From the NCBI GenBank assembly GCA_947854175.1, contig CANTYJ010000022.1:1-64000 (forward strand): a stretch of DNA of 64,000 nt, in the 5' to 3' direction. Positions 1 through 64,000 of the stretch are shown here, one piece after another; the stretch's first letter is position 1, and each line of letters starts with the position of its first letter. The position numbers and the translations under genes were made by a program. Origin of the DNA: an uncultured Turicimonas sp. (GTDB lineage: Bacteria; Pseudomonadota; Gammaproteobacteria; Burkholderiales; Burkholderiaceae_F). The notes under the pieces were generated by a model, which saw only the letters and a list, made by a program, of their open reading frames with translations, made no database searches and was not told the origin of the DNA.

Positions 1-458
1 AAGAAAGCCAAGAGAAAACTCGAGTCTGATAAGAAATATATCCGACAAACCAAAGAAGCAGAACCTAGAAGACTTCAGCAGAGATTGAAGAAGTCTTGAC
101 AAGTCTTGGGCATACTTCGCGATTCAAGTATTTGTTTGAGCCCGAAAATCTATCAATCAACGACGATCAAAGAAAAACATATCCCAACAGATTCAAATTG
201 TTGCGTATTTAAAAAAAAGAGTATCACTTTCTCTTGGATAAATATCTAATAAAAAAGAGTAACTTGAAGGTCTAATTAATCAGGATATCTGTCAATTTTT
301 AAAGATTCTTACTAAACATTTTTATTCTAAAAAGAAAAACTTTTCCATAACAAAACCCTGATAATCCCTTGGTAGACAATAGTTATGTGTTGAAAACTCA
401 ACTAAATCGAATTGACTTAAGTAAAGCCAGAAAATCCGTAAAAGAGAATTAATTACAA

Positions 459-480
459 AAATACCTATTAATAGGTATTT
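459..480. promoter_or_regulatory. Perfect 22-bp palindrome AAATACCTATT/AATAGGTATTT in the leader upstream of mccA; candidate operator
   Basis: Read directly: the two 11-bp halves are exact reverse complements; located about 155 bp upstream of the octaheme cytochrome start in a roughly 530-bp non-coding region. Confidence 0.5.
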
Positions 481-634
481 CTTTTAGAAGCAGAATAAGG
501 TTACTACCTAAAATACTTATCTTATATGGCTTAAAAATTTCTTAACTTAACATGAAGTCAGATTAGCAAAACCCTCTTGACTAATCTTTACCAATCGATG
601 CTTCAATTTTTGAGAAGCCTCACAAGGAGACTTT

Positions 635-2689
635 ATGTCAAATTACAACACTATAGCTTTAGGCATTGGTTTGGCGACTGCAATAGTTTCATCATATGCT
701 TTTGCTGCAGAAGGACAACCTTTGCCTCCTCCTAAAGTCAATGCATTGACTCAAAAGGTTTGGGATAATCCAGATGTGACGGAACCAACAAAGGGTATTC
801 GCACTTTACAGGACTATATCGTTCAAGAAAAAGAAATGTGGGATTATTTATTTGAAAATCATCCTATATTTGCGACTTACGGTAAAGATGGCCGAGTTAT
901 TGGAACACCCGCAATTTCAACACGTGGCTCGGAATACTTAGGTGAAGGAAACGCACAGAAATATTCAAGCCATCAACCGGGCAATCGTCCGATGGCCTCA
1001 CAATATAGATTAGGACAGCGCAGTATTCTTGACTTTCCTAATAAGTTTGTTGGACCGGATAAATGCGGTGAATGCCACGCTATTCAGTACGAACAGTGGA
1101 AACGCTCCCGCCATGCGCAAACAATTCGCTTCCCCGGCGAACATCCTGAAGTTGATAACGATCTGAAGAAAAAACTGTACGGTTCAGACGCTTCTATCCT
1201 TCCGGACGGTATTACCGCAGATGTGATCTATGCCACAATCGGTACTCCAAGAACGAAATACGGTTATATCGACGCTTGGCTCGTTAGAGGTTCATATCAT
1301 GTCCGTGACGGCCTATTAAAAGACGGTACAGGTAAGGTTGTTGCAGGTGGTAACCAGTTCTCCCGTGGTTGGGCCGAATGGTTAACACCTGAAAAAGCCA
1401 AACAAATTAACGCTTTGATCCCTGACTTCCCGACAGAATTGAGCCAGTTCGGTCCGTCAGCCTCTCACCAGTGGGGTATGACATCCTACGGTTCAACTTA
1501 CGAAGGCAAACTGTTATTCCAGTCTGCAACTTCTTATTGTGAAGTTTGCCATGCATTTAAGTTTGACTTCAAAGACAAGAAAGAATTCTTTGCTGCTTTA
1601 GGTAATCCTAAAGAACTTCAGAAGCACACTATCTCTAAAGGTATCGCTTGTGAAGAATGCCACGGTGAAGGCGGCCACTTGGTTGGTAATACTAACAATA
1701 TGAAGACCAATTGCGATCGTTGCCACCAACGTCTCAATTTCATCGAAGACGAAGTCGACAGACCTGATGCCAAGGGCAAATTAGAACGTGCATTTAACGC
1801 TAAGACAAAATCTTCTTGCCCGTCTTGTGGTACAGAAGGTGCCCAGCTGTTCATGTCTAAGCACTATGAAAAAGGCATGCGTTGCGTAACATGTCATGAT
1901 CCTCATGAAGTTACAAGCAACGATTGGCAATCCGGTATCACTCGCCCGGCAATCCGTCAGACATGTCAGGACTGCCATAAGGTTCAAGCCGAGATGATTG
2001 CAAATACTGACACACATAGCAAGGTTGACTGCATTGCTTGCCATATGCCGTTCACAATGAGCTGTGAAAACTTTACAGCTATCCAACGTCCTGATATGGC
2101 CGGTTTCGACGCCGTTAGACGTTCTCACCTCTTCAAGATTGAAGTTGATCCTGAGAAGAAGATGATGAATCCGGGCCCAGGACAATCTCGCGCTTCTAAT
2201 TCTAAGGGCTGGAGAATTTCTCGTGACGAAGAAGGCCATGGTTACGTTGACTTGATGTGGAGCTGCGCCAGAACATCAATAGCGGACTTCACAGTTGTTG
2301 AAGGTCAAGGCTGTCATAGCCCGTTCCAGTCTGAACTTGATCAAGGCCTGATCTATCAGGATCAGAAAGAGATCTACGGCGAAGTCATGAAGTGGCAAAA
2401 CCCGATTAAGGAAGGTCATCAGAAGAATGTTGATGCTATGAATAGAATCAATAAACTTCTTGAAGTTACCAAGTTGACACCTGAACAAAGAACTGAAGCT
2501 ATGCTTCTGATTGATAAGGCTGGTGAAATTATCAAACAGGTTCAGGAAGACGGTTCCTGGGGTGTGCATGCTTTCAATTACACAAAACAACGTGTAGAGA
2601 CAGCTCAAGCTTACCTAACTAAGGCTCAGGCTATAATCGACCAGGGTGGTTATCAAAAAGCCCGTCCGGTTCAGACTGCTGCTAAATAG
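635..2689 (+). CDS. mccA: Octaheme c-type cytochrome, MccA/SirA-type dissimilatory sulfite reductase
   Basis: N-terminal signal peptide; seven CXXCH motifs (CGECH, CEVCH, CEECH, CDRCH, CVTCH, CQDCH, CIACH) plus one CX15CH ([18 protein letters not shown]), the hallmark of MccA/SirA; downstream genes match mcc/sir operons. Confidence 0.93.
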
Positions 2690-2712
2690 GTAAGAAGTAC
2701 CAAAAATTAAAT

Positions 2713-2734
2713 ATTCGGACCGCAAGGTCCGAAT
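2713..2734 (+). other. Perfect 9-bp hairpin with GCAA tetraloop between mccA and the rhodanese gene; no U-tract
   Basis: ATTCGGACC-GCAA-GGTCCGAAT read directly. Confidence 0.7.
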
Positions 2735-2750
2735 CGAACCGAGAAGAAGT

Positions 2751-3179
2751 ATGAATAAAAAAGTAATCCAGACAGTGTTCTTAATTTTAGGTTTGTCCCT
2801 GTGTGGGTTCCGCGTAGAGGCGGGTGGTGGTGGAGAACCGGTTGAGGCACCTGTATATGAGGAATTGTTAAACCAGATTTCCATGAGGGAAGCAGAAATA
2901 CTATGGGAAAATGGAGTTCCTTTTTACGATGTCAATACTTTTGAAGTTTGGAGTCAGGGTTACATTCCGGGAGCCAAGTTCTTTAATGTTCGTAACTGGA
3001 AAGAACTCCTGCCGAAAAATAAAGATAAAACAATCGTGTTTTATTGTGCCAATAAACTTTGTACTTCTAGCGAAATGGCTGCACGGGAAGTGATGAAGCT
3101 TGGTTATACCGATGTCCGACAAATGCCGGATGGTATTGACGGGTGGAAACTCTCCGGAAGAAAAGTAGAGATGCCTTAA
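2751..3179 (+). CDS. Secreted rhodanese-like domain protein
   Basis: Signal peptide; rhodanese pattern FYDVNTFEVWSQGYIPGAKFFNV...CANKLCTSSEMAAREVMKLGY...GIDGW. Confidence 0.85.
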   Translation: MNKKVIQTVFLILGLSLCGFRVEAGGGGEPVEAPVYEELLNQISMREAEILWENGVPFYDVNTFEVWSQGYIPGAKFFNVRNWKELLPKNKDKTIVFYCANKLCTSSEMAAREVMKLGYTDVRQMPDGIDGWKLSGRKVEMP

Positions 3180-3226
3180 AACGTTCTCTAAATAGATTCA
3201 GATTTACTTATATAGAAAGATTTACT

Positions 3227-4024
3227 ATGTCAACCTTAAATAAAACTTTGTTGTCAGTCGCGTTGACCTTCGCATTCGTAGGTTCCGCTTTTGCTCAAGA
3301 AATGAACCCGGAGGCCAAAGAGTCTTACAGCTTAGGTGCTTCAGTCGGCCATCATTTATCTTCACAGATCTATAGACAATCCGAACTTGGCGCACCCGTT
3401 GATGTTGATAAGGTTGTCGAAGGGTTTATGGACGCTCTCAAGAATAAGAGCAAACTTACAGATGAACAACTCCTTGATGTTCTCAATAAAAGAGCTGAAA
3501 AACTTAATGAACTTTATGAAACCAAATTAGCCCAGGTTAAACAAACCAATGCTAAGGAAGGTCAGGCTTATTTAGATAAAAATAAGGCCAAAAAGCACGT
3601 TATAGTTACAGCTTCAGGCTTGCAAGTTGAGAATGTGGTTGTTGGTAAGGGTCCTTCTCCTAAAGAAGAAGATGTAGTAACGATGGAGTATTCAGGTCAT
3701 TTGGTTAACGGGACTCCTTTTACAACACGGGACGGAAAACCGGTTGAGGAAAGAAGCGTCGTTATGACCTTGATTCCAGGCTTTCAGGAAGGTCTGAAAC
3801 AAATGAAAGAAGGTGGAAAATCTATCTTTACAATCCCTGCCAAATTAGCTTACGGAGAAGAAGGAGCAGGTCCTGTACCTCCGGAATCGGTTCTAATTTT
3901 TGAAGTCACACTCAAAAAAGTTGAAAAACCCGGAGCTGGTAAAAAAGAAGGGGCAAACGCTATGCCTGCAGGCCATCCGAAGGTCGATCAAGATCGTCCG
4001 CAAAAGATGTGGCCTCATAGCTAA
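3227..4024 (+). CDS. Periplasmic FKBP-type peptidyl-prolyl cis-trans isomerase (MccB-like)
   Basis: Signal peptide from ATG 3227; FKBP_N-like plus FKBP domain (VTMEYSGHLVNGTPF...IPGFQEGLKQMKEGGKSIFTIPAKLAYGEEGAG-VPPESVLIFEVTL). Confidence 0.88.
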   Translation: MSTLNKTLLSVALTFAFVGSAFAQEMNPEAKESYSLGASVGHHLSSQIYRQSELGAPVDVDKVVEGFMDALKNKSKLTDEQLLDVLNKRAEKLNELYETKLAQVKQTNAKEGQAYLDKNKAKKHVIVTASGLQVENVVVGKGPSPKEEDVVTMEYSGHLVNGTPFTTRDGKPVEERSVVMTLIPGFQEGLKQMKEGGKSIFTIPAKLAYGEEGAGPVPPESVLIFEVTLKKVEKPGAGKKEGANAMPAGHPKVDQDRPQKMWPHS

Positions 4025-4036
4025 TAAGGAGAGAAT

Positions 4037-4690
4037 ATGTTCAACGGTCTAACAGGACTTTTCGCCATCGTAATTGCAGTAATTGTTTTCATCTTCGGAT
4101 GGTACGGTTACCGAAATTCCCGTCAAGGACTCCATAGACCGGTTCTCGCAGGTGTTGTAATTTTATTAGTCGCATTCTCAGTCGGGATTTATGCTTATAC
4201 AGGTCGTTTCAATGAGTGGCAAAATGCTCAAGTCAACGTTGACACAGATCCTCGTTTAGCAGCGAAGATCACGTTGGCCAGAAAGGTAGCCGCTGAACAA
4301 CCCAATAATCCTGAATCCCTAAGAGAACTCGGCGAGCTTTATATGCAAGGAGGGCTCTTTGGAGAAAGCGCAGAGAGTTTTGATAAGGCTTTACAACTTT
4401 CTGGTCCAAATGCCCGTTTATACGGAATGAAGGCCAGAGCACTGTACTACAGGGATAAAAGAGAATTAACCTTGGAAGTCAGTAAAACCATTAATCAAGC
4501 CCTTGATCTTTATCCGGCTGAGCCATTAAGCAGAATGCTTCTTGCCGAACATGCTTACCGACAAAAAGATTACAAGACTGCAATCAGAGAATGGAAAGTG
4601 ATCATAGATTTCCATAGCTCCCCCGGACATGAATTAGCCATTAAAAAAGCTATTTCCAATGCCGAGGAAAAACTAGCTCAAAATAAATAA
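4037..4690 (+). CDS. Membrane-anchored TPR protein, CcmI/NrfG-like cytochrome c maturation factor
   Basis: N-terminal TM segments then TPR-type repeats (NPESLRELGELYMQGGLFGESAESFDKAL). Confidence 0.75.
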   Translation: MFNGLTGLFAIVIAVIVFIFGWYGYRNSRQGLHRPVLAGVVILLVAFSVGIYAYTGRFNEWQNAQVNVDTDPRLAAKITLARKVAAEQPNNPESLRELGELYMQGGLFGESAESFDKALQLSGPNARLYGMKARALYYRDKRELTLEVSKTINQALDLYPAEPLSRMLLAEHAYRQKDYKTAIREWKVIIDFHSSPGHELAIKKAISNAEEKLAQNK

Positions 4691-4723
4691 AGACGGATTA
4701 TTAGTCCGTCATGGAGATTCACC

Positions 4724-5458
4724 GTGAGTATAACAATCGACAGAAGAAGATTTCTTGCCGGTACAACCGCGGGATCGTTGATGGTTCTTTCTCTCGGGGC
4801 ATGTAAGCCCAATGACCAGAAGGCTACCCTCGACTCCAAGGAGAATAATGCTCAGCCTCAACCACATTATGCGATGGTTTTTGATCAGAACAAATGCATC
4901 GGTTGCGGTCTTTGCAAAACTGCCTGTAATGAAACCAATCAGTTGCCCAAAGGCGTTTCTCGTCTGGTTCTGGAACGTCAGACTACACATGTTCCCGGCA
5001 CAGCTTGTCCGGTTTGTGGAAAACTTGAAGGATGCGACTGTGAACGTGTATATGTCCGTGTATCTTGTCAGCAGTGCCAGGATGCACCGTGCGTAAGAGT
5101 TTGCCCGACAGGAGCCGCTCATCGGGACCCGAAGACAGGAATTGTGACAATGGATGCTGACAAATGTGTAGGATGCAAATATTGCATCGCCGCTTGTCCC
5201 TACAACGTCCGTTTCATTAACTCCGAAACAAAAGTTGCTGACAACTGCGATTTTTGTCTCAACACTAAATTAGCTAAGGGTGAAGAACCGGCCTGTGTAC
5301 AGGTCTGCCGCCACGGAGCACTATACTTCGGCGACATTAATGATCCTTCAACCATCATTAGCCGTTTATTGCGAGTTAAAGATACTGTTCGCATTCGTCC
5401 TCACCTTGGTACAGAACCAAGCCTGAGATATATTCCGGTAACCAAAGAAGGAGTCTGA
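4724..5458 (+). CDS. mccC: Tat-exported 4Fe-4S ferredoxin-type protein (MccC/NrfC-like)
   Basis: Twin-arginine start DRRRFLAGTTAG; multiple CxxCxxCxxxC clusters (CIGCGLCKTACN, CQQCQDAPCVRVCP, CVGCKYCIAACPYN). Confidence 0.88.
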   Translation: MSITIDRRRFLAGTTAGSLMVLSLGACKPNDQKATLDSKENNAQPQPHYAMVFDQNKCIGCGLCKTACNETNQLPKGVSRLVLERQTTHVPGTACPVCGKLEGCDCERVYVRVSCQQCQDAPCVRVCPTGAAHRDPKTGIVTMDADKCVGCKYCIAACPYNVRFINSETKVADNCDFCLNTKLAKGEEPACVQVCRHGALYFGDINDPSTIISRLLRVKDTVRIRPHLGTEPSLRYIPVTKEGV

Positions 5459-5460
5459 TT

Positions 5461-6399
5461 ATGCTGGACTTTACCATCGGTTTATCAGAAGGTGTCGCCT
5501 GGCCTTGGCCAATTGCAGTTTATCTTTTCCTGGCCGGCATCTCAGGTGGTGCCGTGGCTGTTGCGATTTGCATTAACTTGTTCCGGGGTGTTCATGCCAA
5601 CACTCCTATCATGAAAGCTGCAACATTAGTCGGTTTCGTAACCATAGTGCTTGGCATGGTATGTCTGGTATTAGACTTAACCAATCCTCTGTTTTTCTGG
5701 AAGATTCTGGTTTACTACAACCTGACATCCGTCATGAGCATCGGTGTAATAGCATTGCTGTTTTACATCCCGTTGGTTTTTGTGCTGATGTGTGTTGCAT
5801 TAAGAGAAGAAATCGTTTCCTTTAGTTTCCTTAAATGGCTGGATCCGATTATCGGTTTCTTTGGAAAATTCCGCGTTGCACTCGATTGGATAGTTCTTTT
5901 ACTGGCTATTGCAATTTGTGCATACACCGGCTTCCTGATTTCTGCTCTTATCCGCTTCCCGCTAATCAATACAGCCGTACTTCCAGCCTTATTCGTTGCA
6001 TCCGGCTTTTCTGCAGGATGCGCGGCCACCAAAGTACTATCTACATGGTTATTCAATGCAGATCGTCATGGTCCTGAGCTTCACATTCTTCACTTGGCCG
6101 AGTGGCCTATCATGGCAGTCGAAGCAATGTGCCTGTTGATGATTTTCGTTGCTCTTGCCACCGGAAACTCAGCAGCCAAAGAAGCTGTTGCCGGATTTAC
6201 CACAGGTGTGTGGGCAGATGTATTCTGGATTGGAGCTGTTGGAATCGGCTTTATCGTTCCATTATTTCTTAATTTCTTCGGAAGCAAATCGTTCAGAGAA
6301 GGTGCTTGCGCTTTCTATGTATCCGGTTTGGCCGCCATTGGTGGAATGATGTGTCTGCGTCTTTTCATCATTTACGCCGGTCAGATTAACGCTATTTAA
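5461..6399 (+). CDS. mccD: NrfD/PsrC-type integral membrane quinol oxidase subunit (MccD-like)
   Basis: Polytopic membrane protein with NrfD-like N-terminus (WPWPIAVYLFLAGISGGAVAVA), directly after the Fe-S subunit. Confidence 0.87.
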   Translation: MLDFTIGLSEGVAWPWPIAVYLFLAGISGGAVAVAICINLFRGVHANTPIMKAATLVGFVTIVLGMVCLVLDLTNPLFFWKILVYYNLTSVMSIGVIALLFYIPLVFVLMCVALREEIVSFSFLKWLDPIIGFFGKFRVALDWIVLLLAIAICAYTGFLISALIRFPLINTAVLPALFVASGFSAGCAATKVLSTWLFNADRHGPELHILHLAEWPIMAVEAMCLLMIFVALATGNSAAKEAVAGFTTGVWADVFWIGAVGIGFIVPLFLNFFGSKSFREGACAFYVSGLAAIGGMMCLRLFIIYAGQINAI

Positions 6400-6409
6400 A
6401 AACTTTCTG

Positions 6410-6441
6410 TATTGCTCCGGGAGTTCACTTCCGGGGCAATA
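6410..6441 (+). other. Intergenic hairpin between nrfD-like and nosL-like genes, no U-tract
   Basis: TATTGCTCCGG ... CCGGGGCAATA complementarity read directly. Confidence 0.5.
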
Positions 6442-6495
6442 TTTGCATATTATTTTCAGACGATCCTTCTTACCAAGACCAAAGCAGAGCCTATT

Positions 6496-7002
6496 ATGCA
6501 GCTACTAAGTAAATTATTGCTCACCTCTTTCCTATTCGTCTTATTAGTTGGCTGTAATAACAGTGAACAAAAAGCAGCTCAACAACCTGTTGTTTTTGAT
6601 AAACACGACAGATGTCAGATTTGTGGAATGGTAATCCTGAATTATCCGGGAGCCAAAGCTCAAGTTTTTATCAAAGATAATAAAGATGCTCTTAAATTCT
6701 GTTCCGTAAAAGACGGATTCGTATTTATTCTTCAGCCCGAAAATAACAAACGACTGGAGAATTTTTTCGTAAGCGATTTTGGAAACACTAAAGACATTCC
6801 TCTGAACGAAAAAATGCTTAAAGCTCAAAATGCCGTCTATGTTGCAGGTTCTGACGTCAGAGGCGCAATGGGCAAATCAATACTTCCATTTGCAACCGAA
6901 GATGCTGCAAAGGCATTCAAGGCTCAACATGGCGGAACTATCGTCAAATACAACGAGGTTAACCTCGAGTTATTGAATTTTCTGAAAGGACATAAAAAAT
7001 GA
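6496..7002 (+). CDS. NosL-like copper-binding lipoprotein
   Basis: Lipobox LLVGCNNS; CQICGMVI motif and NosL-like body. Confidence 0.82.
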   Translation: MQLLSKLLLTSFLFVLLVGCNNSEQKAAQQPVVFDKHDRCQICGMVILNYPGAKAQVFIKDNKDALKFCSVKDGFVFILQPENNKRLENFFVSDFGNTKDIPLNEKMLKAQNAVYVAGSDVRGAMGKSILPFATEDAAKAFKAQHGGTIVKYNEVNLELLNFLKGHKK

Positions 7003-8267
7003 TAGCCAGGTTCTTAGTGTGCTTGGCTTTATGTGTCACCACCCAAGTGCATGCAAAGTCCTGGCCGGTTCAAACAGCCCATCAATTATCAGAGGCATTA
7101 CGTTTTTCTGAAGCCGGAGATGAAATTCTTGTTAGAAGCGGTAATTATTTAGGAAATTTTGAAATTTCTAAACCTTTGACACTTAAAGGGGAGAAAGATT
7201 CCGTCATCGATTGCAAGAGCAAGGGCAGTTGCATAAAAATCAAAGCAAACAATGTCACTATCTCCGGTTTGACTATCAAAAATTACGGCTCGGATTTGTA
7301 TGAGCTGGATTCCGGCGTTCTTATTTCCGATAACTCAGCCAATATCAAACTATCTCATTTGAAAATAGAGGGAAAAGGGTTTGGGGTCCGCGCCGATCAT
7401 TCAAAAAATATCGATATCACGGATTGTGATATCAGAGGTGATCGTCGAATGCATGTTCTTGACAGAGGAGATGGTGTCTACTTCAAGTACGTCAAAAACG
7501 CGAACCTTCTCAACAATAAAGTCCTTTATACCAGAGACGGTTTTTATTTTGAAAACACAGAAAACAGTGTAAGCAGGGGCAACTATTTTGGCGGCCTCCA
7601 GTATGGAATCCATTATATGTACACTCAAAAAAATTCTGCCTCTGAGAATAAAACCATTGCGTCTATCGGTGGATTTGCCTTAATGGACTCCTCTGATTTG
7701 GACTTTAGAAAAAATATCTCCGAAAGAACCGTCGAATTCGGAATCCTTCTGAACGAAACAAATAATTCTATCGTTAAGGATAATCTGGTCTCGGGGGTTA
7801 AAAATCCCAGAGGAAAAGCAAGTCTTGATACAGAAGGAAAAGGGTTATTTGTTTATGGAGGCGGTGAAAATCTGGTAGAAAACAACCTCTTTAAAAATAA
7901 TGAAGTAGGGGTGGGGGTTGCCATGGGAGGGGAAGGAACCTTGTTAGTTAACAATGCTTTTATTACTAACAAAACTCAGGTCCGCTATGTTGGAACAGGA
8001 AATGTTGAATGGAGTAAAGAAGGGAAAGGAAACTTTTGGGATACTTACCAAGGCTGGGATTTAAACGCAGACGGGACCGGTGACATTGCATATGTCCTTA
8101 ATGATTCCTTAGACAGAATCTTTTGGCTCTATCCCGAGGTCAGGTTTTTAATGAAGAGCCCGTTAGTTAGTCTGTTGAAGTTTATTTCTTCTCAAATCCG
8201 ACTAGATCAGGGGGTCGGAATTACAGACTCTCATCCTTTAACGTCACATCCTTTAGCCGCCAAATAA
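6999..8267 (+). CDS. NosD-like periplasmic right-handed beta-helix protein
   Basis: Signal peptide; parallel beta-helix repeats (DGVYFKYVKNANLLNNKVLYTRDGFYFENTENSVSRGNYF); NosL/F/Y neighbours. Confidence 0.85.
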   Translation: MIARFLVCLALCVTTQVHAKSWPVQTAHQLSEALRFSEAGDEILVRSGNYLGNFEISKPLTLKGEKDSVIDCKSKGSCIKIKANNVTISGLTIKNYGSDLYELDSGVLISDNSANIKLSHLKIEGKGFGVRADHSKNIDITDCDIRGDRRMHVLDRGDGVYFKYVKNANLLNNKVLYTRDGFYFENTENSVSRGNYFGGLQYGIHYMYTQKNSASENKTIASIGGFALMDSSDLDFRKNISERTVEFGILLNETNNSIVKDNLVSGVKNPRGKASLDTEGKGLFVYGGGENLVENNLFKNNEVGVGVAMGGEGTLLVNNAFITNKTQVRYVGTGNVEWSKEGKGNFWDTYQGWDLNADGTGDIAYVLNDSLDRIFWLYPEVRFLMKSPLVSLLKFISSQIRLDQGVGITDSHPLTSHPLAAK

Positions 8268-8270
8268 GTC

Positions 8271-9158
8271 ATGTCTGTTGTTGAGTCTTCGAAACTATCA
8301 GTCTTTAGAAAGAATAAAAAGATTCTTTCCGATGTTTCCTTATCGATTAATGAGGGACAATTGATTGCATTAATCGGGCATAACGGAGCCGGAAAATCGA
8401 CTCTGATAAAGACAATCCTTGGCTTAATTAAGGCAAAAAGCGGCTCCATCCGGGTTTTAGGAAAAGAACCGGGCACAATGAGAGAACTTGTCGGCTACTT
8501 ACCCGAACATGTGACGTTTTATGAAACGTCAACTGTTTTAGATAATCTCAAGTATTTTGCGGATCTCAAAGGCGTTTCATTAGAAAAAGTTAAGGAAATG
8601 ATTTCCATCCTGGGATTATCCAAAATTGAAAATCAAAAAGTATCGCTCTGCTCAAAAGGACAAAGACAAAAATTAGGTTTGGCACAGGCTTTATTAACGA
8701 AGCCCAAACTTCTTTTATTGGATGAACCAACAGTTGGTTTGGATCCGATGGCATCCGATTTTATGTACAAGACACTTGTCGCTTTAAAGGTGCATGGATG
8801 TACGAGTATTGTTTGTACTCATGAACTCCAGCTCATTGAATCCTTCATGGATAAAGCTCTGGTTCTTAACCATGGCCAAATAAAAGCCTTCGGCTCTCTG
8901 GATGAATTAAGTAAACATTTTGATTTACCTGTTTTCATTTCGTCTTCCTCTATCACGCCGGTTATCTCAAAAGAGATTGGCGTTCACGACGGTCACAATG
9001 GAACTATTGAGTGTTCATACTCACATTTAGATGAGACTCTGGAGATTCTCAGACGTAAGTACTTAATCACCGACCTCAAAGTTAAAATGCCTTCTCTCAT
9101 GAATGCTTTTAAAGCTTCTCTTGGAGAAGACGCCGGCGTTGGAGAGGTCCATGAATAA
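8271..9158 (+). CDS. ABC transporter ATP-binding protein, NosF-like
   Basis: Walker A GHNGAGKST, signature CSKGQRQKLGLAQAL, Walker B LLLLDEPTVGLDP. Confidence 0.88.
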   Translation: MSVVESSKLSVFRKNKKILSDVSLSINEGQLIALIGHNGAGKSTLIKTILGLIKAKSGSIRVLGKEPGTMRELVGYLPEHVTFYETSTVLDNLKYFADLKGVSLEKVKEMISILGLSKIENQKVSLCSKGQRQKLGLAQALLTKPKLLLLDEPTVGLDPMASDFMYKTLVALKVHGCTSIVCTHELQLIESFMDKALVLNHGQIKAFGSLDELSKHFDLPVFISSSSITPVISKEIGVHDGHNGTIECSYSHLDETLEILRRKYLITDLKVKMPSLMNAFKASLGEDAGVGEVHE

Positions 9159-9954
9159 GAAATCAGTTGTACAAGTCGTTGCTGTCAAAGAGTTTAGGGA
9201 CAGCGTCCGGAATTTCTGGCTGGTGACCGGCTCTGCCGTCTTCGCATTATTGACGTTTGCTATTTTATTCGGCACCGCTGCCATTGGAGGAAATTTTGTT
9301 TTTCGTCCTTTTGAAACGGTGATGGACTCAATGACAATGATCGGAGTGTTTTTTATTCCGTTGATTGCCATAATGATTAGTTATGATGCGTTTTCGGGTG
9401 AATACGAGTCCGGAACTTTAATGCTTTTGTTAACTTATCCCATCAGCCGAGTATCTTTACTGACCGGCAAACTTCTGGGACAAGGTTTTGCTTTGGTTCT
9501 CTGTATACTCTCTGGAATTTTGCCGGTTGTTCTTTTAAAAGTGGTCGGCGTCTTACCTTATACCTTTAAAGAAATTTTTGAACCACTACTGTTGTTTTTT
9601 GGTTCTGGAATCACACTAGGTGTAATTTTTATTTTATTGTCTTACTTTGTAAGTCTGATAAACAGTACAAAAGGCCGTTCATTAGCAATGTTAATGGCGA
9701 TATGGCTCGTAGTCGTATTTCTTTATGATTTAGGACTATTGATAGTCACTGTAGCCGGAGACGGAGGACTTTCTTCGAAAGTTCTTGCTTATCTGATGGT
9801 ATTGAATCCGACCAGTGCTTTTAGGATGTTCAACCAACAAGAACAAGGCTTAATAACTATATTTTCTTCAGCCCGTCTGGAACTCTATTTGTTGCTATGG
9901 GTGGTAGCTTTATTTTTACTGGACAGCCGGATTTTTGCAAGAAAGTTATATTGA
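9151..9954 (+). CDS. ABC transporter permease, NosY-like
   Basis: Polytopic; ABC-2 type pattern (ISYDAFSGEYESGTLMLLLTYPISR); overlaps the ATPase gene end. Confidence 0.85.
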   Translation: MNKKSVVQVVAVKEFRDSVRNFWLVTGSAVFALLTFAILFGTAAIGGNFVFRPFETVMDSMTMIGVFFIPLIAIMISYDAFSGEYESGTLMLLLTYPISRVSLLTGKLLGQGFALVLCILSGILPVVLLKVVGVLPYTFKEIFEPLLLFFGSGITLGVIFILLSYFVSLINSTKGRSLAMLMAIWLVVVFLYDLGLLIVTVAGDGGLSSKVLAYLMVLNPTSAFRMFNQQEQGLITIFSSARLELYLLLWVVALFLLDSRIFARKLY

Positions 9955-9977
9955 CAATATAGAAGAAAGAGACAATC

Positions 9978-11855
9978 GTGACGGGAGAATTAGGACAATT
10001 TATATTAATCGCAACCGCCTGCTGTGCGTTGATTTTTTCCTTTCCGATATTGATTGGAGAGCGTCGGGGCAACTCTTTTTTCGCCGGATTATGGAAACCG
10101 TCCATCAGCTTAGTGTTTGCCGGTTTGTCTTTGTCGGTCGGGATTTTGGTCTATGCTTTTTTAACCAACGATTTCTCAATTGCATACGTTACTAATAACT
10201 CCAACACTCATCTGCATTGGGCCTATAAGATATCGGCGTTGTGGGCCGGACATGAAGGTTCTATGCTGCTTTGGGCCTGGTCCATTATGGCATGGACCGT
10301 TTTATTTTTTGTCTTTTCCAATGATGACACGGAGTTCAAATCCAGAACAGCGGCAGTTATTCTTTTTGTTGCGGGGCTGATTTGTCTTTTTATTGTTTTC
10401 ACCTCAAACCCGTTTGCAAGACTTCTTCCTTTTTATCCGGGGGAAGGAAAAGATCTCAATCCGATCCTGCAAGATATTGGAATGATTCTTCATCCCCCGG
10501 CATTGTTCATCGGATATGCAGGATGTGCTTTGTGTTTTGCTATCGGATTAGCGGCTGCGATGGGCAAGAGAACCGGCGGAAGTTCTTTGACCTCTTTGAC
10601 CAACGTAACTATTTTTTCCTGGCTCTTTTTAACAGCCGGTAATGTTCTCGGCTCCTGGTGGGCATATAACGAATTAGGTTGGGGCGGATGGTGGTTCTGG
10701 GATCCGGTTGAGAATTCTTCATTTGTTCCGTGGCTATTTCTGAGTGCGCAACTACATGCGCTGGTTTTATCGAAATACAACAAAAAATTGACGAATACGG
10801 CTTTATTTTTATCTTTAATTAGCTTCGCTGTCTGTCTTTTAGGGACTTTCATTGTACGTTCCGGCATTATTCAGTCGGTTCATGCTTTTGCTTCAGCCCC
10901 GGGAAGAGGTCTTGCACTGCTGATTGTTTCGCTGGTTATTCTTATTCCGGCCTTTGTCATTTTTGGAAAAAGTGCCTCTGAAAGTGGGAGCTCTTCTTCC
11001 ATTGAAAACAAAAGCGTGGCAGAAATAATGACCATTCTTGCGGTTCTGCTCTTATGTGTTTCTGCCATTTCCATTTTGTTCGGAACGCTCTATCCGCTTA
11101 TTCATGAAACTTTTGGCGGTGAAACATTGTCTGTCGGAGCTCCATACTTTAACTCGATTTTTGCTCCGATGGTTATTTTGGCGGCTCTTCTTATAGCCGG
11201 CTTTCAACTTAGAAATAATAACGTCTTTGTTAATCTGTCAATTTTGGTTTTCTCAGGAGCTTTAGCAGCTTACTTTGGTTTCTTCACTTCAGCCAAATCT
11301 GCGGTATATACCTTTACCGGTGTGTTTTCTGCAGTCCTGTTAACACTGTCTTTTGTGACATCTTTATTAAAAAAACAAAAGAATTTATTTGCCTTGGTGG
11401 CTCACTTAGGTATAGCGATTAGTATTTTGGGTGTCGTCGGCGACAGTCAGTTTTCGAACGAAGCAGTTGTCAGGATGGGTCCGGGTCAAGGACGTCAGGT
11501 AGGAGATCTAATTTTTGTCTACGACAGAACCGTCAAAGTCGATACACCTTCTTACTGGGCAGATGAGGGCGATATTCTGGTTTTGGATGAAGCTGAAAAT
11601 GTGATTGGACATCTAAATCCCCAGCGTCAAACTTTTAAGAATAACGGCATGGAAATGACAGCCGCCGGCATTTCTCACGGTTTCTTCCGGGACCTTTACA
11701 TTTCAATGGGAAACCGGTTAAGCCAGGAAGAATATTTAGTGCGTATAAATGTACGACCGTTAGTCAGTTGGATATGGTTTGGAGGCGTGCTGATGATTCT
11801 TTCTGTTCTGTTTGCTTTCACAAGACGAAAGACTTTATCAGCTTCGAAAGGATAG
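9978..11855 (+). CDS. CcmF/NrfE-type cytochrome c heme lyase subunit
   Basis: WWD-domain motif (NELGWGGWWFWDPVENSSFVPWL), CcmF architecture. Confidence 0.92.
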   Translation: MTGELGQFILIATACCALIFSFPILIGERRGNSFFAGLWKPSISLVFAGLSLSVGILVYAFLTNDFSIAYVTNNSNTHLHWAYKISALWAGHEGSMLLWAWSIMAWTVLFFVFSNDDTEFKSRTAAVILFVAGLICLFIVFTSNPFARLLPFYPGEGKDLNPILQDIGMILHPPALFIGYAGCALCFAIGLAAAMGKRTGGSSLTSLTNVTIFSWLFLTAGNVLGSWWAYNELGWGGWWFWDPVENSSFVPWLFLSAQLHALVLSKYNKKLTNTALFLSLISFAVCLLGTFIVRSGIIQSVHAFASAPGRGLALLIVSLVILIPAFVIFGKSASESGSSSSIENKSVAEIMTILAVLLLCVSAISILFGTLYPLIHETFGGETLSVGAPYFNSIFAPMVILAALLIAGFQLRNNNVFVNLSILVFSGALAAYFGFFTSAKSAVYTFTGVFSAVLLTLSFVTSLLKKQKNLFALVAHLGIAISILGVVGDSQFSNEAVVRMGPGQGRQVGDLIFVYDRTVKVDTPSYWADEGDILVLDEAENVIGHLNPQRQTFKNNGMEMTAAGISHGFFRDLYISMGNRLSQEEYLVRINVRPLVSWIWFGGVLMILSVLFAFTRRKTLSASKG

Positions 11856-11858
11856 GTT

Positions 11859-12242
11859 ATGAGTTTAACTTCTATTAAAAAGCTGTTTATCGGTTGTTCT
11901 TTGATGATTGCCATGACTGTCTCAGCAATGAGTCTGCAGGAACAGGCCATCGGAATTTCCAAAGAGTTAAGAGATCCGTCAGCGGTTAATCAGTCTTTGT
12001 ATGAATCGAATGCGCCTCAGGCAGCCCAATTGAAAGCAAAAATCTATGAATTATTAAAAGAAGGCAAGAACAAAGAAGAAATCTTTAAGTACTTTGCTGA
12101 CCGATACGGTTCACAAATTCGTTATCTGCCCAAGCTGGAAGGTTCAACCATGGCGTTATGGATAGTCCCGGCCGGATTGATTTTGCTCGTAGTAGTGGCT
12201 GCGGGCGTGTTGTTTATAAAACGTAAAAAGGTTATTTCATGA
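11859..12242 (+). CDS. CcmH/NrfF-like heme lyase subunit
   Basis: Small anchored protein with ELRDPSAVNQSLYESNAPQAAQLKAKIYELLKEGKNKEEIFKYFADRYG; the canonical CRCQ-type motif is not present in this region. Confidence 0.75.
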   Translation: MSLTSIKKLFIGCSLMIAMTVSAMSLQEQAIGISKELRDPSAVNQSLYESNAPQAAQLKAKIYELLKEGKNKEEIFKYFADRYGSQIRYLPKLEGSTMALWIVPAGLILLVVVAAGVLFIKRKKVIS

Positions 12243-12844
12243 AAATTTCAATTAAGAGTCTTATTGTTTGTCTGGGAATTAGCTTGTGTACGGTTGCCCA
12301 TTCTCAAGCTATTTTTTCTGAAAAGCTTTATAGCACCGGTGATGCCCTTCAAAAACCGATGGTTATGACACCCTTGGTTGAATTCAAACATGCCCGCAAG
12401 ATGCCGGATTTGCAACTGGAAACGCTGGACGGCAAAAAAACATCCTTAGACCAATACAAAGGTAAACTTTTAATCCTGAATATTTGGGCAAGCTGGTGTG
12501 CTCCATGTATCCGGGAAATTCCGGAACTGACAAAGTTGCAGAAAGTCTTGAAAGACTCAAAAACGGTTATTTTAGGTGTTTCGGTCGATGGCAATCTGAA
12601 ACAGCTTAAGTCCTTTATGAAAAAGTATAAGGCGGAAGACTTTCATACTTTGTTGGATAAAAACATTTCAGTCCAGGCCGCGATGCCACTGGAAGTTGTA
12701 CCGACCAATCTGATTATTGACGGCAATGGAAATATGGTCGGCTATCTGCCGGGTTACTTACCATGGGATGACGAGGATATCTTACCGTTCCTCAAGAAAC
12801 TGGAGAACAAATATAGCGGCACTTCTACGCAGGATAAGAAATAG
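12239..12844 (+). CDS. CcmG/DsbE-like periplasmic thiol:disulfide thioredoxin
   Basis: Thioredoxin fold with NIWASWCAPCIREIPEL. Confidence 0.87.
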   Translation: MKISIKSLIVCLGISLCTVAHSQAIFSEKLYSTGDALQKPMVMTPLVEFKHARKMPDLQLETLDGKKTSLDQYKGKLLILNIWASWCAPCIREIPELTKLQKVLKDSKTVILGVSVDGNLKQLKSFMKKYKAEDFHTLLDKNISVQAAMPLEVVPTNLIIDGNGNMVGYLPGYLPWDDEDILPFLKKLENKYSGTSTQDKK

Positions 12845-12883
12845 CCGGTTCCGCGTTAAACCTAGATTCAGACGGTTTTTTAG

Positions 12884-14695
12884 ATGAAAAAGGTTTTAAG
12901 TAAAATTTGCCTGTTTGTTTGTGCTGTTACAGCAGCTACGAATTTATCTTTTGCGTCTGAGATTAAGAAAACAGAACCGGTTACATCTAAATCAGAGGTC
13001 CGATTAGCGGTTGTGAACTCCTTTGGAGTCAATATTTCTGTCCGTTATTTCAATGGTACGGTCAATGCAATTGCAAAAGCGGTAGCTCCGAGACGTTTGA
13101 ATATTCAAATTTATGATCAGGAAAATTTCCTGGAAGCGGCACGCAATGACGGCTTTGATTTAGCTATAGCCTCCAGCGGTCTGACTGCTGTCATGTTGGA
13201 TTCAAGCGGCGGCACGGCTTTATTGACGGCGATTAATAAATATACTCCGGACCCGAACCGTGCCAATGCGGGGGTCATTATCACCAGATCGGACAGGGCT
13301 GATATCAATTCTCTGGAGGATCTCCGGGGAAAAACACTCGCCGTTTCCAGTAAAAAAGCGTTTGCCGGTTTTCTTGCTGTATTTGGAGAAATTGAGGCCG
13401 AAGGCATCAATCCGAACCATCTTTTTAGAACAGTGACAGCCACAAGGCAACCGATGACTGATCTCGTTGACAGAGTCCTGAACAAAGAGGTTGACGTTGC
13501 TTTTGTTGCCAGCTGTATGCTGGAAAACATGGAGGAAAAAGATAGTCTTCCTCCCCGAGCTTTAAAAGTTATCAATGAAAGGAAAGATGATAATTTCTAT
13601 TGTAAGCACTCAACCAGGCTTTATCCCGGCTGGATATTGTCCGCAAAGTCTTCTTTATCTTCCCAAACAGCAAGAAATATTGTTGAAGCGTTGCTACAGT
13701 TAAAGCCGGACAGTCAAGAGGGTACTTACTGGACGATCGCTTCAGATTTCGAGCAGATGAATCTGCTGCTTCAAAGAACGGCTATTCGATATCTAGATGA
13801 TAGAACAGTCAGCTGGGCTTTGAACTACTATAAAAATTATTTCCTTATCGGCGGCATTCTCTTAATCGTTTTTATTCTCAACTGGATTTATCTTGCCGTA
13901 ACAGTCCGAAGAAAGAAAAAAGAACTCCAGAAAAAAGTTGAAGAGAATAAGGAATACGAAAAAGAGAACCGTTTAATTCAAGCCAGAATAGAATCTTTGG
14001 AAAAAGCCAACACGATAGGTATTGTTTCGGGGCTCGTGGCTCATGAGTTAAAACAGCCTTTAGCCGCTATTAATAATTATGCTGAGGCACTATTGAGGAA
14101 ACTCAATAACAATAGGATGCCCAGTGAGACATCTTTATCAAGAGCATTAAAAGAAATTCATACCGAAGGTCAAAGAGCATCCGATATTATCGATTTTGTC
14201 CGTAGTATCGGTAAAAAAGAAAAACGCGAGAGAAAAGTTTTTGATGCTCAACAAAAAGTAATGTCTGTCCTTGAGATGATGCGAAGGATAGGAAAGCTTT
14301 ATGCCGAATATTCTTTGGAAATTGAGGAGAACGTGTTAATTAAGGCTGATCCTTTGAATGTGGATCTGGTTCTTTTAAATCTTATTAAAAATGCCCAGGA
14401 AGCATTAACGGGTATTCCTAATGCAGAAATTAAAATCATTGTCCGACGAACAGAGAGGTGGGCACAAATCATTATTGAGGATAACGGTCCTAAGTTATCC
14501 GATGAAGAATTTGCGCGTCTGCGCCGGGTTGGACAATCAACAAAACAAGACGGACTGGGACTGGGTTTAGCCATTGCCCAGGAATTAACCGAATCCAACG
14601 GAGGGATTCTTAAATTATCAAAAATACCCGACGGAGGGTTGAGATGTACGGTCAATTTACCGCCGGCAAAGGAGAATAACCATGCGCTTAACTAA
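12884..14695 (+). CDS. Sensor histidine kinase with PhnD-like periplasmic domain (TtrS-like)
   Basis: Signal/TM, PhnD-type substrate-binding domain, HisKA (VAHELKQPLAAINNYAEALLRKL) and HATPase_c (DGLGLGLAIAQELTESNGG). Confidence 0.87.
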   Translation: MKKVLSKICLFVCAVTAATNLSFASEIKKTEPVTSKSEVRLAVVNSFGVNISVRYFNGTVNAIAKAVAPRRLNIQIYDQENFLEAARNDGFDLAIASSGLTAVMLDSSGGTALLTAINKYTPDPNRANAGVIITRSDRADINSLEDLRGKTLAVSSKKAFAGFLAVFGEIEAEGINPNHLFRTVTATRQPMTDLVDRVLNKEVDVAFVASCMLENMEEKDSLPPRALKVINERKDDNFYCKHSTRLYPGWILSAKSSLSSQTARNIVEALLQLKPDSQEGTYWTIASDFEQMNLLLQRTAIRYLDDRTVSWALNYYKNYFLIGGILLIVFILNWIYLAVTVRRKKKELQKKVEENKEYEKENRLIQARIESLEKANTIGIVSGLVAHELKQPLAAINNYAEALLRKLNNNRMPSETSLSRALKEIHTEGQRASDIIDFVRSIGKKEKRERKVFDAQQKVMSVLEMMRRIGKLYAEYSLEIEENVLIKADPLNVDLVLLNLIKNAQEALTGIPNAEIKIIVRRTERWAQIIIEDNGPKLSDEEFARLRRVGQSTKQDGLGLGLAIAQELTESNGGILKLSKIPDGGLRCTVNLPPAKENNHALN

Positions 14696-15326
14696 TTTGC
14701 AGGAACAAGCAATAATTAGAATAATCGATGATGACGATGCCATGAGGAAGTCCTGGAATTTTCTGATAGAAGAAGAGGGATGGAAGACCCGTTGTTTTTC
14801 TTCAGCATTAAGATTTTTAGAAGAAGACAACAGGGCAGATTTAGGCTGTGCCGTTCTGGACGTGAGAATGCCGGATATGAGCGGCATCGAATTGCAGCAG
14901 GTGATGCAGCTTCAGCACAACGGTCTTCCGATCATTTTTGTTTCTGCTCACGGCAGTATCGACATGGCTGTTCAAGCTTTAAAAGACGGAGCAGTAGATT
15001 TTCTTCCGAAGCCGGTTAGTGCCGAAAGACTTTTAAATGCAATTGAGAAAGCGGTTACTTTTGATTTTCAGCGCCGGCAGGAACTCAAGATAACGGATGA
15101 AAGAAGAGAAGCTTTTGACAAGCTCACCATAAGAGAGAAGATGGTTGCCCGGAAAGTCGCTCTGGGACTTCTGAACAAGCAGATTGCGGATGCTTTAAAC
15201 ATTAGTGAAAAAACGGTACAAGTTCACCGTGGTGTTGTCTGCCGTAAATTAGGTGTTAAAAGTGCAGTTGGTGTTGCAGCCATTCTCAGGAGTCTTCACG
15301 AAGAAGAAGGTGTTAGTGAGAGATAG
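14682..15326 (+). CDS. FixJ/TtrR-type response regulator
   Basis: REC domain (IIDDDDAMRKSW...LDVRMPDMSGIEL) plus LuxR-type HTH (LTIREKMVARKVALGLLNKQIADALNISEKTVQVHRG). Confidence 0.9.
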   Translation: MRLTNLQEQAIIRIIDDDDAMRKSWNFLIEEEGWKTRCFSSALRFLEEDNRADLGCAVLDVRMPDMSGIELQQVMQLQHNGLPIIFVSAHGSIDMAVQALKDGAVDFLPKPVSAERLLNAIEKAVTFDFQRRQELKITDERREAFDKLTIREKMVARKVALGLLNKQIADALNISEKTVQVHRGVVCRKLGVKSAVGVAAILRSLHEEEGVSER

Positions 15327-15349
15327 CATTAGTAATAATGCGAAAGCAG

Positions 15350-15393
15350 AACCGGAAAGTCACCAAAAATCGGCTACTTTCCGGTTTTTATTT
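15350..15393 (+). terminator. Rho-independent terminator after the mcc regulators
   Basis: AACCGGAAAGT ... ACTTTCCGGTT followed by a T-rich run. Confidence 0.85.
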
Positions 15394-15489
15394 TTTTTAA
15401 ACTCAAAGTTTTTAATGAAGTTTATGTAAGGAAAAGAAATAAATGGCATACTCAATAAGTTAATCCATTTAAGACTAAAAAAGAAGATT

Positions 15490-16926
15490 ATGCAGGAAAC
15501 TCAAACCCCTAAAACTTTATATGACAAACTCTTTGACGAACACGTTATAAGAACCGAAAAAGACGGGACTTCAACGCTTTATATCGATCGTCATTTAGTT
15601 CATGAAGTTACCAGTGCCCAAGCTTTTGAAGGTCTTAGAATCGCCGGCAGAAAACTGTGGAGAAATTCATCCATTGTTGCAACCGCCGATCACAATACAC
15701 CGACAACCGGATGGGAAAAAGGCATGGAGGGTATTACAGACCCGATAGCTCATTTACAAGTCAGTACATTAGATAAAAACTTGGCTGATTCGGGTTGCGC
15801 CGCCTACTTCCCATTCCTGAGCAGAGGACAGGGCGTCATTCACGTCATGGGACCCGAAGAAGGCGCTGTTTTACCCGGTATGACAATAGTCTGCGGTGAC
15901 TCTCACACCAGTACTCACGGTGCTTTAGCTACGATAGCTTTCGGCATTGGTACCAGTGAAGTAGAGCATGTGATGGCTACTCAGACGCTGCTCACCAAAA
16001 AGATGAAGAAAATGCTTGTGAGAGTCTCAGGTCGTCTGCAGCCGGGTGTTTTTGGCAAAGACCTGGCACTGGCTGTGATTGGAAAGATTGGAACAGCCGG
16101 CGGTACAGGCTACGCTATCGAATTTGCCGGCGAAGCTATTTCCGCTTTGTCAATTGAAGGGCGTATGACTCTTTGCAATATGGCTATTGAAGCCGGTGCA
16201 AGATGCGGTATTGTCGCTGTCGATGATAAGACAGTTGAATATTTAAAGGGGCGTACCTTGGCTCCGACAGGCAGTCAATGGGACAAGGCAGTTGAATATT
16301 GGAAAACATTGCGCAGTGACGAAGGAGCTGTATTTGATAAAGTCATTGAATTAAATGCAGAAGAAATTTCTCCGATGGTTACCTGGGGTACTTCTCCGGA
16401 AATGGTTGCACCGGTGACCGGGAAAACTCCGTTACCCGAAAACCAACCGGATCCAGTCAAACGAGAAGGCTGGGAAAGAGCCTACAAGTACATGGGGTTA
16501 GAGCCGGGCACTCCGATTGTGGAAATCTATCCGAACTCTGTGTTTATCGGTTCCTGCACAAACGGCAGAATTGAAGATATACGGGCTGCCGCTTATGTGG
16601 TTAAGAAGCTTGGAAAAAAAGTTGCTCCGAGTATTAAGACTGCTTTGGTTGTCCCGGGTTCCGGGCTCGTCAGAGAACAGGCTGAGAAAGAAGGTCTGGA
16701 TCAGATATTCATTGCCGCCGGATTTGAATGGAGACGCCCCGGTTGTTCAATGTGTCTTGCGATGAACGCCGACAAACTGGCTGAAGGCGATCGTTGTGCA
16801 TCTACCAGCAACCGTAACTTTGAAGGCAGACAAGGCAAAGGAAGCCGTACTCATCTATGTTCTCCTGCCATGGCCGCAGCTGTTGCCATCGAAGGACATT
16901 TTGTCGATGTCAGAAAGATTTTTTAA
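15490..16926 (+). CDS. leuC: 3-isopropylmalate dehydratase large subunit
   Basis: LeuC signatures ([51 protein letters not shown]). Confidence 0.95.
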
Positions 16927-16939
16927 GAGGAGCTCTGTT

Positions 16940-17587
16940 ATGAATAAATTTGTCACTTTTAGCGGAATTGTTGCTCCTCTGGATCGTTCCAATGTCGATA
17001 CGGATGCAATTATTCCAAAGCAGTTTTTAAAATCAATCTACCGCACGGGTTACGGTCCCAATCTATTTGATGAATGGCGCTACCTGGACAAAGGTGAGCC
17101 CGGAAAACCTGAATCCGAAAGAATCCCCAATCCGGATTTTGTTCTGAATCAGCCAAAATACACCGGCTCTTCAATTCTGATGGCCCGAAAGAATTTTGGT
17201 TGCGGTTCCTCCCGCGAGCACGCTGCCTGGGCTTTAACACAGTACGGTTTCAAAGTTGTTATTGCTCCTAGTTTTGCGGATATTTTCTATAACAACAGTT
17301 TCAAAAACGGTTTGTTGCCGATTGCATTGCCGGAATTTGTCATTGATCACCTTTTCCAGGAGGTACAGGCTAACAACAACTACAAGTTAACCATCGATTT
17401 AGAAAACCAAAAAGTGATCGAACCAAATGGAACTGCCCATGACTTTGAAGTTCCGGAATTCAGAAAGTATTGTCTTCTGAACGGACTGGATGATATCGGC
17501 ATCACGTTAGAACATGCTGATGAAATCCAGGCATTCGAAAACAGACGCTTAAATGAAAAACCTTGGTTAGTAAAAACAATTTATTAA
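16940..17587 (+). CDS. leuD: 3-isopropylmalate dehydratase small subunit
   Basis: LeuD pattern ([35 protein letters not shown]); ATG 16940 preceded by AGAGGAG. Confidence 0.95.
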
Positions 17588-17602
17588 TTTGGTAAAGAAA
17601 AA

Positions 17603-18685
17603 ATGACAAAAAAAATTGCAGTTCTTGCCGGTGACGGAATCGGACCGGAAATCATGGCTCAAGCTCTCAAAGTACTACGAGCCTTAAATCTTGACCTGAC
17701 TTACGAAGAAGCTTTAGTAGGCGGCGTAGCTTATGCCGCAATGGGGCATCCTTTGCCGGAATCGACATTAAAACTGGCCAAAGAAAGTGACGCCGTTTTG
17801 TTTGGAGCCGTCGGCGATTTTAAATACGACACATTAGAGAGGCATTTGAGACCGGAACAAGCCATTCTTGGTTTGAGAAAAGCCCTTGGCCTGTTTGTTA
17901 ATTTAAGACCGGCCATCTGTTTCCCTGAGTTAACGTATGCTTCTACTTTAAAACCGGAAGTTATCTCCGGCTTAGATATTCTCATCGTCAGAGAGTTAAC
18001 AGGTGACGTTTATTTCGGTCAGCCCAGAGGGCGCCGCAAGAGCCCGGACGGATTATTTGCCGGAGCGGTTGAAGGCTTCGATACAATGCGTTATTCCGAG
18101 CCGGAAGTTGAAAGAATCGCCCATGTTGCATTCAAAGCCGCACAGGGACGACAGAAACATTTGACCAGTGTTGACAAAGCCAATGTTCTTGAAACAAGTC
18201 AGCTTTGGCGTGACGTTATGAACCGTGTCAGCAAAGATTACCCGGACGTTACCTTGGAACACATGTACGTCGATAATGCAGCCATGCAACTTGTCCGTGC
18301 TCCTAAGAAACTCGATGTCATCGTGACCGGCAATCTGTTCGGTGACATCTTGTCGGATGAAGCTTCGATGTTGACCGGCTCAATCGGTATGCTCGCTTCA
18401 GCTGCTCTGAACGAGAAAAAACAGGGACTTTTTGAACCTTCCCATGGTTCCGCCCCGGATATTGCAGGATTAGACATTGCAAATCCTCTAGCTCAAATTC
18501 TGTCAGCAGCCATGATGCTCCGTTATTCTTTAGATATGCCTGAAGCAGCCGATAAGATTGAATCAGCCGTTAAAAAAGTATTGGCTGAAGGATACCGCAC
18601 CGGTGACATCTGGAGTGAAGGCTGCAAAAAAGTCTCTTGCTCAGGTATGGGCGACGCTGTCGTCGAAGCAGTAAAAAATTTATAA
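17603..18685 (+). CDS. leuB: 3-isopropylmalate dehydrogenase
   Basis: IPMDH pattern ([43 protein letters not shown]). Confidence 0.96.
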
Positions 18686-18720
18686 ATCAGTATTAACCAA
18701 TTCTACGGAGGAAATTAACA

Positions 18721-19854
18721 ATGCTGAAATTAGGTATGGTAGGTTGGCGAGGAATGGTTGGTTCCGTTCTCATGGACCGTATGATGAACGAAAAAGACTT
18801 CGATTTCGTCAGCACTACATTCTTTTCAACCAGCAATGCGGGTGGTCAGGCTCCTGATGTTCCCAACTCAGATCCTGTCTTGAAAGATGCAGGAGACTTT
18901 GATGCATTGGCCGCTTGTGATGTCATCATGACCTGCCAGGGCGGCGACTGGACAAAAGAACATTTTGGCAAACTGCGTGAAAAAGGCTGGAGCGGCTACT
19001 GGATTGACGCTGCCAGCACACTGCGCATGGAAAAGGATGCCATTATCGTTCTTGATCCGGTCAACATGGATGTTATCCAATCTGCATTGAACAACGGCAT
19101 TAAAAACTACGTCGGTGGTAACTGTACTGTCAGCTTGTTATTGATGGCTTTGGACGGTTTGGTCAGAACCGGGCTCATCGAATGGATTTCCACCATGACT
19201 TATCAGGCAGCGAGTGGTGCCGGTGCTCCCAACATGAGAGAACTTCTCAAGCAAATGGGTTGCCTTTATGAATGTGTGGCCGAGGACTTAAAAGATCCGC
19301 GTTCCCCAATTCTTGCTATTGACAGCAAGGTTACAGAGATGATGAGAAGCGAAAAATTCCCGGTTGCAGCTTTTGGTGTTCCATTGGCCGGTAGTCTTAT
19401 TCCATGGATCGACAGAGAAGTTGCTAACGGACAAAGCCGCGAAGAATGGAAAGGCGGCGCTGAAGCCAACAAGATTCTCGGTTTGCCCGCTATTGGCGAG
19501 CAGGGATGCTTACCAATCGACGGTCTTTGCGTCCGCGTCGGTTCTATGAGATGCCACTCTCAGGCTTTAACTATTAAGCTCAAGAAAGACATTCCATGCG
19601 AAGAAATCGAAAAGATTTTGGCTGATGCAAATCCATGGGTTAAAGTTATTCCTAACCATAAGGAAGAAACCATCCATGAACTGACTCCGGCCAAAGTTTC
19701 CGGCACATTGTCTGTTCCTATCGGAAGAATACATAAGCTGAATATGGGACCGGAATATGTCGGAGCCTTCACCGTCGGCGATCAGCTCTTGTGGGGCGCC
19801 GCTGAGCCGCTTCGCCGCATGCTCAGAATTCTTGTTGATTACAAGAAGGCTTAA
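18721..19854 (+). CDS. asd: Aspartate-semialdehyde dehydrogenase
   Basis: ASADH pattern ([46 protein letters not shown]). Confidence 0.95.
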
Positions 19855-20633
19855 TGACTATGAGAATAGCTCTTGGACTTGAGTACGACGGCCGATTCTT
19901 TGAAGGCTGGCAAACACAACCTTCCGGAAGAACCGTTCAGGACTATCTCCAGGAAGCTATTTTCAAATTCAGCGGAGAAAGAGTCAAAGCTGTTTGTGCC
20001 GGAAGAACGGACGCCAATGTCCATGCTTCCGGCCAAGTTGTTCATATTGATACCGGAGTGAAACGGCAGGAATTTTCCTGGGTACGGGGATTAAATTCCT
20101 ATCTAGAATCCACGGTGGCTGTCCGCTGGGCCAAAGAGGTTCCCGACTCCTTTCACGCACGTTTTAGTGCAGTTTCAAGAAGTTACGAGTACTGGATTTC
20201 CAATGAACCGGTACGTTCTCCGCTTTTGGCGGGGAGAACAGGTTGGGTATTCAGGCCGCTTGATGTCGAAAAGATGCAACAAGGGGCTGATTATCTGCTG
20301 GGAGAACATGATTTTTCCAGTTTTAGAGCAGCCGGCTGTCAATCAAAGACCCCGGTAAAAACCATTCATCACATCCGCTTAGAAAGAAGAGGACGTTTGA
20401 TCAAGGTTGAACTTAAGGCAAACGCTTTTCTTTACCATATGGTCCGCAATATCGTGGGCTGTCTTGTCTATATTGGTTCCGGAGCCAGAAAGCCGGGATG
20501 GATGCAGGAAGTTCTGGAAGCAAAAAAACGTGAGGCAGCTGCTCCAACCTTTTACCCGTCAGGATTGTATTTAACGGGAGTCGGTTATCCTGACGAATTC
20601 CAATTACCTGGAAAAGGTGAATCACCTTTTTGA
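19854..20633 (+). CDS. truA: tRNA pseudouridine(38-40) synthase
   Basis: TruA pattern (LEYDGRFFEGWQTQPSGRTVQD, AGRTDANVHASGQVVH, FLYHMVRNIVG). Confidence 0.95.
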   Translation: MTMRIALGLEYDGRFFEGWQTQPSGRTVQDYLQEAIFKFSGERVKAVCAGRTDANVHASGQVVHIDTGVKRQEFSWVRGLNSYLESTVAVRWAKEVPDSFHARFSAVSRSYEYWISNEPVRSPLLAGRTGWVFRPLDVEKMQQGADYLLGEHDFSSFRAAGCQSKTPVKTIHHIRLERRGRLIKVELKANAFLYHMVRNIVGCLVYIGSGARKPGWMQEVLEAKKREAAAPTFYPSGLYLTGVGYPDEFQLPGKGESPF

Positions 20634-20845
20634 TAGTAAGCCAAAAAACATAATTCGTTTCTGAAACGGAAGTTTCGACAAGAATTCTTTAGTAGGAACA
20701 CAGCGAACCCATTCTCTCATTCTTTCCCATAAACTTTGATAGTAGAGGTTGTTAACTGTCATTGTTTGCAAAGAGGACGAAATCAATCTTTTTGAAGTAA
20801 CTAAGGATTTGATAGAATGTCCGAAATTTGTTTTGGGAAGCTAGT

Positions 20846-21721
20846 ATGAGCTGGATTGAAAGATTCCTTCCGCCAAAAATCAAACGTGCTGAAGGGGAGC
20901 GTGGCAAGAAAGATATGCCTACCGGAGTATGGATTAAATGTTCCGACTGTGGTGCAACTCTTTATGCTCAGGAATTAAAAGATAATCTCAACGTTTGTCC
21001 GAAATGCAACCATCACATGAGAATTTCTGCCAGGGAAAGGCTCAATATTCTTTTAGATAAAGACAGCGGTGTTGAGATCGGGGCTGAGGTTCAGCCATTA
21101 GATCCTCTCGGATTTGTGGATAGTAAAAAATATCCTGATCGTGTAAAACAAGCCAGAGCAAAATCAAATGAAACAGATGCTTTAGTGGCAATGAGCGGCT
21201 ATATTAAAAACATACCGGTCGTAGCAGCTGCTTTTGAATTTGATTTTATGGGCGGTTCCATGGGTTCTGTGGTCGGAGAAAGATTTGTCAGAGCAGTCCA
21301 GGAAGCGATCAATAAAAAATGTGCATTTGTCTGTTTTACTGCTACCGGCGGAGCGCGCATGCAGGAAGGATTATTTTCTCTGATGCAGATGACCAAGACA
21401 ACCAACATGATTGCACGTCTGGGCAAAGAAAAACTTCCGTTTATTTCTGTTCTGACCGATCCGACAATGGGAGGAGTTTCAGCCAGCTTTGCTTTTATGG
21501 GCGACATTGTCATTGCAGAGCCAAAAGCTTTAATTGGTTTTGCGGGACCGCGTGTTATTGAACAGACTGTTAGAGAAAAATTACCCGAAGGATTCCAACG
21601 AGCAGAATTTCTTCAGGAAAAAGGTGCCGTTGACATGATTGTCAACAGAAAAGATTTGAGAGAAGAGATAGCAAGATTAATTGCGCTTCTTCAGAAAGAA
21701 TCTATAGACGTGCTAAATTAA
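20846..21721 (+). CDS. accD: Acetyl-CoA carboxylase carboxyltransferase subunit beta
   Basis: Zn finger CSDCGATLY...CPKCNHHMR and ACC-beta domain. Confidence 0.95.
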
Positions 21722-21726
21722 ACTTG

Positions 21727-21746
21727 ACCGCCGCAAGGCGGTTTTT
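21727..21746 (+). terminator. Compact terminator-like hairpin between accD and folC
   Basis: ACCGCC-GCAA-GGCGGT followed by TTTTT. Confidence 0.75.
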
Positions 21747-21753
21747 CCATTCT

Positions 21754-23025
21754 ATGAAAAATTTAAATCAGTGGCTTGAGCATATCGAGCATCTTCATTC
21801 CAAACCAATCGATATGGGATTGGAAAGAATGAAGAAAATGCTTGAATTAATGAATATTAAGTTTGATTGTCCTGTCATTACAGTGGGAGGTACCAACGGT
21901 AAAGGCTCGGTCTGTTCTTATCTTGAACACATTCTGCTTGCTCAAGGCTATAAAGTCGGTGTGCACACCTCTCCGCATCTAATTCGTTTTAACGAGAGGG
22001 CAAAAATAAATGGTTCATACGCCTCTGATGAAGATTTATGCAAGCATTTTGAAAAGGTCGAGAAAGCCAGAGGACAGACGACACTTTCCTATTTTGAATA
22101 CACTTTACTGGGCATTTTGAGCCTTTTTCAGGAGAAAAAGCCCGATGCCCTGGTTCTGGAAATCGGACTGGGAGGCCGACTGGATGCCGTCAATACAGTT
22201 GAACCGACAGTTTCTGTTATAACAAGCGTCGGAATCGACCATACCTCTTTTCTTGGAAATACCCGCGAGGAGATTGGTTGGGATAAAGCTCATATTTACC
22301 GAACCGGAAAGCCGGCTATTTGCGGTGATTTAAACCCTCCGGTAACCCTGGTTGAATATGCAGAAGGAATCGGTGCGCATCTTGAATTAGCCGGCCGAGA
22401 CTTTACTGCCTTAAAAAATGACGATAATACCTGGGATTATCAAGGTCCAAACTGGCATTTGTCCCAGCTGCCGGAACCGGCCATGAAAGGGGTTTATCAA
22501 ATTAACAATGCAGCGGCCGCCCTGGCTGCTCTTGAAGCTATTCAAAACCGGCTGAAAGTAGGAAGAGAAAGTATTGAGCAAGGTCTTAAAACAGCGGTTT
22601 TATCCGGACGTTTTCAAAAAATAGGGTCGGATCCCGAAATGATTATTGATGTCGGACACAATCCTCATGCAGCGACCCAGCTTGCCGAAACATTGAAACA
22701 GGTTTCGGGTAAAGGAAGGACTTTAGCTGTCTTTGGAATGTTGTCTGATAAGGACCGTAAAAAAGTCTGCGAAATCATGAAGCCTTGCATCGATGAGTGG
22801 TTCTTAGCTGATTTACCGACTATCCGCGGAGGAAAAGCCGAAGATCTGGGTTTTTATCTGACCGAAGCCGGTGTAGATTCAAAAAAATTGAAAAAATTTT
22901 CATCTGTGAAAGAAGCTCTTCAAAATGCGCTCGAGTCATCCCAATCTACTGATAGAATTCTCGTGTTCGGTTCATTCGTAACAGTTAGTGAAGTTCTTGA
23001 ACTGCTAAATGTTCCGATACTATAG
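21754..23025 (+). CDS. folC: Bifunctional folylpolyglutamate synthase/dihydrofolate synthase
   Basis: FolC pattern (GGTNGKGSVCSYLEHIL, VLEIGLGGRLDAVN, DVGHNPHAA); ATG 21754 preferred over the TTG at 21724. Confidence 0.93.
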   Translation: MKNLNQWLEHIEHLHSKPIDMGLERMKKMLELMNIKFDCPVITVGGTNGKGSVCSYLEHILLAQGYKVGVHTSPHLIRFNERAKINGSYASDEDLCKHFEKVEKARGQTTLSYFEYTLLGILSLFQEKKPDALVLEIGLGGRLDAVNTVEPTVSVITSVGIDHTSFLGNTREEIGWDKAHIYRTGKPAICGDLNPPVTLVEYAEGIGAHLELAGRDFTALKNDDNTWDYQGPNWHLSQLPEPAMKGVYQINNAAAALAALEAIQNRLKVGRESIEQGLKTAVLSGRFQKIGSDPEMIIDVGHNPHAATQLAETLKQVSGKGRTLAVFGMLSDKDRKKVCEIMKPCIDEWFLADLPTIRGGKAEDLGFYLTEAGVDSKKLKKFSSVKEALQNALESSQSTDRILVFGSFVTVSEVLELLNVPIL

Positions 23026-23036
23026 AAGGAAGGGAA

Positions 23037-24155
23037 ATGGGGTTGTTTTCAGGATTTAAAAAGAATAAACAAGAAGAAAAATCTACTCATACAGAACCGG
23101 GGATGAGCTCAGCACCGAAAGCTGATAATTACGATGCTACTGAGCCCGGATTCTCCATGAATAAAGCAAGGGAAGAGATGGGTACTCAAGAGGCATCCGG
23201 TTTAGGGGCGGCTGATTCTCATAGCTCAGCGTCCCGGCCTGTCAATGTTGAGAATAGCTTCCTTGGTTCATCAACCCAGAACAAGGAAGTGAATTTATCT
23301 CGCCCCTCTGAAGAAGATAGAGCTGAGCCAACTGCTGCAACACAAATTAACCGTAGTCGCGGGCTCGATTTGCAGCGCTCTCCGCAAAGCTCTTTTTTTG
23401 AAGAAAAGAACAATTTTGAGTCAGACAAAATCAACCCTGAAACGTCTGAACATATCAGTAATTCTCAGGAACAATATAAACAATATAAGAGAATAAGAGC
23501 AAGAAGACGTTTAATCGGTGCGGTTATGTTGCTGGCGCTAGTGGTTGTTGCCGTTCCCTTCCTTTTTGATAAGGAACCTCCTCCCCCAACAGTCACTATT
23601 CCTTTGCGGATTCCGAGCGAAAACTCAGTAGATGTCGCTCAGATTACGGTTCCGGGTTCTGTGAAGCAGGAATTTCCTACTGCCTCAAAAGACAAACCGG
23701 AAGTTAGCACAAACAAAGGAGCTGCTAATGTAGTTGCTCCTGCGGATAGTTCTGACAAGAAGAGCAAAGAACAAGATGAAAAGAAAGTAGAAAAGAAGAA
23801 ACAGGAGACTAAACCAGTAGCAAAAGAACCGGCTCCCTCTAAGAAAGAACAAGAAGCTAAGAAAGACAAAAAAGATTCTAAAGAAGCAAACAAGAAAGAA
23901 AAAGAAAAACCGGCTGTAGCCAAGGGTTCTTATTTCGTTCAAGTGATTGCTTCGAGCAATGAGAATAATGCAAAAGCAATTCTGAAGAGAATCAAAGACG
24001 GTGGGCTGCCGGCTTACATTGAATCAGTGGCAGTCAAGAAGGGAACAGTCTGGCGTGTTCGTGCCGGAAACTTCCAGACAGAAAAAGCAGCTCAGGACGC
24101 AAGGACGAGACTTGGTCTTTTGGGGCTGACAGGAAACGTGGGAAGGATTAAGTAG
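23037..24155 (+). CDS. SPOR-domain membrane protein (DedD-like)
   Basis: Single TM, long K/E-rich linker, C-terminal SPOR repeat (GSYFVQVIASSNENNAKAILKRIKDGGLPAYIESV). Confidence 0.85.
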   Translation: MGLFSGFKKNKQEEKSTHTEPGMSSAPKADNYDATEPGFSMNKAREEMGTQEASGLGAADSHSSASRPVNVENSFLGSSTQNKEVNLSRPSEEDRAEPTAATQINRSRGLDLQRSPQSSFFEEKNNFESDKINPETSEHISNSQEQYKQYKRIRARRRLIGAVMLLALVVVAVPFLFDKEPPPPTVTIPLRIPSENSVDVAQITVPGSVKQEFPTASKDKPEVSTNKGAANVVAPADSSDKKSKEQDEKKVEKKKQETKPVAKEPAPSKKEQEAKKDKKDSKEANKKEKEKPAVAKGSYFVQVIASSNENNAKAILKRIKDGGLPAYIESVAVKKGTVWRVRAGNFQTEKAAQDARTRLGLLGLTGNVGRIK

Positions 24156-24158
24156 GAA

Positions 24159-24641
24159 ATGAGTGAATTAGACTGGATTTTGTGTGTGATCCTTCTGATT
24201 TCTACCATTATCGGTGTTTCCCGCGGAATGGTCAGAGAGATTTTTGCCCTGATTGGGTGGGTTGCGGCGTTTTTCTGCTCGTTGTATTACTCAGGCGATG
24301 TCGCGCAGATGTTGCCATTGAATACTGTCGGACCGATGGTTAAGATGTTTTTGGCCGTCGTTCTGATTGTGATAGCCTGTGTGTTTGCTGCCGGCCTTGT
24401 GGGCAAGATTTTAAGAAAGATTCTCTCTTCGATTTCTATTGGAGCAGAAGATCGGATTTTAGGCTGTTTGTTTGGCTTTTTAAGGGGGGTTCTAATTGTT
24501 GGAATCCTCGTTTATCTTGGTGGAGCAACCGAATTTGTGTCAAAGCAGGTCTGGTGGAAAGACTCTCAGATGGTTCCTTATGTTGAAAAAGGAATTGTTC
24601 TGTTTTCTCCGTACATCCCCCAAGATTTATTTAAATTTTAA
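24159..24641 (+). CDS. cvpA: CvpA family colicin V production protein
   Basis: CvpA pattern and position immediately before purF. Confidence 0.88.
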   Translation: MSELDWILCVILLISTIIGVSRGMVREIFALIGWVAAFFCSLYYSGDVAQMLPLNTVGPMVKMFLAVVLIVIACVFAAGLVGKILRKILSSISIGAEDRILGCLFGFLRGVLIVGILVYLGGATEFVSKQVWWKDSQMVPYVEKGIVLFSPYIPQDLFKF

Positions 24642-24689
24642 TTATTTAGAATAAACATCTAACTCAATCTCAAAACCGGAGATAAAAAT

Positions 24690-26189
24690 ATGTGTGGCAT
24701 TGTCGCCCTCTATTCATCAAGCCCTGTCAATCAGAGGCTCTATGATGCACTCTTGCTTCTTCAGCACAGAGGCCAAGATGCAGCGGGTATCTGTACCATT
24801 GACGGAAGAACATTTCACATGCATAAAGCCATGGGTCTGGTGCGTGACGTTTTCCGAACCAGAAACATGAGAGATTTGATTGGTAATTGCGGTATCGGCC
24901 AAGTCCGTTATCCAACTCAGGGAAATGCCTCTTCCAATAACGAATCACAACCGTTTTATGTCAATGCTCCTTATGGCATTGTCATGGCTCACAACGGCAA
25001 TCTGACCAACGCTGAGCCTCTGCTGTGGGAACTTTATGACCATGACAGAAGACATATCAACACAACCAGCGACTCTGAAGTTCTTTTAAATGTTTTTGCT
25101 AATGAATTGCAAGTCGCCACACAAGGCAAACATTTAGATGAAGATAGTCTGTTTTCAGCAGTTTCTTCCATGCACAAGCGGCTCAAAGGAGCTTATGCGG
25201 TTGTTGCAATGATTTCCGGTCATGGCTTAGTGGCCTTCAGAGACCCGAACGGTCTTCGTCCGCTTTGTATCGGAACCAGCTTAGCTGAGGACGGTTCAGT
25301 CGATTACATGATTGCCAGCGAATCAGTTGCTCTGGAAGGAAGCGAATTTAAGTTTCTGCGGGATGTTCAGCCAGGCGAGTGTGTCTGGATTGATGAAAAA
25401 GGCGTGTTCCATTCAAAACAATGTTCAGACAATGTTGAAATGTCTCCGTGCATTTTTGAGTTTGTCTATTTAGCACGTCCCGATTCAACTTTGGATGGTA
25501 TTTCTGTTTATGCCTCCCGTCTACGACTGGGTGAGGAACTTGCCAAAGAGATAAAGAAGCAGATCCCGCTTGAAGAGATTGATGTGGTTATGCCGATTCC
25601 TGATTCTTCCCGTCCGGCAGCTGCCCAGCTTGCGAAGACTCTTGGACTTGAATACAGAGAAGGTTTTATTAAAAACCGTTATGTCGGCCGCACATTCATC
25701 ATGCCGGGACAAGCGATTCGCAAAAAGAGCGTGCGTCAAAAGCTCAATGCCATCCCGGTTGAGTTTAAAGACAAGAATGTGCTATTGGTCGATGACTCCA
25801 TCGTAAGAGGTACGACCATTACAGAGATTGTTAAAATGGCCCGTCAAAGCGGTGCTAAGAAAGTTTTTGTTGCCAGCGGAGCACCTCCGGTCAGATATCC
25901 GAACGTTTATGGCATTGATATGCCGACCGCCAATGAGCTGATTGCCGGTAACGGCAGAGATGTTGAATCCATCCGTCGTGAAATTGGAGCCGATGCATTG
26001 GTTTACCAGACCATCGAAGGCATGCTAAGGGCTGTCGGTGGTTTGAATCCGGAAATTCCAAGATTTGATTGCTCCTGCTTTGATGGTGATTATGTGACCG
26101 GTGATATTTCTCAGGACTATCTGGCTTTAATTGAAAGACAACGAAAAGCTGCCAAAGAAGCGAAGAAACAACAAGAAAAAGAAGATTAA
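24690..26189 (+). CDS. purF: Amidophosphoribosyltransferase
   Basis: MCGIVALYS Ntn-hydrolase start and PRPP motif VLLVDDSIVRGTT. Confidence 0.96.
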   Translation: MCGIVALYSSSPVNQRLYDALLLLQHRGQDAAGICTIDGRTFHMHKAMGLVRDVFRTRNMRDLIGNCGIGQVRYPTQGNASSNNESQPFYVNAPYGIVMAHNGNLTNAEPLLWELYDHDRRHINTTSDSEVLLNVFANELQVATQGKHLDEDSLFSAVSSMHKRLKGAYAVVAMISGHGLVAFRDPNGLRPLCIGTSLAEDGSVDYMIASESVALEGSEFKFLRDVQPGECVWIDEKGVFHSKQCSDNVEMSPCIFEFVYLARPDSTLDGISVYASRLRLGEELAKEIKKQIPLEEIDVVMPIPDSSRPAAAQLAKTLGLEYREGFIKNRYVGRTFIMPGQAIRKKSVRQKLNAIPVEFKDKNVLLVDDSIVRGTTITEIVKMARQSGAKKVFVASGAPPVRYPNVYGIDMPTANELIAGNGRDVESIRREIGADALVYQTIEGMLRAVGGLNPEIPRFDCSCFDGDYVTGDISQDYLALIERQRKAAKEAKKQQEKED

Positions 26190-26211
26190 GATAAAAAATT
26201 AATCAAGTGAT

Positions 26212-26250
26212 ACGCGAAGCCGCTGTCGAAAGATGGCGGTTTTTCTTTTG
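26212..26250 (+). terminator. Rho-independent terminator after purF
   Basis: AAGCCGCTGTC-GAAA-GATGGCGGTTTTTCTTTT. Confidence 0.65.
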
Positions 26251-26391
26251 GATAGTCCTGAATTCGTTTCAGAACTAACCAATTTAGTTACAAGTTTGAC
26301 AAAAAAGGGGATTATCTACGGGATAATCATGAGGATTGTTACAAATAGGCGAAGTGTGCCTTGCAACTATTTAAATTAAGGCGGTGTAATT

Positions 26392-27747
26392 GTGATAAAT
26401 AATAAGAAGCTTTGTCTCCTGACTGTTGCTGTAGTGAGTGCTTTGACATTGACGGCATGTAACGACAAGAAAGAACAGGCTCAACAGCAGAGAGTGTCAC
26501 CAGTGGGCGTCGTCGAAGTGATACGCCAGGATGTACCAGCAGATCTTGTCTTCGTAGCTAAAACCGAAAGTTCCAGGGCGGTCGAAATTTATAGCCGAGT
26601 TTCCGGCTTTCTGGATAAAAGACTCTATAGAGAAGGCGGAATGGTCAAGAAAGGCCAAGTTCTATTTACCTTGGACAAACAACCCTTTGAAGTTCAGCTT
26701 CAGGAAGCACAGGCATCCTTGGATTCAAGCAAGGCAGCCCATTTAGTTGCCAAACAGAATCTGGACAGAATACGTCCTTTGGCTAAATTGAAGGCATTAA
26801 GTCAATCCGATTTGGACAGCGCTGAAGGACAATTTCAGACAACCCTGGCAGCTATTTCTAATGCTCAGGCACAAGTTGATTCTGCTCAATTGAATCTTTC
26901 TTACTGTACGATTACTTCTCCGGTTACCGGTTATGCAGGTTCTGCATTACAGACTGACGGAACTTATATCAATACAGGCAACTCCCATCTGACAACAGTT
27001 TATGCAATGTCTCCGATGTGGGTGACATTTTCCATGTCAGAAAACCAGGAGGCAAAGTTAAGCAAAGAAGTTGCTGACGGGTTGTTAAAGATTCCGGCAA
27101 ATTCACAATTTGTTGCTGAAGTCGAGTTAGCCGGCGGAGAAACTTACAAGTACCCAGGCCGCTTAACATTTGCAAGTCCTGACTACAATCCGAATACCGG
27201 AACATTTGAAATCCGTGCTTCTTTCCCAAATCCGGACAATGTGCTCAAACCGCAACAATATGTCCGTTTGAAAGTGATAGGCGCCAAATATCCTAATTCT
27301 ATTGTTGTTCCGCAAGTTGCAGTTCAGCAAGGCGGAAAAGGACACTTCGTCTGGGTGATTACAGAAGAAAATAAAGCTCAATACAGACCGGTTTCCGTCG
27401 GAAACTGGATTGGCAGTGACTGGCTTATCACCAACGGCCTTGAAGCAGGCGACAAGGTTGTCACTGAAGGCATGCTTACACTAGGTCCTGATGCTTCTGT
27501 GAAGATTGTTAAAGACGAGAAGCAGAAAGCCATTCCTCATGAAGATGTTGAGAAGTTATCAAAAGAACTTCCATCTTTTGTTCAGGATCCAGATCAGCTG
27601 ATTCAGGATGATCCTTTATCCGGAAGCTTACTGACCAATGTGAATGCCAACTCAAAGGGCAAATCGGCTCCTACGGAGATGAGTGAAAAGGATACAAAAC
27701 AGGCAGTTAAAGAAACACAACAGACTTCTTCCGGTCAGACTAAGTAA
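26392..27747 (+). CDS. RND efflux periplasmic adaptor (AcrA/MexA family lipoprotein)
   Basis: Lipobox LTAC; MFP motifs (VEIYSRVSGFLDKRLYREGGMVKKGQVLFTLD, SYCTITSPVTGYAG). Confidence 0.93.
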   Translation: MINNKKLCLLTVAVVSALTLTACNDKKEQAQQQRVSPVGVVEVIRQDVPADLVFVAKTESSRAVEIYSRVSGFLDKRLYREGGMVKKGQVLFTLDKQPFEVQLQEAQASLDSSKAAHLVAKQNLDRIRPLAKLKALSQSDLDSAEGQFQTTLAAISNAQAQVDSAQLNLSYCTITSPVTGYAGSALQTDGTYINTGNSHLTTVYAMSPMWVTFSMSENQEAKLSKEVADGLLKIPANSQFVAEVELAGGETYKYPGRLTFASPDYNPNTGTFEIRASFPNPDNVLKPQQYVRLKVIGAKYPNSIVVPQVAVQQGGKGHFVWVITEENKAQYRPVSVGNWIGSDWLITNGLEAGDKVVTEGMLTLGPDASVKIVKDEKQKAIPHEDVEKLSKELPSFVQDPDQLIQDDPLSGSLLTNVNANSKGKSAPTEMSEKDTKQAVKETQQTSSGQTK

Positions 27748-27761
27748 GCGGAGGTTGTTTT

Positions 27762-30700
27762 ATGTTCTCGAATTTTTTCATTAAACGACCGATTTTTGCG
27801 ATTGTTGTTTCAATCGTCATTGTCATTGCCGGTCTACTGTGCATGAAGCAGCTGCCGATTGAACAGTATCCGAATATGAGTCCGGTTCAAATCGTTGTAA
27901 CCGGTAACTATCCCGGCGCCGATGCCGAGACTGTTGCGCAAACGGTAGCAGCCCCGATCGAAACTCAAATTAACGGTGTGGATAACATGTTGTACATGAC
28001 GAGCAGTAGCTCGTCGTCCGGTGCAATGATGCTGACCGTTTATTTTGCGATTGGAACGGATCCGGACATGGCACAGGTTCAGGTTCAGAACCGTGTCAAT
28101 ATTGCGCAACCGAACCTGCCTCAAGAGGTTATTACAAACGGTCTGACGGTTGAAAAACGTTCTGATTCCATTTTGATGCTAGTCGGAATCTATGGAAAGG
28201 ACGACCGTTATACCCGTGACTACATTAACAACTATGCCAATGTCTATGTTCTTGATGCGTTAAAACGTGTTCCGGGTGCTGGACAGTCCCAGGTTATGGG
28301 TACAGCTGATCAGGCCATGAGAATCTGGTTAAATCCGGATAGAATGGCTTCTCTTGGTATTACAACCAAGGATGTCAGCAACGCAATTTCTATCCAGAAC
28401 CAGAGATTTGCAGCCGGTAACGTCGGTTCTTCGCCATCAACCAAAGACACTGTTCAAACTTTCCCTATTATTGCTCCTTCTCCCTCAACCGATGTTGAAG
28501 GATATGAAAACATCATTGTCCGTGCAAGCAATCAGGGGAGTGCGTTAGTCAAGGTTAAAGACGTTGCTGACGTATCTTTAGGCATGCAAAGCTATCAGGT
28601 CAACACCAATATGAACGGGTTGCCGACTACGTTCATTGCTGTTTATCAACAAGCCGGAGCTAATGCCCTGGATGTGGCTGACGGTGTGTACAAAGCCTTG
28701 GAGCAGATGAAGGATCAGTTCCCTGAAGGTATCGACTATAAGGTCGCAGTTGATACAACATCGTTCGTTAGAATTTCTATTGACGAAGTTATCAAAACCT
28801 TATTTGAAGCCGTTCTACTCGTTGTTGCAGTTATCTATCTATTCCTGCAGAGCTTCCGTTCTACAGCGATTGCCTGTTCAGCCATTGTTGTTGCGTTGAC
28901 CGGTACCTTTATCGGAATGCTACTGCTTGACTTCTCCATCAATATTCTGACGTTGTTCGGACTGGTGTTGGCGATTGGTCTTGTGGTTGACGATGCCATT
29001 GTGGTGGTGGAAAACGTCGAAAGAAATATGAGTGACTTCAAGATGAACCCGATTGAAGCCACCGAGCATGCGATGTCAGAAGTGTCGGGACCGATTATTG
29101 CCACGGTTCTTGTGCTGGCGAGCGTGTTTATTCCGGCTGCTTTCATGAGCGGAACAACGGGTATGCTATATAAGCAGTTTGCTATCACCATTGCAATCTC
29201 CGTTGCGATTTCCGGTTTTGTTGCTCTGACTCTGACACCGGCATTGTGTGCTTCGATGTTAAGGCACAGAGAAGAAGCCAAAAAAGGGTTCTTCCACTGG
29301 TTTAATAATTTCTTTATCAGAATCACTCAGGCCTATGGTAAATGGACGAAAGCTCTATTCCGTCACACCATGATTGTTCTGGCCTGTATGGCGATCATGT
29401 TCCTGGCGATCTTCCAGATGTTCAAGATTCTTCCGACGAGCTTTGTGCCGTCTGAAGACCAGGGTTATGTGATGGCAGCCATTATCATGCCGAACTCAGC
29501 AAGCTTGAACAGAACTACAGAAGTTTTGAACAAACTGGAACAAAACATTGAGAATGTTCCGGGTGTTGAAACTTCCAATGCGATTTCAGGTTTCTCTTTG
29601 ATTGACGGCGGTTTCAAGACAAGTGCCGGAACTTTCTTTATGACTTTGAAGTCATTTGAGGAACGTTACAAAAACTCTGAGACAGCCAAAAAGGAAAGTG
29701 CGGACGCTATTGTCGGAGAATTAGCTAGAATCGGCGCGACCACCCAAATGGACGGACTTGTTGTACCGTTGAATCCACCGGCTATTCCGGGTCTTGGTAA
29801 TACGGGCGGTTTTGAATTCTGGATTGCCGATACAAACAGCGGTTCACCTCAGCAATTGCAGTCTGTCTTAGAAGCTTATCTTGAAAAGGCCAAGTCCAGA
29901 CCTGAGCTTACTGGTTTGACTTCAACTTACTCGGCTTCCAACCAACAGCTTAAGATTAATTATGACCGTGACAAGGCTCAATTGCTCGGCCTGAATTCTG
30001 ATGATGTGTTTGACACATTACAGGCTCAATTCGGTAGCTCAATTGTCAGCCAGTTTAGCCAGTATTCCAGAGTCTGGTTTGTCATCATGCAGTCTTCTCC
30101 CGAGTACAGAAGCAGACCGGATGACGTCGGTAAGCTTTATGTCCGTAATAACAACAACCAGATGATTCCATTGTCTTCAGTTATTACAACCGAGTACACC
30201 AGCGGTCCCACGTTATTACCGCATTACAACGGGTTCCCGGCTGCCCAGATTATTGGTAATGCAGCTCCGGGATATTCATCCGGCGACGGTATGAAAGCGA
30301 TGGAAGAGATTGCGGCTGAAGTTTTACCGAGCGGTTATACCTACGGCTGGACAGGTATCAGCTACGAACAGCAATCCTCCGGATCATCTTCTGCGATTGT
30401 GTTCGGATTCGGTTTGTTACTGGTATTCTTGGTTCTTGCAGCCCAATATGAAAGTTGGGCACTTCCGGGCTCCGTTATTTTGGCAGTTCCATTTGGTGTT
30501 ATCGGTGCGTTACTGGCAACATGGATGCGTGGTCTGGAAAACGATGTCTACTTCCAGATTGGTATGCTGGTCATGATTGGTTTGGCAGCTAAGAATGCTA
30601 TTTTGATTGTTGAATTCGCGGTTGAGCTCAGAAACAAAGGTTTGGATCTTCTGACGGCTGCTGTTGATGCCGGTGAGATTCGCTTCCGCCCGATTATCAT

Positions 30701-31175
30701 GACTTCTTTAGCCTTTATCGGCGGTACATTACCTTTGGCTTTGGCAACCGGTGCGGGCGCTGCTTCACGTCACTCCATTGGTACAGGTATTGTGGGAGGC
30801 ATGATTGGTGTGTCCTCTCTGGCGTTGCTCTTCGTTCCGATTTTCTATGTCTGGTTTGAAGGCTGGGCTGAAAGACGTGCCGGTAAATCAGCTCTTAAGA
30901 CCGGTACCGAACTGGTCAGACGCGGAATTCCGCTTACTGACAAGGTTAGGTCAGCGTTGCTTAAATCTGCAGGAACTATTTATGACCCGAAGGCCTCTGT
31001 GGATATTACACCTGACGGCCAAGTCACTATCAAGAATTCTCCGGGATTTGATCCTGAAAAGATTAGAGATGCTGATTATGGTATCCCCGGTGAAGAAAAG
31101 CCTCAGAATAATGACGCAGACAATCAGACAACTAAAGCTGCAGCATCTGCTGAACAAGACAAGAAGGACAAATGA
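27762..31175 (+). CDS. RND efflux inner-membrane transporter (AcrB/MexB family, HAE1)
   Basis: MFSNFFIKRPIFAIVVSIVIVIAGLL...; GLVVDDAIVVVENVERNM; Q/N-rich charged C-terminal tail. Confidence 0.95.
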   Translation: MFSNFFIKRPIFAIVVSIVIVIAGLLCMKQLPIEQYPNMSPVQIVVTGNYPGADAETVAQTVAAPIETQINGVDNMLYMTSSSSSSGAMMLTVYFAIGTDPDMAQVQVQNRVNIAQPNLPQEVITNGLTVEKRSDSILMLVGIYGKDDRYTRDYINNYANVYVLDALKRVPGAGQSQVMGTADQAMRIWLNPDRMASLGITTKDVSNAISIQNQRFAAGNVGSSPSTKDTVQTFPIIAPSPSTDVEGYENIIVRASNQGSALVKVKDVADVSLGMQSYQVNTNMNGLPTTFIAVYQQAGANALDVADGVYKALEQMKDQFPEGIDYKVAVDTTSFVRISIDEVIKTLFEAVLLVVAVIYLFLQSFRSTAIACSAIVVALTGTFIGMLLLDFSINILTLFGLVLAIGLVVDDAIVVVENVERNMSDFKMNPIEATEHAMSEVSGPIIATVLVLASVFIPAAFMSGTTGMLYKQFAITIAISVAISGFVALTLTPALCASMLRHREEAKKGFFHWFNNFFIRITQAYGKWTKALFRHTMIVLACMAIMFLAIFQMFKILPTSFVPSEDQGYVMAAIIMPNSASLNRTTEVLNKLEQNIENVPGVETSNAISGFSLIDGGFKTSAGTFFMTLKSFEERYKNSETAKKESADAIVGELARIGATTQMDGLVVPLNPPAIPGLGNTGGFEFWIADTNSGSPQQLQSVLEAYLEKAKSRPELTGLTSTYSASNQQLKINYDRDKAQLLGLNSDDVFDTLQAQFGSSIVSQFSQYSRVWFVIMQSSPEYRSRPDDVGKLYVRNNNNQMIPLSSVITTEYTSGPTLLPHYNGFPAAQIIGNAAPGYSSGDGMKAMEEIAAEVLPSGYTYGWTGISYEQQSSGSSSAIVFGFGLLLVFLVLAAQYESWALPGSVILAVPFGVIGALLATWMRGLENDVYFQIGMLVMIGLAAKNAILIVEFAVELRNKGLDLLTAAVDAGEIRFRPIIMTSLAFIGGTLPLALATGAGAASRHSIGTGIVGGMIGVSSLALLFVPIFYVWFEGWAERRAGKSALKTGTELVRRGIPLTDKVRSALLKSAGTIYDPKASVDITPDGQVTIKNSPGFDPEKIRDADYGIPGEEKPQNNDADNQTTKAAASAEQDKKDK

Positions 31176-32689
31176 TGAAAAAAAGATTTTTAAGCATTTC
31201 TCTCTTGGCAGCCACAGTCATTTTAGCGGGCTGTACTGTAGGACCGGACTACAGGCGCCCGTCGCTGGATGTTCCGCTTGAATTCCGCCAAATCAGTAAA
31301 GAAGTGGAAGATAACGGTCAGTGGCTGACAGCCCGGTGGTGGACCCAATATCAGGATCCTGCAATTGATTATCTTGTTTCTAACTCAATTAAGAACAACC
31401 GGACTCTACAAAAGACGATGGCTAATGTTGAGAAAGCAGCCGCAGCATTAACCGTAGCAAGGTCTGATTTGTTCCCGCAGTTGAATTATCAAGGTGATGC
31501 GAACCGTCAACGTCAGAGCGAAAACACTGCAATGGGTGCCGCTCTTGGCGGAAAGCCTTATAACACTAAAGAGATACTTGCCAGTGCATCTTGGGAAATT
31601 GATCTGTGGGGAAAGATCCGCCGCCAAACGGAAAGTGCAACAGCTACTTTAAGATCGGTTGAAGCCGCTCACAAAGCAGCTCTTTCTTCTGTGATCAATT
31701 CTGTCGTCACTACTTATATAAGCGTACTGATGGTCGATGAGCAACTTACCGTTGCAAAAGAAACGGCCCAGAGTTATCTGCAAACTTATCGTCTGTTTAA
31801 AGTAAGAGCACAACACGGTAACGTTTCTGAGATGGAAGTTGCTCAGGCCAAGAGTCAGTGGCAGAGTGCAAAAGTCGAAATTCCCGTGCTGGAACAACAG
31901 CGCACAGAGCTTGTAAACTCCTTGTCTATTTTGACGGGTGTTGATGTTGCAGATATGCCGAAGTTTAAGAAACTCCGTCAGCTTAAAGTGCCGGTAATCG
32001 GAAAAGGAATACCAAGCCGACTGCTAGCCGAGCGGCCTGACATTGTGCAAGCTGAAGAGAATCTCAAGGCGGCAAATGCTGATATCGGTGCCGCTAAAGC
32101 GATGTATTTCCCGTCGATTTCTCTTTCCGGCGGAATTGGTTTTTCCAGTGAAGAGCTGAAAGATCTTGTGAAAGCCCCATCGAAAGTTTGGAGTATCGGA
32201 GGCAACGTGACCGGTCCTATTTTCCACTGGGGAGCTATTGAAGCCGGTGTACGTTCAGCTCAAGCCGATCAGAAAGCCGCTTTGGCAGATTACCTGCTAG
32301 CTGTCTCTCAAGCCTTTGTTGACGTCGATAATGCATTGAGCAAACGTCAGAAGTCTCTGCAGGAGTTGAAAGACAGAACCGGTTTAGTTGCCAGTCTGAA
32401 GGAGTATAAACGTCTTGCAAGAGCTCAATACAATGAAGGCTATACCGGTTATTTCACGGTTTTACAGGCCGAGCAATCTCTTTTGCCACAACAGTTAAAT
32501 TTGGCACAAGTCCGTGCTGAAACTCTGAGTTCCGTTGCAACAATCTATCAATCATTAGGCGGCGGCTGGATTGATATTGCTCTGCAGGAAGAACGCAAGG
32601 CAATTGAGGAATTAGAAAAAGCCGAACAGCTAAAGAAGGAACAAGCTTTAGCGGCCCCCGAAGATAAAGCTGAAAGTACGACATTCTAA
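31172..32689 (+). CDS. RND outer-membrane factor lipoprotein (OprM/NodT family)
   Basis: Lipobox LAGCTVGPDYRRP; TolC/NodT pattern LLAERPDIVQAEENLKAANADIGAAKAMYFPSISLSG. Confidence 0.94.
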   Translation: MMKKRFLSISLLAATVILAGCTVGPDYRRPSLDVPLEFRQISKEVEDNGQWLTARWWTQYQDPAIDYLVSNSIKNNRTLQKTMANVEKAAAALTVARSDLFPQLNYQGDANRQRQSENTAMGAALGGKPYNTKEILASASWEIDLWGKIRRQTESATATLRSVEAAHKAALSSVINSVVTTYISVLMVDEQLTVAKETAQSYLQTYRLFKVRAQHGNVSEMEVAQAKSQWQSAKVEIPVLEQQRTELVNSLSILTGVDVADMPKFKKLRQLKVPVIGKGIPSRLLAERPDIVQAEENLKAANADIGAAKAMYFPSISLSGGIGFSSEELKDLVKAPSKVWSIGGNVTGPIFHWGAIEAGVRSAQADQKAALADYLLAVSQAFVDVDNALSKRQKSLQELKDRTGLVASLKEYKRLARAQYNEGYTGYFTVLQAEQSLLPQQLNLAQVRAETLSSVATIYQSLGGGWIDIALQEERKAIEELEKAEQLKKEQALAAPEDKAESTTF

Positions 32690-32713
32690 TAGCCTATAAG
32701 CTTTAGACCAAAT

Positions 32714-32754
32714 AATTGTCCGTTAGCCTAAAAAGTTGACGGACGATTTTTTTC
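32714..32754 (+). terminator. Rho-independent terminator after the RND operon
   Basis: ATTGTCCGTTA...TTGACGGACGAT then TTTTTT. Confidence 0.75.
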
Positions 32755-33080
32755 TTATTTTCATTGGTGAATTTTTACATAAAAAGTCTCTGGCAATTTA
32801 CTTTCTTTATTTAGCAGACTGGAAGCGCGGACTTTATATCCAGATAATGAAATGCAGAGCTAAAGCTTCTAAAAGATATTTTTTCTTGGAGCATTTGAGA
32901 AACCAATATATGAAGTGTTGCCAACCTTGTCACCTCAAATGTCGTCCAACAACAAACGATAATTACTTCGGAAGGTTTTCGAGCCAAATTGGTCTGATTT
33001 GCGTACTTTATGGTACGAAAAAATAACCAAAGCGGAACGAAAAAAGAGGCCGGTTGACCTCTCTTTCCAATTTCATATTT

Positions 33081-36000
33081 TTAAGAAATCCGTGTGGTTT
33101 CTTTTTCCACAGGAGACTCTTTTGAAGGCTCCTTAGGTTTGTCTGCGGAAGATGATAACTTGGCGGAGTTTGCTTCAGTTTTTTGCGAGGAAATTTTTCC
33201 TGTGATTCTGCTTTTGACAGAGTTCCAAAGGACAGCAACCCGTTTAGTAAAAGAAGTTGGAGAGGATGCCTCCTCCGTGCTCTTTTTATCCAAGGCGACT
33301 CTCATTTCTTCCAATGCTTTTAAGTAATCTTTGTAATTGTCCAAATAAAACGCTAATGCATGTGAGAAGTTGCTACCCAACATTCCGGATAAAAAGAGTC
33401 TGGATACTTCTTTGTAATCGTACAATGCTCCTTGGAATCTGACATAAATCAGACGTTCTTCAGCGGTCATCTTTTTGAGACGTTCCATAAAAACTTGTTG
33501 GGCACATGGCTGGTAATACCACATGTACATCAAGTCCAGGGAAGTGATGATCGTCTCTAACTCCATTGTCGGAGCTTTTCTGGCGAGAAGTTGAACAAAT
33601 TCCAAAGGTTTACTCATTAATTCAAGAATGTTTCGCTTTGGGAAAGCCAGTTCTATATGGGTAAAGCAAGTAAAAAGCTCTTTGGTTCCTTGAGAAAAAT
33701 CGCTTGTACGTAATCTGAAGTTATTACGCTTATCTGCAAAGCTCTCAATGATGCCTGCAACAGTATCTGAAGCAAACTTAGACACGATTGCAGCGGCCGG
33801 AACCAGAATTGCAGCGGCGGGCATCCCCGTAATAACCGGCAGAATCATCGCCAGCATCACGTTATAGACCATAGCGACCGGAATTGCCAAAATGCTTCTG
33901 AATAAGTTTCCAACAACTGCAGTTTTTGGAAATCCCCGAAAGATGTTATGCGAGGAGATGTAGATACCGTTTGCCAAAGCAATAATTGAAAAAACTAACA
34001 ATGGAGCTTTGTCAACAGTGATACCAAGAATATGTCCTAACAGAATGTTTCTGGTAAATCCTTCCAAAAGGACGACCGACATTCCTGTGTACATTAGAGA
34101 ATCACTGATACGTGACCAATTGATTAGTTGCTTCCAGTCAATTCTGGCACCTTTTTGGAAACCTCCTCCGGAAATTACCGCCTGGATAATATTTCGGATG
34201 CCGGTAATACTGAACCATATCAGCGCGCCGAACCAGGCTAAAACCCACCAGTTCTGAGTCAACAGGAAGGTAAGGAAAGCAGGAAGGAACCCAATGGTAA
34301 CTTTTAAAATATTGAGTAAGGTTGTATTGGTGTACCTGAACGGACTAGTTTTGCTGTCTGTTTTTTGTTGAGATTGTTTTTTTATAAAACCGTTGTCAGT
34401 TCTTTCGGTACGTCCGCCAAGTGTGACGATGTTGCCTTTTTTGGCCGTGACTGCGTCGGCGTAATGAGCCCGCCATTCCCGCTTTCTTGTCAACCCGAAC
34501 TTTAGGAATCCCAAATTATGGCGTATCCATTTGGTAATACCCGATTGATGGATTGGTTCCTTGTAAGTATCAGAAAATGAAACGGCGACTTCAAGGGGAA
34601 TCCTCATCGGATGAAGGGGGCCGTTTTTATTGTTGATAATTTTTTGAGCGCCTAGAGGTAATGTCTCAGGTACTGCTAAACCCATGCCATATCCGGTTCC
34701 AAGGGAATGGGTGGAGTTTGTTCCGAACCTACTGCCGAGTGGCTGTTTTTCATAAAAACTAAGAAGTCTGGGTATGTTTTGAAGAATTTCTGTAAGCTTA
34801 GTCTTTAAACGGGGGTCGTCTTTGACGGTCTCCTTCTTAAGCATATCAAGAATAATATGTTTAATCCGAAGAGCATCTTTATGGTTAATTGCAGATTGGA
34901 GATCGGTGACCGCGTTTAAATCATCTAATCTGCCCCGTAACCATTCTTTTAGGTTAAATACTTCCAAATGAGTAATCAGACCTTTTGAATCCCACAATAA
35001 CTCCAGAACCTCAGTGGATTTCATTCGGGCCGGTAATAAAATAATCCTGGAGTTGGGCCGTAACTCTTTCAAGGTCATCAAAAGATTAGCGAAATCAATT
35101 TTTAAAAGTTCCGGACGGTCATCATTTTGAGGAATCGTTAAATTTGGCAGGGAAGGGTTTTGATCCGGATGTATCCATTTCAGATAAAGCTCTTGCGCCG
35201 TCAGGGAATCAAGTTTTTTGATTTGGTCTGATATTTCTTCTGACTCTTTATCTGAAGAGACAACCGACTGAGATTTCAGTTCAGCAACTTTCTTTTCAAG
35301 ATAAGGAAGAAAACTTTGATGAGCGAACTCAGCCAAGTGAACAAAAGAAGGGCGGCCGCTACCTACAAACTCATTAAATTTTTGTTTGTTTAACTGAGGT
35401 AACTCTACTCCATAGAGCTCTGAAAGCTCCTTTATATGCTTTTCATTGAATAGTTCAAGGGTTCTAAAAACCTGATGTTCTGCCCACCGTTCGGCTTCAC
35501 GGCCTTTTTCCATAAATGCGACGGTGCGGGCATCCCTTAAAAATTCCAGGACGCTTTTTGGTCCGGTAAATCCTTTTGGTGTCCAAAGAATTTCCACATA
35601 CTTTCCTTTGAAAACACCTTTGAATTTCACGCATATCCTGACACTAATCTCCATGATGGAAGCAGCTTCCATTAATTCAAAAGCAATTTCCGGATCAACA
35701 TAATTGTGATAGACGACAGAAAGTCTTCTAATGCCCTTAACTCTGGCATCCATTAAGAGATAAGTCGGATTCTTACGTCCGTTTGTTGAAGAATCATGGA
35801 CGTGATCATCGAGTGTTTTCTGATTCCATTCTTCGGGCATTTCCAGAAGGAAATACTTGGTAAGGAAATTCCGGACGATTCGTGGATTGCCGGCGGCGAC
35901 TTTCTGGAAATCATGAATCAGTTTTAATTGTTCCGTCTCGTTATTACGTGAACGGACGATATCTTTCATGATTTGAATCAGCACACGCGAAGTATTGAAG

Positions 36001-36284
36001 CGGAAAGGTGTTTGAGCACTGCTAACCACTTCATTGTGAAGTGTTCTTAAAACTTCGAGTCGCTCTCTGGAACCGTCAGGACCATTGAGTCTTTCTAAAA
36101 GATTGACGACTGCCAAAGCCATACGGACTTCGTGGCTGTCAACCATATTCTGAATTCCGTGAGGATGCAGACAAGCAGCAAGAACATCTCTTTCGGAGGA
36201 TGAAAGAGTTCCATGATCAATGACCTGATTGATCATTTTCTGCAGGTACAAATCTTTTTTATCAAATTGGGTTTGAAGTTTCAC
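33081..36284 (-). CDS. Very large uncharacterised protein with soluble N-terminal region and central multi-TM segment
   Basis: Long intact 1067-aa ORF; hydrophobic segments around LLNILKVTIGFLPAFLTFLLTQNWWVLAWFGALIWFSITG and LAIPVAMVYNVMLAMILPVITGMPAAAILVPAAAIV; no confident family. Confidence 0.8.
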   Translation of the reverse strand: MKLQTQFDKKDLYLQKMINQVIDHGTLSSSERDVLAACLHPHGIQNMVDSHEVRMALAVVNLLERLNGPDGSRERLEVLRTLHNEVVSSAQTPFRFNTSRVLIQIMKDIVRSRNNETEQLKLIHDFQKVAAGNPRIVRNFLTKYFLLEMPEEWNQKTLDDHVHDSSTNGRKNPTYLLMDARVKGIRRLSVVYHNYVDPEIAFELMEAASIMEISVRICVKFKGVFKGKYVEILWTPKGFTGPKSVLEFLRDARTVAFMEKGREAERWAEHQVFRTLELFNEKHIKELSELYGVELPQLNKQKFNEFVGSGRPSFVHLAEFAHQSFLPYLEKKVAELKSQSVVSSDKESEEISDQIKKLDSLTAQELYLKWIHPDQNPSLPNLTIPQNDDRPELLKIDFANLLMTLKELRPNSRIILLPARMKSTEVLELLWDSKGLITHLEVFNLKEWLRGRLDDLNAVTDLQSAINHKDALRIKHIILDMLKKETVKDDPRLKTKLTEILQNIPRLLSFYEKQPLGSRFGTNSTHSLGTGYGMGLAVPETLPLGAQKIINNKNGPLHPMRIPLEVAVSFSDTYKEPIHQSGITKWIRHNLGFLKFGLTRKREWRAHYADAVTAKKGNIVTLGGRTERTDNGFIKKQSQQKTDSKTSPFRYTNTTLLNILKVTIGFLPAFLTFLLTQNWWVLAWFGALIWFSITGIRNIIQAVISGGGFQKGARIDWKQLINWSRISDSLMYTGMSVVLLEGFTRNILLGHILGITVDKAPLLVFSIIALANGIYISSHNIFRGFPKTAVVGNLFRSILAIPVAMVYNVMLAMILPVITGMPAAAILVPAAAIVSKFASDTVAGIIESFADKRNNFRLRTSDFSQGTKELFTCFTHIELAFPKRNILELMSKPLEFVQLLARKAPTMELETIITSLDLMYMWYYQPCAQQVFMERLKKMTAEERLIYVRFQGALYDYKEVSRLFLSGMLGSNFSHALAFYLDNYKDYLKALEEMRVALDKKSTEEASSPTSFTKRVAVLWNSVKSRITGKISSQKTEANSAKLSSSADKPKEPSKESPVEKETTRIS

Positions 36285-36398
36285 TTTCTTTTTCTCTTTT
36301 TATTGGACCCGTGATTCTACAAAATGACTGGTTGTATTTTAGTAAAAGAATATTAATTCAGGTGCTTAACGTAAGTTTTGACCGTGAAAACTATAAGG

Positions 36399-36422
36399 AA
36401 AGGCCGGCAGGACCGGCCTTAT
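36399..36422 (-). terminator. Rho-independent terminator for the minus-strand flavoprotein gene
   Basis: AAGGCCGG...CCGGCCTT palindrome just 3' of the CDS on the minus strand. Confidence 0.65.
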
Positions 36423-36444
36423 TCCAACGAAATAATCTAGATGA

Positions 36445-38250
36445 TTACTTCATTTTCTTTTTCAAGGAAGCTGTAATAGCGTCTGCAGCTTCCACTCCGG
36501 AGATAATTGCCCAGGAGTTCATCATGGCTGTCATTGAATCAGCACCGTTAGCTCCGCCGACTACACAACCGGCACCATAAAGTCCCGGAATCGGTTTACC
36601 GTTTTTACCGATAATCTGCATATTGGCATTTGCTTTTAAGCCACCGAGTGTTGTGGCGAAACGTGGCTTTTGTTCAACAATAAAGTACGGAGCTTTAATG
36701 AGTTCTTTAGGATCTTTGCGGCCGAACTGTGTGTCCTTGCCGTCTTTGGCCATCTTGTTCCATTGAGCTACGGTTGCTTCAAGGTTTGCCGGATTAATAC
36801 CCATCACTTCAGCTGCTTTGGCTAAAGAATCAGATTTCACCATGACCGGGCGGCCGTTATTTTCGATCTTGAGCCACTTCAGCAATTCTGCTTCATCAGG
36901 TACTAACTTATCTTCTAAGCTTTTTGCAAGATAACGCTTGTATCCGGTTTCATCCATAACCAAATACATGATCTTGTCTTTTTGAGCAACGGTAATATCT
37001 GTTAATTCTCCTAAGGAAGCACGTTCGTTGATGATACGTTTGCCGTCAGAGTTTACATAGATGGCACCGGTGTCATTGATAGTGGCAGTGGAGCTGGCGG
37101 TAGCAGCCAAACCATGATTCGGGTTAGTTTCTACACCTTGAGGATAGACTTTAACTAAATCCATATTGATGTTTTGTGCACCGATTTTGCGTGCCATTTC
37201 GTAACCTTGACCGGCATCACTGTCAAGACCATAAAAGAGATAACCTTTCAAAGTCTTCGGAAGCATCTTGGTATTTGCACCGAAACCACCGGACGCCAAA
37301 ATGGTATCTTTAGCAAGGATCTGGATTTTATCGCCGGCTGCGTTGACAGCATCAACACCTCTGACTTTGCCGCCTTTGTAGATTAAAGCAGTAGCTTTGG
37401 TTTCCATCAAGATCTTGCCGCCGTGGTCAGTAAGAATTCCGGCCATTGTTCTGATGAAGTTCGGAGAACGGCCTTGTACACCAAGCTGGCGTTCAGCTGA
37501 ATGGTCAGGATATTGTGTGGCAGCCGGACCATAAGGAATCTTCAGATCGTCAATCAACCAGTCGACAACCCCGCCGACTTTGTGGGTAACCATATTGACT
37601 AAGACCGGATCGTTTTTGTATTTACCGACCTTCATGATGTCTTTGTAAGCCAGTTCAGGTGAGTCTTTTGTTTCTTTCATGACTTCACGCTGATAGCGAG
37701 AACCGGTAGCAATCAAAGTACCTGCATTTAAAATAGTATCACCGCCGAGATAAGGCATTTTTTCGATGAGGATTGTCGGCAAACCGTTTAATTGTGCACG
37801 GACTGCGGCAGCCATACCGGAAGCACCGGAACCGACAACGACAACATCAGTCTTGTAAGTGATTTCCATGCCGCTCGGTTGTTTTTTCATCGGTTTCTTA
37901 TAAAAGTCAGAAGGCTTGCCACCGGCTTCTTTAACTGCATTTGTAGCGGCAGCCTGAATAGCCATGCTTGTCAATGTTGCACCGGCAACATTATCGACAC
38001 GCAAGGATTTAGTCTTAACGATTTCTCCAGGAACTTTCGCTATAGCAGCGTCAGAAATCATGGCGCTTTCACCACTTTTAACTACTTTAACATCGGCGAT
38101 TTTGCCGCCTTTAATGACGACTTGAACAGTCAATGGACCGTTTTTACCGTTTGCTGTTCCTTCGAAAGTACCGTCTTTAACTGCTGCAGAAGCTGTGCCG
38201 GCAAATGCCATTGAAATAGCAGCAACAGTTAATAATTTGGTAAAAATCAT
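36445..38250 (-). CDS. Secreted FMN-bind/FAD flavoprotein reductase (fumarate/urocanate reductase-like), no heme domain
   Basis: Signal peptide; FMN_bind domain with VDNVAGATLTS flavinylation-like motif; FAD_binding_2 (VVVGSGASGMAAAVRAQLNGLPTILIEKMPYLGGDT). Confidence 0.87.
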   Translation of the reverse strand: MIFTKLLTVAAISMAFAGTASAAVKDGTFEGTANGKNGPLTVQVVIKGGKIADVKVVKSGESAMISDAAIAKVPGEIVKTKSLRVDNVAGATLTSMAIQAAATNAVKEAGGKPSDFYKKPMKKQPSGMEITYKTDVVVVGSGASGMAAAVRAQLNGLPTILIEKMPYLGGDTILNAGTLIATGSRYQREVMKETKDSPELAYKDIMKVGKYKNDPVLVNMVTHKVGGVVDWLIDDLKIPYGPAATQYPDHSAERQLGVQGRSPNFIRTMAGILTDHGGKILMETKATALIYKGGKVRGVDAVNAAGDKIQILAKDTILASGGFGANTKMLPKTLKGYLFYGLDSDAGQGYEMARKIGAQNINMDLVKVYPQGVETNPNHGLAATASSTATINDTGAIYVNSDGKRIINERASLGELTDITVAQKDKIMYLVMDETGYKRYLAKSLEDKLVPDEAELLKWLKIENNGRPVMVKSDSLAKAAEVMGINPANLEATVAQWNKMAKDGKDTQFGRKDPKELIKAPYFIVEQKPRFATTLGGLKANANMQIIGKNGKPIPGLYGAGCVVGGANGADSMTAMMNSWAIISGVEAADAITASLKKKMK

Positions 38251-38383
38251 CTTTTCTCCTTGTGTTGTAAAAAAATGTTATGACAAGATTGTGATATTCT
38301 GCTCAGGGTTTTTCTATAAGTAGAAACGATTATTTTTGAGGTGAAAAAATGGAACAGCTTTGATTTGTAATCAAAAAAGATAA

Positions 38384-40072
38384 ATGGAATCCATAGCAAA
38401 AAACAGTTTAGTATTCAAAATACAACGGACAGCTGAGAAGATTTTTTTGATGATAAAAAACGATATAAATCAAATTGATAAGACCTGGATATACATCTTG
38501 GGTATTATCGGCTTGAATGTTTTATTTGCATGCTACAACATTCCGTTAAAACGGGCATTTCAACTTCAGCTTTTCAATATCATTTTCCTCGTATTAATTG
38601 CATTTCCGGGTAATAAGCCTTTACGGTTAACCGGTACGATCCTCAGCATTTTTTCAAATCTGCTATTAATTATTCTTGTGACCGTTCAAGGTATTTTGTA
38701 TGCTAACTATAATGCCGATCTGGATTCAACATTTGTGATCGAGTCATTAGCTAATACGAATTTGAATGAAAGTAGTGAATTTCTCAGGAGTCTTCCTCCT
38801 ACTTTTATTTTTCCTCTTATTCTGGCAGGTTCTTTTTTTCTTGTTCAGACTGCTCTTACGTTAAGGCTTTATTCGTTACGACCTACCTCGTCTAAGTTCT
38901 ATAAATATTTTGCAGTATTCTTGTGCGGCTTATCTGTGTTTGCGTGGTGCAAAGAAAGTTGGAGAGTGCGGTTTCCAACAGGTGAGACTTTAAAGCTGAC
39001 CAGTGCAGTAGAAGACATGCAACAACAATGGCAGATGAGTAAAGCTGAAAATGATGCTGCCTTAGTATCTGCGAAGGCCTTACTTGGAGATATTTCATTA
39101 CAGCCTCAGACTATTGTTCTTGTCATCGGTGAAAGTACAACCAGACAAACGATGCAGTTGTACGGATATATCCGGAAGAATACGCCGATGCTGACAAAAG
39201 AGTATCAGACAAACCCGGCTTTTCTAAGGTCAGATGAAGCCTATTCCACAGAAGCTTCCACTATCAGAGCCTTTGAATCCATGTTTAAATTTGAGTTTCA
39301 ACAAGGGAAAAACAAAGAAAATCTCCTGGCTATGTTCAAGGCAGCAGGCTATAAGATTATCTGGATCAGCAACCAGGACGACACCGCTATCAAAAAAACG
39401 TATCAGTATTTTGCCGATAAGAATTTCAACCTGAACCATCAAAAAGGCAGAGACTCTCAGTCGATGGATAGTGTCGTTTTGAATCCATTGAAAGAGGCAT
39501 TGAAGGATGGTACAGATAAAAAACTTATAGTCGTCCATCTAATTGGACTGCATCCGCATTATTCATTACGTTACCCGGCAGGAACAAAGAGAAATTGGCC
39601 GGAGGATGATGTAGTTGAAAAAGGATTAGAAGCAAAGGACAGAAGCCCGAGAACACAATGGCTCAGAGACGAATATGATTTGGCGATGCTTTATCAGGAC
39701 AAAATTATTTATGAAACCTTGAAAATGACCGAAAGCATTAAACAGAAAGGAACTGCAACCTGGATTTATCTTTCGGATCATGGTGTTGAAACCGGTGAGC
39801 ATTTAGACCTCGTCGGACACTCTCCGAATACACCTGGCGGTTATGCCATCCCGTTCCTCTTCTGGTCGGAAAAATCAGGGGGGTCTTTTAACAAATCTGA
39901 AGCTCAAACAAGGAACTTCCGGGCAGACTGGCTTTCCTATCTGTTAATGGATTTAGGTGGTTTGAATTCTTCAGAAATGACAAAAATGAAATCTTGGATG
40001 AGTCCCGAATACCAATGGAAGGAACCGGCTGTCGTAGAAAAAATTTCTAAAAAATTCGGAATTATCAATTAA
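38384..40072 (+). CDS. Phosphoethanolamine transferase, EptA/CptA-like sulfatase-fold membrane protein
   Basis: N-terminal TM block; VLVIGESTTRQTMQLYGYIRKNTPML and YLSDHGVETGEH motifs. Confidence 0.88.
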   Translation: MESIAKNSLVFKIQRTAEKIFLMIKNDINQIDKTWIYILGIIGLNVLFACYNIPLKRAFQLQLFNIIFLVLIAFPGNKPLRLTGTILSIFSNLLLIILVTVQGILYANYNADLDSTFVIESLANTNLNESSEFLRSLPPTFIFPLILAGSFFLVQTALTLRLYSLRPTSSKFYKYFAVFLCGLSVFAWCKESWRVRFPTGETLKLTSAVEDMQQQWQMSKAENDAALVSAKALLGDISLQPQTIVLVIGESTTRQTMQLYGYIRKNTPMLTKEYQTNPAFLRSDEAYSTEASTIRAFESMFKFEFQQGKNKENLLAMFKAAGYKIIWISNQDDTAIKKTYQYFADKNFNLNHQKGRDSQSMDSVVLNPLKEALKDGTDKKLIVVHLIGLHPHYSLRYPAGTKRNWPEDDVVEKGLEAKDRSPRTQWLRDEYDLAMLYQDKIIYETLKMTESIKQKGTATWIYLSDHGVETGEHLDLVGHSPNTPGGYAIPFLFWSEKSGGSFNKSEAQTRNFRADWLSYLLMDLGGLNSSEMTKMKSWMSPEYQWKEPAVVEKISKKFGIIN

Positions 40073-40165
40073 GCCTGACGTTTAAAGGAAGAACCCATTT
40101 TTCGCTGAGTTTTCTACATCTCAAATGCAATAAAAGTAGCATTTGTGTTTGGGAGGAAGCGTGAC

Positions 40166-40768
40166 ATGAACTTCGTCAAAAAATATTTGGGATTGATCCT
40201 TCTAATTCTTTCGGCACTGACGTTTTGTGCACTCTATTTTGGGTCGCCTTATCTAATAGTCGGCAACCTTCAGAATGCTGTAAAAAACAACAATGATTCT
40301 GAAGTGTCTTCCTACATTGACTTTACGGCTCTAAAGAACAATTTAAAAAATCAGTTAATAAATCAGATTGACCTTCAATTTGCAGAAGAGAAGCAAAAGC
40401 CCTTGAAAGGAATTCTCGCTGCTTTGTCCTATCAGGCTACCGATGCTCTTGTTGATGAGTATGTCAGTCCAAAAGGCATCTCAGATCTTCTTAAAGGAGT
40501 AAAAAATTTTCAGGCGTACAAAGACCTATTAAAAGAGAAGACAGCATCGTTAACAGAAAAACAAGCAGTTCCTACTGAAGGGTTGGTCAATGCTAAAAGT
40601 GCTACGAAAACACCCAAGATTAGCTGGAAGCTTAGTTACGGTGATACGTTTAACCAATTCTTTATAGTTTTAGACAAAAACAACGATCCTTCCAATAAAC
40701 TTACAATCTCTCTTGTAAGAGAAGGTTTTTTTAACTGGAAAGTCAATAATATTTTGCTTCCGTTCTAA
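40166..40768 (+). CDS. DUF2939-like membrane-anchored protein
   Basis: N-terminal TM then GSPYLIVGNLQNAVKNNNDSEVSSYIDFTALKNNLKNQL pattern. Confidence 0.6.
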   Translation: MNFVKKYLGLILLILSALTFCALYFGSPYLIVGNLQNAVKNNNDSEVSSYIDFTALKNNLKNQLINQIDLQFAEEKQKPLKGILAALSYQATDALVDEYVSPKGISDLLKGVKNFQAYKDLLKEKTASLTEKQAVPTEGLVNAKSATKTPKISWKLSYGDTFNQFFIVLDKNNDPSNKLTISLVREGFFNWKVNNILLPF

Positions 40769-40784
40769 TCCAAAGTTGAAATCT

Positions 40785-41507
40785 ATGCCGTTTTTATTTG
40801 CACAAAATGTTGTCCCTGCCGTTCCGGTCTGGGGCGAAAAAGATATTTATTTTCCTGTTAACCGTGTTTACTGTATTGGTGCCAATTATTGGGATCACGT
40901 TAAAGAAGTTGGATCCGAAGGAAGAGAAAGACCTTTCTTCTTTGCAAAACCTGCCGATGCTCTTCAGGTTTGCAGGGAAGGGAAAAGTATCGAGATTCCT
41001 TACGCCAGAAATACCAATAATCTGTGTTTGGAAGTTGAACTTGTAATCGCCATTGGCAAGAACGCACCGGAATTCGGAGAAATTTCTGTTGAAACTGCAG
41101 ATGACTACATTTTCGGTTATGGTGCCGGTATTGATTTCACTAAACGTGACTGGCAAAACATATTAAGAGAACATAGACAACCGTGGGAGCTCGCTAAAGG
41201 GTTTGACGCATCGGCAGTGATTTCAGAAATCCGTGATAAACACCGTATGCCGGATATGGATGAAGCTAGTTTATGGCTTTATGTTAATAACAGTGAACGG
41301 CAGAGAGGAAACACAAAAGATATGATCTGGAAAATTCCGGAGATCATCAATGAGTTATCAAAAAATTTCAGACTGATGGCAGGGGACTTAATTTATACGG
41401 GATCTCCGAAGGGAAGCGGGCCGATTTTGGCAGGACAATCCTTTGAAGGAGGAGTCAACGGAGTGGGAACCTTCAGAGGAACCATCACTCCGTTAGAATC
41501 TGCTTAA
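40785..41507 (+). CDS. Fumarylacetoacetate hydrolase family protein
   Basis: FAH pattern (FPVNRVYCIGANYWDHVKEV, PFFFAKPADAL, LEVELVIAIGKNAPEF, GDLIYTGSPKGSGPI). Confidence 0.88.
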   Translation: MPFLFAQNVVPAVPVWGEKDIYFPVNRVYCIGANYWDHVKEVGSEGRERPFFFAKPADALQVCREGKSIEIPYARNTNNLCLEVELVIAIGKNAPEFGEISVETADDYIFGYGAGIDFTKRDWQNILREHRQPWELAKGFDASAVISEIRDKHRMPDMDEASLWLYVNNSERQRGNTKDMIWKIPEIINELSKNFRLMAGDLIYTGSPKGSGPILAGQSFEGGVNGVGTFRGTITPLESA

Positions 41508-42685
41508 GATTTAATCGGGGTAATCTGAACTTCGATCTTGTCGGATTTCATGCCTTTGCCGGTCGGCATTGATTCGAGTTCAGCGCGGGTCGGGAGTATT
41601 GGGCCTCCTTCAATGAGGCCTTTTTCTCCAACTATTTTTGCGATGGCCGTCCCTAGCTCAGCTACAGCACCGGCATAAAAATAACTGCTGTTATATCTGA
41701 GGACTGACGTAAAGTTTTTAGTTGCTACCCGATACATGGCTTTATGCTGATTGGAACCCGGCGGATAAAAAGGGAAATCAACAATAAAAACGGGGAAGTT
41801 ATCAGGATGCAGTAATGATTTACTTCCGGGTTTAACGCCGTTATCCTGCAGAGTTTTCCACTTGTGTTTAGCATTTGTACCGCCGCTGAATTTTTTGAAG
41901 TTTGCGTTGGATATATCGGCCTCGATGACCATTGGTGAACCTTCGATCCAGCCGTGTTTACTTAAATAGTTGGCAATTGAGCCGATGGTGTCCGCCGTAG
42001 AATGATTGATATCAATCTTGCCGTCTCCGTCATAATCAACGCCAAAGCGTTTGATTGAGGAAGGCATAAACTGTGGAAGACCCACAGCACCGGCATAAGA
42101 GCCCAGGACATCTTTCGGTTGAAATCCATTTTTGAAAATAAATACCAGGTATTCTTCAAGCTCTTTTTTAAAGAAATCAGCTCTACGCTTGTAATCGAAG
42201 CTCAGTGTAACCAGAGAATCCAAGACTTTCCATGAGCCGGTATTTTCACCGTAACGGGTTTCCACCCCGACAATTCCAACAATGACTGCCGGATCAACGC
42301 CAAAATCTTTTTTGGCTCTCTCTAAAGTCTGTTTGTTGTTAATCCAAAATTCTGCGCCCAGATTCAAACGATAGGAACCTAAGAAGATATTGCGGTATTT
42401 TTCCCAGTCTCTTCTTGAATCTTTGACTCCCGGTTTGTATTTTTTAGGAGTCATCAGACGTTCAATCTTCGGCTGATAGGTTGCTTCGTCTAAGATCGCC
42501 GCGACCCACTGAGGATCCAGTCCTCTTCTTTTACTGACATCGGAAATGAATCTTTTAACCTCAGGCCGTTGGCTATAAGGAAGTGCTTTTTCAGATGCTG
42601 TCGAAGACATTGACTGAGCAAGAGTGCCCCCGGATAGTACCGATAAGGACAGAACTCCGGCCAAAAGAAAAGGGCGTCTGTACAT
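41504..42685 (-). CDS. mltB: Lytic murein transglycosylase B
   Basis: MltB pattern (VGVETRYGENTGSWKVLDSLVTLSF, YAGAVGLPQFMPSSIKRFGVDYDGDGKIDI). Confidence 0.9.
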   Translation of the reverse strand: MYRRPFLLAGVLSLSVLSGGTLAQSMSSTASEKALPYSQRPEVKRFISDVSKRRGLDPQWVAAILDEATYQPKIERLMTPKKYKPGVKDSRRDWEKYRNIFLGSYRLNLGAEFWINNKQTLERAKKDFGVDPAVIVGIVGVETRYGENTGSWKVLDSLVTLSFDYKRRADFFKKELEEYLVFIFKNGFQPKDVLGSYAGAVGLPQFMPSSIKRFGVDYDGDGKIDINHSTADTIGSIANYLSKHGWIEGSPMVIEADISNANFKKFSGGTNAKHKWKTLQDNGVKPGSKSLLHPDNFPVFIVDFPFYPPGSNQHKAMYRVATKNFTSVLRYNSSYFYAGAVAELGTAIAKIVGEKGLIEGGPILPTRAELESMPTGKGMKSDKIEVQITPIKS

Positions 42686-42891
42686 TAACTTCTCCTCCTA
42701 AAACCTGAGCCTACCGCATTTACCGGCGGTTAGACAACATACAAAAGTTACTGTTGATTGATTATAGCGTTCGTATCGGTAAAAACACTGTAAGAAAAAG
42801 TGCATTTCACCTGAGAACTCTTTGATTTTCCTCTGTCGGCGGCTCTCCGGTGCTGAAGTTGTTAAAATTCGAAAAAAAGGCAGAAAAAGCG

Positions 42892-43818
42892 ATGGCTAAA
42901 ACAGCATTATTTACTCATGCTTCTTTTTTAAAGCATAAGATGGGCGATGTGAACCCTGAATCTCCGGCCAGGCTGGAGAAGATTACCGAACTGATGTTTG
43001 CGTCCGGGGCTGAATCGCAAATTGAAAAGTATGAAGCGAAGATGGTTTCATACACTGATATGCTGGCTGCTCACGATGCAGATTACCTCCAATATCTCTC
43101 AAGAATGTCTCCTAAAGAAGGAATGACTGTTATCAATGAAGATACAGCCATGAACCCTTATACGTGGGAAGCTGCCCAATTAGCGGCCGGTGCAGGCTGC
43201 CAAGCTGTCGACGGAATTATGGCTTCGCAGTTTCAAAGGGCATTCTGTGCAGTAAGACCTCCCGGACATCATGCACACCGGGACCATTCAGGCGGTTTCT
43301 GTTTTTTAAATAACGTTTGTATAGCCGCATTACATGCATTGGGCGTTCATGGCCTAAAAAAAGTAGCGATAGCTGATTTTGATGTTCATCATGGCGACGG
43401 AACATCCGATATTCTGGGCGGTAGAGAAGACGTTCTGATTCTTGACGGCTTCCAGGAAGCTCTTTATCCCTATGCCCATTTACATCATTGTCCGACAAAT
43501 GCTATCTATAGTCCGTTTCCTGAAGGAACGGAAGGTGAAGCATTACGACGGACCATGGATGAGGTGTGGTTTCCTGCTTTGTTGGAGTTTAAACCCGAAA
43601 TGATATTTATTTCTGCAGGATTTGATGCTCACCGGGAAGAAGACCAAGCCCAATTGCTGATGGTTGAAAGAGATTATGCATTTCTTGGAAGACGGTTTGT
43701 TAATGTCTTGGAAGCTCTCCCGGATTGCAAAGGTTTGGTAGCTTGTCTGGAAGGCGGGTACTCCATGTCTTCTTTAGCCAGAAGCTGCGTCTCCTTTGTG
43801 CGCCAACTGGCTTCCTAA
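42892..43818 (+). CDS. Histone deacetylase-superfamily protein (acetylpolyamine amidohydrolase-like)
   Basis: RPPGHHAHRDHSGGFCFLNNVCIAA; DFDVHHGDGTSDI; SAGFDAHREE. Confidence 0.9.
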   Translation: MAKTALFTHASFLKHKMGDVNPESPARLEKITELMFASGAESQIEKYEAKMVSYTDMLAAHDADYLQYLSRMSPKEGMTVINEDTAMNPYTWEAAQLAAGAGCQAVDGIMASQFQRAFCAVRPPGHHAHRDHSGGFCFLNNVCIAALHALGVHGLKKVAIADFDVHHGDGTSDILGGREDVLILDGFQEALYPYAHLHHCPTNAIYSPFPEGTEGEALRRTMDEVWFPALLEFKPEMIFISAGFDAHREEDQAQLLMVERDYAFLGRRFVNVLEALPDCKGLVACLEGGYSMSSLARSCVSFVRQLAS

Positions 43819-43932
43819 GGCTTGAAATTTCGTTAAGAAATTTTTCCTCTCTTTTCAGAATAACCAATTCGTTATAAAAAAAGTAACTTGAAATAACTGT
43901 TGTATTGACTTGAGCAGGTTTATTTTTATTCC

Positions 43933-44706
43933 ATGACTAAATTTGAAGTAGTTTCCGATATCCATTTAGACAGACTTAACGGAACAGGCGAAAAAGGGAT
44001 TCAGTTTATTGATTCCGTCCTTGAAAATCCAAAGGCTCCGACATTGCTGGTTGCCGGCGATGTTGGGTTCCACAATGATTTTCATAGTGCCTATTTTTTC
44101 GATCAGGCCAAGCGAAAATACAATCAGGTTCTGTGTGTACTTGGAAATCATGATTACTGGGGTTTTGATTATTTGAAGGACGATCCTTTTAAATATTGGT
44201 CTGATCGCTTTAAAGCAGACAATATCCAATTTCTCAGTTTATCCGAACCGAACCCGGTCAAAATCGAAAGCACTATTGTAATCGGAGGTACGTTATGGTC
44301 TGAACTGGATCCGGTGTTTGAGGTCGTGATCCAGGGAGTTTTAAACGATTTCAAAGCTATCAAAAATTTTTCTTTGGACGATTACCAAGCCTTGCATTCT
44401 AAAGAGCTAACAAACCTGAAAACGGAGATTGAGAAATACAAGGATGAAAAGACTCTGATTCTTACCCATCACGCTCCGACGTTTAAAACAACAGAACGAT
44501 GGTCAGAAAGTCCGATAAAAACGTGTTTTTGTACGGATTTGGAAGAAATTATTGAGTTTAGTCCACAGATTAAAGCTTGGGTATTCGGTCATTGCCATGA
44601 GCCGGATGCTATAACGATAGGGCATGCTCAAGTGGTGGATCATTCTTTCGGTTACTACAACGATACGAATAACAACTCTTATAAACCTTATCTATTGGAA
44701 ATCTGA
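43933..44706 (+). CDS. Calcineurin-like metallophosphoesterase
   Basis: VSDIHLDR, GDVGFHN, GNHDYWG, HHAP, FGHCHEP. Confidence 0.85.
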   Translation: MTKFEVVSDIHLDRLNGTGEKGIQFIDSVLENPKAPTLLVAGDVGFHNDFHSAYFFDQAKRKYNQVLCVLGNHDYWGFDYLKDDPFKYWSDRFKADNIQFLSLSEPNPVKIESTIVIGGTLWSELDPVFEVVIQGVLNDFKAIKNFSLDDYQALHSKELTNLKTEIEKYKDEKTLILTHHAPTFKTTERWSESPIKTCFCTDLEEIIEFSPQIKAWVFGHCHEPDAITIGHAQVVDHSFGYYNDTNNNSYKPYLLEI

Positions 44707-44745
44707 TTAAGTGATTAGCCTCCAAGCACCTTCTATTCGAAGTTA

Positions 44746-44777
44746 AAACAAACGGAAGCCGAGGCTTCCGTATGTTT
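44746..44777. terminator. Bidirectional terminator between convergent phosphoesterase and fhs genes
   Basis: AAACAAACGGAAGC-CGAG-GCTTCCGTATGTTT. Confidence 0.7.
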
Positions 44778-44798
44778 GAAATGGCTTAACCGAAGGAA

Positions 44799-46442
44799 CT
44801 AGCTAAGTCCGACAAATTTACCGTTCACTACATCGATAGAGTAGGCTGCCGGTTTCTTTGGCAGTCCCGGCATTCTCATAATGGCACCGGTAGTAACAAC
44901 AATGAATCCGGCACCGGCATTAAGAATGACTCTCTGAACCGGTAATGTAAAGTCTTTTGGTGCACCTTTCCAGCCCGGTTCATGGGACATAGAAAACGGT
45001 GTTTTGGCAATACAGACTGGCAATTTGCCAAAGCCTAAGGCTTCAATTTTAGCCAAGTCCTTTTGAGCAGCAGGAGAGAATTCCACATCTTTACCTCCAT
45101 AGACCTTGGTATTGATGTCCTGGATCTTCTCAGGGATGGATTCTTCAAGGCTGTAAGCAAACTGCAGTGGTTTTGAGCCTTCTTTGACAGCTGCGATCAC
45201 CTGATTTGCAACATCAATTGCGCCGTCGCCGCCCTTAGCGAAACCGTCGCTGACAGCGAATCTGGCTCCGAGAGTTTCACATTCCTGTCTTACAACATCA
45301 ATTTCTTCATCCGGATCACCAAAGAAGTGATTCAAGGAGACGACAACCTGTTGACCAAAGTTTTGGAGATTTTTAATGTGAGCTCTGAGGTTTGGCAAGC
45401 CTGCTTTTAAAGCTTCCATATTTGGTTTGCCGATTTCAGGAAGAGCAACACCGCCGTGCCATTTCAAAGCTTTCAGAGATGTCACGAGAACGGTTGCGGC
45501 GGGCTGTAAATTCGTCAGACGGCATTTGATGTCATAGAATTTTTCAGCACCCAAGTCGCTTCCGAATCCTGCTTCCGTAATTGCCCAGTCGGCCAGTTTC
45601 AAGGCTGCTCTTGTAGCAGCAACGGAGTTGCAGCCATGGGCGATATTGGCAAAAGGTCCGCCGTGGACAAACGCGGGAACACCCTCTAAGGTCTGAACCA
45701 AGTTCGGGAGCATGGCATCTTTGAGTAATGCCATTAAAGCACCGGTTGCGCCTAATTCTCCGCATGTATAAGCAGAACCGTCTTTTTTAATTCCGACCAC
45801 GAGGCGGTCCAAGCGGGCTCTTAAATCATTTTCACCGTCGGCAAGACAGATAATGGCCATCAGTTCACTGGCAGCTGTAATGTCAAAACCGGTTTGAGCA
45901 GGGGTTCCGTTAGCTAATCCACCAAGTCCGGTCACGATATCTCTCAGAGAACGGTCATTGACATCAAGAACTCTTCTCCAGGTAACTTCTCTGAGTTCAA
46001 CCTGTCCCTGATGTTTAGCGTTATCGATCAGTGCAGCTAAAAGGTTGTTGGCTGCAGTAATAGCGTGGAAGTCACCTGTGAAGTGGAGGTTAATGGATTC
46101 CATCGGGACAACCTGAGAGTATCCGCCGCCGGCTGCGCCGCCTTTCATACCGAAAGATGGGCCGAGGGAAGGTTCTCTTAGGGCCAAACAGGCTTTTTCT
46201 CCTAATTTCTGGAACGCCTGCGCTAATGCGATAGATGTCGTTGTTTTTCCTGAACCTGCAGGCATTCCTGAGGTTGCAGTCACTAGAAGCAGTTTCCCTT
46301 TTGGATTGGATGTATCAATAGCTACTTTTGCTTTATCTCGGCCGTAAGGAATGAATTCTTCATCTTTTAAGCCAATGTTGTGAGCCAGTTGATCAATAGG
46401 GATAAGAGTTGCTTGTTGGGCAATTTCAATATCTGTAAGCAT
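44799..46442 (-). CDS. fhs: Formate--tetrahydrofolate ligase
   Basis: FTHFS motifs (ATSGMPAGSGKTTTSIALAQA, REPSLGPSFGMKGGAAGGGYSQVVPME, EAGFGSDLGAEKF). Confidence 0.95.
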   Translation of the reverse strand: MLTDIEIAQQATLIPIDQLAHNIGLKDEEFIPYGRDKAKVAIDTSNPKGKLLLVTATSGMPAGSGKTTTSIALAQAFQKLGEKACLALREPSLGPSFGMKGGAAGGGYSQVVPMESINLHFTGDFHAITAANNLLAALIDNAKHQGQVELREVTWRRVLDVNDRSLRDIVTGLGGLANGTPAQTGFDITAASELMAIICLADGENDLRARLDRLVVGIKKDGSAYTCGELGATGALMALLKDAMLPNLVQTLEGVPAFVHGGPFANIAHGCNSVAATRAALKLADWAITEAGFGSDLGAEKFYDIKCRLTNLQPAATVLVTSLKALKWHGGVALPEIGKPNMEALKAGLPNLRAHIKNLQNFGQQVVVSLNHFFGDPDEEIDVVRQECETLGARFAVSDGFAKGGDGAIDVANQVIAAVKEGSKPLQFAYSLEESIPEKIQDINTKVYGGKDVEFSPAAQKDLAKIEALGFGKLPVCIAKTPFSMSHEPGWKGAPKDFTLPVQRVILNAGAGFIVVTTGAIMRMPGLPKKPAAYSIDVVNGKFVGLS

Positions 46443-46768
46443 GCAAGCTGTTCCTTGAAAGGTGATGAGATTGGAGATGTGCGTATTTTAGACTATCAAG
46501 GTCTTATTTTTAGCCTGTATCATTAGCTTTACATGAGAAATATTCAGTGGAATACTTTCTTACTTCTTCTTTGTTTTCAGTAAATTAACTTCTTTTCGCA
46601 GAAAATTGAAATATATCTTCATCTCTGCAGACCCACCGGCGGACCGCAAAAGACTAATTAAACTGTTGAGCCAGTAGGAATTGAAAAAAGGAAGACGTTG
46701 AATTACACATGCGTTACTCAAGAACACACCTGTCCGGTTGCACCGGTTGTCGAAATAGAAAAATGAAA

Positions 46769-47287
46769 TTACTTCAATTTGTCCAATACGGTTTTCAGGC
46801 CTTGAGTATATTCAAACATCATGTTTCCGACCTGGAAGTCAACTGCAATCTGATGTCTGTGAGAATTCAGAATGTCGGGGTTCGGTTCTGTGGATTCGGG
46901 CCCGAACAAACGGTACATGAATAAAGTTGCTAAAGAAGAAACCAGTTCTTTGGAATTCTCGGGATTTTTCTCCAGTTCGCTGTTAATTAAATCCCAATAA
47001 GAATAATAAAAAGGACGAATCGTGTCAGGAACATTCTTGTTAACGAACATCGCAATTAATTCTTCGTCAGGCTTTCCTGTCTTCCTGACGGTGTAATTTC
47101 TCAGAGCTTCAGTAAAAGCTGCTGTAGCCAACGGCTTATATTCCAATGAAAACTCTTCAATTCTTTTTTTCTTTCCAAAGAAGAAGGGGACATAAAAATC
47201 AGAGGCTTTAAGCAGATGTTTAAAGCGGGACTTATAAAAGTGATCAAAAACTCGTTGTGCCTGTGTAAATGCTTTCTGCTTATCCAT
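46769..47287 (-). CDS. Uncharacterised 172-aa protein
   Basis: Intact ORF with coherent amphipathic composition; no recognised family. Confidence 0.6.
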   Translation of the reverse strand: MDKQKAFTQAQRVFDHFYKSRFKHLLKASDFYVPFFFGKKKRIEEFSLEYKPLATAAFTEALRNYTVRKTGKPDEELIAMFVNKNVPDTIRPFYYSYWDLINSELEKNPENSKELVSSLATLFMYRLFGPESTEPNPDILNSHRHQIAVDFQVGNMMFEYTQGLKTVLDKLK

Positions 47288-47446
47288 CTTGATTCCTGTC
47301 TGGTTTGGTGTTCCTAATTTTAGAGGAAACGCAGAACATCGCCATATGTTTTAAGAAAAATTTTCGGCTTGTTCAAGTTACTTATCTGGTATCGGGGCTC
47401 CATCGATATAGATATTTGTAAAGAAATCTTATAGCTCAAAATAAAC

Positions 47447-47467
47447 ACCCTTCCGCATTGGAAGGGT
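47447..47467 (+). other. Hairpin in oxc 5' region, no U-tract
   Basis: ACCCTTCC-GCATT-GGAAGGGT read directly. Confidence 0.5.
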
Positions 47468-47507
47468 AATCCCTTATTAAACTGGATCCAACTATTGGAG
47501 GTTCTTA

Positions 47508-49253
47508 ATGAATACACAAACAAGTTCCGCCGCTCAACTTACTGACGGTATGCACATCATTGTCCGCTCTCTCTTAGAAAATGGTTTGGATAAGATGTAT
47601 GGAGTAGTCGGTATTCCTGTTACTGATTTGGCCAGAATCGGCCAGGCAAAAGGAATCCGTTATATCGGAATGAGACATGAGTCCGATGCCGGTAATGCTG
47701 CAGCTGCAGAAGGATTCTTAACAGGAAAACCGGGTGTATTTCTGACAGTATCTGCCCCAGGCTTTTTAAACGGTCTTGTTCCGCTTAAGGAAGCTACTGA
47801 AAATTGCTGGCCGGTCATCATGATTTCAGGCTCCAGTGAAAGAGAACTGGTCGACTTAGGTGAAGGTGATTACGAGGGGCTTGATCAGCTCAACTACGCA
47901 AAACCTTTCTGCAAAGCCGCTTATAGAATTGATAAACCTGAAGATATCGCAGTTGGTGTAGCAAGAGCAATCCGTGCAGCTGTTTCAGGCCGTCCCGGTG
48001 GTGTCTATCTTGATGTTCCGGCTGCACTTCTCGGCGCCACAATGGATCAGGCAGCTGCCGAAGCCACTATTTATAAAGTTAACAATCCTGCACCGGCAAT
48101 GATCCCTTCACAGGAATCTGTTACAGATGCACTGAAGTTGTTGAGCACAGCAAAGAACCCATTAATCTTCTTAGGAAAGGGCGCTGCCTATGCTCAGTGC
48201 GATGATTTAATTCGCAAATTCATCGAAGAGACAGGTATTCCATTTTTACCGATGTCTATGGCAAAGGGCCTCTTACCTGATGACCATCCTTTAAGTGCAG
48301 CATCTGCCAGAGGCTTGGCTATGCGTACAGCGGATGTCGTCATGATGATTGGTGCACGTTTGAACTGGATGCTTAATTTCGGTAAAGGCAGACACTGGAA
48401 TGAAAACGTCAAATTCATCCAGCTCGACATTGACCCGATGGAAATCGATAATTCAAGAAAAATCGATGCACCTATTGTCGGCGATATCAAATCTTCAATG
48501 ACATTATTAGTTGAAGGTTTGAAAGATATTCCGGTTAAAGCATCTCAGGATTGGCAAAAATTACTCGATGCCGACAAAGTTAAAAATGATGCCAAGTTCT
48601 CAACCAGAGTTACTACAGTTACTAACCCAATGAACCATTACAACGCATTGGGAGCTGTAAAGAAAGTTTTCGATAAGAATCCTGACCTGTATCTTGTTAA
48701 CGAAGGCGCCAACACACTGGATGATTGCCGTGACATTGTCAACATGCAATTGCCTCGCCATCGTTTGGACTGTGGTACATGGGGCGTGATGGGAGTCGGA
48801 CTCGAATATGCAATCGGAGCTGCTATCACAACCGGTAAATCAGTTGTATCTATCCACGGAGACAGTGCTTTTGGTTTTGACGGTATGGAAGTTGAAACTA
48901 TCTGCAGGTACAAGTTGCCAGTTTGCGTAATGGTATTTAATAACGGAGGTATTTACAGAGGTGACTTCCCGAACCTCGGTGACAATGGCGATCCCTCTCC
49001 GTTGACACTTGACGCAACAGCACACTACGAAAAAATGATGGAAGCTTTTGGAGGCAAGGGTTATTTTGCAACTACCCCTGAAGAAGTTGAACAGTTTATG
49101 ACAGAAGCCATTGCTTCTAAGAAACCGGCCATGATTAATGTTCAATTGAGTATTCACTCGGGTGTTGAAAGCGGACATATCGGTAATCTGAATCCGCAGC
49201 CGGTAACCGGGCCTCTGGCTGAAACCAATTTGAAGAAAGCATCTTCAAAGTAA
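47508..49253 (+). CDS. oxc: Oxalyl-CoA decarboxylase (ThDP-dependent)
   Basis: Strong similarity from memory to Oxalobacter OXC (TDGMHIIV...MYGVVGIPVTDLARI, TVSAPGFLNGL, ISGSSERELVDL, GKGAAYAQCDD, TWGVMGVGLEYAI, GDSAFGFDGMEVETICRY). Confidence 0.95.
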   Translation: MNTQTSSAAQLTDGMHIIVRSLLENGLDKMYGVVGIPVTDLARIGQAKGIRYIGMRHESDAGNAAAAEGFLTGKPGVFLTVSAPGFLNGLVPLKEATENCWPVIMISGSSERELVDLGEGDYEGLDQLNYAKPFCKAAYRIDKPEDIAVGVARAIRAAVSGRPGGVYLDVPAALLGATMDQAAAEATIYKVNNPAPAMIPSQESVTDALKLLSTAKNPLIFLGKGAAYAQCDDLIRKFIEETGIPFLPMSMAKGLLPDDHPLSAASARGLAMRTADVVMMIGARLNWMLNFGKGRHWNENVKFIQLDIDPMEIDNSRKIDAPIVGDIKSSMTLLVEGLKDIPVKASQDWQKLLDADKVKNDAKFSTRVTTVTNPMNHYNALGAVKKVFDKNPDLYLVNEGANTLDDCRDIVNMQLPRHRLDCGTWGVMGVGLEYAIGAAITTGKSVVSIHGDSAFGFDGMEVETICRYKLPVCVMVFNNGGIYRGDFPNLGDNGDPSPLTLDATAHYEKMMEAFGGKGYFATTPEEVEQFMTEAIASKKPAMINVQLSIHSGVESGHIGNLNPQPVTGPLAETNLKKASSK

Positions 49254-49298
49254 TTAATTAGTAAAGGGGAGGAGTTCATCCTCCCACCGAGGGAAAAA

Positions 49299-50255
49299 AT
49301 GATCTATAACATTCTGGTCAACGATATCGTACCAATTTTTGTGGTAATGGCCTTGGGATATATCGGAGCGAAGATTCATTCTTTTAGTCCGGATCAGACA
49401 CAGGGACTCAACAAGGTTGTGTTGGATATCGCCCTTCCTGCTGCGCTTTTTGCTTCTATCACCAGAGCATCGCGTGACATGGTTTTTGGTGATTTGACAC
49501 TGACTATTATTTCTCTTGCCGGTGTCACAGGGTTGTTTCTGCTGGCTTTTCTGATTTGCTGGAAAATTTGGCGTCATACACTTCAGGAAGCTGCAGTTTG
49601 TGCCTTAATTGCTGGCTCTCCAACGATTGGTTTTTTAGGATTTGCCGTTCTTGATCCTATTTACGGGGCTTCAACAGCCACCGGTTTAGTGATAGCTATT
49701 GTTGCAATTGTCGTTAATGCGGTCACTATTCCAATTGGGTTCTATTTATTAAATCTAGGTGCACCGAAAGGGAAGAACACCGGAAGCAGTTGGCATGCCA
49801 TTGTCAATTCATTAAAACAGCCGGTTGTCTGGTCACCGCTTCTTGCCGTCGCCTTAGTGTTGTGCGGCTTTAAACTACCGGAAAGTTTTTATCCGTCATT
49901 TGAATTGATAGCAAAGGCAAATTCCGGTGTCGCTGTATTCGCAGCAGGTCTTGCACTTGCAACAGTTCCGTTTAACTTTGGTCTGGAAATATTCTGGAAT
50001 ACTTTATATCGTGTATTTCTTTCACCGTTTGTTATCTGTCTTATTGGAGCATTTTGCGGAATGGGCGCCGAGAAGCTTTCAATGCTTGTCATGGCATGTG
50101 CTCTTCCGCCGGCTTTTTCCGGCATCATTATCAGCAGCCGATACAACGTCTATGTTGAAGACGGAGCCTCTTCTTTAGCAATGAGCACTCTGGCATTTGC
50201 AGTTGCCGCTCCGTTCTGGATTTGGGCTACTCCAAAGATTGCCGGATGGTTTTAA
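49299..50255 (+). CDS. AEC (auxin efflux carrier) family transporter; candidate oxalate/formate carrier
   Basis: Polytopic, AEC-like N-terminus (IVPIFVVMALGYIGAKIHSFSPDQTQGLNKVVLDIALPAALFASI); adjacent to oxc. Confidence 0.83.
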   Translation: MIYNILVNDIVPIFVVMALGYIGAKIHSFSPDQTQGLNKVVLDIALPAALFASITRASRDMVFGDLTLTIISLAGVTGLFLLAFLICWKIWRHTLQEAAVCALIAGSPTIGFLGFAVLDPIYGASTATGLVIAIVAIVVNAVTIPIGFYLLNLGAPKGKNTGSSWHAIVNSLKQPVVWSPLLAVALVLCGFKLPESFYPSFELIAKANSGVAVFAAGLALATVPFNFGLEIFWNTLYRVFLSPFVICLIGAFCGMGAEKLSMLVMACALPPAFSGIIISSRYNVYVEDGASSLAMSTLAFAVAAPFWIWATPKIAGWF

Positions 50256-50287
50256 GAAAAGTTGAGTAAGTTATAAAGAATTTAAAA

Positions 50288-50319
50288 AGCGGCTCGGATC
50301 ATGGGTCGCTGTTTTTTTA
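50288..50319 (+). terminator. Terminator between the AEC transporter and nifJ
   Basis: AGCGGCTCGGATCATGGGTCGCTGTTTTTTT. Confidence 0.65.
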
Positions 50320-50329
50320 GGATAAAGAG

Positions 50330-53300
50330 ATGACGACAAAACGCATAGCAATGGATGGAATGACGGCAGCTGCTTATGCCGCCTATGCTCTTTCTGATAT
50401 GGCGGTTATATATCCGATTACACCGGCTTCACACATGGCTGAGACAATCGAGGCATGGTCGGTTGCAGGACGCAAAAACCTCTTTGGCCAAACGGTCACT
50501 GTTAAGGAAATGCAGTCGGAAAAGGGAGTCGCCGGTGCAATGCACGGGGCGTTGGCAGGAGGTGCTTTGACAAGCACATTTACTGCTTCTCAAGGCCTGA
50601 TGCTGATGATTCCTAATATGTATAAAATTGCCGGAGAACTGCTCCCCGGTGTCTTTCATATCACGAGTCGTTCATTGGCCGCACATGCTTTGTCAATATT
50701 CGGAGATCACCAGGACATTATGGCGGTTCGTGCGACCGGAGTAGCGATGCTAGCCAGTACCTCTGTCCAGGAATGTATGGATTTATCGTTGGTTGCCCAC
50801 TTATCGGCCATCGACGGGTCGTTGCCGATTGCCCATTTCTTCGACGGATTTAGGACCAGTGACGAAATTGAGACTATTGATGTCATTGATCCGGAAGATA
50901 TGATGAAAATGGTTGATATGGACAAGGTTTACCGTTTCCGCTCAGCCGCAATGGAACCGGAGCACCCTGTCATCCGTGGAACCGCTCAGAATCCGGATGT
51001 TTATTTCCAGAACCGGGAAGCACCGAATGTCATTTATGACGACTTTATCCAGACGGTTAAGGACAATATGGATAAAGTAGCCCGAGTAACCGGGCGCCAA
51101 TACCATCTGTTTGATTACTACGGTGCCCCAGATGCTGATCGGGTAGTCGTTTCGCTATGTTCCAGCTGCGATGTGATTGAAGAAGTCGTCAATTACCTGA
51201 ACAACAACGGAGAAAAAGTTGGTCTGGTTAAGGTCCGCTTATACAGGCCGTTTTCTGCGCTGGACTTTGTCAGGAGCATTCCTGAGAGTGCTAAAGTTAT
51301 TTGTGCACTTGACCGGACAAAGGAACCCGGATCTCAGGGAGAACCCCTTTTGCAGGATGTTTGCACTGCATTAATGACTTTTGGCCGCACTGTCAGAGTC
51401 ATTGGGGGCCGTTACGGTCTGAGTTCAAAAGACTTTACGCCTGCAATGGTCAGGGCTGTTTTTGACAACATGCGTAGTCCGAGGATGTTACCCAGATTTA
51501 CAGTTGGGATTAAGGATGACGTCAGCAGGATGTCCCTGGCTGTCGGTCCGGCTCTTAATACAATTGCACCGGATACCTATCAGTGCATATTCTACGGTTT
51601 TGGCTCAGACGGAACCGTCGGAGCAAATAAGCAGGCAACGAAGATTATCGGAAATAATTCAGATTTGTTTGCTCAAGGTTATTTTTCTTTTGACTCCAAG
51701 AAATCAGGAGGCCTAACTACTTCTTATCTAAGATTTGGAAAATCTCCTATACATTCACCATATTTAATCGAACAGGCCGACTATGTAGCCTGCCACAAGA
51801 GTATTTATGTGAAACGTGGATACGATATGGCCGATCACCTGAAAGAGGGAGGCATTTTTGTGCTGAACTCTGAATGGACTACTTTAGAAGAACTTGAGAA
51901 AGAACTGCCTGATTATGTCAAAAGAGAGATCGCCGGGAAAAAGGCCGTTTTCTACAATATTGATGCTTCCGCATTAGCGGCCAAGATTGGTTTGGGCCAC
52001 CGCATTAATATGATTATGCAAACGGTGTTTTTCAAACTTAGCGGCATTATTCCTTTTGAAACGGCGATGAATGCTTTGAAGCAGGATATACAGACAATGT
52101 ATGCCTCCAAGGGTCGGAATGTTATTGAGATGAACCTGCAAGCCATTTCACAAACGTTACCAGAGCTGAAGAGGATCGACTATCCGGAATCCTGGGTCAA
52201 TGCAGTGGATAAGCCAACTCCCGCAGAAAAGGCCCCGACATTTATTATCAAGGTCTTTAACCCAATAGAAAAACTTAAAGGGGATGAACTACCGGTCTCT
52301 GCCTTTAACCCTGCCGGCTTTGTTCCAAGTGGGACAGCAGCGTTTGAAAAGAGGACGGTTGCTTTTGAAATACCTCAATGGGACGATAAGAAATGTGTTC
52401 AATGCGGAGAATGTTCGTTTGTCTGTCCGCATGCAGCGATTCGTCCTTATATTGCTGAGCCTCAGGAACTGGAGGGTGCTCCGGATGCATTTGTGACGAT
52501 TCCGGCTCATGCCAAAGAATTAAAAGGGTTGCAATGGAGAATACAGGTTTATCCGCAGGATTGTGTCGGCTGTGGCAGTTGTTCCAATAACTGTCCTGCT
52601 GGTGCGCTTCCCATGCAACCTTTACAGACTCAGTTAGAAACCCAAAAAGTAAATCTGGCATTTGCACAGAAGAATATTTCTATTAAAGATAATTTAATGA
52701 AGCCGGATAATGTTGTCGGAACTCAGCTTCAGCAGCCTCTTTTAGAATTCTCGGGTGCTTGTGCCGGCTGCGGAGAAACTCCGTACGTTAAGCTCCTGAC
52801 ACAACTATTTGGTCCAAGGATGATTATTGCCAATGCAACCGGCTGTAGCTCTATATGGGGTGGTTATATGCCATCAATACCGTACACCACCAATAAGGCG
52901 GGAAGAGGGCCGGCATGGGGAAACTCTCTCTTTGAAGATAACGGTGAGTATGGATATGGGATAGCAAAAGGAGTCCGAATCCGTCGTGCACAGCTTGAAT
53001 CGAAAGTTATGGCAATGACCGCCGATAAAAATACGGATGAAAAACTTCAGCAACTGCTCAATAAATGGTTAACAATGAAGACTGACGGTGAAGCTTCTTT
53101 CGACGCAGGAAAAGCTATTGTTGACCGTTTACAGTCTTTACCTTCTGATGAAAATACAGAATTTTTGAAGAAAAATTCAACCATGTTCGGTAAAAAATCC
53201 GTCTGGGCTGTCGGTGGTGACGGATGGGCATACGATATTGGATTTGGTGGCCTGGATGAAGTGTTGGCAAGCGGAGAAAATATTAACGTCCTGGTTCTTG

Positions 53301-53854
53301 ACACTGAAGGGTATTCCAATACCGGCGGGGAAATGTCCAAGGCTACTCAACTGGGTTCCGTTTCAGGATTCTCAGCTGACGGAAAGAAGACTCCTAAAAA
53401 GAATTTAGGACGCATGTTTATGCAATATGGATATGTCTATGTTGCCAGTGTATGCCTGGGAGCAGACATGCAACAATGCATTACTGCCATGAGAGAAGCC
53501 GAGGCCTATGACGGACCCTCCATTGTTATCGCTCTTTGTCCATGTATTTCCTGGGGTATTAAATCAGGAATGTCAACGGTGATAAAGGAATCCAGGAAAG
53601 CGGTGGAAGCAGGATATTGGCCTTTGTACAGATTCAACCCGCAACTGTTAAAAGCGGGACAGGAACCTCTGATAATTGACTATAAGGCACCGGACGGTAC
53701 GATGAGTAGTTTCCTGAACAATCAAAACAGATTTGCTTCGTTAGCTGCCCGTAAGCCCGAACTCTCAGCCAGACTTCAAAGCGAACTGGCTAAAGAAGCT
53801 GAAAGGTTCTTCTCTGAATTAGAGAAAACAACGGATGTTTATAAGACTAATTAA
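50330..53854 (+). CDS. nifJ: Single-chain pyruvate:ferredoxin (flavodoxin) oxidoreductase
   Basis: [30 protein letters not shown]; two 4Fe-4S clusters ([24 protein letters not shown]); ThDP domain [40 protein letters not shown]. Confidence 0.95.
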   Translation: [1174 protein letters not shown]

Positions 53855-53870
53855 CTAATCTGATTACGGA

Positions 53871-53894
53871 AAAGGCGGTCTTAATGGCCGCCTT
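53871..53894 (+). terminator. Terminator-like hairpin after nifJ
   Basis: AAAGGCGGTC-TTAAT-GGCCGCCTTT. Confidence 0.65.
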
Positions 53895-53993
53895 TGTTAT
53901 GAGAGTAAAAACAAGTGAAACTCAGAGCTAATATCTCAAGTTAGGACTGATATCGGACGCAGTCATGCGGTGAAAACAGATTCTCTAAGTATG

Positions 53994-54019
53994 AAAAAAG
54001 GAGGCCGGAGCCTCCTTTT
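53994..54019 (-). terminator. Terminator for frc (minus strand)
   Basis: AAAAAAGGAGGC-CGGA-GCCTCCTTTT, immediately 3' of frc. Confidence 0.75.
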
Positions 54020-54037
54020 GCTACCTAGAAAAGATCA

Positions 54038-55309
54038 TTATTCAATAACTTTGTTCTGGCGCATTTCTTCAATCTGTTCAGCTGTATAACCCAACCTTGT
54101 CAGAATTTCGACATTGTTTTCACCTAATGCCGGGGCGGGACCGTATGTCGGCTTGAAGTTGGAGAATGTGCAAGGAACACCGATTGTCTTGAATGAACCT
54201 CTTACGCCACCTTGTTTAATATCAATTAAGGTACCGTCAGAATTCAAATCAGGATCGTTTTCGATTTCTTTCCAGTTCAGAACCGGACCAACCGGAACAC
54301 CTTTAGCGCCCAATTCCTCTGTTACAGCGTATTTATCTTTGGTCATTGTGTAAGCTTCGATAGCTGCATAAATTTCTCTCTTATGCAGGTCACGGGCTTC
54401 CGGTGTGCTGAACTTCGGATCAGTTAACCAAGACTGGAAGCCCATTGCGTTACAGAACTGTTCAAAGCCTTTCTGACTCTTCTGAATAACGATGTATACA
54501 TAATCGTTCGGGTCAGTAGCCCAGTTCTTGCATTTGTAGCACCAACCGAGAACTTCGCCGCCTTCAGCATTAGCCGGACGAGGAATAGCTTCACCGAATT
54601 TTTCATACGGATAGCAAGCATAGTATTTGAGCTCGCCAAGACGATCCAAAATCAACTGGTCACGCAATTTAATACGGCAAAGATTTAATACAGCGTTTTG
54701 CATGGACTGGTAAACGTAAACACCTTCACCGGTCTTTTGACGCTGGCAAATTGCGGCAAGGATACCGATCAAGAAGTGCATGCCGGTGTTTGAATCACCA
54801 AGTGCAGCACCGGACTGTGTCGGGATATTATCAGGGCCTGAGAACCAACCTGTTGCTGTAGCTGCTCCACCTGCACACTGTGCAACCGGTTCAAAAGCTT
54901 TAACATTAGCAAAACGGGAGCCCATATTGAAACCTTTTAGGGAGCCCATGATGCATTTTGGATTGATTTTGTGAACTTGTTCCCAACCGAACCCTAATTC
55001 TTCAATAGCTCCCGGATGTAAGTTTTCAACGAAAACATCGCAATCCTTAATAAGTTGAGTCAGGACTTTTTTACCTTCTTCAGTCTTAGCATTTAAGGCT
55101 AAAGATTTTTTATTACTATTTAACTGAAGATAGTACAAGCTATCTTGTCCGGGGATATCCTGAAGTTCATTTCTTGTTGGGTCTCCGCCGCCCGGACGTT
55201 CAATTTTAATAACTTCCGCACCGAACCATGCCAACATCTGAGTGCATGACGGACCCGACTGAACTTCAGTCATATCTACAACTTTTAGACCTTCTAATGG
55301 AGCAGTCAT
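54038..55309 (-). CDS. frc: Formyl-CoA:oxalate CoA-transferase (class III CoA-transferase)
   Basis: Frc-like start PLEGLKVVDMTEVQSGPSCTQMLAWFGAEVIKIERPGGGDPTR; conserved GAALGDSNTGMHFLIGILAA (catalytic Asp) and QNAVLNLCRIKLRDQ. Confidence 0.88.
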   Translation of the reverse strand: MTAPLEGLKVVDMTEVQSGPSCTQMLAWFGAEVIKIERPGGGDPTRNELQDIPGQDSLYYLQLNSNKKSLALNAKTEEGKKVLTQLIKDCDVFVENLHPGAIEELGFGWEQVHKINPKCIMGSLKGFNMGSRFANVKAFEPVAQCAGGAATATGWFSGPDNIPTQSGAALGDSNTGMHFLIGILAAICQRQKTGEGVYVYQSMQNAVLNLCRIKLRDQLILDRLGELKYYACYPYEKFGEAIPRPANAEGGEVLGWCYKCKNWATDPNDYVYIVIQKSQKGFEQFCNAMGFQSWLTDPKFSTPEARDLHKREIYAAIEAYTMTKDKYAVTEELGAKGVPVGPVLNWKEIENDPDLNSDGTLIDIKQGGVRGSFKTIGVPCTFSNFKPTYGPAPALGENNVEILTRLGYTAEQIEEMRQNKVIE

Positions 55310-55606
55310 AATTGCTTACCTCCTACGAATATTGAATTCATTATAGGCGGGTAATTACTGATGGGTGTAATAGAAAGACCGTTGTGGGTTTATTACTTTT
55401 AATTATTTTGGTTCATAGTTAACTTATTGTATTAAAACAAGAAACTATTTTTTGGGAAAGAGAAAGCTATTCGATACATTGAAATTAATGTAATGCTTTA
55501 TACGGAATAATCTTAGACTTATTCATCAGCTGAAATAAAACGAAAATTTCATGTCTTCATAGATTAGATTGTCATTACCTTGTTTGTAAGAAAGAAGATA
55601 ACAATT

Positions 55607-58177
55607 ATGTCTACTCAAAATCCCAGTTTCTCAGTCCCGCTTCCGACGACAGTTAAAGTCCGAGTTGAAGAGCAGATGATCCAGAAAGATTTTAGAGGCT
55701 ATTTGACTCGTGCGATTACATGGACTGCACTAATGCCTTTATTTATGCTGGCTTTTATGCATTTGAACCAAATGCTCCGGGAAAATGAAGAAAATGACGT
55801 TAGACAGATGGCTTTAACGGCACAATTAGGAAACCAGCTGTCCGGCGAAATGCTATCTATCCGCTCCTTTTTAGATTCAAGTTTAGATTCACTGAGCATC
55901 CACCGGCAAAATTCAAATACTTCTTTGGCAGATTGGGCTATTGCAAGGTTTAACCGGCAGGACTCCGTCGAAAATCTTTTACTTATTCCGACAAACAAAA
56001 ATGAACCGTACAGGATTTTTAAACGAAATAAAGCTGCCCGAACTGACACAATAAATAGGGAGCTTTTAAATTCACTAATTCATAAATTTAAACATGCCGA
56101 AGGCGATTTTGTCTTCTACAAATATTCTGAAAAAAACAAACAGGATTACTGCTTCGGAGCACCTGTAAAAAACGCCCCGGGGCTCGACGGTTATTGGTTA
56201 TCTACGTGTGTTCCTGAAACTTATTTTGCCAATATGTTTCAACATACTATTGGCTTAGAGCCTTTTACAATCCAACTTTTAAATAGTTCAGATCAAAGTT
56301 TTTACGAAAAATCCGTTAATTCAGATAACACTATATTTTCACCGGTTGGCGGGCAAGGATTTTATGCAGAAGCTTTCCATAAAGTTAGCTCAGACAAACC
56401 CATCTGGAGGACTGATAAAAAAAGAAACGAGGCGCAGGTATTGACTGCGACAGCTATCTCACCAGGCGATCTTTTATTGATAGTAGGACAACCTTTAGCA
56501 ATCCGCGACAAACAACTTCTTTCTTCTTTAACAACGTCGGGAATCTTTCTGGTAGCTGCAATCCTTGCAGCTTTCGTCGTAGGTACTGCTTTGGGGCGGC
56601 AATTAAATGAGGCAGTCAGAAAACTTATAGAACAACTCAGCACTTTTGAAAAAACCGGAAAAATTTCAAAAATGGATCCTGGTTTTAAAGAGACGGCCCC
56701 ACTGGAACTTCAATTGCTTTCCTCTAAGTTTGAAGAGATGGCACAAACCGTTGCATTAGCCAGGAAACGTCTGGAAAGTGCAAATGAAGCTCTTAGTGAA
56801 CAAGTCGAAAAAAGGACGGCTTCTTTAAACCAAAGGAAAGAGGAACTAAAAAGTCTTCAGCTTTTATTGGCACCTCTGGAAGAATCTATAGACGTTGTAA
56901 TTGCAAAGACAATAAATAGATTTAAAGGTATCTTTGATATAAATGTCTTATTTTTCTCTAAAGACAAAGTTGAAGACAATTTTTATGACTTCATTCCGGT
57001 AAAAGGTAGCGATGGTAATACATTAGGCTACTTGTACTTCAACTGCGGGACAGATACTAAATCACTCGCATCAGGTGCACTTTTGAGATTGGCTCATTCA
57101 ATTGCTATTGTGATGGACAATCAGGAGATGTACTCTTCTTTAAAGACATCAAGTTCGAGATTTACTGCCTTAATGGAATCGATGACTGAAGGCGTGGTTC
57201 TGGTCGGAAAAACAGGAAGTCTCCTTTATGCCAACAAGGTTGCCAGAAGAATTCTCGGATTAGAAATCAATCAGGAAATAAGCAATTTTGAAGAGCTGTT
57301 TGTATCCCTTTTCCGGCCAACAGAGCCGATAGATGAAAATCAGGACTCCCGTCATGAAGTAGTGATCAGATACTCGAGTACAACAGATTCAGATTTCTTT
57401 ATTGAAACAACGACTTTTAATGTTCCGGGGTTTTATGGATTTTCAGGACGAAGAAAAGGACTGCTAATCCGGGATATTTCTCAGGAAATCGCTATGGAAC
57501 GGATGAAAAAGAATCTGGTCTCCATGGTCGCACACGAACTTAAAACGCCTGTGACGACAATGAGATTGCAGGTCGAAACATTGGATCGTCAATTGCAGAA
57601 AAAAGACAATTCATTTGCTCATGAGATGTTGTCTGAAATGCTGGAAGAAAGTTCCCGTTTACAACGACTCGTTGAGGACTGGCTGGATATGTCACGCATT
57701 GAAGCCGGAGCTATTGTGCTACGGCCTAAAATTTATTCCGTTCAGCAACTGTTAAACAAGGCGAAAGCTGTTGTCGGACAATATTATCCGGAGCTGGAAA
57801 TTAAGACCGAAATTGAAGAAGGTGCAGAATGCCTCATGGCGGATAAAGACAGAATGGTACAAGTATTTATTAATATTTTTACAAATGCTGCCCGGTACCG
57901 TTCTAAATTACCTCCTTTCTGTTTGGTGACTGTTCGCCAAATAAGAAATGAGATAGAGATCGCCTTTAAAGATAACGGGATTGGAGTCAAGGAAAACTAC
58001 CTTTCCAGGATTTTTGACTCTTTTTATCAGATTGAAATGGGTTCAGACAGAAAGGTAGGCGGTACAGGGTTAGGTTTGGCAATTTGTCGCGGTATCATGA
58101 CAGCTCACGGCGGCCGGATATGGGCAGAACGAAACAGTGATTGCGGAACAACATTTAAATTGAGGTTAACTGTATGA
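55607..58177 (+). CDS. Membrane sensor histidine kinase with extracytoplasmic, HAMP-like and PAS-like regions
   Basis: Two TM segments flanking a periplasmic region; HisKA VAHELKTPVTTMRLQVETLD; HATPase NAARYRSKL...DNGIGV...GGTGLGLAICRGIMTAHGG. Confidence 0.9.
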   Translation: MSTQNPSFSVPLPTTVKVRVEEQMIQKDFRGYLTRAITWTALMPLFMLAFMHLNQMLRENEENDVRQMALTAQLGNQLSGEMLSIRSFLDSSLDSLSIHRQNSNTSLADWAIARFNRQDSVENLLLIPTNKNEPYRIFKRNKAARTDTINRELLNSLIHKFKHAEGDFVFYKYSEKNKQDYCFGAPVKNAPGLDGYWLSTCVPETYFANMFQHTIGLEPFTIQLLNSSDQSFYEKSVNSDNTIFSPVGGQGFYAEAFHKVSSDKPIWRTDKKRNEAQVLTATAISPGDLLLIVGQPLAIRDKQLLSSLTTSGIFLVAAILAAFVVGTALGRQLNEAVRKLIEQLSTFEKTGKISKMDPGFKETAPLELQLLSSKFEEMAQTVALARKRLESANEALSEQVEKRTASLNQRKEELKSLQLLLAPLEESIDVVIAKTINRFKGIFDINVLFFSKDKVEDNFYDFIPVKGSDGNTLGYLYFNCGTDTKSLASGALLRLAHSIAIVMDNQEMYSSLKTSSSRFTALMESMTEGVVLVGKTGSLLYANKVARRILGLEINQEISNFEELFVSLFRPTEPIDENQDSRHEVVIRYSSTTDSDFFIETTTFNVPGFYGFSGRRKGLLIRDISQEIAMERMKKNLVSMVAHELKTPVTTMRLQVETLDRQLQKKDNSFAHEMLSEMLEESSRLQRLVEDWLDMSRIEAGAIVLRPKIYSVQQLLNKAKAVVGQYYPELEIKTEIEEGAECLMADKDRMVQVFINIFTNAARYRSKLPPFCLVTVRQIRNEIEIAFKDNGIGVKENYLSRIFDSFYQIEMGSDRKVGGTGLGLAICRGIMTAHGGRIWAERNSDCGTTFKLRLTV

Positions 58178-58884
58178 ATCCAAATAACTCTCTGATACTT
58201 GTCGTGGATGACGAGACGAAAATCAGAAGGTTAATCAGCACAAATCTGAGTTTTGAAGGTTTTGATGTTATTCAGGCAGAAGACGGCAAGCAGGCTCTCG
58301 AAGTATTCAATCGCACGCCTGAAAAACCTGATTTAATTCTGCTCGACTTAATGATGCCGGAACTAGACGGTATGGCAATGCTCAAACAATTAAGAAAATT
58401 CTCCGATGTTCCCGTCATCATACTGTCTGCTAAGGATGAAAGACCGACCGTCATAGAGGGTTTTAGAGAAGGCGCTGATGATTTTGTTTCAAAGCCGTTT
58501 TACATCCAAGAGCTCCTCGAAAGAATCCGTGCTGTTTTGAGGCGTAGCCAAAAATTTAAAACAATCCGGCCGGTCGGCCAGGAAGTATTAGTCAGCGGAG
58601 AGTTGTCTATCAATCTTTCTCAAAGGTTATGTCAAGTCAATTCAGAAAACGTGAAACTAACAAATAGAGAATTCCGCCTGCTTTACGAACTGATGAAGCA
58701 TCCCGGTGAGGTCCTCACACACGAAAGGCTGTTGAGAACGGTCTGGGGAGACGAATACATTGGTGAGGTGCAATATTTGCGTGTGACATTTGCCCGAATT
58801 CGAAGAAAGCTGGAGCAAGCAGGCCTAACTAGGGATGTCATCGGTGCCTATTCTAGTGTAGGGTATTTATTGCTGGAAGAATAA
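58174..58884 (+). CDS. OmpR/KdpE-family response regulator
   Basis: REC (VVDDETKIRRLI..LLDLMMPELDGMAML) and winged-helix output (LTNREFRLLYELMKHPGEVLTHERLLRTVWGDEY). Confidence 0.92.
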   Translation: MNPNNSLILVVDDETKIRRLISTNLSFEGFDVIQAEDGKQALEVFNRTPEKPDLILLDLMMPELDGMAMLKQLRKFSDVPVIILSAKDERPTVIEGFREGADDFVSKPFYIQELLERIRAVLRRSQKFKTIRPVGQEVLVSGELSINLSQRLCQVNSENVKLTNREFRLLYELMKHPGEVLTHERLLRTVWGDEYIGEVQYLRVTFARIRRKLEQAGLTRDVIGAYSSVGYLLLEE

Positions 58885-58905
58885 TATCAAGAATTTCAGC
58901 AGTCT

Positions 58906-58947
58906 AAACCGGTCTTAAGAAGGAGTTCCTTTTAAGCCGGTTTTCTT
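58906..58947 (+). terminator. Terminator after the two-component system
   Basis: AAACCGGTCTTAAGAAGGAGTTCCTTTTAAGCCGGTTTT. Confidence 0.75.
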
Positions 58948-59089
58948 ATTTTTGGGGTTGTAAGAGAAAACACCGATATTCCGTAATTTTTTTGCAATCT
59001 TTTTAAATATTTTGTTACTGAGCTGCAATGCCATCTTGAGAACATTTATTTGAGCAAATCTCAAACCCATCTAATTGGAGAAAAACATG

Positions 59090-60370
59090 ACTACTCAAAT
59101 GGTTCTAGCGCAATGCATTATGGTGTTGACGCTGATAATTATGATTACGGGCTTAACGCCTATCTACATCACAGCTATCACAGGAGCAGCAATATCTGCC
59201 ATCGTTGCAGGGTTCCCATTGGCGGGGAGTGCCCCTATGACAGTCGCTAAAATGATTAACTCGGGTTTAAATCCTGTTATCGCAGATATGACCGGTATCT
59301 TGCTATTTATTGGCATTATGCAGGCAACAGGATTCTTGGATGTTATCGTTCGCGATATCGTCCGAGTCGGAAATAAGATTGGCGGAGGTCCGGGAGTATG
59401 TACCGCCGGCGGTATTGCAGCCGGCTGTATCGGTGCTTTGACCGGTTTTACTCAGCCTGTTATTACGGCTGTTATTACAGGTCCTGCTGCTGTCCGCCTG
59501 GGTGTTGATCCAAACAAAGTTGCCGGTATCCAAGGTCACGCCGGTCACATCGGAAACTTAGCAGGTTTTACACATCCAACTCAGGTTGCTATTTTGGCTA
59601 CAGCCGGTATCGGTTACGGTTTATTTAACGTTCTTGGTTTAATTGCAGCTCTTTCTATTTTCTTCATGTCCTGCTTGCGTGTTGTACGTGATATGCACAA
59701 ACGCGGTGTGACAATCTCCGAAGAAGACAGACTTGCCGTTATGGCTGAAATCAATAACAAGGAATACAAGACAACTTCATTGAGAGCTTTCCTTCCGTTC
59801 CTGGTTCTGGTTGTCGGTTTTGTTCTTGGCCTTCCAATCTTCCTCGTTGGTTTAGCTTCAGCTCTTGTTGTTATGGTTCTTGCCCACAAGGACATGAAGT
59901 CATCTGAACAAACTATGATGCAAGGTGTCGGTTTGATTGCTACTCCTTTAGTAGCAACCATCGGTTTCTTGTTCATGAGTACTGTTATTAAACAGATTGG
60001 TTTGGCTGACACCATTTCAACCTTTGCAGCTCCGATGCTTTCCTTCTCACCGATTTTGATCATGTTCTGTGTATCTTTCGTTACCGGTTTCATGACACAG
60101 TCTTATGGTGCTTCTGTTGCTGTGGTTATCCCGTTCCTGCAGGTTGTTCTTGCTTCCGGTGCTGATCCGTTTGCCGCCGCATTTGCTGCTGCTTCCGGTG
60201 CATCTCTTATTCAGTACTTCCTGACAGGTGGTCCGGTTGCTGCTCTTGCTACCGTTATTCCGGTTGTTCCCGGTTCTTCTCTTAAACCGGCAAACTTGTT
60301 CCAAAGACCGTCAATTCTCTTTGGTTGCTTTGTAGCATTGTGCATTTCTATGGCACTTTCTGTTCTTTAA
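59090..60370 (+). CDS. GntP-like/ion-transporter-superfamily permease
   Basis: Polytopic; GLTPIYITAITGAAISAIVAGFP, GGIAAGCIGALTGFTQPVITAVITGPAAVRLGVDPNKVAGIQGHAGHIGNLAGF; start chosen at the internal ATG 59090 region (upstream ATG 59075 is also possible). Confidence 0.75.
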   Translation, partial: TTQMVLAQCIMVLTLIIMITGLTPIYITAITGAAISAIVAGFPLAGSAPMTVAKMINSGLNPVIADMTGILLFIGIMQATGFLDVIVRDIVRVGNKIGGGPGVCTAGGIAAGCIGALTGFTQPVITAVITGPAAVRLGVDPNKVAGIQGHAGHIGNLAGFTHPTQVAILATAGIGYGLFNVLGLIAALSIFFMSCLRVVRDMHKRGVTISEEDRLAVMAEINNKEYKTTSLRAFLPFLVLVVGFVLGLPIFLVGLASALVVMVLAHKDMKSSEQTMMQGVGLIATPLVATIGFLFMSTVIKQIGLADTISTFAAPMLSFSPILIMFCVSFVTGFMTQSYGASVAVVIPFLQVVLASGADPFAAAFAAASGASLIQYFLTGGPVAALATVIPVVPGSSLKPANLFQRPSILFGCFVALCISMALSVL

Positions 60371-60380
60371 ATCTAACAGC

Positions 60381-60412
60381 AAAGATGAGGAATTAATTTT
60401 CCTCATCTTTTT
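60381..60412 (+). terminator. Terminator/attenuator hairpin between permease and 60425 gene
   Basis: AAAGATGAGG-AATTAATTTT-CCTCATCTTTTT. Confidence 0.75.
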
Positions 60413-60424
60413 AAGGTGACGTTC

Positions 60425-61639
60425 ATGTTAAAACTCATGAAAGAAGGTCAGTCAGTCCTAGGTATTGTCGGTCATGCCGGTTGCGGTCACGCCAATAGTC
60501 ACCTAGGTTTTATTCAAGACGATTCAGGAGGATTAAGCGCTGTTATTCGGTTATTGCAAAGAGCCACCGGTATTGACTTAGAGATAACTGAAATCAATGT
60601 GCAAACGGGTAAAAACGGAGCATTTTTTGAAGTTAAAACAAAAAGTGGAGGAACCGGTAAAGCTTTTGCAAGAAGGGGAATTACAATTTTTGAAAAAAGA
60701 TTGTCTCAGTATGCTCTTGGCAAACAAGCTGTCAATTCTCAGGCCATCGCGTGTGAAACCTTCGGCCGTATTTTGGGTCAGGGGGCAATGGAAGTCCCGG
60801 TCGCTTTTCAAACAGCGGTTGCGAATGCTTCCATGGACAGTTTTATTCAACAGTTCCCGACATTTTTCTTAAGTTCTGATGAAGGAATAGAAGGCAACTG
60901 CGGCAAAATAATTGGTACCAGACTAGAAATTGATGGTATTCCCGTCTCTGTTCTTGCTTTATCAAATGCTTCTATCGGTGGAATCGGACCAAATGAGGAC
61001 GTCGAAGGAAACGTCAATTTGTTTGGCAAAGAAGTTATCATGAAAGAACTTGGGTTGGATAATCTACCGTCTTTTGTAATAGAAGGAAAGGTATGTGCTC
61101 AACCGGTATCTTCAGAAATTAATATCCCAACGTTTCTGATTAGAGGCTTTGTAAAGCATGATAATCCTGTGATCGCTGAAGCGTTGCTGGAGGCAGCTGA
61201 AATATTAAATTATCCGGCAATATACAGACCTGAACTTTTAGAAAGATCAGATACAGCTATGAAAGATCTGACTGAAACTCAAGGCCGGTACATTCAACAA
61301 CTCGGAGAAAAGTTTTCTAAGGCCCAAACCGCTATAGAAAAGGTTGCCTTAGCAGCAGAGATCAATAGATTTGCCAGTGAAGATTTAGGCGGTACTACTT
61401 TCATGTCAACTTCAGTACATAAAGTGATGGGCGGAGTTGGTTGTATTCCAGGTACCAGCTGTGTTCTAAGTTTATTTATTCCGAATAGTCAGCTCGAAAA
61501 AGATGTTATTCCATCTCTGTCGATGGAAGACGTAAACCGGTACGTCGATCTCATCATTGAAGGGATTAAAGTACTGGATACAAGAAAACAGGCCGCAGAA
61601 AACCATATGGTAAAAGTGAAACAAGAATTCAATTTATAG
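60425..61639 (+). CDS. Uncharacterised ~405-aa protein, candidate enzyme
   Basis: Intact ORF with motif-rich N-terminus GIVGHAGCGHANSHLGFIQDDSGGLSAVIRLLQ and GGVGCIPGTSCVLSLFIPNS; linked to permease and asparaginase. Confidence 0.8.
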   Translation: MLKLMKEGQSVLGIVGHAGCGHANSHLGFIQDDSGGLSAVIRLLQRATGIDLEITEINVQTGKNGAFFEVKTKSGGTGKAFARRGITIFEKRLSQYALGKQAVNSQAIACETFGRILGQGAMEVPVAFQTAVANASMDSFIQQFPTFFLSSDEGIEGNCGKIIGTRLEIDGIPVSVLALSNASIGGIGPNEDVEGNVNLFGKEVIMKELGLDNLPSFVIEGKVCAQPVSSEINIPTFLIRGFVKHDNPVIAEALLEAAEILNYPAIYRPELLERSDTAMKDLTETQGRYIQQLGEKFSKAQTAIEKVALAAEINRFASEDLGGTTFMSTSVHKVMGGVGCIPGTSCVLSLFIPNSQLEKDVIPSLSMEDVNRYVDLIIEGIKVLDTRKQAAENHMVKVKQEFNL

Positions 61640-61647
61640 GTGAGTAA

Positions 61648-62643
61648 ATGAGCAGTAAGAAAAAAGTAATCGTTTTTACAACAGGCGGAACAATTGCCAT
61701 GAAGTATGACCCGAAGGTCAACGGACTTGTTCCTGCTGTAAGTGGTGCTGATCTGGCAGCAGCTGTTCCCGGGCTTAGCGATGTTGCTGATGTTGAAGTT
61801 AGAGAATTTTCAAACATTGCCAGTCCATCAATGACTCCTGAGATGATGTTCAGATTATCTCAGATGATTGAAGAGGCTTTGAAAGAAGAAGGCGTTGACG
61901 GTGCAGTGGTTACACATGGAACCGACACCTTGGAAGAAACTTCTTTCATGCTGGATCTTTTGCATAAGAGCGATAAGCCAATAGTTCTAACAGCTGCTAT
62001 GCGCGGTGCGGGTGATACAAGCCCCGACGGCCCGGCAAATATTTACTGTGCTGTCAAAACTGCAGCAAGCGAAGAAGCCCGCGGAAAAGGTGCTATGGTC
62101 TTGTTAAATGAGACTATTCATGCTGCCGGCCAGGTAAGAAAAACTCATTCAGCTAACCCTGCAACATTTGCTTCACCTTGGTGGGGCCCGATTGGTTATT
62201 GTGATGTAGACAGAGTTGTCTTCAGAAGAGAGCCTTTAAACCGTCAGACATTTTCTCCTGAGGCTTTAACCGCCCGTGTTGATATTGTTCCGGCTCAGAC
62301 AGGAATGGGCCGAGATTATATTGATTGTGCTGTTTCAAAGGGCTGTAAAGGCATCATTGTTGAAGGCTTCGGCCGTGGAAATGTACCAGCCATGATGGAA
62401 GAAGGTATTAAAGATGCGGCCGACAAAGGTATTGTCGTTGTGATTACAACAAGAACACCGGGCGGACGTCCTTACCAGGTATATGCTTATCCGGGCTCTG
62501 TTACCGACAGCCGCAATAAAGGAGCGATTCGAGGCGGAGAGTTTTCAGCAGCTAAAACCCGTTTAAAACTGATGGTCATATTATCTGAAAGACCGGAACT
62601 TGCTAACAACAAGGAAGAACTGGAAAAGCTTTTAGACGCTTAG
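61648..62643 (+). CDS. L-asparaginase/glutaminase family amidohydrolase
   Basis: VFTTGGTIAMKYD and VVTHGTDTLEETSFMLDLL active-site motifs. Confidence 0.92.
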   Translation: MSSKKKVIVFTTGGTIAMKYDPKVNGLVPAVSGADLAAAVPGLSDVADVEVREFSNIASPSMTPEMMFRLSQMIEEALKEEGVDGAVVTHGTDTLEETSFMLDLLHKSDKPIVLTAAMRGAGDTSPDGPANIYCAVKTAASEEARGKGAMVLLNETIHAAGQVRKTHSANPATFASPWWGPIGYCDVDRVVFRREPLNRQTFSPEALTARVDIVPAQTGMGRDYIDCAVSKGCKGIIVEGFGRGNVPAMMEEGIKDAADKGIVVVITTRTPGGRPYQVYAYPGSVTDSRNKGAIRGGEFSAAKTRLKLMVILSERPELANNKEELEKLLDA

Positions 62644-62663
62644 ACGAACTGTGTAACTAACAG

Positions 62664-62698
62664 TAAAAAACCGGTTGCTTTTAGTGATCGGTTTTTTT
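62664..62698 (+). terminator. Terminator after the asparaginase gene
   Basis: AAAAAACCGGTTGC...GATCGGTTTTTTT. Confidence 0.7.
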
Positions 62699-62721
62699 AA
62701 GGAAGATTCTGCGCCAGGTTT

Positions 62722-63126
62722 CTAAAGGAGTATATTGACCCCAAAAACTAAAAAAAAGTAACGCAAAAACTTTCCGATCAGAATTAATACAAAGCTTAAT
62801 ATCCAGTTGACCCGCAACCATCCTGCAGCTAAAACAAATCCGTCTCCTACAACCGGGACCCAGCTAAATAGAAGTGAAAGAGGCCCCCATTTTCTGAAAA
62901 ACGATATTTTCTTTTCATCCACTTTGTTGGGAATGATTCTGCCAATCAGATAAGTTAAGACAGCTCCTAAAGTATTGCCCGCTGTGGCGACCAGAATTAT
63001 TGACCAGATATGCTGCGGCCATTGAGTCAAACCATAGACAGCCACAGCTTCACTTCCCCCGGGAAGCAGGGTCGAGGAAATGAAAGCGCTAACGAATAAT
63101 GATGTAAGAAAGGCTGTATAAGTCAA
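62722..63126 (-). CDS. YqaA/DedA-family small membrane protein
   Basis: SALISSTLLPGGSEAVAVYG-type N-terminus and WGPLSLLFSWVPVVGDGFVLAAGWLRVNW. Confidence 0.8.
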   Translation of the reverse strand: MTYTAFLTSLFVSAFISSTLLPGGSEAVAVYGLTQWPQHIWSIILVATAGNTLGAVLTYLIGRIIPNKVDEKKISFFRKWGPLSLLFSWVPVVGDGFVLAAGWLRVNWILSFVLILIGKFLRYFFLVFGVNILL

Positions 63127-63251
63127 AACGATTACCTATTAATAGTCTATTATCAATTGTATTGGAAACCTCTCAAATTCACATCTTTGGCGCTCGGAAG
63201 CTAAGATAATCACTTGTATAATCACGGAATCTTATGTATACGGAAAGAAAA

Positions 63252-63998
63252 ATGAAGATTCTTGTACCTGTAAAAAGAGTCGTTGACGCAAATATTAAAG
63301 TCAAAGTTACTCCTGAAGGGACGATTGAAACTGCTTCTTTGAAAAAAGCAATGAATCCGTTTGATGAAATTGCTTTGGAGCAAGCCGTCCAACTTAAAGA
63401 AAAAGGAATTGCAAAGGAAGTTGCAGCCGTTTCTGTCGGTCAATCAGATTGCGCTGATACATTGAAAGTGGCATTGGCCATGGGGGCAGACAGAGCCATT
63501 TTGATATCAACTGAAGAACAGCTTGAACCTTTAAACATCGCAAAACTTTTGAAGGTACTAGTGGAAAGAGAAAATCCTCAATTGGTAATTGCAGGTAAAC
63601 AATCGGTCGATACAGATGCAAATCAGGTCGGCCAGATGTTAGCTGCATTGTGCGACTGGCCCCAGGCAACCCATGCTTCAGCGATGGAAGTAGAAGGTCA
63701 AAAAGTTAAGGTTACCCGTGAAATTGACGGGGGACTGGAAGTTATTGAAGTAACTCTGCCAGCCGTAATCACTGTCGATTTAAGATTAAACGCGCCCCGT
63801 TATGTCACTTTGCCGATGATGATGAAAGCAAAGAAAAAACCTCAGGAAGTCATTAAGGCCGAGGACTTCGGAGTCAATTTGACTCCTCACGTACAACTGA
63901 TTTCGATCGAAGCTCCGGAAGCAAGAAAAGTTGGAGTCATCCTTAAGAGTGTTGATGAATTGATCGACAAGTTAAAGAATGAAGCAAAAGTCTTATAA
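63252..63998 (+). CDS. etfB: Electron transfer flavoprotein subunit beta
   Basis: MKILVPVKRVVDANIKVKVTPEGTIET...NPFDEIALEQAVQLKEKG; etfA presumably follows outside the window. Confidence 0.94.
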   Translation: MKILVPVKRVVDANIKVKVTPEGTIETASLKKAMNPFDEIALEQAVQLKEKGIAKEVAAVSVGQSDCADTLKVALAMGADRAILISTEEQLEPLNIAKLLKVLVERENPQLVIAGKQSVDTDANQVGQMLAALCDWPQATHASAMEVEGQKVKVTREIDGGLEVIEVTLPAVITVDLRLNAPRYVTLPMMMKAKKKPQEVIKAEDFGVNLTPHVQLISIEAPEARKVGVILKSVDELIDKLKNEAKVL

Positions 63999-64000
63999 GG

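Follow-up and report, generated by a model that had tools for sequence, protein, structure and literature searches.

A candidate unit for sensed uptake and catabolism of acidic amino acids around an uncharacterised protein family in Turicimonas

Gene content of the locus and its candidate operator

The window, the whole stretch of 64,000 nucleotides analysed here, lies on a single contig; the genome, of 2.45 Mb, shares its genus with Turicimonas muris YL45. Between 55607 and 62643 it carries five ORFs, all intact at the coordinates first given and arranged head to tail on one strand (Table 1), as the earlier note had described for its four parts: a two-component system, an importer, an uncharacterised protein and an asparaginase. 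The kinase and regulator ORFs share 4 bp at the kinase stop, a gap of 200 bp separates the regulator from the permease, and the asparaginase starts 8 bp after the stop of the gene for the uncharacterised protein, which we call ENZ. Divergent from the kinase lies a formyl-CoA:oxalate CoA-transferase-like gene (54038-55309, minus strand; TIGR03253, 627 bits vs a cut-off of 504), which suggests oxalate use in this genome. The 3' side of the asparaginase is occupied by a VTT-domain protein on the minus strand and an ETF subunit (Pfam). No literature was found on asparagine use in Turicimonas or Parasutterella or on the permease-ENZ-asparaginase cluster.

Table 1. Features of the locus, in window positions
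Feature	Coordinates	Strand	Basis
Sensor histidine kinase, ATG start	55607..58177	+	HisKA, HATPase_c, PAS over Pfam cut-offs
OmpR/PhoB-type response regulator	58174..58884	+	Response_reg and Trans_reg_C (Pfam)
Candidate regulator binding site, direct repeat GTAATTTTTTTGCAATCTT	58983..59001	+	Half-sites spaced 11 bp
Dedicated permease, ATG start, ion-transporter-superfamily-like	59087..60370	+	Orthologue Pfam matches
ENZ, uncharacterised protein of 404-407 aa	GTG 60416 or ATG 60425 to 61639	+	AF2 model, conservation
Asparaginase without signal peptide	61648..62643	+	PF00710 and PF17763

The Pfam domains of the kinase and the regulator bear out the sensor and regulator that had been proposed, and their adjacency is that of an OmpR-type two-component system. 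The N-terminal region of the kinase before HisKA (55607-57100) matched no Pfam family at E 0.001 and is a predicted sensor region of an undescribed kind. The repeat GTAATTTTTTTGCAATCTT consists of two GYAAT half-sites within the gap before the permease; their 11 bp spacing is that expected for a dimer of the OmpR/PhoB family. It was kept in 7/7 window-type (permease-type) loci tested, once per locus and always in the pre-permease gap, and in L015 and L018 the tandem copies are perfect. A search of the window genome allowing up to one mismatch returned this single occurrence, and the chance expectation for the 16-nt repeat core is 0.06 matches per window. Because the repeat is both conserved in these loci and unique in the genome, the two-component system probably controls the permease, ENZ and the asparaginase, with the repeat as candidate operator. 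From the same conservation and uniqueness we infer a dedicated regulon.

Scanned as a single sequence, the permease, a helical protein of about 427 aa, reached the cut-off of no family in Pfam, NCBIfam or PHROG. Its earlier description as GntP-like had to be given up: nine orthologues returned no GntP match at E values up to 1, the families matched being CitMHS, DctM and one that is due to chance. CitMHS was matched by 8/9 orthologues (best 1.7e-6) and DctM by 3/9 (best 2.8e-5); the window permease itself scores 18.2 bits against CitMHS (cut-off 31.9), and fold comparison was limited by a poor AF2 model (pLDDT 56.9). We regard the permease as a divergent ion-transporter-superfamily-like protein with a weak CitMHS/DctM signal. 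It resembles this superfamily (CitMHS, DctM, DcuC, NhaC) in its length, its helical character and the weak orthologue matches, but stays under the curated cut-off and has no Pfam family of its own. Most of the genomes searched have one copy of it, located at the ENZ locus; paralogues were seen in two genomes.

The asparaginase assignment stands, as both Pfam domains exceed their gathering cut-offs (PF00710, 203.5 bits; PF17763, 88.7 bits) and the predicted catalytic residues are kept. T15, S59, T92-D93 and K165 are invariant in a 14-member alignment; by E. coli asparaginase II, we take these to be the catalytic Thr, Ser, Thr-Asp and Lys. The best solved relatives of the protein are L-asparaginases such as 8h49 and 7c91, and it matches 8h49 over its whole length (E 3.7e-57). 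From type II-like bacterial L-asparaginases (PF00710/PF17763) it differs, however, in staying under the curated NCBIfam cut-offs for type I and type II, in having no signal peptide and in sitting in an ENZ-linked subclade. The window genome (G000) contains four more asparaginase genes, on contigs C82, C27, C92 and C69, which is a large set; relatives have up to eight asparaginase matches.

Distribution and gene neighbourhoods of ENZ

A scan of GTDB species genomes with the ENZ alignment identified 53 ENZ loci in Sutterellaceae, Desulfovibrionales and other sulfidogens, Bacillota, Fusobacteriota, Synergistota, single MAGs of other phyla and two archaeal MAGs. The lineages are mostly anaerobic. 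The order permease-ENZ-asparaginase is kept in Turicimonas muris (ENZ 76% identical), Parasutterella spp. and a Sutterella MAG and, more distantly, in a Desulfovibrionaceae MAG and a Syntrophomonadaceae MAG. The earlier note had made its proposal depend on the genes co-occurring in other genomes, and ENZ indeed adjoins an asparaginase in 15 loci, from bacteria and one archaeal MAG, with asparaginases of two clades. Other enzymes clustered near ENZ are CuyA (11 loci), RidA (6) and an Asp-type racemase (5). Transporters nearby comprise TRAP subunits (13 loci), a GltP/DctA-type symporter (12), the window-type permease (10) and TauE/SafE or related proteins (5), and a GntR regulator lies near ENZ in 8 loci.

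The asparaginase loci and the CuyA loci show zero overlap. CuyA scored over the cut-off of the NCBIfam equivalog NF052482 in 7/7 tested; in Desulfobacterota it comes with RidA and TRAP, in Fusobacteriota with TauE/SafE. These operon links to CuyA recall cysteate catabolism (CuyA sulfo-lyase, CuyB racemase and a TauE/SafE-type exporter), whereas the window locus has an asparaginase and no CuyA, and ENZ is not CuyB by sequence family. ENZ is thus the constant element, partly as a consequence of searching with ENZ itself, while asparaginase, CuyA, transporter and regulator vary.

Mapped on the ENZ tree, the asparaginase label requires at least three changes, and so does the CuyA label; L022 (CuyA), for example, has L025 and L026 (asparaginase) as neighbours. 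A tree of 39 asparaginases, which also covers further copies of the same genomes, puts those linked to ENZ in two deep clades (each 100/100) and forces at least three changes of the ENZ-linked label. Because of this split, the pairing with ENZ is explained by predicted asparaginase activity and not by shared descent. A rough model of proximity by chance, which ignores shared descent, expects an asparaginase by ENZ in about 0.3 of 48 loci, or 0.9 in the worst case. Given the forced label changes on the trees and this low expectation, ENZ is probably linked functionally to both asparaginase and CuyA.

Predicted fold and conserved residues of ENZ

ENZ matched no family in Pfam, NCBIfam or PHROG, in line with its earlier description as uncharacterised. 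An AlphaFold2 model built from 45 members reached a pLDDT of 96.9 and a pTM of 0.95. Foldseek found no full-length match to this model in the PDB, and a viral fold library returned nothing. The single PDB match below 1e-3 was the NP-I phosphorylase 3qpb (E 1.6e-5, TMq 0.26), followed by many M42 aminopeptidases with TMq of about 0.25 or less. The fold may have unsolved relatives, because the libraries compared were the PDB and one of viral folds.

Across the 45 divergent members, eleven charged or polar residues do not vary (H17, H22, Q31, D33, E90, E191, E194, K202, E220, R240 and D246), and the same alignment contains no conserved Cys. This pattern suggests a metal or general acid/base site. 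In the best hhalign stretch between ENZ and M42, the QDDSxG of ENZ lies on the M42 DDRxG (P 0.013, probability 3%). ENZ thus shares with the M42 aminopeptidases and NP-I phosphorylases (SCOP c.56) a weak, partial fold resemblance and a comparably placed DD-x-x-G motif, but with a TM-score of about 0.25 and no significant sequence match it is not filed there, and we rejected its identification as an M42 aminopeptidase.

Further candidate families were rejected as well. Enolase-superfamily structures match about 90 ENZ columns with a Foldseek probability of up to 1.0, a likeness confined to the enolase/mandelate racemase N-terminal cap (MR_MLE_N); in contrast, the secondary structure of the ENZ model includes no barrel domain, and hhalign of ENZ against verified MR_MLE members was not significant. 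DUF1177 (PF06675) was matched by one of the 45 members at E 0.054, with an hhalign probability of 0.3%. No NCBIfam match placed ENZ in the CuyB or Asp/Glu racemase families (NF052483, TIGR00035). Overall, the core of the locus is an undescribed, enzyme-like family set in a unit of familiar type composed of sensor, importer and catabolic enzymes.

Proposed function and alternative readings

The partners found with ENZ have related substrates: Asn for asparaginase and cysteate, the sulfonate analogue of aspartate, for CuyA. The racemases belong to the Asp/cysteate type and the importers to amino-acid or dicarboxylate types. We consider the chances about even that the locus is a dedicated unit that senses, takes up and catabolises a solute of the acidic amino acid type (Asn/Asp class; elsewhere cysteate), possibly D-configured or N-substituted. 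The kinase would sense this solute via its N-terminal extracytoplasmic region, and the phosphorylated regulator would bind the 11-bp-spaced repeat and turn on permease, ENZ and asparaginase. The permease would then import the solute, and ENZ, probably metal- or carboxylate/His/Lys-dependent, would convert it into a form suited to deamidation by the cytoplasmic asparaginase. Elsewhere among anaerobes, the ENZ step would precede the action of CuyA on cysteate. The earlier suggestion of a solute sensed outside the cell, imported and processed thereby gains a conserved operator-like repeat; acidic amino acids (Asn/Asp/cysteate) describe the solute class better than generic amides, because ENZ pairs with CuyA in other phyla.

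As to the chemistry of ENZ, we lean tentatively towards a racemase that inverts the alpha carbon. Hydrolytic release from an N-substituent is a close rival and nearly as likely, and some other reaction is as probable as inversion. According to a 2024 paper (PMC11382572), CuyB converts L- and D-cysteate into each other, and CuyA has a preference for the D form made by the racemase. CuyB was found over cut-off in 1/11 CuyA-linked ENZ genomes vs 7/10 others (Fisher p 0.008), a contrast that is confounded by taxonomy and includes MAGs that may be incomplete. ENZ is a candidate for the inverting enzyme, since CuyB is scarcer in these genomes and CuyA prefers D-cysteate. Sub-threshold Asp/Glu racemases are, however, present in most of the genomes compared, and in L038, L045 and L050 ENZ is accompanied by a racemase over the CuyB cut-off, so that a racemase role of ENZ would be redundant there. 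The stereochemical gap would vanish altogether if L-cysteate is the substrate, since CuyA was first described acting on L-cysteate, according to a passage in PMC10507020 citing Denger 2006. The closest structural matches of ENZ, all weak, are of hydrolase or phosphorylase types, which also counts against a racemase. In its fullest form, this reading makes ENZ the founder of a new class of racemases or epimerases acting on Asn, Asp or cysteate, metal-dependent, without PLP or a conserved Cys pair and with an unrecorded fold, which would supply the missing inversion ahead of CuyA (sulfidogens, Fusobacteriota) and ahead of asparaginase (gut Sutterellaceae). We rate this combined proposal as speculative and rather unlikely.

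Alternatively, ENZ might be a metal-dependent hydrolase (aminoacylase- or peptidase-like, with a SCOP c.56-type core) acting on an N-substituted compound, from which it would release Asn, Asp or cysteate and leave the last step to asparaginase or CuyA. The ranking of 3qpb and the M42 aminopeptidases as top fold matches and the placement of the QDDSxG motif are consistent with this possibility, but neither the TM-scores nor the hhalign probability is significant. Among the neighbours, an amidohydrolase occurs in 6 ENZ loci, although the copy in L052 is distant from ENZ; Amidohydrolase-3 neighbours in five loci favour a hydrolase. An AbgT transporter or another amidohydrolase is found near ENZ in other loci, which likewise speaks for a hydrolase, yet the usual importers are of single amino acid or dicarboxylate types. 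On balance, we hold such a hydrolase to be possible, if doubtful.

An ordinary Asn/Asp scavenging operon, in which ENZ is a non-catalytic accessory or regulatory protein, appears distinctly improbable. Asparaginase, two-component system and permease alone would make a conventional unit of Asn utilisation, and the further asparaginases of the window genome fit this picture, but it is ENZ that stays constant while its partners change, and the number of invariant charged and polar residues is typical of an enzyme. That the genes are mere neighbours with unrelated roles is scarcely credible: ENZ is patchy, occurring in 11/67 genomes of the family, but its co-location recurs across phyla with asparaginases of separate descent.

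Under the preferred reading of a dedicated unit with a catalytic ENZ, the locus points to an undescribed step in the anaerobic breakdown of acidic amino acids. The family is spread mainly over anaerobes from gut to sediment, as well as archaeal MAGs, while being nameless in the family databases and without a solved relative. The switch between asparaginase and CuyA suggests one step common to nitrogen and organosulfonate catabolism, with relevance for the formation of ammonia and of sulfite/H2S by gut bacteria, and the swapping of partners yields a short, testable list of substrates.

Several individual ENZ copies were also observed. L013 (CP102408.1, 47144-53206) is an orphan ENZ on a Fusobacteria plasmid, annotated 'hypothetical protein'. 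It adjoins a cyclic-nucleotide-binding regulator and a cluster that combines a sulfopropanediol dehydratase (NF048009) with TauE/SafE; sulfatases lie on the other side. Glycyl-radical sulfonate enzymes were rejected as a general partner of ENZ: the enzyme at L013 is this dehydratase, and the copy at L017 resembles pyruvate formate-lyase by its opening residues. The Parasutterella secunda ENZ (L017:7980-9077) is possibly a decaying copy, since about 26 residues are missing just before the conserved GGxGPNEDxEGN and the regulator ORF is short; this regulator is also divergent, and the locus has no GTAATTTTTTTGCAATCTT-type repeat. In an uncultured Parasutterella MAG (L066, about 4711-4875; G021:C153), ENZ lies toward the contig end with about 30 residues matched, the locus being cut by the assembly. 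One genome of the family encodes two near full-length ENZ copies (G103:C84 and G103:C98).
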